In this document: in pieces, positions 1-35,700 of the stretch
How the letters are laid out: every line of letters begins with the position of its first letter
How positions within the stretch are numbered: position 1 is the stretch's first letter
Assembly: GCA_020425695.1 (NCBI GenBank)
Contig: JAGQRE010000025.1
Coordinates: forward strand, 1-35,700
Source of the DNA: Planctomycetota bacterium
Lineage (GTDB): Bacteria > Planctomycetota > UBA8742 > UBA2392
DNA: 35,700 nucleotides
Direction: 5' to 3'
Notes under the pieces: model-generated
What the model was told of the DNA's origin: nothing
What the model saw: the letters and a program-made list of their open reading frames with translations, nothing else
Database searches by the model: none
Program-made: the position numbers and the translations under genes

Positions 1-2127
1 GTTGGCCCGATTGAGCAAGTCGCTTGTGACCCCGACGACAAGGGCAACGCCACTCTCAAGGGCAGCGTAAGGCTGAGCGACGGCACCGCTGTTGATGGCA
101 TGAAGGTTACGGCGATCAGCACGCAGGCTGACCTGCCGGCCGTTGACTGGAACGTTTCCGACCCCGCCAAAACACGTGAGCGTTACGACCGCTACTTCTA
201 TGAGCTTGAGCGAAACACCCGCGTGGCGTTCACAGATGTCACCGGGCACTTCGAGTTCAGCGGGCTGGACTCAAAACACAGCTACACCATCAACGTGAAT
301 GACCCGGAAATCGGCCAGGGGCAGCGCACGGCCAGCCCCGGAACGCTTGTTGATTTCGAGTTTGATGTACCGGTCTTGATCAACGGCTCGATCGTCTGCG
401 AAGGCGGCGACTTGCCGTCAAGTTTCAGCGTGACCGTGAACTCCGACTCGGGGCAGGGCTACTTTCAGTACGTGACATCGGCGAACTTCAGCGACGGCGA
501 CGGCGAGTTCCGCATTCGTGGGAAGCTTGGCAAGGCTCAGATCATTGTATCCGCCAAGGGTTGGATTCAGTCCGAACTCAACACCATTGAGCTGAAGAAG
601 CAGCCCGCTGATTGCGAGATCAAGCTCGTTCGCGGCGCTTCGCTGAGTGGTCGGGTGACATCATCAGACGGCGCGCCCATGCAGAGCGTAACCGTAATGG
701 TCAACGGCGCCGGTGCCAAGGCAACCGGTTCTTGGCGCGGCGGCGACTGGGAGGGTGACCTCGACGGACGCCTGGTAGACGAGTTGCAAGCGCTGGAGAG
801 GTTGGAGTCCAGCCGACGCTCATTCTCCGACGTGAAGATGTTGAAGAAGATGAAAGAAGAAAAATTCGTCGAGACTGACCGTAGCGCTGGGCCTTCCTAC
901 TACGGCGCGGTTTCGGGTTACACCGATGCCGACGGTCGCTATCGCATCGAGAACCTTCGCCCCGGCACGTGGACCGTTTCAGCCACTTACGGAACGATCA
1001 CGACAAGTCGCGAGATGACGATCAACAGCGGCGAGAACTTCGCTGACTTTGAACTCGACTCCGGCAACCGGGTCAAGCTCACGGCGCGCAACGCAAGCGG
1101 CAAGACCGTGCCGCTGAGCTACGCCTGGTTCGTTGACAAGTCCGGCGCCTATGCGCAGGTCAACCAACTGCCCGTCACCAAGCAGGGCGAACTGGAATAC
1201 ATCGGCGTCAAGGAAGGCACCTGGACGTTGAACGCACAGGCCAGCGGCTATCCGGCAACTTCGATGGAAGTGACCGTTCTGCCGGGGCTGAATACATTTG
1301 ATGTTCTGTTCGAAGAACCGGCATCTCTTAGCGGTAAGGTTTCATCCAGCAGTGGCAAGGTGCCCGCAAATCTGTACGTCCGCATCAATCCAAAGGGCGC
1401 GAACTTTGAGGAGAAAGAAGGGCGCAAGCGTAGTGAATGGAGAGAGCAGGGCGGGCAGTATTTCTCGGTGAATGAGGATGGCACCTACACGGCCACTGGG
1501 CTGCAGCCGGGTGACTACGTGTTCAGTGTTGAGTTCAACCAGAACGACGTTCTGTACAAGCAGGACCTGACGCTCGTCGCCGGCGAACAGACGCAGGACG
1601 CTTTGATTGATGAGTTATGCACCGTCAGTGTCGTCGTCGACATCGCCCCTGAGCTGACATCAAAGGACGGGATCACGATCACCGTGTCCAAGACGGACAG
1701 CAAGTCCGGTTCTTATGTAAGCCGCTATGCGCAGCTTGACGAGAACAACCGTTGCGAAATCAGCTTCCTGCCTGAGGGCGAGTACTACGTGATGGCCTAT
1801 GCGCAGGACGGCACCCAGAGCTACGTCAACACCAGCCTGCGTCTCGGCTCGAACAATGTAACCCTGAGTTTGGGCCCGCCCAACTGCGTGAAGATCACTC
1901 AGGTGGCCGATGGCTATCAGGGCAAAGAGGCCGGCATTGAAGTGGGCGACCTGGTGATCCAGTACAACGGTGTGACCATCACCAATATGGAAGATCTGGT
2001 CAAAGAGGTGCAGTCCGTGACAGCCGAAGACAGTGTGACGATGGTCGTTGTTCGCGGAGGCTCGACCCTGACCTTCCGCTTGAACGGTGGCAGAATCGGT
2101 ATCAACGGCGACAACCATCGCCGCTAG
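1..2127 (+). CDS. Carboxypeptidase-regulatory-like repeat protein with C-terminal PDZ domain (5' partial)
   Basis: The reading frame is open from base 1, so the true start lies upstream; the first internal ATG is at 100. The visible 709 residues are a string of beta-sandwich modules of the carboxypeptidase regulatory-like type, seen as recurrent patterns such as 'LKGSVRLSDGTAV', 'LSGRVTSSDGAPM', 'GRYRIENLRPGTWTVSA' and 'DGTYTATGLQPGDYVFSV'. The last 80 or so residues form a PDZ domain with the motif 'KEAGIEVGDLVIQYNG'. Such proteins are usually exported and act as adhesion, scaffold or periplasmic binding modules; PDZ domains bind C-terminal peptides. No protease domain is visible, though one could lie upstream. 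A perfect hairpin follows directly. The domain assignment is firm, the biological role unknown. Confidence 0.85.
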   Translation, partial: VGPIEQVACDPDDKGNATLKGSVRLSDGTAVDGMKVTAISTQADLPAVDWNVSDPAKTRERYDRYFYELERNTRVAFTDVTGHFEFSGLDSKHSYTINVNDPEIGQGQRTASPGTLVDFEFDVPVLINGSIVCEGGDLPSSFSVTVNSDSGQGYFQYVTSANFSDGDGEFRIRGKLGKAQIIVSAKGWIQSELNTIELKKQPADCEIKLVRGASLSGRVTSSDGAPMQSVTVMVNGAGAKATGSWRGGDWEGDLDGRLVDELQALERLESSRRSFSDVKMLKKMKEEKFVETDRSAGPSYYGAVSGYTDADGRYRIENLRPGTWTVSATYGTITTSREMTINSGENFADFELDSGNRVKLTARNASGKTVPLSYAWFVDKSGAYAQVNQLPVTKQGELEYIGVKEGTWTLNAQASGYPATSMEVTVLPGLNTFDVLFEEPASLSGKVSSSSGKVPANLYVRINPKGANFEEKEGRKRSEWREQGGQYFSVNEDGTYTATGLQPGDYVFSVEFNQNDVLYKQDLTLVAGEQTQDALIDELCTVSVVVDIAPELTSKDGITITVSKTDSKSGSYVSRYAQLDENNRCEISFLPEGEYYVMAYAQDGTQSYVNTSLRLGSNNVTLSLGPPNCVKITQVADGYQGKEAGIEVGDLVIQYNGVTITNMEDLVKEVQSVTAEDSVTMVVVRGGSTLTFRLNGGRIGINGDNHRR

Positions 2128-2156
2128 AAACGTCCTGAAGTGACTGTTGGCATGCA

Positions 2157-2204
2157 TGCAAAAGCGCTGTGATCGAGATTGCTGAAAATCACAGCGCTTT
2201 TGCA
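2157..2204 (+). terminator. Perfect 17-bp hairpin terminator
   Basis: The arms 2157-2173 and 2188-2204 are perfect reverse complements around a 14-nt loop. The stem has an AGCGCTGTGAT core flanked by AAAA/TTTT, so the descending arm ends in TTTT inside the stem. It lies 30 bp after the PDZ protein stop and separates that gene from the secretin gene. It would work in either direction. Confidence 0.8.
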
Positions 2205-2260
2205 GCCCCCAATGGTAAACTCATGACTTGATTGTGGCGGTCGGGCCCCATTTTTCGTGC

Positions 2261-2288
2261 TTGACGGGCCCTACGGACTGGCTAACCT
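2261..2288 (+). promoter_or_regulatory. Possible sigma70-type promoter for the secretin gene
   Basis: TTGACG at 2261-2266 matches five of six -35 positions. TAACCT at 2283-2288, 16 bp later, matches only three of six -10 positions. It lies 117 bp upstream of the secretin ATG and downstream of the preceding terminator, where a promoter is expected. The weak -10 makes this tentative. Confidence 0.25.
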
Positions 2289-2404
2289 TCTCGTTACCCC
2301 CGATTTTTGCGAACCCCTGGTTCCCCTGGTGTATTACGACAATGGCCCCCGGCTGATTGCCGTCTTGTCATTTGTCGTGAACCCCAAGGTGAGGACTACG
2401 CTCA

Positions 2405-5149
2405 ATGAGAGTCACATTGCGGAACCTTCGTTTATTGCTCGCGCTTACTGTCGTTTGCCTGATTGGGACGGCCTGCTCTGTCATGCCATTCCAGGGCAAT
2501 GCGGACCGTCGCAGCGCTGAGCCCAAAGATGACACTTACGTCGCTGAAGAGACAGCCGAAGACGACGTGCCCGAGGGGTACGAGCGTGAGGGTGAAGGCG
2601 CCCCCGGCAACTCAGTCGATAACCCGGGTGGCGAACGGACCGGCACCGCCGGCATGTCCGACACTGGCGACAAGGTCGACGCCACCGTGCGCGGCGCTGA
2701 CGTCAAAAAGGGCGACAAAGACTCGCGCGAAGTGTTCGACAACGATCGTCGACGCGACGTCGAGTTCAAGTGGCTGAAAGACCGTGGCGTAGTTGCCATG
2801 AAGGGCAACGATCTCGCGGAAGCCGAAAAGTACTTCACACGCGCGCTTGATCTGAAGCCGGGTGAAGACGCCAGCGACGTCGTCAAGCTGCTTGACGAAG
2901 TACGCGACCTGCTTTCGACAGGCCAGTCCGTCGCCCCGCGTTGGGCCGACATGCCGGCCGCCGCGCAGGAAGAGTACGAAATCGAGGCAACGCGCACCTA
3001 CGACGAAGCCAAAGACTTCGAGCAGAGCGGTCAGTGGGCAGAAGCCATCGACTCATGGGAGAAGCTTCGCCGACTGGTGAAGTACGCCCCGTACGGCGCT
3101 GACCTCAAGCGCGACTACGACACCATCGCCCGTGCCGGTCTCGACCGCGCACACGTTGAACTGCAGCGCGAGCGCAAGGCGCTTGAAGAAGAAGCCCTGA
3201 AGCGCGAACGCCGCATGCGCGACCTGCAGGCCCAGGCCGAGGAAGACCGCCGCAAGGAAGAGATCGTCGAGCTGTGGCGCCAGGCTGTATACAACCTTGA
3301 GCTGCGCCGGTTCCGCACCGCGGAAGACATCGTCAACCGCATCCTTTACCTTGACCCGCAGTTCCGCAAGGCCGACGACCTTAAGCGCGAGATCGCTGAC
3401 CGTCGCCTGATCCAGATGAACCGCGACACCTTCGAGAAGCGCATTGCCGGCTACCAGGAAACCCTGCGCCTGCTTCGCGAAGCCATGGTGCCGCAGACCA
3501 CGACGCTGCGTTACCCGACCGGGCTGCTGGCCGAGCGCATCCGTGCTCGTCGCTCGCGTGCTCAGGATGCGGTCAAGATTGACCCGGATATCCAGCGCAT
3601 CCAGAACGCTCTTGATTCCAAGATCGTGCCGCTGAACTACGAAGCGGAAACGCTCACGAACGTGATCGCCGACATCCAGCGCAAGGCGGGTGTGCCGATT
3701 CGCCTCGATGCGGACGCCCAGGACAGCAGCGGCGACGAAGAGGTCAATGTTGCACTGGAAGGCATTCCGCTTGGCAGCGCACTGAACATCATCCTGACCG
3801 ACTATGACCTGATGACGCAGTTCCGCTTCGGCGTGCTGTTTGTTGTTGGCGAAGACGCCGAGCCGGATGCCAGCTCAGTGGTAACGCGCGTTCATGACGT
3901 TCGCGACCTGACCTTCAACATTCAGGAGTTCGTTGGCCCGCAGCTTCGTCTGCTTCCCGCCGACGACCAGAGCCGCGGCCCAAGCATCATCTACCCGGAC
4001 GAGAGCGAACGCACGCTCGACATCGACCGGATTGAAGAACTGGTAACGGAATCGGTCGCGCCTGACACATGGGACGAGCCGAACGCCCTGAAGTTCTTTG
4101 GCGGCCAGCTTGTCGCCACGCACAGCCCGCAGGTACAGGCTGAACTGCGCGACTTCCTTGACGAGCTTCGCAAGATCGCCGGCCTGATGGTGAACATCGA
4201 AGTTCGCTTCATCAGCGTCGAGGACGACTACCTTCAGGACTTCGGTATCGACTTCCGTGGTAACGGCGGCCCGGCCCAGGTGCCGAACCAGGCCAACACC
4301 ACACTGGAAGACGTCACGACCGGCCCGGAAGACAACGCCGGTGGCCAGTTCGACAACGGCTCGGGCGGTATTGCGCCGGCCAACCCGTCGTCAGGTATCT
4401 TCTTCAACAATCAGGACCCGGGTAACCCGCCGGTCAACTTCAACCAGGACATCCGTGGTCGTTTCGAGCACATTTACGACAACGCGCTCGGCAACGTCCT
4501 GACGAACACCGGTGGCTTTGCGATGCAGTTCGCTTACTTCGTTGACCTGACCCAGATCAACGCAGTCATCGTCGCTGTGCAGAAGCGCAAGAAGGCCCGC
4601 GTGCTTACGGCGCCGCGCCTTAGCGCCTTCAACACGCAGCGCGCGAACATCACCATCGTGAACCAGATCCCGTACATTCGCGACTTTGAGTTGGCGACAG
4701 CCACCACGGCGGCGATCGCCAACCCGGTGGTCGACACCATCCTCGACGGTATGGTTCTTGATGTGAAGCCGACGGTCAGCAACGACCGCCGCTTCATCAC
4801 GATTGAAGTTCAGCCGACGGTCGCCGAATTGGTGCTGCCGATTCCCACGTTCACCACGACGCTCGGCCCGACCAGCTCGGTTACTCTGCAGATCCCTGAG
4901 ATCAAGCTTCAGACGGTGCAGACGACCGTACGCGTGCCGGACGGCGGCGCGGTGGTCATCGCCGGCTTGAAGACCGTGCGCGACAAGTGGATTGAAAGCG
5001 GCGTGCCGATCCTCAGTGATATCCCGCTGCTCGGCATACTGTTCAAGCGCCAGGGTCGCGACAAGGAACAGTTCAACCTCGTGATCGTCGTTCACGCCAA
5101 GGTGATCGACCTCAACGACGAAGAAAAGCGCCAGCCCGGCTGGCAGTAA
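2405..5149 (+). CDS. Secretin (type II/III secretion or type IV pilus outer-membrane channel), lipoprotein-like, with TPR/coiled-coil N-terminus
   Basis: Outer-membrane channel subunit of 914 aa. Residues 1-24 form a signal peptide ending in a lipobox-like 'IGTAC', with Cys24 as the probable lipidated residue; Gly at -3 is slightly off consensus. An acidic low-complexity linker (about 30-110) is followed by TPR-like helices (about 125-235), a charged coiled coil (about 245-350), and an STN-like domain (about 405-485). After it come an N-domain and the C-terminal secretin fold (about 590-900), which shows 'ARVLTAPRLSAFN', 'VPDGGAVVIAGL' and 'GVPILSDIPLLGILF'. A Gly/Asn/Pro-rich insert sits at about 620-670. 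The ATG has an AAGGTGAGG ribosome site at 2386-2394. No other secretion genes adjoin it; a GspE/PilB ATPase lies 22 kb away. Secretin is certain, but which system it serves is not. Confidence 0.93.
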   Translation: MRVTLRNLRLLLALTVVCLIGTACSVMPFQGNADRRSAEPKDDTYVAEETAEDDVPEGYEREGEGAPGNSVDNPGGERTGTAGMSDTGDKVDATVRGADVKKGDKDSREVFDNDRRRDVEFKWLKDRGVVAMKGNDLAEAEKYFTRALDLKPGEDASDVVKLLDEVRDLLSTGQSVAPRWADMPAAAQEEYEIEATRTYDEAKDFEQSGQWAEAIDSWEKLRRLVKYAPYGADLKRDYDTIARAGLDRAHVELQRERKALEEEALKRERRMRDLQAQAEEDRRKEEIVELWRQAVYNLELRRFRTAEDIVNRILYLDPQFRKADDLKREIADRRLIQMNRDTFEKRIAGYQETLRLLREAMVPQTTTLRYPTGLLAERIRARRSRAQDAVKIDPDIQRIQNALDSKIVPLNYEAETLTNVIADIQRKAGVPIRLDADAQDSSGDEEVNVALEGIPLGSALNIILTDYDLMTQFRFGVLFVVGEDAEPDASSVVTRVHDVRDLTFNIQEFVGPQLRLLPADDQSRGPSIIYPDESERTLDIDRIEELVTESVAPDTWDEPNALKFFGGQLVATHSPQVQAELRDFLDELRKIAGLMVNIEVRFISVEDDYLQDFGIDFRGNGGPAQVPNQANTTLEDVTTGPEDNAGGQFDNGSGGIAPANPSSGIFFNNQDPGNPPVNFNQDIRGRFEHIYDNALGNVLTNTGGFAMQFAYFVDLTQINAVIVAVQKRKKARVLTAPRLSAFNTQRANITIVNQIPYIRDFELATATTAAIANPVVDTILDGMVLDVKPTVSNDRRFITIEVQPTVAELVLPIPTFTTTLGPTSSVTLQIPEIKLQTVQTTVRVPDGGAVVIAGLKTVRDKWIESGVPILSDIPLLGILFKRQGRDKEQFNLVIVVHAKVIDLNDEEKRQPGWQ

Positions 5150-5160
5150 ACGAAACAAGT

Positions 5161-5194
5161 AAACCGGCGACCTACGGGTCGCCGGTTTTTGTTT
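5161..5194 (+). terminator. Rho-independent terminator after the secretin gene
   Basis: Perfect 12-bp GC-rich stem (5161-5172 with 5177-5188) closed by a TACG tetraloop, which is a UNCG-type stable loop in RNA. A T-rich tail TTTTTGTTT follows at 5186-5194. It lies 11 bp after the secretin stop codon. Confidence 0.93.
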
Positions 5195-5231
5195 AAGCCA
5201 CGGATTGCACGGAACTACACGGAGACTGCTG

Positions 5232-5528
5232 ATGATCTACGGATACTCGAAACGAGAGATAAGCGACGCCGGGCTTCTTGAGTTGAGTGAGGTAACTATT
5301 TCGCTCAAGCCCCAAGAGTTGCGTCTTCTCGCCCAGTTTCTAAGCGAAGCGGCGGATGCTATCGAAGAAGGGAAGGCGTCCAATCCTGGATGGCATCGTC
5401 ACGCATCTGACCGAGTACCCGGATGGCGAGACTTCGCGCCCGGTTCGGATGTGATCGTCTCGCTGGACGAGAAGACAGCAGGCTCGCTGAGCTGGGAAGA
5501 TGTTCCACGAGTCGGTGGTGACGAGTAG
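5232..5528 (+). CDS. Small Imm32-like (immunity-protein-like) hypothetical protein
   Basis: A 97-aa acidic soluble protein without signal peptide or membrane segment. The layout 'MIYGYSKREISDAGLLELSE...SLKPQELRLLAQFLSEAAD...HRHASD...PGSDVIVS' resembles small immunity-like proteins such as the Imm32 family, placed from memory of its pattern, so the family name is tentative. The ATG at 5232 is preferred because GGAG at 5221-5224 sits 7 nt upstream; a TTG at 5205 in the same frame has no such site. That ribosome site lies just past the inverted-repeat arm, so the repeat region may provide the leader. No toxin gene is adjacent, so an orphan immunity gene or an unrelated function are both possible. 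Confidence 0.6.
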   Translation: MIYGYSKREISDAGLLELSEVTISLKPQELRLLAQFLSEAADAIEEGKASNPGWHRHASDRVPGWRDFAPGSDVIVSLDEKTAGSLSWEDVPRVGGDE

Positions 5529-5553
5529 TCATCTCCTCCGCGGAGCTTCGATA

Positions 5554-5564
5554 GGGTCTGACCC
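5554..5564. repeat. Single GGGTCTGACCC palindrome
   Basis: An 11-bp palindromic core identical to the tips of the REPIN-like elements at 18.5, 21.9 and 34.3 kb, but here alone. It lies between the stop of the small immunity-like gene and the right arm of the 18-bp inverted repeat. Confidence 0.6.
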
Positions 5565-5619
5565 CGAAACTCCGTGCAATCCGTGGCTAACGCCTTTGCG
5601 CTTTACTAGAAGGGCACGC

Positions 5620-7179
5620 ATGCACCACACCGGCCTGCCATTCGATCTGCCTGTTGAGCGCGAGATTCAGACCCATGCGAACCTCGTGCTGCTGACGCGA
5701 GAGCGCGCCTACAAACTCAAGAAGCCAGTTAAATTCCCGTTTCTGGATTACTCCACGCTGGCGCTGCGGCGTGAGATGATCCTGAACGAGTTGCACCTGA
5801 ACCGCCGGTTTGCGCCGGACACCTACCTCGGCGTCGCAGAAGTTAGCGCGCGCAACAGCAAGCTGCACGTCGGCGAGTTGCGCGACGACTTACCGCCCAG
5901 CGCCGCGCCTGATGTCATTGACTACTGCGTGGTCATGCAGCGCATACCCGACCACGCATGGCTGCCGATTCTGATGCGTGAAGGGCGCCTCGGCGAGAAC
6001 GACATCATCAGCCTGATGCAGCGTCTGGTGACGACCTATCAGAGCGAGCCCGCAAATGACGAAGTAAAGGCCAACGGGCTACCGGAAAACCTGCGGCACA
6101 ACACAGTCGCGAACATCGCCGAGTGTGAATCGTACGTGCCGGAATGCCTGTCCCGTGAGTCGTGGCAGCGTCTGGATGCGTTGCTGCGCGGCTGGTTCGA
6201 AGCTAACCATGAAGTGTTTCAGACGCGCGTACAACAGGACCGTATCCGCGATGCCCACGGCGACCTGAAGCCGGGCAACATAGCCTTCGTCGAGGGCACG
6301 CCGGTGATTACAGACTGCATCGAGTTCAATCCGCTGTTCCGGCGCATCGATACCCTGTGCGAAGTTGCGTTCCTGGCGACCGGGCTTGAGTCGCTCGGCG
6401 CTTTCGACATCTCAGCGCACGTGCTTGATGCCTACCGTGAGATTGCGGGCGACGACTACCCGGAAAACCTGCGTCGCTACTACCAGGCGCACCTGGCTTG
6501 TGTGATGGCCAAAGTGACGGCGCTGCAGTTGAACGAGCCCGAGGTGCCGCAAGCCCAGAAAGACCGGGCCCGCGCGCTGGCTGCGCACTACTTCGCGCTG
6601 GGCGACTTTCACGCGCGCGAGCCGCACGTCGTCGTGGTGATGGGCATCATGGGCTGTGGCAAAAGCACGGTCGCGAATGCCATAGGGCGGCACTTCGGTT
6701 GGCGCGTCGTGAACAGCGACGTGGAACGCAAACGAATCGCAGGAGTCGCGCCGGACGCCCGCCTGCCCGCAAGTGCCTACACGGATGAGTCGGCGATAGC
6801 GGTTTACGACGCTCTGAACGCAGCGGTAGGGGACGCGCCCGGCGTCGTTCTCGATGCCCAGTTCCCAACGCCCGAGTTTCGTGCCGGCGCTGTCGAGGGC
6901 GCGAAAGCCATGGGCGGGCACGTTGTGTTCGTCCATTGCGACGCGCCGGACGAAATCGTGCGCGAACGAATGAATAAGCGCGAGCTTGACCCGTCAAGGG
7001 TTAGCGACGCGACCGCAGACCTGTTGAAGTCAGCCCGAGAGCGCTTTCAGCCGCCGACAGCTTCCGAGGAACTAAACGTGATTCAGTTCGACACGCGCGA
7101 GGATGTCGCAAAGGCAATCGAAGATCTGAAGGCCGCGCTGCTCGGCCCGGCCTATGACCCGCAGATCGCCCAGTTTTAG
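5620..7179 (+). CDS. Bifunctional APH-like kinase / P-loop kinase fusion protein
   Basis: A 519-aa cytoplasmic two-domain protein. The N-terminal half is an aminoglycoside-phosphotransferase-like (protein-kinase fold) domain with catalytic-loop motif 'HGDLKPGN' (His213, Asp215) and metal-binding Asp232 in 'ITDCIEFN'. The C-terminal half is a P-loop kinase of the gluconate/zeta-toxin-like type with Walker A 'GIMGCGKST' at about 342-350. Families with this two-domain order (COG2187 plus COG0645) are widespread and of unknown substrate; antibiotic resistance should not be assumed. The ATG at 5620 is chosen because AGAAGGG lies just upstream at 5608-5614; the open frame reaches further back only through repeat DNA. 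The 3' end overlaps the stop of the convergent gene by 4 bp. Confidence 0.88.
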   Translation: MHHTGLPFDLPVEREIQTHANLVLLTRERAYKLKKPVKFPFLDYSTLALRREMILNELHLNRRFAPDTYLGVAEVSARNSKLHVGELRDDLPPSAAPDVIDYCVVMQRIPDHAWLPILMREGRLGENDIISLMQRLVTTYQSEPANDEVKANGLPENLRHNTVANIAECESYVPECLSRESWQRLDALLRGWFEANHEVFQTRVQQDRIRDAHGDLKPGNIAFVEGTPVITDCIEFNPLFRRIDTLCEVAFLATGLESLGAFDISAHVLDAYREIAGDDYPENLRRYYQAHLACVMAKVTALQLNEPEVPQAQKDRARALAAHYFALGDFHAREPHVVVVMGIMGCGKSTVANAIGRHFGWRVVNSDVERKRIAGVAPDARLPASAYTDESAIAVYDALNAAVGDAPGVVLDAQFPTPEFRAGAVEGAKAMGGHVVFVHCDAPDEIVRERMNKRELDPSRVSDATADLLKSARERFQPPTASEELNVIQFDTREDVAKAIEDLKAALLGPAYDPQIAQF

Positions 7180-7625
7180 CCCGTTGCGCGTGATGGCTTG
7201 AGTGCTTGCTGCACGTCGTAGACGTCATCGAAGTCTTCAATGCAGTCGTCTTCGTTGGCGTTCAGTAGCCCGTGTTCAATCAGGTTGAACACGACCTCGC
7301 CCCAGTCGCGGGTGGTTTTGATTCCCCACCACGACCAGACGTCATAGGCCAGCGGGCCGAATTCACGCAACGCAAGCCCGCGCAAGCCCTCAGCGATTTC
7401 GCGCCCGTTCATGTGCCTGTATTGGCCGGAAGGCACACCCAGATGCTGGCGCAGGGTGTATTCAATGCCTTCAAACAGCACGAAACGATAGGCCGCCATA
7501 CGATAGCGCGAGTCAGCACGGCGAACTTTCAGCAACCCGGCCTCGACATCGATTTCGACGTCATTCTCGAGCCCGTCTTCGGCATCATCCGGCGTGGCGT
7601 TTGTTTCGTCGTTCGGCTCGGACAT
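7176..7625 (-). CDS. Minf_1886 family protein
   Basis: A 149-aa soluble protein of unknown function. After an acidic 25-residue N-terminus it matches the Minf_1886 family pattern: 'YRFVLFEGIEYTLRQHL', 'NGREIAEGLRGLALREFGP', 'VWSWWGIKTTRDWGEVVFN' and 'DFDDVYD'. I know this family as small conserved proteins of Planctomycetes and Verrucomicrobia, which is one of the taxonomic pointers here. Its ATG follows the metG stop codon with no gap (TAGATG), so the two are almost certainly translated from one message. Its stop overlaps the convergent kinase-fusion gene by 4 bp. Confidence 0.85.
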   Translation of the reverse strand: MSEPNDETNATPDDAEDGLENDVEIDVEAGLLKVRRADSRYRMAAYRFVLFEGIEYTLRQHLGVPSGQYRHMNGREIAEGLRGLALREFGPLAYDVWSWWGIKTTRDWGEVVFNLIEHGLLNANEDDCIEDFDDVYDVQQALKPSRATG

Positions 7626-9245
7626 CTACTCAACCGATTCATCAAGACGTTGAAACAGTGGCGCCGGGGTGCCGATCTGGTGACCGGCCAAAAACCGCCC
7701 CCAGTTCAGTGCGGCCGGCAGGCGCTCGCCAAGGTCGATGTTCAACTGGCTTGCAATGCCCGCCGCTGCGTCAGGCAGGAACGGTTTGATCGCGTAGGCC
7801 AGCGCATGAACGACCTCAAGCAGCGCGTGCATACTCGCCTGCAGGTCCTGCTTGCGGGTTTCGTCCTTGGCCAGCTTGAACGGTGCGGATTCGTTGACGA
7901 ACTGGTTGGCTTCACGCACCAGAACCCAGATCTGCTCAAGTGCGCCGTCCAGATCAAACGCTCGCACGGCGACCAGCAGGCGGTCGGATAGATCGTTCAC
8001 GTGGGCAATCAAGTCCTGCCGCAGCCCCTCAAGTTTGGCGTCGGTGAACACGGCCTCAGCCGGAACCTGCCCGTCGAAGTACTTGTTGAGCATGTTCAGC
8101 GAGCGGTTCACCAGATTGCCGAGCCCGTTAGCGAGGTCCGCGTTGTAGCGGGTTACAAAGCTGGCATGGCGCCAGTCAGCGTCACCGCGTGCGGGGCCTT
8201 CTCGCAGAACGTGATAGCGAAGGGAGTCGCGGCCGTACTTGTCAGCGATATCACCCGGGCGGATTACGTTGCCCAGGGACTTGCCCATTTTCTCGCCTTC
8301 AACCTGCCACCAGCCGTGCGCGAAAACCTGCTTCGGCGGCGTCAGGCCCGCACCCAGCAGTTCACTCCACCAGATTACGCTGTGGTGCCACAGAATGTCT
8401 TTGCCGACGATGTGCACGGCCTCAGGCCACCAGTACTCGAATGGCTTTACGCCATCGGGCGTCGCGTGCTTGTGGCGTGCGCGCCCTTCAAACTCGTCGG
8501 TCGGGAAGCGGTCGTTGTCAGGCCAGCCCAGCGCGGAAATGTAGTTCACCAGCGCGTCGGCCCAGACCCAGATGACATGTTTTTCGTCCCACGGAAGCTG
8601 CACACCCCAGTCGAATTGCACGCGCGTGAAGCTTGTGTCGTTCAGGCCTTCGCGCAGCTTGCCGAGAATTTCGTTGCGGCGTGGCTCAGGTACGATGCAG
8701 TCCGGGTTGGCTTCGATGTGCTGTTTGACCTTCTCGGTGAACTCGGACAGCTTGAAGAAGTAGTTCTCTTCCTCGACGTTCTGTGGGGCCGTCTTATGCA
8801 CCGGGCACTTGCCGTCGACGAGGTCTTTCTCGGTGTAGTTGGTTTCGCAATCCACGCAGTACAGGGCCTTGTAGCCCGACTTGTACAGCAGCCCGTTTTC
8901 TTTCAGGCGCTCGAAAACTTTCTGCACAGCCGCTTCGTGGAACGGGTCGGTCGTGCGGATGAAGATGTCGTGCTGGACGTCCAGCTTCTCCCACAACTCG
9001 GCGAACTTGCCGACGATCTTGTCCGCAAACCCGCGCGGCGTGGTGCCTGCGGCGGTGGCGGCCTTGTGAATCTTCTGCCCGTGTTCGTCGCTGCCGGTCA
9101 GGAACAGCACGGGGCGTCCGCAATCGCGCCAGAAGCGCGCGAGGGTGTCGGCGTAGATGGTCGTGGTGGCGTGGCCGATGTGCAGCTCGTCGTTGACGTA
9201 GTACAGCGGCGTCGTGATGTAGATTGGTCGTTGAAGCTCAGTCAT
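7626..9245 (-). CDS. metG: Methionyl-tRNA synthetase
   Basis: Class I aminoacyl-tRNA synthetase that charges tRNA-Met in the cytoplasm. The 539-aa protein has the HIGH signature at 22-25 ('HIGHAT'), 'FLTGSDEHGQKI' near 48-59, a single zinc knuckle formed by Cys130, Cys133, Cys147 and His150, and a KMSKS-type loop 'KMGKS' at 319-323. It lacks the C-terminal tRNA-binding/dimerisation domain found in longer enzymes. The start at 9245 gives the usual 'MTELQRPIYITTPLYYVN' beginning and has GGAGG 13 nt upstream; an in-frame ATG at 9293 would add 16 atypical residues. It is followed directly by the Minf_1886 gene and preceded by the PSP1 gene, a ricT-metG neighbourhood also seen in Firmicutes. Confidence 0.97.
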   Translation of the reverse strand: MTELQRPIYITTPLYYVNDELHIGHATTTIYADTLARFWRDCGRPVLFLTGSDEHGQKIHKAATAAGTTPRGFADKIVGKFAELWEKLDVQHDIFIRTTDPFHEAAVQKVFERLKENGLLYKSGYKALYCVDCETNYTEKDLVDGKCPVHKTAPQNVEEENYFFKLSEFTEKVKQHIEANPDCIVPEPRRNEILGKLREGLNDTSFTRVQFDWGVQLPWDEKHVIWVWADALVNYISALGWPDNDRFPTDEFEGRARHKHATPDGVKPFEYWWPEAVHIVGKDILWHHSVIWWSELLGAGLTPPKQVFAHGWWQVEGEKMGKSLGNVIRPGDIADKYGRDSLRYHVLREGPARGDADWRHASFVTRYNADLANGLGNLVNRSLNMLNKYFDGQVPAEAVFTDAKLEGLRQDLIAHVNDLSDRLLVAVRAFDLDGALEQIWVLVREANQFVNESAPFKLAKDETRKQDLQASMHALLEVVHALAYAIKPFLPDAAAGIASQLNIDLGERLPAALNWGRFLAGHQIGTPAPLFQRLDESVE

Positions 9246-9332
9246 GGCGGTGTTTTGGCCTCCGCAGCCGGATGAATCAACCCGTGATTTCAATTAAACG
9301 AAGAAACCACAGTCATTGTTGCACATGAGCAA

Positions 9333-9357
9333 GGGCGGGCACCCGAAGTACCCGCCC
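9333..9357 (-). other. GC-rich hairpin between the PSP1 and metG genes
   Basis: GGGCGGG at 9333-9339 pairs with CCCGCCC at 9351-9357. There is no T-tract on the minus-strand side, so it could attenuate or mark RNA processing rather than terminate. It lies 15 bp after the PSP1 stop and about 90 bp before the metG start. Confidence 0.35.
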
Positions 9358-9372
9358 CAGTCTGGATAATCG

Positions 9373-10629
9373 TCAGGCGTCTGAGCCGCCGCCCTGGTCG
9401 CCGGGCTTTCCATCCTCGCCCGGCTTCCTGCGTCTCCCGCGGCGCCTTCCGCGGCGGCGTTTGCGTGGTGGGCGCCCGTCTGCACTAGCTGCGTTTTCTT
9501 TGTCCGCGCCGACCACGCCGCTGGCCTTGCTGTCAGTGGTGGGCGCTTCGCCCTGAGTGCCGGATTCTGTGGTCGTTTCCGGTTTGGTATCGGGCTCGGC
9601 ACTCGTAGCGGACGCAGGCGGTGCAAGCCCGGTGGACGGATCGTCAACGGCACGGCGTGCCGGATGCACGGCGTCCTGGGCCTGACGGCGATCCGTACTT
9701 TCGGTGCGCGGTTCCTTGCGTCGGTCGGCACGAGCCTGCTTCTCCGCGATCCGGGCTTCTTTTTCGGCGCGAATCTGCGCACGGCGTTCTTTGCGGTAGC
9801 GCCGGATATCTTTTTCCGACCAGCCACTTTCGAACTGGATATCCGTGATGTCGCGTTCTTCACGGTTCCCGTCGCCCCAGTCAACGGTCACCTTCTGGCG
9901 CAGGATGTCGACGCCACAGGCGTGGCATTCGCGTCCGTCACAGACAACCGGCTGCCCTTCCTGCGGCACGGTCTGCTTCAGCTCGTTGTACAGGTCGTCT
10001 TCATATTTCAGGCAGCACTTCAGACGCCCGCACTGCCCGCTGATCTTGTTGGGGTCAAGGCTGATGCGCTGGGACTTCGCCATCTTCATGCTGACTGGCA
10101 CGAAATCGATGATGTAGCTGATGCAGCAGAGTTCCTGCCCGCAGACGCCCACGTCGCCGGTCAGCCTGGCCGCGTCGCGAGCGCCGACCTGGCGCAGTTC
10201 AATGCGCTGCTGCCCGGTCTGCTCTGCGAGGTCTTTCACGAACTCACGGAAGTCTACGCGGTCATCGCTGCTGAAGTAGATGATCAGCTTGTCGCCTTCG
10301 AGCATCGTTTCGGAAGACTCAAAGCGCATCGGCAGCTTGTGCTGCTTGGCAAGTTCACGGAATGTTCGGCGCAGCGGCTTGATATCAGTCTCGCGTGCGG
10401 CCCTGAACGCCTGCGAGTCCTCCATCGTGGTGCGTCGCAGGACTTCGCCGCCGACGGAGTCTTTGGGGCCGAGTTTCGGGTCGCCGGGCTCGGACTTTAC
10501 CTGCCCCATCTCAACGCCGCGTTTGGTGCGCAGTACGACCATGTCGTTTGTGCGCAACGACAGGTCGCGGGGCACGCGGAAGTACTCAAGCGTGCGCAGG
10601 GACGAATATCTTGCCAGGACGAGTGCCAT
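9373..10629 (-). CDS. PSP1-domain protein (RicT/YaaT-like) with basic C-terminal tail
   Basis: A 418-aa protein whose first 260 residues match the PSP1/RicT family, with hallmark cysteines in 'VCGQELCCI' (163, 168, 169), 'GQCGRLKCCLKYE' (200, 205, 206), and 230, 235 and 238. In Bacillus, RicT joins RicA and RicF in an Fe-S-containing complex that affects RNase Y-dependent mRNA processing. The remaining 150 residues are a charged, low-complexity tail ending in an Arg/Lys-rich stretch ('PPRKRRRGRRRGRRRK'), which could bind RNA; that role is inference. The ATG has AGAGG 3 nt upstream. It lies upstream of metG on the same strand and is divergent from the kinase gene. Confidence 0.88.
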   Translation of the reverse strand: MALVLARYSSLRTLEYFRVPRDLSLRTNDMVVLRTKRGVEMGQVKSEPGDPKLGPKDSVGGEVLRRTTMEDSQAFRAARETDIKPLRRTFRELAKQHKLPMRFESSETMLEGDKLIIYFSSDDRVDFREFVKDLAEQTGQQRIELRQVGARDAARLTGDVGVCGQELCCISYIIDFVPVSMKMAKSQRISLDPNKISGQCGRLKCCLKYEDDLYNELKQTVPQEGQPVVCDGRECHACGVDILRQKVTVDWGDGNREERDITDIQFESGWSEKDIRRYRKERRAQIRAEKEARIAEKQARADRRKEPRTESTDRRQAQDAVHPARRAVDDPSTGLAPPASATSAEPDTKPETTTESGTQGEAPTTDSKASGVVGADKENAASADGRPPRKRRRGRRRGRRRKPGEDGKPGDQGGGSDA

Positions 10630-10724
10630 AAGCCTCTGTCAGAAACATCGCGGCCGACCTTCGACCACCGAAACAAGACATGAAACCTACGCTACTTATG
10701 CGTTTCCGGCAAGGACCGGCGGGG

Positions 10725-10753
10725 GTGACGGGCAAAGTTGCTGTCGGTATACT
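10725..10753 (+). promoter_or_regulatory. Possible sigma70-type promoter for the kinase gene
   Basis: GTGACG at 10725-10730 (four of six -35 positions) and TATACT at 10748-10753 (five of six -10 positions) are 17 bp apart, in the divergent intergenic region. The predicted start, near 10760, is about 28 bp upstream of the preferred ATG at 10788. Confidence 0.35.
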
Positions 10754-10787
10754 TCGCGGGCTCACTACCGATGGTGGCCTTTCGACC

Positions 10788-12731
10788 ATGCAAAATTGTA
10801 CCGCTTGCGGCACGGAGAACCCGAACGAAGCCAAGTTCTGCATTAACTGCGGCGCGGCGTTGGGTGAACATTCGTCTGATCAGTCGTCCCGCCCGGACGA
10901 GATCGGGCGCGTGCACTCCGGCGACGATCTGGTGTTCGAAGTCGAAGGCGTGTCCTACGACCCGGGTACCGTTGTGGCCGACCGCTACAAGGTCGAGCGC
11001 GAGCTCGGGCGCGGCGGCATGGGTACGGTGCTGCTGTGCCGCGATAAATTCCAGGATGAAGAGTTCTGCTGCCTCAAGGTCATCAACCCGCAGTTGATCG
11101 ACAACGAAGAACTGGTTGAGCGCTTCAAGTCGGAAGGGCGCATTGCGCGCAAAATCCGGCACCCGGCGATCATCGCCACCCACGACATCTTTGAATGGAA
11201 AGAACGCTGGCACATCAGCATGGAGTTCTTCCCGGGTGTCGTGCTGCGCAAGATCATCAACGACGCGGATTCCAGCGGGCAGGCCGTGCCCATGAACGAC
11301 GCGGTCGCCATGGTTGAAGCCTTGCTGGACGGGCTGACGGCCGCCCACGAAGTGACCGTTCACCGCGACCTGAAGCCCGAAAACGTGATGTTGAAAGGCC
11401 CGCCGGGCAGCCCGGATTTCCAGCTCAAGATTCTGGATTTCGGCATCGCGAAGAATTTCGAAGTCAGCAACGCCACGATGGCCGAAGTGGCCATGGGCAC
11501 GACAGGCTACATGGCACCTGAGCAGGCCCGCGACGCCGCTAATGTGGACCGGCGGGCCGACCTGTATGCAATCACGGTCATGTTCTACGAGTTGCTAACG
11601 GGGCTGCTGCCGGTCGGCAACTACGAGCCACCAACCGCGCTACGCAGCGACCTGCCGCCATGGGTGGATGCGTTCGTTGACAAGGGGCTGAAGTCGCGCC
11701 CCGACGCGCGCTACTCCGATGCTGAGGACATGCGCAAGGCGCTGCTCGCCGGTGGGGGAACAACCGACCAGATGGGCGGCAGCACGACGCAGATTCACAC
11801 CAGCCCGCTGGCCGAGAACAAGACAGAAAAAGACCCGATCAAGGACGGGCGCTGGGTGCGCATCAAGGCCATGGACTCGCGCCAGGGCCTGGTGCACGCG
11901 GTTGCCTACGCGCCTGACGGCAGTGTGTTTGCGACCGGCGGCGAAGACTCGACGGTTCGTATCTGGGACGCCAAGCGCATCAAGCTGATCGCTGAACTCA
12001 AAGGCCACAGTGCCTGGGTGAAGACGCTTCACTTCAGCCCGAACAGCCGTGTGTTGGCGACGGGTAGTGGTGACAAGAGCGTTCGAATCTGGGACACGCG
12101 CACCTGGCGGGAAGCGGCCATTATCAACGGACACGAGACGCCGGTAATCGGCGTGCGCTTCAGCCCTGACGGCAACTTTTTGGCCAGTTCCGGCGCCGAC
12201 CAGACGGCGGTGTTGTGGGACACCAGCGACTTTGAGCCCGTCAGCGAAGTTCACGGCGGCGGTATTGCCGCGCTTAGTTTCAGTCCCGACGGTCTGCTGA
12301 TGGCGAGCGGCACGCTGAACCAGAGTGTCGTTGTGTGGGACATGATGACCGGCGACGTACTCGTTGAATTGAAGGGACATCGCGGCACGATTACCAGCCT
12401 GTCGTTCAGCCCGGATGGGCGCTACCTGCTTACGGGCAGCGACGACTCGACAATTCGTGTGTACGAGATTCCGGGTTTTGAGCGCACGCTCAAGATCCGT
12501 GACCATTCCAGCCTGGTCTGGTCAATCGCCTTCACGGCTGATTCGCGCGTGATGGCCAGCGCCGGGGAAGACCGCATCCTCGTGCTCAGAAGCGTTCCCG
12601 ATTGGGAGGAAATCGCGACCTTCGCCGATCACCCGAAGGGTGTCAGCGGCGTCGCATTCTCGCCTGACGGAATGAACATGGTGACCTGCGGGCGCGAAGG
12701 CGGCGTCGCCGTCTACTCGCTCCGGGTCTAG
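10788..12731 (+). CDS. Zinc-ribbon / Ser-Thr protein kinase / WD40 propeller protein
   Basis: A 647-aa Hanks-type kinase. An N-terminal zinc ribbon uses Cys4, Cys7, Cys18 and Cys21. The kinase domain (about 67-330) has a Gly loop 'GRGGMG' (74-79), Lys97 in 'CLKV', catalytic 'HRDLKPEN' (192-199), 'DFG' (217-219) and 'MAPEQ' (242-246), so it should be active. After a linker, residues from about 360 to the end hold seven WD40 repeats recognised by 'FSPDG' and 'VRIWD' motifs, enough for one seven-bladed propeller. No transmembrane segment is visible, so it is probably cytosolic. The start at 10788 puts the zinc ribbon at the N-terminus; an in-frame ATG at 10680 would overlap the candidate promoter. 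Glutamate dehydrogenase begins 18 bp downstream, probably in the same transcript. Confidence 0.92.
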   Translation: MQNCTACGTENPNEAKFCINCGAALGEHSSDQSSRPDEIGRVHSGDDLVFEVEGVSYDPGTVVADRYKVERELGRGGMGTVLLCRDKFQDEEFCCLKVINPQLIDNEELVERFKSEGRIARKIRHPAIIATHDIFEWKERWHISMEFFPGVVLRKIINDADSSGQAVPMNDAVAMVEALLDGLTAAHEVTVHRDLKPENVMLKGPPGSPDFQLKILDFGIAKNFEVSNATMAEVAMGTTGYMAPEQARDAANVDRRADLYAITVMFYELLTGLLPVGNYEPPTALRSDLPPWVDAFVDKGLKSRPDARYSDAEDMRKALLAGGGTTDQMGGSTTQIHTSPLAENKTEKDPIKDGRWVRIKAMDSRQGLVHAVAYAPDGSVFATGGEDSTVRIWDAKRIKLIAELKGHSAWVKTLHFSPNSRVLATGSGDKSVRIWDTRTWREAAIINGHETPVIGVRFSPDGNFLASSGADQTAVLWDTSDFEPVSEVHGGGIAALSFSPDGLLMASGTLNQSVVVWDMMTGDVLVELKGHRGTITSLSFSPDGRYLLTGSDDSTIRVYEIPGFERTLKIRDHSSLVWSIAFTADSRVMASAGEDRILVLRSVPDWEEIATFADHPKGVSGVAFSPDGMNMVTCGREGGVAVYSLRV

Positions 12732-12749
12732 TTTCCGGAGGTTCCAAGC

Positions 12750-13997
12750 ATGCCCGACAAGCCCAACACGTGGGATATCGCCCTGCGTCAGTTTCATGAA
12801 GTCGCTGAACTACTGAATCTCGACCCGGGGCTGCGTGAATACCTCAGCGTGCCGGAGGCCGTTCACACTTTCAGCGTACCGGTTCTGCGCGACAATGACG
12901 AAACCCATGTGTTTACGGGCATTCGCAGCCAGCACAGCTTTGCACGCGGCCCGGCCAAGGGCGGGTTGCGCTTTCACCCGGGCGTCAGCATCGATGAAGT
13001 GAAGGCGCTGTCGATGTGGATGACGTGGAAAACAGCCGTCGTCAACGTACCCTTCGGCGGCGGCAAGGGCGGGCTGATCTGCGACTACAAAAGCTTCAGC
13101 CCACGCGAGAAAGAGCGCGCCGCACGCAGCTTCGCTCGTCGCCTGACACCCGTGATCGGCCCTGAAATCGACATCCCTGCACCCGACGTGAACACGACGC
13201 CGGAAGTCATGGCGTGGATCGCCGACGAGTACGGGCATTACATCGGGCACCCGGAACCTGCCGTGATCACCGGCAAGCCTGTCGATTTTGGCGGCAGCCG
13301 CGGGCGCGACTCCGCCACCGGGCGCGGTTTGGCCTACTGCGTTGATCGCTACTACCACAACACCGGCAAATCATTGGAGGGCCAGCGTGTCGTGATTCAG
13401 GGCTTCGGAAACGCAGGGCAGTGGGCGGCGAAAGTGTTGACGACCATGGGCGCGACGATCATCGCGATCTCGGATTCCCGTGGCGCCGTCTATGCGCCGG
13501 AGGGGCTAAGTGCCACAGGCGCCATCCAGCACAAGCTTGAGAGCGGGCAGGTGGCCGGCATGCCGGGCGAAGAAGTGAAGCACGAGGAACTGCTGGAACT
13601 CGATTGCGACATTCTGGTACCGGCGGCGCTCGAAAGCGTCATCACGGCTGAGAACGCGCCGCGCATCAAGGCGAAGCTGATCGCCGAGGCAGCCAACGGA
13701 CCGACCACACCCGATGCCGACACGATTCTGCATGACCGCGGCGTGGTCGTGATTCCCGACGTTCTGGCCAATGCCGGCGGCGTAACGGTCAGTTATTTCG
13801 AGTGGGTCCAGAACCGGCAGCGCTACTACTGGCCTGAACAAAAGGTGTTTGACCGTCTGCAAAAGGGTATGCGTCAGGCACTGGATGAAGTGCAGGACCT
13901 CGCCGAGAGCAAGAACGTGCCGTGGCGCACGGCCGCCTATATGCTGGCGATCCAGCGCGTTGCGCACGCCGTGGAGGTCAATCATCCTGACTTTTAG
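12750..13997 (+). CDS. Glutamate dehydrogenase (Glu/Leu/Phe/Val dehydrogenase family)
   Basis: A 415-aa cytosolic enzyme that interconverts glutamate with 2-oxoglutarate and ammonia using NAD(P). It shows Lys70 in 'PAKGGLRFHP', Lys94, catalytic Lys106 in 'PFGGGKGG' and Asp146 in 'PAPDVNT', plus the dinucleotide-binding 'GFGNAG' at 218-223. Length and all key residues fit a hexameric GDH of about 420 aa; leucine dehydrogenases are shorter. Coenzyme preference cannot be decided from sequence alone. The ATG has a strong GGAGG site at 12737-12741. Close spacing behind the kinase gene suggests co-expression; kinase control of this enzyme would be inference only. Confidence 0.95.
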   Translation: MPDKPNTWDIALRQFHEVAELLNLDPGLREYLSVPEAVHTFSVPVLRDNDETHVFTGIRSQHSFARGPAKGGLRFHPGVSIDEVKALSMWMTWKTAVVNVPFGGGKGGLICDYKSFSPREKERAARSFARRLTPVIGPEIDIPAPDVNTTPEVMAWIADEYGHYIGHPEPAVITGKPVDFGGSRGRDSATGRGLAYCVDRYYHNTGKSLEGQRVVIQGFGNAGQWAAKVLTTMGATIIAISDSRGAVYAPEGLSATGAIQHKLESGQVAGMPGEEVKHEELLELDCDILVPAALESVITAENAPRIKAKLIAEAANGPTTPDADTILHDRGVVVIPDVLANAGGVTVSYFEWVQNRQRYYWPEQKVFDRLQKGMRQALDEVQDLAESKNVPWRTAAYMLAIQRVAHAVEVNHPDF

Positions 13998-14165
13998 GGG
14001 GCGTCGTACCGCCTTTGCCGTAAGCGCAATGAAGTCAATTACTTGCGGCGCTACAAAAGATGGCGCGGTTTGGAGTCGGCAGTCTGAGGGGGCTGTGGTA
14101 CCTTCTGTCAACAACTGCAGGAAGGCACTGTAGAGAGGCCTCGCAGGGGGCAAAGGACAGAAGTC

Positions 14166-14738
14166 ATGGAAACCGTACTTTACTGGATAGCAGGAGTCTC
14201 AACAGCTCTGTTTATGCTTCGTCTGGTCCTGATGTTTATCGGGCTGGAGGGGGCCGACGACAGCGCTTCGTTGCTCGACGCCACGGACAGCGCCGATGTG
14301 ATTGGCGCGCACGACCTCGCCGACGCGGCGGACTTCAAGGTATTCACCTTGATGACCTTCATCGTCACCTTCATGGTAGGCGGTTGGGTATCGCTGCTCT
14401 TTATCCAACTCGGCTTTGAGCCTGCCTGGCTGGCAATGTCGGCCGGCGGCGTGGTCGGGTTCATCGCTGCAATGGGCGTAAGCTACGCCATTTACAGCAT
14501 GCGCAAACTTGAGCATGACGGCACACTGCGCAAGTTCGAGGCCAAGGGGCTGAAGGGCACGTGCTATGTGAAGGTTCCGGAATCGGGCGCCGGTAAGGGC
14601 CAGGTTCAGGTCACGATCAGCGGGAGACTGTTCACTTTCGACGCCGTAAGTGACGGACCCGAGATTCCGAGCTTCAAGCCGATAGTTGTCATGGAACGAC
14701 TGGACGAAAAGACATTGCGCGTGTGTCCCACCGAATAA
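14166..14738 (+). CDS. NfeD-like membrane protein, flotillin partner
   Basis: A 190-aa membrane protein with an N-terminal hydrophobic helix (about 4-24), a negatively charged loop, two further helices (about 58-80 and 86-107) and a C-terminal OB-fold-like domain with the pattern 'GKGQVQVTISGRLFTFDAVS'. This is the NfeD/YuaF pattern; such proteins are encoded next to flotillins and act with them at membrane microdomains. The start is supported by AAAGGA about 7 nt upstream. The flotillin gene begins 27 bp after its stop. The 168 bp between the glutamate dehydrogenase stop and this start hold no recognisable gene and probably contain the operon promoter. Confidence 0.8.
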   Translation: METVLYWIAGVSTALFMLRLVLMFIGLEGADDSASLLDATDSADVIGAHDLADAADFKVFTLMTFIVTFMVGGWVSLLFIQLGFEPAWLAMSAGGVVGFIAAMGVSYAIYSMRKLEHDGTLRKFEAKGLKGTCYVKVPESGAGKGQVQVTISGRLFTFDAVSDGPEIPSFKPIVVMERLDEKTLRVCPTE

Positions 14739-14765
14739 TCACGCACAGGAAAAGGAGCGGGCCAT

Positions 14766-16337
14766 ATGTTTCTCGCAGACGCGGCACTAACAGGCATCAT
14801 CATTGCGATCGTCGTAATAGCGATCTTCTTCTTTCTGGTCGTGTTTCTGGCTCAGCGCTTCAAGCGATGCCCCAGTAACAAAGTGCTGGTCGTGTTCGGT
14901 AAGGGTGTCGGGTCCGGCACTGCCAAGACCATTCACGGTGGCGCGGCGCTGGTGTGGCCGTTGTTCCAGGACTACGCCTACCTGAACCTTGAACCGATCA
15001 CCGTCGAAATTGACCTGCGCGGTGCGCTGTCAAAGAAGAACATTCGTGTGGCGGTGCCCAGCAGCTTCACCATCGGTATCGGCACCACGCCGCAGATCAT
15101 GTCCAACGCAGCCGAGCGTCTTCTGGGGCTGGATGAGCGTCAGGTACACAACCAGGCCGCGGACATCATCATCGGTCAGTTGCGTCTGGTCATCGCGACA
15201 CTGGCGATCGAAGAGATCAACCAGGACCGTGAAAAGTTCCTGAACCTCGTGAATGAAAACGTGGCCATTGAGCTCAACAAGATCGGGCTTGAGGTGATCA
15301 ACGTAAACATTCGAGACATCACCGACGAGTCGGGCTACATCGAAGCTATCGGTAAGCGCGCGGCCTCAGAGGCCATCAACCAGGCTCGCGTCGAAGTGGC
15401 CGAGCAGGAAAAGATGGGTGCGTCCGGTGAAGCGTCACAGAACCGTGAACGAGTCATCAAAGTCGCTGAGGAACAAGCCCTCGCAACCCAGGGTAAGAAG
15501 AAGGCTGAGCGAGATCAGCGTATCGCGGTCGCCCGCCTTGAAGCGGAAGGTCGCGCGGCGGAAGCTGCAGCCCAGCGTCAGCAGGAAGTTGCCGTGGCTC
15601 AGGAAGCAGCCCAGACGGACCAGGGCAAGAAGGAAGCCGATCGTACCCGCCGTGTTACGGTCGCGGCCTTCGAAGCAGAAGCCGTCGACGGCGAAAACAA
15701 CTCGAAGGCGTCGATCGCCGAGCGCAACGCAACGCTGGCTGAGGCTGAAGCTGAAGCCCGCCGTCGTGGCGAAGTAGCCCAGGCTGAAGCGGCCCGAGCG
15801 GTCTACCAGAAAGAGCAGGAACTCGAGAAAGCACGCCTCGAGAAAGAGATCATTGTTCAGGAAGAGATCGACAAGCGCCGCGTCGAGATCGAGGCCGAAG
15901 CTGTGGCGGAACGCCGCCGCCGCGAGGCCAAGGGTGAAGCCGACGCGATCCTGATGAAGTACCAGGCTGAGGCCGAAGGTCTGCGCAAGGTGCTCGAAGC
16001 CAAGGCCGACGGTTACAACAAGCTGGTCGCGGCCTGTGCCGAACGTCCGGACATTGCCCCGACATTGCTCTTGATCGAAAAGATGCCGGAGCTCGTGGCC
16101 GAGCAGGTGAAGGCAGTCCAGAACCTGAAGATCGACAAGGTCACCGTCTGGGACGGCGGCAACGGCGGAAGCAACGGTGGCAAGGGCGGCACGGCTGGTT
16201 TCCTCAGCAGCCTGATCGGCGCACTGCCCCCGATGCACGAACTGGCCGAGCAGGCCGGCGTCGAGCTGCCGGGCTTCCTTGGCAAGCTCAAGGAGTCCGA
16301 GAAGGCCGGGCTGGGTGACAAGCCGGCTCAAGTCTAG
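14766..16337 (+). CDS. Flotillin-like SPFH/band 7 protein (FloT/YqiK type)
   Basis: A 523-aa membrane scaffold protein. One N-terminal membrane helix (about 8-30) precedes an SPFH/band 7 domain (about 35-200, 'INVNIRDITDESGYIEAIGK'). A long Ala/Glu/Arg-rich coiled-coil flotillin region follows (about 200-430), with recurring 'AEAEAEARRRGEV'-type units. The conserved C-terminal motif 'PTLLLIEKMPELV' precedes a Gly-rich linker and an amphipathic tail. Flotillins assemble in functional membrane microdomains. AAGGAG at 14752-14757 supports the ATG. The gene follows an NfeD-like partner and ends at a strong terminator, so the pair forms a complete two-gene unit. Confidence 0.95.
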   Translation: MFLADAALTGIIIAIVVIAIFFFLVVFLAQRFKRCPSNKVLVVFGKGVGSGTAKTIHGGAALVWPLFQDYAYLNLEPITVEIDLRGALSKKNIRVAVPSSFTIGIGTTPQIMSNAAERLLGLDERQVHNQAADIIIGQLRLVIATLAIEEINQDREKFLNLVNENVAIELNKIGLEVINVNIRDITDESGYIEAIGKRAASEAINQARVEVAEQEKMGASGEASQNRERVIKVAEEQALATQGKKKAERDQRIAVARLEAEGRAAEAAAQRQQEVAVAQEAAQTDQGKKEADRTRRVTVAAFEAEAVDGENNSKASIAERNATLAEAEAEARRRGEVAQAEAARAVYQKEQELEKARLEKEIIVQEEIDKRRVEIEAEAVAERRRREAKGEADAILMKYQAEAEGLRKVLEAKADGYNKLVAACAERPDIAPTLLLIEKMPELVAEQVKAVQNLKIDKVTVWDGGNGGSNGGKGGTAGFLSSLIGALPPMHELAEQAGVELPGFLGKLKESEKAGLGDKPAQV

Positions 16338-16352
16338 ACGAGAAGTAATCGC

Positions 16353-16394
16353 AAAGAGGGCAGGCACGAATCGTGTCTGCCCTCTTTCTTTTGC
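16353..16394 (+). terminator. Rho-independent terminator after the flotillin gene
   Basis: The arms 16353-16369 and 16371-16387 pair over 17 positions with one G-T wobble; the innermost bases form the loop. The stem is GC-rich (GAGGGCAG core) and is followed by TTTCTTTT. It lies 15 bp after the flotillin stop. Confidence 0.92.
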
Positions 16395-16434
16395 GTGTTT
16401 CGACGGATCCGGAGACACGTTGTATGCTCCGGTG

Positions 16435-17400
16435 ATGCACGTTCATCTGCAAAACGAACCCGACGATGCCGCCCGCGCGGCGCTACACAAAGCACTCGAC
16501 GATGGCATTGAGCTGACGTACGGCGCAGAGTTACCGGAAGTCTGTGACTACACAGTCCTGGTGGCGGGCCGCCCGGCGCCCGACTTGCTGAAGGCAAGCG
16601 AAGTGCTGAACACGTTGGTGATTCCATTCGCCGGCCTGCCGGCGTCCACAAGCGAGTTGCTGCGCGAGTTCCCGGAGATCAGCGTCCACAACCTGCACCA
16701 CAACGCACCCGCTACGGCAGAGCTTTCCATGGCGCTCTTGTTGGCGGCGGCCAAATCGGTGGTGCCGATCGACAAACGCTTTCGCCAGGGCGACTGGTCG
16801 GACCGCGGGCAGATGGACCGCTCGATTCAGCTTGAGGGGCGAACCGCGCTTGTGCTCGGCTATGGCCAGATCGGCAAACGTGTCGCGCGAGCCTGCCAAG
16901 GGCTGGGCATGCAGGTGATCGCGATTGCCCGTCGCAAACACAGCGACCCGGAACACGAACTTCACACGGTTGATGAGCTGATAGATGTGCTTCCGAAGGC
17001 AGATGCGCTCATGGTGTGTCTGCCCGCGACACCCGAGACCGAAGGGCTGATCGGCGAAGCGGAACTCGCGCTGCTGCCGCCCGACGCGGTCGTCGTAAAC
17101 ATCGCGCGCGGGCCGATTGTCAGTGAGTCAGCCCTGTACGACGCACTCAAAGAGAGGCGCATCTTCTCGGCCGGGCTGGACGTGTGGTGGAAGTACCCGG
17201 CCTCGCGCGACGAGTGGGGTCAGACACAACCCTCCGCGTTTCCGTTTCATGAGCTTGAGAACGTCGTCATGAGCCCGCACCGCGGCGGGCACGTCAGCGA
17301 TACGGAAACACAGCGCATGCGTGCCCTGGCACGTGTCTTGAACGCCGCCAACCGGGGCGAGGAAATCCCGAACCGCGTAGACCTGACGGCGGGGTATTGA
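16435..17400 (+). CDS. D-isomer-specific 2-hydroxyacid dehydrogenase family protein
   Basis: A 321-aa NAD(P)-dependent oxidoreductase of the D-2-hydroxyacid dehydrogenase fold. Visible are 'HHNAPATAELSMALLLAAAK' (catalytic-domain helix), the Rossmann motif 'GYGQIG' at 142-147, the substrate Arg225 in 'ARGPIVSE' and catalytic His282 in 'SPHRGGH'. The usual Glu after the 'LDV' strand is not present: this protein reads 'LDVWWKYP'. I recall related sequences with aromatic residues there, so this may be a distinct subfamily. Substrate is unknown. The ATG at 16435 is the first in-frame start after the flotillin terminator; its ribosome site is weak. The convergent channel-like gene ends 14 bp away. 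Confidence 0.88.
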   Translation: MHVHLQNEPDDAARAALHKALDDGIELTYGAELPEVCDYTVLVAGRPAPDLLKASEVLNTLVIPFAGLPASTSELLREFPEISVHNLHHNAPATAELSMALLLAAAKSVVPIDKRFRQGDWSDRGQMDRSIQLEGRTALVLGYGQIGKRVARACQGLGMQVIAIARRKHSDPEHELHTVDELIDVLPKADALMVCLPATPETEGLIGEAELALLPPDAVVVNIARGPIVSESALYDALKERRIFSAGLDVWWKYPASRDEWGQTQPSAFPFHELENVVMSPHRGGHVSDTETQRMRALARVLNAANRGEEIPNRVDLTAGY

Positions 17401-17414
17401 CGCGTAAATAGCAG

Positions 17415-18452
17415 CTACGCTTGTGCGGCTGCCCGGTTCAATTCGTGGATTCGTTTCAATGTCTGGGGCTCGCATTCAAGTGTGAGCACGTCGCCGGTTT
17501 CGATCACGACGTCCGTCGGTGGATGGAAAACCGTTCCTTCACCGCGCTTGTAGGTAACGACGACAAGCTGGTGCGTCTTGATCAACTGCCCGACTGTCGT
17601 GCCAACCAACTCGCTGCCTTCGTTGACCGGTATACGTGCGATCACCAGCAGTCGCTTCTCGACGTAGAAGCTGTTGAGGATGCATGAGTCCATGCTCGCC
17701 GTCGCGAACAACGGGGCCGACAACATGGCCGTGCTGAACGCGAGATGGATGTCCATCGTGTCCTGAATTTTCTCGGCCAGTTCCTGGTCATACATGCGCA
17801 GCACGATACGAAGCTTGGGGCGAATCTTGCGCGCGTCGATGGCAAGCTCAAGGTTCGCAAGGTCGTCATTGGTCGCGCAGATCAACGACTTCGCCTGCTT
17901 GATGTTGACGTCGTCAAGGATGCCTTCTTCGCGCCCGTTGCCGAGGCGCACCGGCACGCCGTGGTTCTTGGCGTAGGCGATGTTCGGGCATTGTTCGTCT
18001 TTCTCGATGACCACGACGTGCTCGCCCAGTGCGACAAGTTGTTCCAGCACTCGAAAACCCACTTTGCCGAGCCCGAACAGCACGACGTGTTTGCTCATGG
18101 TTTCGCTCATGGCACGTACCCATTCCGGTGAAAGTTCGTCGCGTCGAAACGCGTAGTATGAGAAGCGAATGAAGCCGTCGAGCACGACGACAAGCCCAAG
18201 CAGCGGCAGCACGACGTACAGGATTTCCAGCAGCCAGTGCGCAGGCCACGGCAGTACAGGCTCGCCGGTCAGCAGCGCGAAGGCCGTCCAAATCGCCTGT
18301 GTGAAGCCAAGCGGGCGGTCGTACAAGAAGAAGAACGCGAGCCCACCAAAGAACACGACGCCCATGGCGAACCCAAACAGCGGCAGAAACCGCCGCAACG
18401 GTTTGCGCAGGTAGTAGATCCACGCACGAATTCGGCGTTCTTTGCTTCGCAT
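17415..18452 (-). CDS. Two-TM / RCK (TrkA-N, TrkA-C) channel-like protein without K+ filter
   Basis: A 345-aa membrane protein with the layout of a prokaryotic potassium channel. It has a basic N-terminus, TM1 (about 22-44), a re-entrant-like segment (about 48-70), TM2 (about 74-96), an RCK/TrkA-N NAD-binding domain starting 'HVVLFGLGKVG' (122-132) with Glu150 at the ribose-binding position, and a TrkA-C domain (about 255-335, ending 'GDVLTLECEPQTL'). The expected 'TVGYGD' filter is replaced by 'LLTGEPVLP'. It may therefore conduct another ion, be non-conducting, or serve as a nucleotide-controlled membrane regulator. The ATG at 18452 is clear. A REPIN-like repeat lies 51 bp upstream. Confidence 0.85.
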   Translation of the reverse strand: MRSKERRIRAWIYYLRKPLRRFLPLFGFAMGVVFFGGLAFFFLYDRPLGFTQAIWTAFALLTGEPVLPWPAHWLLEILYVVLPLLGLVVVLDGFIRFSYYAFRRDELSPEWVRAMSETMSKHVVLFGLGKVGFRVLEQLVALGEHVVVIEKDEQCPNIAYAKNHGVPVRLGNGREEGILDDVNIKQAKSLICATNDDLANLELAIDARKIRPKLRIVLRMYDQELAEKIQDTMDIHLAFSTAMLSAPLFATASMDSCILNSFYVEKRLLVIARIPVNEGSELVGTTVGQLIKTHQLVVVTYKRGEGTVFHPPTDVVIETGDVLTLECEPQTLKRIHELNRAAAQA

Positions 18453-18503
18453 GGTCAGAATCTAGTGGTTCATGAGACATGAAGCGAGGGGTGGCGACAT
18501 TAA

Positions 18504-18579
18504 GGGGTCTGACCCTGATTTCGCTGTCGACACGAACGGACATTCAAAAGCGACTCGGGCGAAAACAGGGTCTGACCCC
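18504..18579 (-). repeat. REPIN-like palindromic element, copy 1
   Basis: A 76-bp element with two 21-bp arms (18504-18524 and 18559-18579) that are inverted repeats with two or so mismatches. Each arm carries the GGGTCTGACCC core and a (C)TG(A/T)TTTCGC extension. Read on the minus strand, its centre (GTCGCTTTTGAATGTCCGT region) resembles the centre of copy 2 at 21.9 kb, so the two share ancestry and lie in opposite orientation. It occupies most of the 174-bp gap between the channel-like gene and the gene ending at 18627. Confidence 0.85.
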
Positions 18580-18626
18580 CTCACGCTCAGCGCACACCAA
18601 TGTTTGAGAGTCATCATCCCATAGCC

Positions 18627-19397
18627 TCAGCCTGAAGCTTTCGCAGCCTGCTTTATCCGGAAAGCCAGATCGTCATTGAGTGCAATCGCGAGTTGGTCTC
18701 GCGTGAAGAACATGACGCCGTGAAAACCCTCCAGCGCATGGATCACGCCAGCCAGTTCAGGTTCGCGCAGCGCCGCATCAAGGTCATGAATCTGAACGCG
18801 CCGGTTTCGCTGCACAATGTGTTCAAGCACGCGGGCCGTAACGCTGCGGTTCGCGGACTTCAGGTTTCTTGCGTGTCTGAGGTGAATCAGAATCTGCGCT
18901 GACGCCCACACCGGGTAAAGCAGAATCTCAGAGCGCAGAACGCGAAGCCCGCCGATACCACTACCGACAGTCGGGTCAGCGCGACTGGCCTCAAACCCGC
19001 GCTGTGAAATCTTCAGATCGCCGCCGTACTCAAGTTGCGTCGTAGCCTCTGTGTCATGATAGCGCCAGAAGTACAACGGATACGCGGCCGCCAACGTCGA
19101 GGCTGAGGCAACGAAAATCCAGCCAGGCGTGCCGGCCCCGCCGAACAAGTCATAGATCAACCAGTCAACATAGGCCAGCAAAGCGAACGCCGTGAAATTG
19201 GCGACGATGGCAACCACAACATAAACGAAAGCACCGATGTAGTGGTTGCGCGCCAGAGCCGTCAGCTCAATATCCAGCCACCCACGAAGACTCTCGCGCT
19301 GTGCCCAACTGAACGCGCCCACCTGTTCGCTCTCATCACTAAGCATGGGCACGTATTGTAGCTCAATGTTTCCGCTGGTAGCAGAACGGTAGATCAC
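18627..19397 (-). CDS. Membrane protein of unknown function, paralogue of its upstream neighbour
   Basis: A 256-aa protein I do not recognise. It has a polar N-terminus, hydrophobic helices at about 53-85 and 92-111, and a cytosolic-looking C-terminal region of about 110 residues. That region ('VLEHIVQRNRRVQIHDLDAA...FHGVMFFTRDQLAIALNDDL') aligns by eye with the C-terminus of the protein encoded next to it ('ILAHLAASDRRVPIPEIEHR...FPGVLVSSREVPCLLLSSKL'), so the two look like diverged tandem duplicates. The GTG start overlaps the upstream stop by 4 bp (GTGA), which implies translational coupling; an in-frame ATG at 19346 is the alternative. Confidence 0.75.
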   Translation of the reverse strand: MIYRSATSGNIELQYVPMLSDESEQVGAFSWAQRESLRGWLDIELTALARNHYIGAFVYVVVAIVANFTAFALLAYVDWLIYDLFGGAGTPGWIFVASASTLAAAYPLYFWRYHDTEATTQLEYGGDLKISQRGFEASRADPTVGSGIGGLRVLRSEILLYPVWASAQILIHLRHARNLKSANRSVTARVLEHIVQRNRRVQIHDLDAALREPELAGVIHALEGFHGVMFFTRDQLAIALNDDLAFRIKQAAKASG

Positions 19398-20065
19398 AGC
19401 ATCGACCTTAGTTCGTCGCCCAGCTTGCTGCTGAGCAGCAGGCAGGGTACTTCACGGCTGCTGACGAGTACGCCCGGGAAAGCAAGCAGCCCACGCATGG
19501 TGGTTGGCAGATGCTCGCTGGCAAAGCGATGTTCGATTTCCGGTATCGGTACACGACGGTCGGAAGCAGCTAGGTGGGCGAGGATCGCGGCAGCCGGTTC
19601 AGGTTTCGTGTGCGACAGACGATATGCGTCTGCTAGCGACTCAAAGGCCGAGAAGAACAACCACGCAGGCACAAGCGCCCAACGGAGGACTTGTGTGGCG
19701 AGGTCTTCATCGTCGCGTGCCATAAACGAGTGCTCGTCGGCAAAGCGAACAAGCTCATCGTTTACGTGCATCATGCCATGGACTTTCCGGTGGATGAACG
19801 CCTGGATGACGAAGCCGATGCCGAATGGCACCAACGGGAACAGCAGCACTACGTCACCAAGGGGCAAAAAGAACCGCATGACGAGAAAGAACATCACGCC
19901 GTACAGAAACCCGGCCACGGCCAAAGCACCGAGAAGCTTGACGAAGAACGTCGCCAGTTGCTCACGTGCCGATCTCTGCATCGCGCCTTCAAGCCAACGG
20001 CTGATGCCGTCAAGCTCAAGGCGCCCAATTCGAATCTGAGGCTCACTGTTTCGGGTGGCTAACAT
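19394..20065 (-). CDS. Membrane protein of unknown function, paralogue of its downstream neighbour
   Basis: A 223-aa protein I do not recognise. It has a polar N-terminal 35 residues, two long hydrophobic helices (about 40-90), a third hydrophobic segment ('LRWALVPAWLFFSAFESLAD') and a C-terminal soluble region ending in 'GDELRSML'. Topology and C-terminal pattern match the next gene, with which it overlaps by 4 bp. The shared C-terminal block may be a helical winged-helix-like module that reads a regulator or lipid; this is a guess. The start at the ATG 20065 is preferred; an in-frame TTG at 20086 would add 7 residues. Confidence 0.72.
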   Translation of the reverse strand: MLATRNSEPQIRIGRLELDGISRWLEGAMQRSAREQLATFFVKLLGALAVAGFLYGVMFFLVMRFFLPLGDVVLLFPLVPFGIGFVIQAFIHRKVHGMMHVNDELVRFADEHSFMARDDEDLATQVLRWALVPAWLFFSAFESLADAYRLSHTKPEPAAAILAHLAASDRRVPIPEIEHRFASEHLPTTMRGLLAFPGVLVSSREVPCLLLSSKLGDELRSML

Positions 20066-20168
20066 GCAACTATGATCGCCGATCAAGGCCGAACGGACTG
20101 TTACAAACCAGCGTGGGATTTATTGCGACTGATGGCCGTGTCTGTATCGGCCACGCGCAGGCTGCAGG

Positions 20169-21530
20169 TCACGGCTTCAGAGGTATGCGAACAGGTTCGA
20201 AGACTTCGTAGAATTCTTCTTCGTCGGCGTACTCGTTGGGCAAGCGGGCAAGCAGATCTTTGCCATACCGAACGCGGACCACGGTATCGGCTCCGTCGAT
20301 GAACACTTCGTGATCGGGAAAGTCAGCGGCAGCTTGGACCATCACGGTATTCACGTTGCCATCACGCCTCGCCAAGAGAACACGACTCATCAACGCTGTC
20401 GTCTGGCGAAGCAGGCCTAACTCGAACACATGCTTGGGATAGTCCGTGTAACCGCTCAGTAATGGGTTGCTCGAGTCTAGGTCCGATAGGTCACCGTGAG
20501 GGGTCTCTAACACAGTTCGCATAGCCCGGAGCTTCTGCGAGAACAGCTGGATCAGGGCGACATGGCCGGCAAACGTCGCCTTCCGTTCCTCCCAATCGAG
20601 CCTCGGGTTCATGTAATCAAACCATGAAGTGCTCTCGCTGAACCACTTCCATGACTCCTCATCATCGGCGTCGAAACCCTTCATGTACTGAGGTGTGTCG
20701 GCGTACACAAGCTCCAGCAGCCGACGCCCGTAGTCCGTTGGGGGCGAGGGTTGTTCCAACCAGCCGCGGAGCACGGCCAGTGGCGGTGTTCGTACACTCA
20801 CCATGGCAGAGATAGTTTCGTGGGCGTATGTCTCGATCACGAGCGATGTCAGTGCGTCTGCGTAGGAGGTTGGATAGTCCCAGCGTTGATAAAGGCGCAT
20901 TGCCGTAGTCGCATCGTTCCACGCCTTCTCCCAGAGTCCAAGGTACCGAAACACGACAGAGCGCTGGATGAGCATCCTCAGAGCCATGTTCGGCGACCAG
21001 TTGGGTGAAGGTAGCCCGTTCTCGAAGGGTGGTAAAATGCTCAAGTGTTGGTACTGAAGCAACTCAGCCGCTTCGCTTGAGAGTTGCTCCGTATCGTCGA
21101 TAAACTTCTCCAGTTCAGCTACTGTTGGCGCAGGACTATCGAAGAGGATGCTTCCGTCAGCACCGATATCGGCCCTGTTGATTCTTTCGGCGAGTTGGGA
21201 GCGGCCTTCCTGTCCTTGCTCGCAATGGGCAACCCACTCTTCAAATGGTGCGTGGACGCAGTCGGCTGGAAGTTGGTCCTTGTACCATTGCGGCCAGTCT
21301 TTCACGTCGGCGTAGCGGGCCTCGGCCAGCGAAAGCTCGAACATGAACTCTGCCCGTTTCTCATTGATGCCGGCCTGTCGATACGACTCTAGAGCCACCA
21401 ATGATCCCGAGACGAGCAGCACCAACGTCAGAGTTACAAGAATAATGACACGCCACTTGCCGCCGGGCTTTCGGTCGCGGCTAGAGGCGCTCAGTGTTTC
21501 GACTGCCTTCTCGTCTGGCGGGGTTTTCAT
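20169..21530 (-). CDS. Membrane-anchored protein of unknown function
   Basis: A 453-aa protein with a 27-residue polar, basic start, one membrane helix (about 28-47, 'VIILVTLTLVLLVSGSLVAL') and a large, mostly helical domain predicted outside the cytoplasm. It is rich in Trp, Tyr and acidic residues ('WPQWYKDQLPADC', 'WKWFSESTSWFDYMNPRLDW'). I see no catalytic motif. Its local base composition looks less GC-rich than that of the neighbouring genes. It starts 104 bp after the 20065 start region, on the same strand as the two paralogous membrane genes and upstream of them, so it could head that group. Its 5' side is a 424-bp stretch of palindromic repeats. Confidence 0.72.
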   Translation of the reverse strand: MKTPPDEKAVETLSASSRDRKPGGKWRVIILVTLTLVLLVSGSLVALESYRQAGINEKRAEFMFELSLAEARYADVKDWPQWYKDQLPADCVHAPFEEWVAHCEQGQEGRSQLAERINRADIGADGSILFDSPAPTVAELEKFIDDTEQLSSEAAELLQYQHLSILPPFENGLPSPNWSPNMALRMLIQRSVVFRYLGLWEKAWNDATTAMRLYQRWDYPTSYADALTSLVIETYAHETISAMVSVRTPPLAVLRGWLEQPSPPTDYGRRLLELVYADTPQYMKGFDADDEESWKWFSESTSWFDYMNPRLDWEERKATFAGHVALIQLFSQKLRAMRTVLETPHGDLSDLDSSNPLLSGYTDYPKHVFELGLLRQTTALMSRVLLARRDGNVNTVMVQAAADFPDHEVFIDGADTVVRVRYGKDLLARLPNEYADEEEFYEVFEPVRIPLKP

Positions 21531-21796
21531 GTGACCCTATCTTACACTCAAGGCAGGCGGGCGCGGAGCTTTGGCTTCGCGCCCGTGTTTGAGTTGACCG
21601 CTCCGGCGGGGCGGGCTCGTTCTCGTCTGCGGCTGTGGGGGGATAGCCGCTTTGAAGACGAGAGAACCCAAGGCCCCGCGGCGGGTGGGAAGCCCGGCTG
21701 CTGCCGGATTGCTTCTCTCCCACACCCATAGGATAGCCCACGCCCGAGCACGCAGCGATTACAAGCGGGCTGATGGTTTGTAGGGCGCCCTAGTGG

Positions 21797-21839
21797 CATC
21801 CGCATCCTGCGGATGAGTCCAATCGGCTTCCAGCCGATT
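21797..21839. repeat. Double hairpin with TCC loops
   Basis: CATCCGCA/TGCGGATG (21797-21804, 21808-21815) and AATCGGCT/AGCCGATT (21821-21828, 21832-21839) are perfect 8-bp stems, each closed by TCC. Paired short hairpins of this kind are typical of dispersed extragenic palindromes. No U-tract follows. Confidence 0.55.
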
Positions 21840-21869
21840 GCCAGCGCCTGCAGGAACAAAGATCGTGAG

Positions 21870-21947
21870 GGGGTCAGACCCTGTTTTCGCTCGGATCGCT
21901 TTTGAAGGTCCGTGTCGGCGCTGGCGGCGAAAACAGGGTCTGACCCC
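21870..21947 (+). repeat. REPIN-like palindromic element, copy 2
   Basis: A 78-bp element with two perfect 21-bp inverted arms (21870-21890 and 21927-21947). Each has the GGGTC-A/T-GACCC core and a CTGTTTTCGC extension, around a 36-bp centre that resembles copy 1 in reverse orientation. It ends 8 bp after the stop codon of the alpha-CTD-like gene on the minus strand, a typical extragenic REP position. Confidence 0.9.
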
Positions 21948-21954
21948 TTGCCGC

Positions 21955-22329
21955 CTAGGTCTTGGCGAGGGTTAGCCCGTGGCGGTGGAGGGCTTCTTTG
22001 ATTTCGGCTGTGCTCTCGTCGCCGAGCCCGGTTTTGCGGACGGCGCTTTCGGTGGTCAGCGTCAGGTCCCTGACGCGCTCGACGCCGATGGCTCGCAGCT
22101 TCTTGTTGATGCGCAGGGGCAGCTCAAGCACTTCCAGCGGCTCGGCCAGGATGTCCACTTCAATCGACCCGCTGTCCGGCAACTCATTCTGCCGCAGGCG
22201 TTCCGTCATCATGGCCTGGGCGATGCGGTAGGCTTCGCGCGCGAGTTCCTCTTCCGATTCCCACTCACGGTCAGTCAGCAAGGCCTGCATGGCGGCCGCG
22301 GCAAACTTGTCGAGTTGCGTACTGGACAC
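21955..22329 (-). CDS. RNA polymerase alpha C-terminal-domain-like protein
   Basis: A 124-aa soluble protein. Residues 64-121 match the helix-hairpin-helix fold of the RNA polymerase alpha C-terminal domain: 'PLEVLELPLRINKKLRAIGV', 'VRDLTLTTESAVRKTGLGD' and 'EIKEALHRHGLTL'. The N-terminal 60 residues are helical and acidic and do not look like the alpha assembly domain. It might bind DNA or an RNA polymerase partner, as alpha-CTD does. The start is a GTG at 22329 with an AGGAGA ribosome site at 22334-22339, 4 nt away. It follows the 1143-aa phosphatase/STAND gene by 70 bp on the same strand and is closed off by a REPIN-like repeat. Confidence 0.78.
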   Translation of the reverse strand: MSSTQLDKFAAAAMQALLTDREWESEEELAREAYRIAQAMMTERLRQNELPDSGSIEVDILAEPLEVLELPLRINKKLRAIGVERVRDLTLTTESAVRKTGLGDESTAEIKEALHRHGLTLAKT

Positions 22330-22399
22330 GATCTCTCCTAGGTGGACCTTGCAAGACAGTACCCCGTGCAGGCGACAAGTCCAAGCTGAACCTCGGCGA

Positions 22400-25300
22400 C
22401 TACGATTCGTCTTCGTGCATCTTCAGCGGCTTGAATGGGCTCATGCCGCACTTCATGCATTTCTTCAGCGAGCGGATTCTTCCCTCCGACCCCATGTAGC
22501 GCTGGGCGCACACGGGGCACCGGACACGGATGCGAATGGCTTCTTCGGGTGTGGCCGGTACGTCAAGCAACTCCATGCCGGCGCGTTCGAAGTAGTTGAT
22601 GCTGTACTGTGTGTAGCCGTTGGCCGCGGCCAGCTCGCGCGCCATGGCCGCGAAACGCGTTGCGTTCGCCTGCTTGCCCTGCGCCTGAAGCACGCGGGCG
22701 CGCAACACCGTCGCCAGAAACTGCACGTCGGGCATGGGCGGCTTCGCGTTTTCGATCTGCGGCAGCGCTTCGATTACGAGGTTCATTGTTTTGTCGAGAT
22801 GCCCACACTTGAACTCAGCCAGCGCGAGCAGCGCCTTGTTCGTCAGCCTCAGCGAAGCCTCCGGTCGTTTGGAGGTCTGCTCGTCGTTCTCGGCCAGGAT
22901 GTTGCGGGCTTTCGTGAAGTCGCCGTCCTCGATCTCGATCAGGCCCAGCAAGCGGTTCAGGCGCATCGTCAGCAGTTGGGTGCGCGAAATGCTGGCAAAG
23001 CGTTTCACGTGCGCTGCGGCTTCGCGGGCGGCGTCGATGTCGCCGACGCTCAGACACAGGGTGCCCATGTCGAGACGCGTGACCGATGCATTGATGCCGT
23101 GGCCGGCCTCCTGAAACAGGGACAGGGCGGTCATGTAATGCTCAATGGCTGACTCGGGCTGGCCTTTGCCCTCAAGCAAGCGGGCGAGCGAAAGCTCGCG
23201 CATGGCGCTCATTTCACGGCTGCCGGTTTGCTCGGTGATGTCTCTGGTTTGCTCAATCAAAGCTTCTGCGTCGTCCCAGCGTTTCTGGCGCAGGTACAGC
23301 ATAATGAGGTTTGTATTCGCGACGTGGGCCTGGTGCAGGTCACCCAAAGACTCGAGCAGCTTGTTCGCTTCCCGGAACATGCGCTCGGCATCGCCGAAGC
23401 GGTTCTGACGGCTGGCGATGTTTGCGATTGAGATCTGGGCAACACCGACGTTGCGCTCGTTGCCCGTGCGCTGGGCAATCTCGATGACTCGCTCGAAATC
23501 CTCAAGCCCGCGTTGCTCATTGCCCATGTTGCCGGCGGCGCGCCCTCGCATCATCAGGCTTGAGATCAGCGCGGTCGTCAGGTTCTTCTCTTCGGCGAAA
23601 TCGACGGCCTGGGTTGCGTGAAGCAGCGCGTCCTGGGCATTGCCACCGGTGAGTTCGTCTGCCGCTTTCATCTGGATGACGAGTACGCGGTCGATGTCGC
23701 TGAGCCTGTCTCGTAGCTCCCAGAATTCGTTGACCAGCGGACGGATGTTGCCGCTGCCGCGCTGGTCACGGCAATGATAGAGGGCGTCAAACAGGCGCAT
23801 GGCTGACTTGAGGTCACCGCGGTCCATGGCGACGCGCATGGCATTGCGAATGTTGTCGGCATCAAGGGCGATGCGCTCGGTGGCCTCGACAAGTTTCCGA
23901 CTCGACCTGGCGTCGTTCCAGACCGAGGCGTACTTGACGAAAAATGCGATGTGGCGTTTCTCAAAGTCGTCGTTTTCGCCTTGTTGGGTCAGCCGTGAAG
24001 CAAAGTCGCGCAGGCTTGAGTACGTGTTGAAACGTGTGCCGTAGGGCGTGCTTTCGCGCCGCAGGAAGCTTTTGTGCAACAGGTTGTCGATGGCTTCGAT
24101 GACGCTTCGGTTCGCGTTGCCGCGCGGCACGATCACGACTTCCTCCGCGGCCTCAAGAAAGAACCCGCCGCGGAATGCGCACATCTGGCGGAAGCACGCT
24201 TGCTCCCAGTCTTCGAGGTGCGCGTAGCTCCACTCAAGCGCTTCGCGCATGGACCGGTACGGCAGGGCGGACTCACCCGCCTGCGCACGAAGCATGGCAA
24301 TCTTGTTTGTCGGCGTGCGCAGTTGACGAAAGACCTCACCCGGCGTGAGTTGCCCCAGCCTTGACGCGGCAAGTTCAATGGCCAGGGGCATGCCTTCCAG
24401 TTCAGCGCAGATGCCAAGCACGGGCTGCACGTTTTCGGCCGTCAACTTGAAGTCCGGTTTCACACGCTGTGCACGGTCAATCAGTAAACCGACCGAAGCA
24501 AAGTCGATCGCTTCTTCAAAGCTGACATTGCGGAAGGCCGAGCCGGGTGATGCCAGCGGCTTGATCTCAATTTCATGCTCGTCTGACTGCCCGAGGTGAA
24601 GCTGACTTGTGACGATGCACCGGGTGCTCGGCGCATCTCGCCGCAGATGTTCAAGCACGCTGCGCAGGGCCTCAATGCAGGTCTCGGCGTTGTCGAGAAC
24701 CAGCAGTGTTGGTCCGCGAAGTTCCAGCGCGTTTGCCAGGGCGGCGGCGGGATCAGCGCCCAGCCCGCCCAGCCCGAGCTCGCCTGCAACCGCCCCAACG
24801 ACGGAGGCGACGTCGACGCAGTTGTCGAGCGCAACAAACCACGTCCCGCCGATGTAATCGTTTGCCACTTCACGGGCGGCCTCCAGGGCCAGCCGCGTTT
24901 TCCCCAACCCCGCCACGCCGACAATCGGGATGACGCTGTGCCCTTCTTCAAGCGCCGCGCCGATCGCCAGCATCTCCTCTTCGCGTCCGATGAAACTGTT
25001 CGAGCGGGCGGGCAGGTTCGACTCGATATGGGGCTGCCAGGCCGGTTGCAGTTCGGGTTCGCTTACACCCCTGAAGCGCAGGGCGAGCATCGTGACGTCG
25101 TCGTCGGTCTCACGCCCAGCCCGGAACGTCTCGACGTCCATCTGAACGGACTGCAACACCTCAATGGCGCTGCCCGTGGGGGCGTTGGCGAACGACTCAT
25201 TCAGCCGGTCGGTACCGAACTGCTCGTCGTTATGGTCGGCCGCTTCGCTGACGCCGTCTGTATAGAACAGCAGCCAGTCACCCGGCGTCAGTTGCAGGGT

Positions 25301-25831
25301 TTCTTCTTTCAGCCGGTCGCGCATGACGTTCACGAATGCCGAGCCCAGGACGACACCCGCCGACGTGTGCGACGTGATCTCTCCGTTGGGCAGCCTGCGC
25401 AGAAATGGGTTGTGCCCGGCTGAAGCGTACCGCAACAGCCCCGTCTGAAGGTTCACAACCCCGTACCAGACAGTCACGAAACTGCCCGCAGGCAGGTCGG
25501 TCGCCAGGTCTTCGCATGAGATTTTCAAGACCTCGGCCGGGGAAGGATTGCGGCGCCCGTGGATCTGCAGGGTCTTCTTGGCGGCGGCCATCATGAGCGC
25601 GGCGTCGAGCCCGTGGCCGGAGACGTCGGCCAGCACAATGCCGAGCTCGGTGGGGGAGACCTGGATGAAATCGTAGAAGTCGCCGCCCAGTTCCTCGCAG
25701 GCTTCGTAGTGGACGCCGATCTCAAGCTCCGGCAGCACCGGGGCGTCCGGCAGCATGCCAAGCTGCACCGCACGCGCGCGCAAGAGCGAGCGTGTCACCC
25801 GTGTGCGCTGTTCGGTGTTCTCCGAAGCCAT
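22400..25831 (-). CDS. SpoIIE/PP2C phosphatase - STAND ATPase - TPR - zinc ribbon fusion protein
   Basis: A 1143-aa cytosolic signalling protein. Residues 30-255 are a SpoIIE/RsbU-type PP2C phosphatase with 'GGDFYD' (49-54), 'LADVSGHG' (67-74), 'AGHNP' (138-142), 'YTDGVSEA' (190-197) and 'TDDDVTML' (242-249), so the metal-binding acids are intact. Residues about 275-560 form a STAND/AP-ATPase: 'FIGREEE', Walker A 'GVAGLGKTR' (305-313), Walker B 'LLVLDNAE' (376-383), 'IVTSQ' (406-410) and the GxP motif 'GMPLAIELAASR' (480-491). A winged-helix region and about 450 residues of TPR-like helices follow. A four-Cys zinc ribbon (Cys1105, 1108, 1125, 1128) ends the protein. RsbU-like phosphatases dephosphorylate anti-sigma antagonists; here nucleotide-gated sensing probably controls that output. 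The ATG at 25831 has only a weak ribosome site. Confidence 0.93.
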   Translation of the reverse strand: MASENTEQRTRVTRSLLRARAVQLGMLPDAPVLPELEIGVHYEACEELGGDFYDFIQVSPTELGIVLADVSGHGLDAALMMAAAKKTLQIHGRRNPSPAEVLKISCEDLATDLPAGSFVTVWYGVVNLQTGLLRYASAGHNPFLRRLPNGEITSHTSAGVVLGSAFVNVMRDRLKEETLQLTPGDWLLFYTDGVSEAADHNDEQFGTDRLNESFANAPTGSAIEVLQSVQMDVETFRAGRETDDDVTMLALRFRGVSEPELQPAWQPHIESNLPARSNSFIGREEEMLAIGAALEEGHSVIPIVGVAGLGKTRLALEAAREVANDYIGGTWFVALDNCVDVASVVGAVAGELGLGGLGADPAAALANALELRGPTLLVLDNAETCIEALRSVLEHLRRDAPSTRCIVTSQLHLGQSDEHEIEIKPLASPGSAFRNVSFEEAIDFASVGLLIDRAQRVKPDFKLTAENVQPVLGICAELEGMPLAIELAASRLGQLTPGEVFRQLRTPTNKIAMLRAQAGESALPYRSMREALEWSYAHLEDWEQACFRQMCAFRGGFFLEAAEEVVIVPRGNANRSVIEAIDNLLHKSFLRRESTPYGTRFNTYSSLRDFASRLTQQGENDDFEKRHIAFFVKYASVWNDARSSRKLVEATERIALDADNIRNAMRVAMDRGDLKSAMRLFDALYHCRDQRGSGNIRPLVNEFWELRDRLSDIDRVLVIQMKAADELTGGNAQDALLHATQAVDFAEEKNLTTALISSLMMRGRAAGNMGNEQRGLEDFERVIEIAQRTGNERNVGVAQISIANIASRQNRFGDAERMFREANKLLESLGDLHQAHVANTNLIMLYLRQKRWDDAEALIEQTRDITEQTGSREMSAMRELSLARLLEGKGQPESAIEHYMTALSLFQEAGHGINASVTRLDMGTLCLSVGDIDAAREAAAHVKRFASISRTQLLTMRLNRLLGLIEIEDGDFTKARNILAENDEQTSKRPEASLRLTNKALLALAEFKCGHLDKTMNLVIEALPQIENAKPPMPDVQFLATVLRARVLQAQGKQANATRFAAMARELAAANGYTQYSINYFERAGMELLDVPATPEEAIRIRVRCPVCAQRYMGSEGRIRSLKKCMKCGMSPFKPLKMHEDES

Positions 25832-25895
25832 GGGTTACCGGTGAAGGGTGTGAGCCCGTCAATTCTCCGGTTTCGCCCGGGTTATGCAAGTGCGG

Positions 25896-26780
25896 TCACT
25901 TGGAGCGCAGGTTGACCGTGATATCGGCCTTGCCGTCAACGAAGTCATCGGCACTCAGCACAACGGTCTGACTTACGCTCCTGCCGTGCTCATACTGGGC
26001 GTCGAGCAACTCCACCTGCAGAGTGCGGTTGTCGGAAACGACGGGGCGCAGCCCGACAATTCGGTAATCTGGGCCTGTGCCGGTGAGTCTCAGTCCGAAG
26101 GAACTGCGATTCTCCCAGCTCGAGATAACGGCTCGTCCGTGGTAGGGCTCACCATGGAAGAACAAGCGAAGCCTCAATTCGTGACCCTCCGAGCCCAGCG
26201 TGATTTGACCCAGGTCGAGTAACTTGTGGTCCGCGAAATCCAGGCGGGCATGATGCTGGTACAGGGTGTTGTCGGTTGCATCCCTGTAGGCCACGTACAA
26301 GTCAAAGGTTGATTTTGCGCCTTCACCGTCGAATGAACGAACGATCAGATTGCCGCCGGAGTCGGTAGAGGCGAGTGTGTCGTAGCTCCGACGCATTCCC
26401 GCTTGGTTTGAATGGCGATCCAGCTCTACCACCGCGCTTTCAGCCGGTTGTCCATTGGGCAGGACGAACCTCGCTTTGAGCACACGATGCGAATGAGGAA
26501 CACTGATCTCGTAGTGGATCTTGTCGCCGTTCGCGTCGATTGTCTGGACTGCTACCTGGTCCGAAAACGTGAAAAACCGCCCGCCGCTGAACAGGGCCCA
26601 GGCGGCCAGCCCTATGGCCAACCACTTCCAATTTGCACTCACACCGGACTGCTTTGGCGGTGGGTCCCAGATGCTTGTGCCGCGCTGCTTTTGCCGCTTT
26701 GCGCTGACTAGCGTCAACGCGAACAGGATTCCGACGAACACGAAAGAGCCGGTGAGGACCAAACCTGCTTCTATCGACAT
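25896..26780 (-). CDS. Membrane-anchored protein of unknown function with two N-terminal helices
   Basis: A 294-aa protein I do not recognise. It begins with two hydrophobic helices (about 5-27 and 52-68) joined by a basic loop with 'WDPPPKQ'. The remaining 220 residues are mostly beta, Asp/Ser/Arg-rich and probably extracytoplasmic, as in an exported beta-sandwich domain. The start at 26780 is set by GGAG at 26786-26789, 5 nt upstream; an in-frame ATG at 26816 would precede that site. It lies 64 bp upstream of the phosphatase/STAND gene on the same strand and may provide its extracellular input, which is inference. Confidence 0.7.
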   Translation of the reverse strand: MSIEAGLVLTGSFVFVGILFALTLVSAKRQKQRGTSIWDPPPKQSGVSANWKWLAIGLAAWALFSGGRFFTFSDQVAVQTIDANGDKIHYEISVPHSHRVLKARFVLPNGQPAESAVVELDRHSNQAGMRRSYDTLASTDSGGNLIVRSFDGEGAKSTFDLYVAYRDATDNTLYQHHARLDFADHKLLDLGQITLGSEGHELRLRLFFHGEPYHGRAVISSWENRSSFGLRLTGTGPDYRIVGLRPVVSDNRTLQVELLDAQYEHGRSVSQTVVLSADDFVDGKADITVNLRSK

Positions 26781-26840
26781 GACATCTCCGGTCTCAGTGC
26801 TGGCACTTTTGATCATAGTTGTGGCAGTGCAGAAATGAAA

Positions 26841-26867
26841 ACGGAACCGGCTAAAGGCCGGTTCCGT
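26841..26867 (-). terminator. Terminator downstream of the GspE/PilB-type ATPase gene
   Basis: Perfect 11-bp stem ACGGAACCGGC (26841-26851) with 26857-26867 around a 5-nt loop. On the minus strand it is followed by TTTTCATTTC, so it should end the GspE transcript. It lies 18 bp after that stop and separates it from the unknown membrane-protein gene. Confidence 0.88.
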
Positions 26868-26885
26868 GTTTCTTGTGCATTTCGT

Positions 26886-28589
26886 CTAGAATGTGTCGCG
26901 CTGGGTGATCGTTGCGATCTCTGAGAGTGTCGTCTGGCCCAGGATCGCCTTGCGCACGCCGTCCATGCGCAGGGTTCGCAGCCCGCCGGTTTGTACCGCG
27001 TCGCGCTTGATTTCGCCGGCCGCGACCTTTTCTACGATCTGTTGCTTGATGTGTTCCGTGATCGGCAGAACTTCGTGGATGGCGGTTCGCCCCGTAAACC
27101 CAGTCTTGAAACAGGCCTCGCAGCCGTCGCCATGCAGCAGCACACCGTTCGGCAGGTCAGCCGTCGTGAGGTCGAAATTGCGTAACTCGCGCTCGTCCGG
27201 GATGTACTCCGACTTGCACTCTTTGCAGATGCGGCGCACGAGGCGCTGGGCAACTACGCAGATCACCGAGGACGAAACCAGGAACGGTTCAACCCCCAGG
27301 TCCACGAGTCGTGTCACGCTGGAAGGCGCGTCGTTGGTGTGCAGCGTGCTGAACACCAAGTGACCCGTCAGGGCCGACTGGATGGCGATGTGCCCGGTTT
27401 CAAGGTCACGAATTTCGCCGACGAGGATGACATCCGGGTCCTGGCGCACGAAACTGCGCAGCGCCTTGGCGAAGGTCAGCCCCTTCTTTTCGTTTACTTC
27501 AACCTGGCTGGCGCCGGGCATCTGGTATTCGATCGGGTCTTCAATCGTGAGGATGTTGATGTCGGGGCGGTTGATGTTACCGATGGCGGCGTACAGCGTT
27601 GTCGTCTTGCCTGAGCCGGTGGGGCCGGTCAGCAGGATGATGCCGTTTGAGTACTCAAGATAGGTGTTAAAGATCTCCTCGTTGTCCGGCATGAAGCCGA
27701 TATCCGCGAGGTGGAACTGCTTGTTGTTCTTTTCAAGCAAACGAATGACTACGCGTTCGCCGTAGTTGGTGGGCACGGTGCTGATACGCAGGTCGATGTC
27801 GGCGTCGCCCATCTTGACGCTGGCGCGACCGTCCTGCGGCAGGCGGCGCTCGGCGATGTCCATGCGCCCCATGACTTTGATACGCGCGACGATGGCATCC
27901 TGCAGCTTTTTGCTGGGTGTCATCACGTCGTACAGCACACCGTCAACCCGGTAGCGCACCTGCAGTTTGTGCTCGCTGGGCTGGATGTGAATGTCCGAGG
28001 CGCGCATGCGCAGTGACTGGCTGAAAATCGTGTTCACGAGCTTGATGATCGGCGCCGCAGTCGCGACGTTCAGGATGTCTGTCTTTTCGTTGAACTCGAC
28101 GTCGCTTTCGAGCATGCCTTCGGCTTCAAGGTCGCGCTCGACTTCGTCGCTGATCTCACTTTTCTGTGAGTAGTTCTTGTTGATCAGTTCGCTGATTTCG
28201 ACGCGCGGGGCAAGCACCGGCTCGATCGGCTTGCGCAGCAGGCTTGCCAACTCGTCCATCGGGTACAGGTCGAGGGGGCGGCAGGTTGCGACGCGTACGC
28301 TTCCGCCGACTTCGTTCAGGGCAATCAGGTTGTAATTGCGCGCGAAACCGGATGGCACGCGCTCTGCGAATTTGGGGTACGGCTTGTAGCCCGACAAATC
28401 ACCCTCAAAGGGCAGCCCAAGCTGCTGGCTGAAGAACTGCAGCATGTCGGATTCGCCAAGAATGCCGGATTCGACCAGCGCGGAGTCCAGCTTGTCCCCG
28501 TTTTCTTTGGCCTTGCTGATCAAATGCTCAACTTTGTCCTCACGGACGCCGTGTTCTTCGATCAGATATCTGGCAAGCAGTTGCGACAT
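26886..28589 (-). CDS. GspE/PilB-type secretion or pilus assembly ATPase
   Basis: A 567-aa cytoplasmic hexameric ATPase that powers type II secretion or type IV pilus assembly. It has an N-terminal MshEN/GspE-N domain (about 1-140), Walker A 'GPTGSGKTT' (322-330), Asp box 'LTIEDPIEY' (347-355), Walker B 'ILVGEIRD' (388-395), His box 'GHLVFSTLHTND' (409-420) and a tetra-Cys zinc site (Cys455, 458, 490, 493), which is typical of extension ATPases rather than PilT. All catalytic motifs are intact. ATG 28589 is preferred, with GGGG about 8 nt upstream; a GTG at 28604 would add 5 residues. No gspF/pilC gene adjoins. The secretin at 2.4 kb could be a partner, but this is inference. Confidence 0.94.
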   Translation of the reverse strand: MSQLLARYLIEEHGVREDKVEHLISKAKENGDKLDSALVESGILGESDMLQFFSQQLGLPFEGDLSGYKPYPKFAERVPSGFARNYNLIALNEVGGSVRVATCRPLDLYPMDELASLLRKPIEPVLAPRVEISELINKNYSQKSEISDEVERDLEAEGMLESDVEFNEKTDILNVATAAPIIKLVNTIFSQSLRMRASDIHIQPSEHKLQVRYRVDGVLYDVMTPSKKLQDAIVARIKVMGRMDIAERRLPQDGRASVKMGDADIDLRISTVPTNYGERVVIRLLEKNNKQFHLADIGFMPDNEEIFNTYLEYSNGIILLTGPTGSGKTTTLYAAIGNINRPDINILTIEDPIEYQMPGASQVEVNEKKGLTFAKALRSFVRQDPDVILVGEIRDLETGHIAIQSALTGHLVFSTLHTNDAPSSVTRLVDLGVEPFLVSSSVICVVAQRLVRRICKECKSEYIPDERELRNFDLTTADLPNGVLLHGDGCEACFKTGFTGRTAIHEVLPITEHIKQQIVEKVAAGEIKRDAVQTGGLRTLRMDGVRKAILGQTTLSEIATITQRDTF

Positions 28590-28679
28590 GATGAACCCCA
28601 GCACGAAACGTTGTGTCCCGGAAACTCGAAATCCGGACGCTTGAGTTTAACGCCTGTCATGGCCGGAAGTTGGGCAGAT

Positions 28680-29819
28680 TTAACCCGGTTCAGCGCCCGT
28701 CGGCTGCGCCTCAGATTCAGGTTTCTCAAGCTTTTGCCCGGCTTGTTGCTTTTCCTGCTGGTCGTCGAAGCGTTTTCTTGCTTCTTCCGCCTCTTCGGCG
28801 GTCTCCGTGGCCGTTTTGAACTTCTTCAGTTCTTCTTCGGCGACCGTAATCTTGTCAAACGTGACGCCATCCACCCGATAGCGCATCAACAGGTAGATCA
28901 GGACGTCAGAGGACAGCCCGACAACCATCAGCCACGACACAAGCAGGAACACCGTCGCCCAGAACACCATGCCTATGGTCAGGGCGGCCTCGTTGCCCTC
29001 AAAGCGCCCGGTGCCCTGAATTGTCGCCTCACGCATGGCGGCCATGGCCAAATCACCCTGCCCGACCATCCACATGGCCCCGCACACCATGCCCCAGGCC
29101 ACACCCAGCACCAGCCCGCCCACAAGCAGCGAAGCAGCCACCACGCCGATCTTCGCCGCCCAGTAGGCGAAATAGCGCCCGGGACGTTGCATTACATAGC
29201 TCATGGCGCGGCTCAGGGCTTCGAGGTAATCGCGCCCCTCAATCGTCGCGGCCGGGCCCATCATTGGTGCGGCAGCGATCGCAACGACCATGAAGCTGGC
29301 GCCGAATACGACCAGCACGAGGGCAAGCGGCAGCGTGATGCCAACCAGAACGCCCCCGGTCGCACCCGGGATGTATGTCAAAAGCGACCACAACAGCAGC
29401 AGCAGAAAGCACAGGGCGGGAGGAATCATGGCAATGGCCGGCACAAATGCGGCCTGCCGGCTGAGAAACGGGATGTTCGGGTTACGGTCGCGCTCGTCAC
29501 GGGCGATGTCCATGGCGGCGCTGCGCTGGACAGGCGCGCACAGATATGCGAAGCCTGTCCACCAGCCGCCAAGAACAAAAACGGCCACGAGGGCTTTGGT
29601 TGGGGTCCACGGCTGATCCACCACCAGTTGCCAGGCACCGAATACACCGCCGACGGACAGCCAGCTCCCGTCGATACGCCACGCAAGCAGCGTAAACACG
29701 CCCATGGTGACAAGAAGTGTCCACGAAAGAGCCGCACCGGCCTGCGTAACCCGTTGAAGGTCGAACGCCAGCCCAAATGCTGTGGGGATATCACGAACGT
29801 CATGCCGAAGCATACGCAT
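28680..29819 (-). CDS. Polytopic membrane protein of unknown function
   Basis: A 379-aa integral membrane protein with about six hydrophobic helices (for instance near 30-47, 75-95, 130-150, 155-185, 215-245 and 285-310). A charged cytosolic C-terminal tail of about 65 residues follows, rich in Glu, Lys and Gln. 'DYLEALSRAMSYVMQRPGRYFAYW' is a conspicuous amphipathic segment between helices. I recall similar long membrane proteins in Planctomycetes but cannot name a family. It lies 91 bp upstream of the GspE gene on the same strand and diverges from the DUF502 gene with a 92-bp shared promoter region. The ATG at 29819 has no strong ribosome site; an ATG two codons later is also possible. Confidence 0.75.
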   Translation of the reverse strand: MRMLRHDVRDIPTAFGLAFDLQRVTQAGAALSWTLLVTMGVFTLLAWRIDGSWLSVGGVFGAWQLVVDQPWTPTKALVAVFVLGGWWTGFAYLCAPVQRSAAMDIARDERDRNPNIPFLSRQAAFVPAIAMIPPALCFLLLLLWSLLTYIPGATGGVLVGITLPLALVLVVFGASFMVVAIAAAPMMGPAATIEGRDYLEALSRAMSYVMQRPGRYFAYWAAKIGVVAASLLVGGLVLGVAWGMVCGAMWMVGQGDLAMAAMREATIQGTGRFEGNEAALTIGMVFWATVFLLVSWLMVVGLSSDVLIYLLMRYRVDGVTFDKITVAEEELKKFKTATETAEEAEEARKRFDDQQEKQQAGQKLEKPESEAQPTGAEPG

Positions 29820-29911
29820 CGAGGAAGTCTATTGGGTGTGAGACGTCGGTCAAGCGCTGTTGACCGCGGCTATCAAGGGCCCTACATTTCAACGGGGGTA
29901 GCGGAAACTTC

Positions 29912-30997
29912 ATGCCATCGAAACCGAAGCGCAAGACAGGGCCGATAGCCCGCGCGTTCATCAAGGGGCTTTCCATCATTTTGCCCGCGATCATCACGAT
30001 CGCGATTTTCGCGTGGGCGTGGGACATCCTTCGCGTCTACGTCGTTGAGTTGACCATCAAGGCCATCGACAGCGTCAAGATTTACCCCGCGCGTCAGATG
30101 ACCGACGTCGAGCTGAACTACCTGCCTGACGAATACTTCCTGCCGAACAGAAACCCGGACGGCACAGTCGTCGGTGAAGTCGTCCACACGGAGTCGAACC
30201 TCAAGCGTCCGCCGCGCGTGATGGACCTGCCCTCTGAATACCAGGGCATGACGCCGCCGGGCAAAGAGCGCAGCGTGCTGCAGGCCATTCTGGACGCCAA
30301 CTCGTGGTCGCGCGAGTACGACCCGATCAGCGGGCGCGCTGTCTCGTACAACTGGTTCGACTATCTGCTGGCCAGCGTGCTTGGATTAACGCTGGTCGTG
30401 CTGCTGGGGTTCCTGGCGCGTAACTTCATCGGGCGCAGGTTCGTGGCCTTGATGGAGTGGTTTGTTACGCGGGTGCCGGTGGTTCGTTCGATTTATCCGC
30501 ATGCCAAGCAGTTGGTTGAGTTCTTCTTCACCGACAACAAGGCCATCGAGTTCGATACCGTCGGCGTTTGCGAGTATCCGCGCCGCGGGCTCTGGTCGAT
30601 CTGTTTCGTTACCGGGGCAGGGCTGAAAACGATCCAGGATCACATCGGGCAGCGAACAGTGACCATTTATGTACCAAGTTCGCCGGCCCCGATGACCGGC
30701 TACACGATGATTCTCCCGGCCGACGACGTGATCCAGGTGGATATCAGCGTCGAAGAGGCGATGAAGTATGTGATCTCCGGTGGCGTGCTGGCGCCGGTTA
30801 CGGAGTTGGTGCGCCCGGCGTCGGGGGCCCAGTACGCGCTGTCGCACACCATCAATGAGCAGATTCGCAAGCGCCAGACGGCCATCCTGCGGAAGGCAAA
30901 AACGGACAGGCATGCCAGAGGTGAATCGGAAGACGAGACCGAGTCAGCGGAAGCTGCGCCGGATGGCAAGGCAGAGGACGCCAAGAAGGAAGATTGA
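29912..30997 (+). CDS. DUF502 family membrane protein with extended periplasmic insert
   Basis: A 361-aa protein with TM1 (about 18-43), a long polar segment (about 44-150), TM2 (about 153-175) and the conserved DUF502 cytosolic part. That part shows 'VPVVRSIYPHAKQLVEFF', 'CEYPRRGLWSICFVTG', 'YVPSSPAPMTGYTMILP' and 'VDISVEEAMKYVISGG'. Function of the family is unknown. The polar segment between the helices is about 100 residues, longer than in the DUF502 proteins I remember. The C-terminal 40 residues are charged and low complexity. It faces the cold-shock gene, with a 52-bp gap containing a small GGGGG/CCCCC hairpin. Confidence 0.85.
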   Translation: MPSKPKRKTGPIARAFIKGLSIILPAIITIAIFAWAWDILRVYVVELTIKAIDSVKIYPARQMTDVELNYLPDEYFLPNRNPDGTVVGEVVHTESNLKRPPRVMDLPSEYQGMTPPGKERSVLQAILDANSWSREYDPISGRAVSYNWFDYLLASVLGLTLVVLLGFLARNFIGRRFVALMEWFVTRVPVVRSIYPHAKQLVEFFFTDNKAIEFDTVGVCEYPRRGLWSICFVTGAGLKTIQDHIGQRTVTIYVPSSPAPMTGYTMILPADDVIQVDISVEEAMKYVISGGVLAPVTELVRPASGAQYALSHTINEQIRKRQTAILRKAKTDRHARGESEDETESAEAAPDGKAEDAKKED

Positions 30998-31049
30998 GCT
31001 GTCTGCCGGGCGAACCGAAGGGGGCTGCCCCCGTTGCTCTATGAAACCG

Positions 31050-31271
31050 CTAGCCTGCTACGCGAATGTCGTGGGCGATTGCCCCGCGGTCAGTCTGCTC
31101 AAGAATAAACTCAATCTCCTGCCCGGGCTTCAACTCAATCACGCCGTCGCTGCGGATTGCCCCGTAGTGCAGGAAGACCTCGGCTGCGCCGGTTCGTGTC
31201 GCGTAGCCGTAGCCCTTGCGGGCGTCGTACCATTTCACTGTGCCGCGTGCTTTGACCCGTGTGTTCGCCAT
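31050..31271 (-). CDS. Cold-shock domain protein (CspA family)
   Basis: A 73-aa single-domain nucleic-acid-binding protein. The OB fold shows 'GTVKWYDARKGYGYA' (RNP1-like 'KGYGYA') and 'VFLHY' (RNP2-like), then 'LKPGQEIEFILEQTDRGAIA'. Usual members have 'KGFGFI' and 'VFVHFSAI', so this one is diverged but keeps the aromatic patches that bind single-stranded RNA or DNA. The ATG at 31271 gives the normal length. The ABC exporter gene ends 58 bp upstream on the same strand. Confidence 0.92.
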   Translation of the reverse strand: MANTRVKARGTVKWYDARKGYGYATRTGAAEVFLHYGAIRSDGVIELKPGQEIEFILEQTDRGAIAHDIRVAG

Positions 31272-31329
31272 GGCGGAATGATCCGAGATTCAGCGCCCAC
31301 GATCAAGTGGGGATAACTTGAACGGTTTC

Positions 31330-33141
31330 TTACGCCAACTCGGCCGCGAGTTCCTGCCTGCGGGCGAGATCTGCGTACAGACCGCCGGAGGCGCGAAGTG
31401 CGGCGTCGGTTCCGCGCTCTGTGATGCGTCCGTGGTCCAGCACGATGATCTCGTCGGCGTGGGCCACGGTGCTGATGCGCTGGGCAATGATCACGGTCGT
31501 GACCTCGCGAGATTCCTTCTTCAGGTTGCGCAGGATTCGTTCTTCGGTGTCGGTGTCCACAGCGCTCAGGCAGTCATCGAGTACAAGAATGGTCGGGTTT
31601 GCCGCGAGCGCTCGCGCAATGCTGGCGCGCTGCTTCTGCCCGCCGGAAAGGTTAACACCGCGCTCGCCCAGCATGGTGTCGTAGCCCTTGGGCAGGCTCC
31701 GGACCTCTTCTTCGAACTCGGCGGCCTGCGTGTACTTATGAATGAGTTCGGTTCGTCCCTCGGTATCCGGCGCGATGGCAAGACCGATGTTGTTCGCGAT
31801 TGTGTCTGAGAAAAGAAAGCTGTCCTGCGGCACGTAGCCGATGAAACTGCGCAGGGCATGCGAGTCGTAACTCTCGATCGGCTTTCCATCAATCAGGATA
31901 CGCCCCGTCGTCGGCGCCATCAGTCGCAGCAGCAGGCTGGCGACGGTTGATTTCCCGCTGCCGACCTGCCCGACAATCCCGATCGTTTTGCCCGCCGGTA
32001 TTTTGAACGAGACGTCTTCAAGGGCCAACGGCAGATCGTCAGCGTAGCGCAGATTGACGTTCTCGAACTCAATATCGCCCCGGATGCTCGCGGGCGCATC
32101 TCCGCCGGGAACCTGCGCCGGATCAGGCTCACGTTGCACCAGCGCATCCAGACGACGCAGGCTTGCGCTGGCGCGTACGAACAGCATGGTCACCCAGCCC
32201 AGTGCAATCATCGGCCAGTACAGCCCAAGGTTGTAAAGAATGAAGGCTGCAAGGTCGCCTGTGCTGAAGCGACCAGCGCCAACCTCGACAGCGCCGAAGT
32301 ACAGAATGATCAGCACGCCCAGCCCGCTGAAACCCCAGATGCACGACTGGAACAGCGCCTGGTTGCGCGCCTGCCCGAGCTTGTTTTCGAGGTAGGTCTT
32401 GCCGTGGTTGCGCAGCTCTTCGATTTCGAAGTTCTCGCGACTGAAGGCCTTTACGACGCGCGCACCGGCAAAGTTTTCCTGGGCGCGGGCCGAGAGCTGC
32501 TCAAGGTCTTCCTGACTGCGCAGGCTGTATTTGCGCACACGCGGATTGAACCAGATCGTTGCCGCCGTCAGCCCCACAAGCGGGATCAACGCCAGCCACG
32601 TCAGCAGCGTGTTCAGGCTGAACATGATCAGCAGCGACGCCGGGAACAGGAAGATCGTGCCGCCGATGTACATGACCGCCGGGCCGATCATCATGCGCAC
32701 GGCCTCAACGTCGCTGGTCATGAGGCTCATGATTCCGCCGCTGCGGGTGTTGTCGAAGAAGCTGGCTGGCTGGTCTTGCAGGCGGGCGTACATCTTCTTC
32801 TTGAGGTTGTACTCGGTGCGGCGCGATATGCGGATCAGGTAGAAGCGCTTCATGAACGTACAGACGGCCAGCGCCACTGACAGCACCACCACCATGCCGA
32901 GGCACAGTTGCACGAAGCTCATGTCGGCCGACATCTCGCCCGGAAGCAGAGTCACGGCCATGCGGCTGGCGAGCCCTTCTTCAATGCGAAACCCGTCGGG
33001 CGAGGCTGCGTCGACTGCGAGCTTGATGTAGATGGGGACGACGGTCTGGATCAGTGAGCCCAGGATCAGCGCAATCATGCCAATGACGAACCAGCGAAGG
33101 TTCGCCCGATACTCGGCGAGGATGAAACGAATCGTACGCAC
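31330..33141 (-). CDS. ABC transporter, fused permease/ATP-binding exporter
   Basis: A 603-aa half-transporter with six membrane helices in the first 320 residues and a nucleotide-binding domain in the last 240. Visible motifs are Walker A 'GQVGSGKST', Q-loop 'YVPQDS', signature 'LSGGQKQR', Walker B 'ILVLDDCLSAVD' and the switch His in 'IIAQRIST'. Substrate cannot be read from sequence; MsbA/multidrug-like exporters look closest. The GTG at 33141 is chosen as start because AAGG lies 6 nt upstream and it gives 'MRTIRFILAEYR'; the frame stays open to a TTG at 33183. The unknown membrane-protein gene ends 61 bp upstream. Confidence 0.93.
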   Translation of the reverse strand: MRTIRFILAEYRANLRWFVIGMIALILGSLIQTVVPIYIKLAVDAASPDGFRIEEGLASRMAVTLLPGEMSADMSFVQLCLGMVVVLSVALAVCTFMKRFYLIRISRRTEYNLKKKMYARLQDQPASFFDNTRSGGIMSLMTSDVEAVRMMIGPAVMYIGGTIFLFPASLLIMFSLNTLLTWLALIPLVGLTAATIWFNPRVRKYSLRSQEDLEQLSARAQENFAGARVVKAFSRENFEIEELRNHGKTYLENKLGQARNQALFQSCIWGFSGLGVLIILYFGAVEVGAGRFSTGDLAAFILYNLGLYWPMIALGWVTMLFVRASASLRRLDALVQREPDPAQVPGGDAPASIRGDIEFENVNLRYADDLPLALEDVSFKIPAGKTIGIVGQVGSGKSTVASLLLRLMAPTTGRILIDGKPIESYDSHALRSFIGYVPQDSFLFSDTIANNIGLAIAPDTEGRTELIHKYTQAAEFEEEVRSLPKGYDTMLGERGVNLSGGQKQRASIARALAANPTILVLDDCLSAVDTDTEERILRNLKKESREVTTVIIAQRISTVAHADEIIVLDHGRITERGTDAALRASGGLYADLARRQELAAELA

Positions 33142-33202
33142 GTGCAGCCTTGTAGGTAGCTTGGGTCGAAGCCTAGCTTGCAAACACTACAAGCGGAACG
33201 AG

Positions 33203-34078
33203 CTATTCCCAGCCTGCCCGAGGGGCGGCTGGGCGCGACTGATTGTTTCGCAGCCACTGGGTGTTGAATTCTTCGTAGCCCTGCCACTCGCCGCTGAACA
33301 GGTGCCATTCCTCGCCGACGCGCACGAGAATCTTCTGCATAGGTACCGTGACTGTTTTTCGGGTGGCCATATCAATGATCAGCGCAATGATTCCGATCAC
33401 CAGAAACAACAGCAGGTAGAGCCGCGTGTTCATCATCAGGCGAAGTTCAAAATTCACCAGCATTACGTCAGGGCCAATGCTGACTTCGTTGAATTTACGG
33501 ACCGTCACCAGGCAGTACGGCATCGAGCCTGAAAGCAGCAGCTCTTCCCAATAGTCGGCGAACTGCAAGTCGCTGCGAAACTGTCGCGGCGCATTTGCGG
33601 GCTGCCCCAGATTCGCGATCATCGGCTGGAAACGCGGAAAGTTATCGAGGTCAGGCTGAACAACCAGTGACCGGGCGCGTTTCCAGCGCTTGCGGGCGAG
33701 GGCTCGGTAAAAACCCTTTAGCGCACCCTTGGCGCTTCGTGGGCGGGTTTGGAAATACAGCAGCACAGGCACGCCCATGAAGACCAACCCCAGCCCAACC
33801 ATGAAAACAACGCCGCCGTTGAAGCCGTTGTTGCTGGCAATCGCGATTCCGCCCAACAGAAGTGGCAGCCCGATCAGCAGCGAGAGGATCGTGCCGGGGA
33901 CCATCTGCGCCATGTCAGCGCCGACTTCTTGATCGCCTGCGCGCCCATGACGCACAGCTTCGAGCTTGGCGTGCGCCCGGTTGATAGCCTGTTCTTCAAG
34001 GCTGCCGCCTTCGACTGCGGGCGCGTTGTTCGCCCACGAATCGCCGTAAGGACGTGGGTTGATAGGTTGGCCGCTCAT
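33203..34078 (-). CDS. Membrane protein of unknown function
   Basis: A 291-aa protein I do not recognise. It has a polar N-terminal region with 'AINRAHAKLEAVRHGRAGDQ', two close helices (about 60-82 and 88-110), a soluble middle part ('FYRALARKRWKRARSLVVQP'), a third helix (about 222-240) and a C-terminal tail with 'VRVGEEWHLFSGEW'. The 'KGFYRALARKRWKRA' segment with the last region suggests a domain in the style of SnoaL/NTF2-like folds; that is a guess. The start at 34078 is set by GGAG at 34085-34088, 6 nt upstream; the ATG at 34084 would be too close to it. It is followed by the ABC exporter on the same strand. Confidence 0.75.
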   Translation of the reverse strand: MSGQPINPRPYGDSWANNAPAVEGGSLEEQAINRAHAKLEAVRHGRAGDQEVGADMAQMVPGTILSLLIGLPLLLGGIAIASNNGFNGGVVFMVGLGLVFMGVPVLLYFQTRPRSAKGALKGFYRALARKRWKRARSLVVQPDLDNFPRFQPMIANLGQPANAPRQFRSDLQFADYWEELLLSGSMPYCLVTVRKFNEVSIGPDVMLVNFELRLMMNTRLYLLLFLVIGIIALIIDMATRKTVTVPMQKILVRVGEEWHLFSGEWQGYEEFNTQWLRNNQSRPAAPRAGWE

Positions 34079-34172
34079 TCGCATCTCCGAAACAAGCTGC
34101 CCAGTTTAGCGACGAAGGGGCAGATCGAAACGGCAAAAATACCCCGGCCGAACTGAAGGGGTCAGACCGCAC

Positions 34173-34215
34173 GGGGTCTGGCTCCATTTCGCGCAGCGAA
34201 TTGGTGCCTGACCCC
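34173..34215. repeat. Short REP-like hairpin, copy A
   Basis: GGGGTCTGGCTCCA (34173-34186) pairs with 34202-34215 with two mismatches, around an inner stem TTCGC-GCA-GCGAA (34188-34200). The same hairpin occurs inside the transposase gene at 34744-34801, and its arms share the GGGGTC start of the REPIN-like elements. Confidence 0.8.
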
Positions 34216-34241
34216 TTTGAGCGTGCCTGACCCCTTTGAGT
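34204..34241. repeat. Two tandem 19-bp units
   Basis: GTGCCTGACCCCTTTGAG followed by C or T occurs twice back to back (34204-34222 and 34223-34241). The first unit overlaps the right arm of hairpin copy A, so half of the hairpin appears to have been duplicated. Confidence 0.75.
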
Positions 34242-34263
34242 GTGCGCCTTCAATCGAAGTGAG

Positions 34264-34341
34264 GGGGTCAGACCCTGTTTTCGCACGACTCACTACACAG
34301 TCTCCGGCCGAGCACACACCGCGAAATCAGGGTCTGACCCC
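34264..34341. repeat. REPIN-like palindromic element, copy 3
   Basis: A 78-bp element with arms 34264-34284 and 34321-34341. They match the arms of copy 2, with one mismatch between the two arms in the TTTTCGC/GCGAAAT part. The 36-bp centre differs from copies 1 and 2, so arms are conserved while the centre varies. It lies 142 bp from the end of the transposase gene. Confidence 0.88.
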
Positions 34342-34358
34342 TTCCTGCCGCACCAGAG

Positions 34359-34395
34359 CCCCCGGCTGAAAAGCCGGGGGCACGCCAAAGGCGTG
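34359..34395. repeat. GAAA-loop double hairpin
   Basis: CCCCCGGCT and AGCCGGGGG (34359-34367, 34372-34380) form a perfect 9-bp stem with a GAAA tetraloop. CACGCC-AAA-GGCGTG follows directly at 34381-34395. No T-tract follows, so it is a dispersed palindrome rather than a terminator. Similar CCCCCGGCT palindromes occur in other bacterial genomes (from memory). Confidence 0.6.
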
Positions 34396-34476
34396 TGGGC
34401 CAAAGCGTTCATCGCCTTCGCCGCCGCCCCCGCACTTTCGCACGGGGCTCTATGGGGCTTTATCGAGATAACAAGT

Positions 34477-34491
34477 GTCAGGCTACTTTTT
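34477..34491. repeat. Transposase-flanking repeat, right-inverted copy
   Basis: GTCAGGCTACTTTTT is the exact reverse complement of 35319-35333 and 35375-35389 on the other side of the transposase gene. The TAG stop codon of that gene (34483-34485) lies within this copy. Confidence 0.75.
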
Positions 34492-35283
34492 AGCCCGCTT
34501 GGGTGGCCGGCCACGGGGGCGCATGGTGGAATCCAGCCCCAGCTTCGCGGCTGTTTTCTCGCGCCACTTTGGGTTTCCGAAGGGCGCGCCACGGTTCACG
34601 CTTTCGCGGATTGCCTCCAGCTCAGCGGCCTCCTCTCTGTGATTCACAAACTTCAACCACGGCTCCGGGCGCTTCACCGGCCCAAGTTGCAGCCAGCTTT
34701 CAATAGGGCGCGCGGCACGCGTGAAGTCGCCGTCGAGTTTCACGGGGTCTGGCACCATGGGGACTGGCACCATTTCGCGCAGCGAATTGGTGCCTGACCC
34801 CTTTAAGCGTGCGGAAACTGAGCCAGACCCCTGCGCACCCTTTTCCAGCCACGCTGCAGCACTGGACCACGCCCAGTCTTGTGCGCGCTTAACCAACCCG
34901 GCGCGTACCGGGTTGCGTTCGACGTAGCGCAGCACAGACAGAAGCGAGCCGCCGCCCTGGATCGGGAACGACTTGTAGCGCCCCTGCCAGACGTGCCCCG
35001 TGGTTTTGTAGTGCCGGTGATAGCGCCGCACGTGGCACGTGGTCGCCCATTGCATCATGCGCGGAAGATCGTCGTCGCCGCGAGGCCAGGCCACGAAATG
35101 GAAGTGGTTCGGCATCAGACACCACGCCAGCAGGCGCATATCATGGCGCTCGCAGCCAAGTGAGAGGATGCGCAGAAAGGCCTCGTAGTCAGCGTCCTTG
35201 TGGAAAACAGCAGCCCGGCCATTGCCGCGATTGATAACATGGCAACAAAGATCAGCAGGAGAGTAACGGGCAGGCCGAGGCAT
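34483..35283 (-). CDS. REP-associated tyrosine transposase (RAYT, Y1_Tnp family)
   Basis: A 266-aa single-strand DNA transposase-like enzyme of the HUH/Y1 class thought to move REP palindromes. It has 'HVINRGNGRAAVFH' near the start, the metal-binding HxH in 'MPNHFHFVAWP' (His60, His62), 'GHVWQGRYKSF', and the catalytic Tyr120 in 'LRYVERNPVRAGLV'. The C-terminal part 'ESVNRGAPFG...LGLDSTMRPRGRP' matches one RAYT subgroup. Residues 161-180, and probably 148-180, are encoded by the palindromic REP-like sequence itself, read in frame. Catalytic residues are intact, so it may still be active. The stop lies inside a flanking repeat. No clear ribosome site precedes the ATG. Confidence 0.92.
   Translation of the reverse strand: MPRPARYSPADLCCHVINRGNGRAAVFHKDADYEAFLRILSLGCERHDMRLLAWCLMPNHFHFVAWPRGDDDLPRMMQWATTCHVRRYHRHYKTTGHVWQGRYKSFPIQGGGSLLSVLRYVERNPVRAGLVKRAQDWAWSSAAAWLEKGAQGSGSVSARLKGSGTNSLREMVPVPMVPDPVKLDGDFTRAARPIESWLQLGPVKRPEPWLKFVNHREEAAELEAIRESVNRGAPFGNPKWREKTAAKLGLDSTMRPRGRPPKRAKK
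34744..34801. repeat. Short REP-like hairpin, copy B, inside the transposase gene
   Basis: The arms GGGGTCTGGCACCA (34744-34757) and 34788-34801 are inverted repeats with one mismatch, and the inner stem TTCGC-GCA-GCGAA (34774-34786) equals copy A. The left arm is partly duplicated (GGCACCAT at 34751-34758 and again at 34766-34773). It is translated as residues 161-180 of the transposase. A further half-site GCCAGACCCC follows near 34822-34831. Confidence 0.85.
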
Positions 35284-35292
35284 TGAGGAAGG

Positions 35293-35397
35293 CTACAAAC
35301 CCCCAGAAGCAAGGCAACAAAAAGTAGCCTGACCCCTTTATGGTTCCTCTACAAACCCCCAGAAACAAGGCAACAAAAAGTAGCCTGACCCCTTTAT
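35293..35397. repeat. Two direct 49-bp repeats upstream of the transposase gene
   Basis: 35293-35341 and 35349-35397 are identical except for one base (AGAAGC versus AGAAAC), with a 56-bp period. Each unit carries AAAAAGTAGCCTGACCCC, the motif found inverted at the other end of the gene. The first unit begins 10 bp upstream of the transposase ATG, so it may include its promoter or leader. Confidence 0.88.
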
Positions 35398-35476
35398 AGT
35401 TCTTGTTCGCCGGTTGCATCGCAGCGCGACCAGACCATGTCACCCCGGAGGTCGTTTGCTCTATGGGCAAATGGGA

Positions 35477-35700
35477 CTAAGTCAGTTCGATGGTGCCTAT
35501 GAACGCTGCCCCACCTCTCCACCAACTGGTATCCAAGGAACCTTCCTTGTATTTCTCCTTCGGAATGCAGGTCAGAGCTACTGTCAGGCGATCCCCTGCT
35601 TTCTTCAGGTCGTGAACTGCCTCGCCCTCGTATCGGGCCGAGGCTTGGATCCACCTGTACGCAACTCCCGCCAATTCAAGCGGCGCTGGTAGCTCCATCA
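35477..35700 (-). CDS. Partial protein of unknown function (C-terminal part)
   Basis: The frame runs from the window edge to a TAG at 35477-35479. An ATG at 35698 is available, but the frame may well continue beyond the window. The 73 visible residues read as a folded C-terminus ('YRWIQASARYEGEAVHDLKK', 'LDTSWWRGGAAFIGTIELT') with no family I know. An overlapping plus-strand frame at 35414-35692 is less protein-like. It points toward the RAYT region, from which it is separated by the direct repeats. Confidence 0.5.
   Translation of the reverse strand, partial: MELPAPLELAGVAYRWIQASARYEGEAVHDLKKAGDRLTVALTCIPKEKYKEGSLDTSWWRGGAAFIGTIELT

Follow-up and report, generated by a model that had tools for sequence, protein, structure and literature searches.

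A SpoIIE-type phosphatase fused to a STAND-TPR core in the Planctomycetota: a likely STAND-gated phosphatase

Known outputs of STAND switches are DNA-binding, kinase, protease-recruiting and death effectors. Autoinhibition between the NOD and the sensor has been established for PH0952, MalT and AfsR (PMC6468293, PMC4381067, PMC10936776). The sensor and arm of MalT and PH0952 keep the NOD closed on ADP; in MalT, the NOD is opened by inducer and ATP and the protein can then multimerise (PMC4381067, PMC6468293). AfsR is activated by ATP with its oligomeric state unchanged (PMC10936776), so not every STAND works by multimerisation. On the phosphatase side, RsbU is activated by dimerisation of the phosphatase via a helical linker, usually from an N-terminal sensor (PMC12143880).

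The 1143-aa protein described here was found in a window of 35,700 nucleotides, which is the whole stretch of planctomycete DNA that was analysed, and it combines features of both groups. Like MalT, PH0952, AfsR and PknK, it has a NOD with Walker A/B, GxP and winged helix followed by a TPR sensor, and an effector at one end; the effector is a DNA-binding, SARP or kinase domain in those proteins, whereas here it is a PPM phosphatase, and the C-terminal Cys-pair ribbon of its clade is a further difference from them. The PPM fold and metal-site motifs are common to RsbU, SpoIIE, RssB, Rv1364c and SiaA, in which the sensor is usually N-terminal and the phosphatase lies toward the C-terminus; the order is inverted in the 1143-aa protein, where the STAND-TPR part takes the place of the sensor. 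APAF1/CED-4 and the plant NLR resistosomes resemble it in NOD fold and in overall plan, with an effector at the N-terminus followed by the NOD and a repeat sensor, but it is without a death, CC or TIR effector and its sequence relatives are bacterial regulators. Paralogues in which a cyclase or a sigma-54 AAA+ domain precedes STAND-TPR have the same core, with approximately 28-36% identity to its NOD, and likewise place the effector at the N-terminus, with nucleotide cyclase or sigma-54 activator domains instead of the phosphatase.

Gene, domain organisation and predicted structure

The gene is located at 22400..25831 on the minus strand and encodes the 1143-aa protein in a single open frame. 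A first-pass annotation had placed one chain of this length at these coordinates; position and length were confirmed, and the strand is corrected here to minus, the plus strand being interrupted by stops. The start codon corresponds to the same initiating methionine in the orthologues.

The N-terminal helix and PPM (SpoIIE/RsbU-type) phosphatase domain (residues 11-255; 25067..25801, minus strand) were assigned using Pfam (SpoIIE, 61-253, E 3.5e-42), conservation and Foldseek. The motifs are GGDFYD (49-54), DVSGHG (69-74), TDG (191-193) and DD (244-245), with acidic sites at D54, D69, D192 and D244. The STAND NOD (NBD, HD and WHD), together with the start of the arm, occupies residues ~271-665 (23837..25021, minus strand) and contains Walker A GVAGLGKT at 305-312 (Lys311), Walker B LLVLDN at 376-381 and GMP at 480-482 as the GxP motif (Pro482); the Pfam AAA_16 match to residues 280-400 (E 3.2e-7) is slightly below the gathering score. 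The TPR helical array, which is the fastest-diverging part, extends over residues ~666-1090 (22562..23836, minus strand), and TPR_12 in three stretches (E 1.7e-20) and TPR_MalT at 888-1084 (E 2.2e-13) were both over the cut-off, the TPR families together covering ~740 to 1084.

An AlphaFold2 model of the full chain, built from the protein itself and a limited set of loci, had a mean pLDDT of 77, with the PPM and NOD blocks mostly at 85-97 and parts of the TPR region and C-terminus modelled poorly. TPR helix pairs run from ~697 to 1089, some at low confidence, and the PPM domain is preceded by a single helix (residues 2-26) and nothing more. The top Foldseek match in the PDB was the TPR-STAND protein PH0952 (6mfv, 2e-14), and further matches were obtained to the RsbU part of Rv1364c (4e-11), Apaf-1 (3e-10), RssB (5e-10), SiaA, SpoIIE and plant NLRs. 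The NOD is of the MalT/PknK/APAF1 type. Three elements reported from the letters alone hold on this evidence: the intact SpoIIE/RsbU motifs (Pfam match, conserved metal-site aspartates, fold matches to RssB and Rv1364c), the Walker A/B and GxP motifs of a STAND NTPase (K311, D380 and P482 invariant, n=39; matches to 6mfv and Apaf-1), and the long TPR-like region C-terminal to the NOD.

The fourth element, a four-Cys zinc ribbon, stood in part. The pairs CPVC (1105-1108) and CMKC (1125-1128), in a CxxC-16-CxxC arrangement (C1105, C1108, C1125, C1128), are located within residues 1098-1136 (22424..22540, minus strand), and all four cysteines are kept in 4/4 orthologues. In a tree of the NOD, the 1143-aa protein falls in a clade of 12 proteins, and this clade coincides with the set that has a C-terminal Cys-pair ribbon. 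No Pfam model exceeded the cut-off in this region and AlphaFold2 confidence was low there; the zinc ribbon is putative and the weakest part of the observation.

The gene is flanked by co-directional genes on the minus strand. Downstream, after 70 bases, is a gene for a stand-alone RNA polymerase alpha-CTD-like protein of 124 aa (21955..22329; Pfam RNA_pol_A_CTD, 3e-6), and upstream is a 306-aa gene with no assigned function (25896..26816). Coding-strand terminator-like sites were absent from both short gaps flanking the 1143-aa gene, so the 306-aa gene perhaps shares its transcript. A strong terminator-like hairpin (26841..26867, minus strand) separates these genes from the pilB/gspE-type ATPase gene upstream (26886..28604, minus strand; Pfam T2SSE, 1.6e-133), which is the conserved anchor of the locus. 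Four genomes of the genus share the order and direction of the pilB, STAND and alpha-CTD genes, the alpha-CTD-like gene adjoining the STAND gene in 4/4 orthologous loci. A role for the alpha-CTD-like protein as dedicated STAND partner was considered and rejected, since three other genomes of the family have its gene close behind pilB with no STAND gene between, and another genus-mate has an unrelated 807-aa gene at the place of the STAND gene. The STAND gene looks like a newcomer, and it seems to have been inserted into an older pilB-alphaCTD pair.

Family distribution, effector exchange and conservation

The source genome is a draft of 4.14 Mb in 341 contigs, 88.7% complete, with the 1143-aa gene on contig C177. 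STAND-core relatives were found in 16/16 genomes of its family (f1) within the Planctomycetota and SpoIIE-STAND-TPR proteins in 15 of these 16, many genomes having several copies. A search of 392 Planctomycetota genomes was performed using a profile built from 16 sequences, the best three candidates per genome being scored. Matches spanning both phosphatase and STAND were obtained solely in family f1 and in one genome of the same order (G174), and matches elsewhere in this sample covered just one of these two parts. One genome of the same class gave a strong phosphatase match and was rejected as a fused member, the phosphatase being without a STAND. Other phyla were sampled by a scan of 84,980 species, seeded on the phosphatase motifs and not exhaustive, and by a plasmid search. 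The scan gave two fused proteins among the best 80 loci listed, both from family f1, and the STAND relatives found on plasmids were annotated as PknK-type kinases and LuxR/BTAD regulators. SpoIIE fused to STAND, NB-ARC or TPR was not described in the literature searched, which consisted mostly of papers available without subscription. As far as could be seen, this architecture is uncommon and uncharacterised, and within the sample searched it occurs in a single order only; the 1143-aa protein is no singleton and belongs to an expanded, hitherto undescribed family in that order.

The effector is exchanged within this family. Some f1 paralogues carry a guanylate/adenylate cyclase catalytic domain in place of the phosphatase on the STAND-TPR core, and others a sigma-54 AAA+ activator domain; the source genome has its own sigma-54 version on contig C299. 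G174 encodes a single 1521-aa chain in the order SpoIIE, STAND, TPR, Sigma54_activat and HTH_8. Such swapping on one core provides independent support for the N-terminal domain as the output. In the NOD tree the 12 sigma-54 proteins formed one clade and the phosphatase proteins three. Independent phosphatase-STAND fusions were considered as an explanation and dropped, because support for the deep forks is weak and the data do not reject one common origin (AU p 0.16).

Residue conservation was assessed in an alignment of 39 distinct SpoIIE-STAND ORFs, including one from G174 and one broken copy. Asp54, Asp69 and His73 were present in all 38 intact ORFs, the broken copy being the exception, and Asp192, Asp244, Asp245, Lys311, Asp380 and Pro482 were present in 39/39. 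Identity among four orthologues, with a near-identical pair excluded, was 64-78% in the phosphatase, 50-55% in NBD-HD, 47-62% in WHD-arm, 25-42% in the TPR region, which was the lowest, and 62-82% in the ribbon. The TPR region was also the least conserved part in the cyclase, the sigma-54 and two other phosphatase groups; in a trkA-linked group of phosphatase paralogues TPR divergence was not faster than that of the NOD. Identity should fall from effector to NOD to TPR if the output is constant and the reader changes, and the gradient fits this without proving ligand binding by the TPR region.

The proposed switch and rival explanations

It had been proposed from the sequence that the phosphatase is the effector and the TPR region the reader. 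This assignment is now supported by the order of the domains, the intact motifs of both the catalytic and the nucleotide sites, the structural matches of the predicted fold, the conservation gradient and effector swapping. These features are observed, as is the paralogous expansion, and a STAND-gated phosphatase is the likely reading. At rest, the protein would be a monomer whose NOD is closed on ADP under restraint from the arm and TPR array. Binding of a ligand, either a small molecule or a protein, to the TPR/arm would open the NOD, ADP would be exchanged for ATP, and chains would assemble. Assembly would bring the N-terminal PPM domains together into the dimer that RsbU-type phosphatases need for metal binding and activity. 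The active phosphatase would then dephosphorylate a Ser/Thr-phosphorylated protein in trans, for which a STAS-type antagonist is the first candidate, and transcription would change as a result. Taken in this complete form, as a ligand-gated, multimerisation-activated Ser/Thr phosphatase acting in trans, the proposal has in our judgement an even chance of being correct. The ADP/ATP switch, multimerisation and activation by phosphatase dimerisation are what we infer by carrying over the behaviour of characterised relatives, and the ligand, the substrate and the role of the zinc ribbon are guesses.

The position of the phosphatase domain is informative with respect to its control. Among 74 other close PPM relatives, the domain begins at least 40 residues into the chain in 73 and ends at most 40 residues from the C-terminus in 58. 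With the PPM domain at the very N-terminus behind one helix, control should come from the C-terminal STAND, and the simplest mechanism would be STAND assembly pulling the phosphatase domains together. Cyclases and sigma-54 AAA+ domains function in dimeric or oligomeric form, and their occurrence on the same STAND-TPR core fits a common multimerising switch. Three observations run against the proposal, namely the trkA-linked group without faster TPR divergence, the activation of AfsR by ATP with its oligomeric state unchanged, and the lack of STAS/HATPase_c_2 neighbours at the fused loci examined.

The most probable alternative is a STAS-specific form of the preferred explanation, with which its probability overlaps. 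In this version the protein would take the role of RsbU: it would remove phosphate from a STAS antagonist resembling RsbV/SpoIIAA and so release a sigma factor. Sequence and fold both place the domain in the RsbU/SpoIIE/RssB type, and phosphatases of this PPM type have STAS proteins as substrates (PMC11418112). A genome search for STAS antagonists and anti-sigma kinases found that they are encoded, with 9 STAS and 5 HATPase_c_2 matches over the cut-off including unlinked ones (for example on contigs C44 and C70), but not that they are linked to fused loci. In a tblastn search of ~785 kb using seven STAS/HATPase_c_2 queries, no clear match was obtained in the window or beside fused STAND loci; one locus (L039) gave a weak match, and strong matches were confined to a non-STAND locus (L078) with a module of the type found on contig C111. 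The compact RsbU-RsbW-RsbV-like phosphatase-kinase-STAS module on C111 of the source genome is served by its own phosphatase, which also speaks against this reading. Members of a partner switch can act in trans, so missing neighbours lower only the case for a linked module. The partner-switching output suggested at first pass is accordingly plausible yet unsupported; partner switching is possible as the output, and we regard the STAS-specific form as doubtful.

TPR arrays are general protein-binding modules. A constitutive phosphatase that the STAND-TPR part mainly delivers to its substrates is conceivable, TPR divergence then reflecting substrate choice instead of ligand sensing; the TPR region is indeed the most variable part, and with several paralogues in a genome, each could have its own substrates. 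A passive scaffold would have no need of Walker A, Walker B and GxP motifs that are invariant over 39 sequences, however, and for the cyclase and sigma-54 effectors on the same core a switch is the commoner need, so that this explanation is considered unlikely.

Less probable again is an enzyme of cross-talk, with other STAND paralogues or the targets of Ser/Thr kinases as substrates; it might, for instance, dephosphorylate a threonine in Walker A of the kind described for AfsR, and phosphatase, cyclase and sigma-54 receptors would regulate one another. AfsR is phosphorylated on its last Walker A residue, T337 (PMC10936776), and the equivalent position is Thr in 29/39 and Ser in 10/39 SpoIIE-STAND ORFs, but Thr or Ser there belongs to every Walker A motif and its presence alone is uninformative. 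The G174 chain, which unites phosphatase, STAND, TPR, sigma-54 activator and HTH, is in keeping with such cross-talk.

An anti-phage or NLR-like immune sensor triggering an abortive response via dephosphorylation, an idea also raised at first pass and encouraged by the Apaf-1 and plant NLR fold matches and the fast-diverging reader, found no support and is very improbable: PADLOC gave a generic TPR model only (7e-5) and no match to a known anti-phage STAND model (Avs, bNACHT), the synteny with pilB is stable and chromosomal, the annotations of the plasmid relatives are those of kinases and regulators, no toxic effector is present, no mobile or defence context was seen around the gene, and a fold search in viral proteins gave generic PPM, TPR and AAA matches with no close viral relative.

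Implications for STAND outputs

A broader reading of the family is tentative, and we place it somewhat short of an even chance. On this reading a single order would have its own lineage-specific receptor family, built on one NLR-like switch that is connected to a protein phosphatase, a nucleotide cyclase or a sigma-54 activator. The 1143-aa protein would then provide the first case of a STAND that directly turns on a protein phosphatase through its assembly, with dimerisation of the phosphatase driven from the C-terminal side. The G174 phosphatase-STAND-TPR-sigma-54-HTH chain is an unusual single protein that could link a phosphatase output to transcription. With close paralogues carrying different effectors on one switch, the family is suited to swap experiments on NOD-driven outputs. 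If a STAND-gated phosphatase is the true reading, the phosphatase effector would extend the list of STAND outputs, and RsbU-type phosphatases would be predicted to be activatable by clustering from either end.

Effector domains on the STAND-TPR core

One SpoIIE-STAND gene of the genus-mate G007 (locus L172, positions 1779-4883, minus strand) is broken in its phosphatase part, the N-terminal phosphatase piece being located in a different frame, and its STAND-TPR part is still open. A sigma-54 AAA+ activator domain is fused to the same STAND-TPR core in the source genome of the window (contig C299, L053:5125-8844, plus strand), and the sigma-54 AAA+-STAND-TPR proteins, 12 in number, form a single clade. 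A 1521-aa chain comprising SpoIIE phosphatase, STAND, TPR, sigma-54 activator, and Fis-type HTH is encoded in the order-mate G174, which lies outside family f1 (contig C159, L173:697-5262, minus strand). In genome G257, the core carries a protein kinase domain, which is C-terminal and takes the place of the N-terminal effector (L174:1757-5446, minus strand).

Partner-switching module of the source genome

A compact partner-switching module was located on contig C111 (L225:3023-6165, minus strand), where three consecutive genes encode a 751-aa phosphatase, a 149-aa HATPase_c_2 kinase, and a 117-aa STAS protein.

Other genes of the window

The minus-strand gene at 21955-22329 encodes a stand-alone, 124-aa protein that resembles the alpha-CTD of RNA polymerase. 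Its gene was found in 12 of the 16 family f1 genomes and adjoins or stands close to pilB, the conserved anchor of the locus, wherever the contig shows the region. Judged by eye from its sequence, the putative gene at 34483-35283 (minus strand) looks like a REP-associated (Y1-type) transposase.

A SpoIIE-STAND-TPR paralogue directly adjoins the TrkA-type gene at six loci of other genomes (L037, L055, L071, L074, L075, and L077). Because the TrkA-type gene of the window (17415-18452, minus strand), unlike that of these relatives, has no such adjoining paralogue, the trkA-linked copy seems to have been lost or moved.
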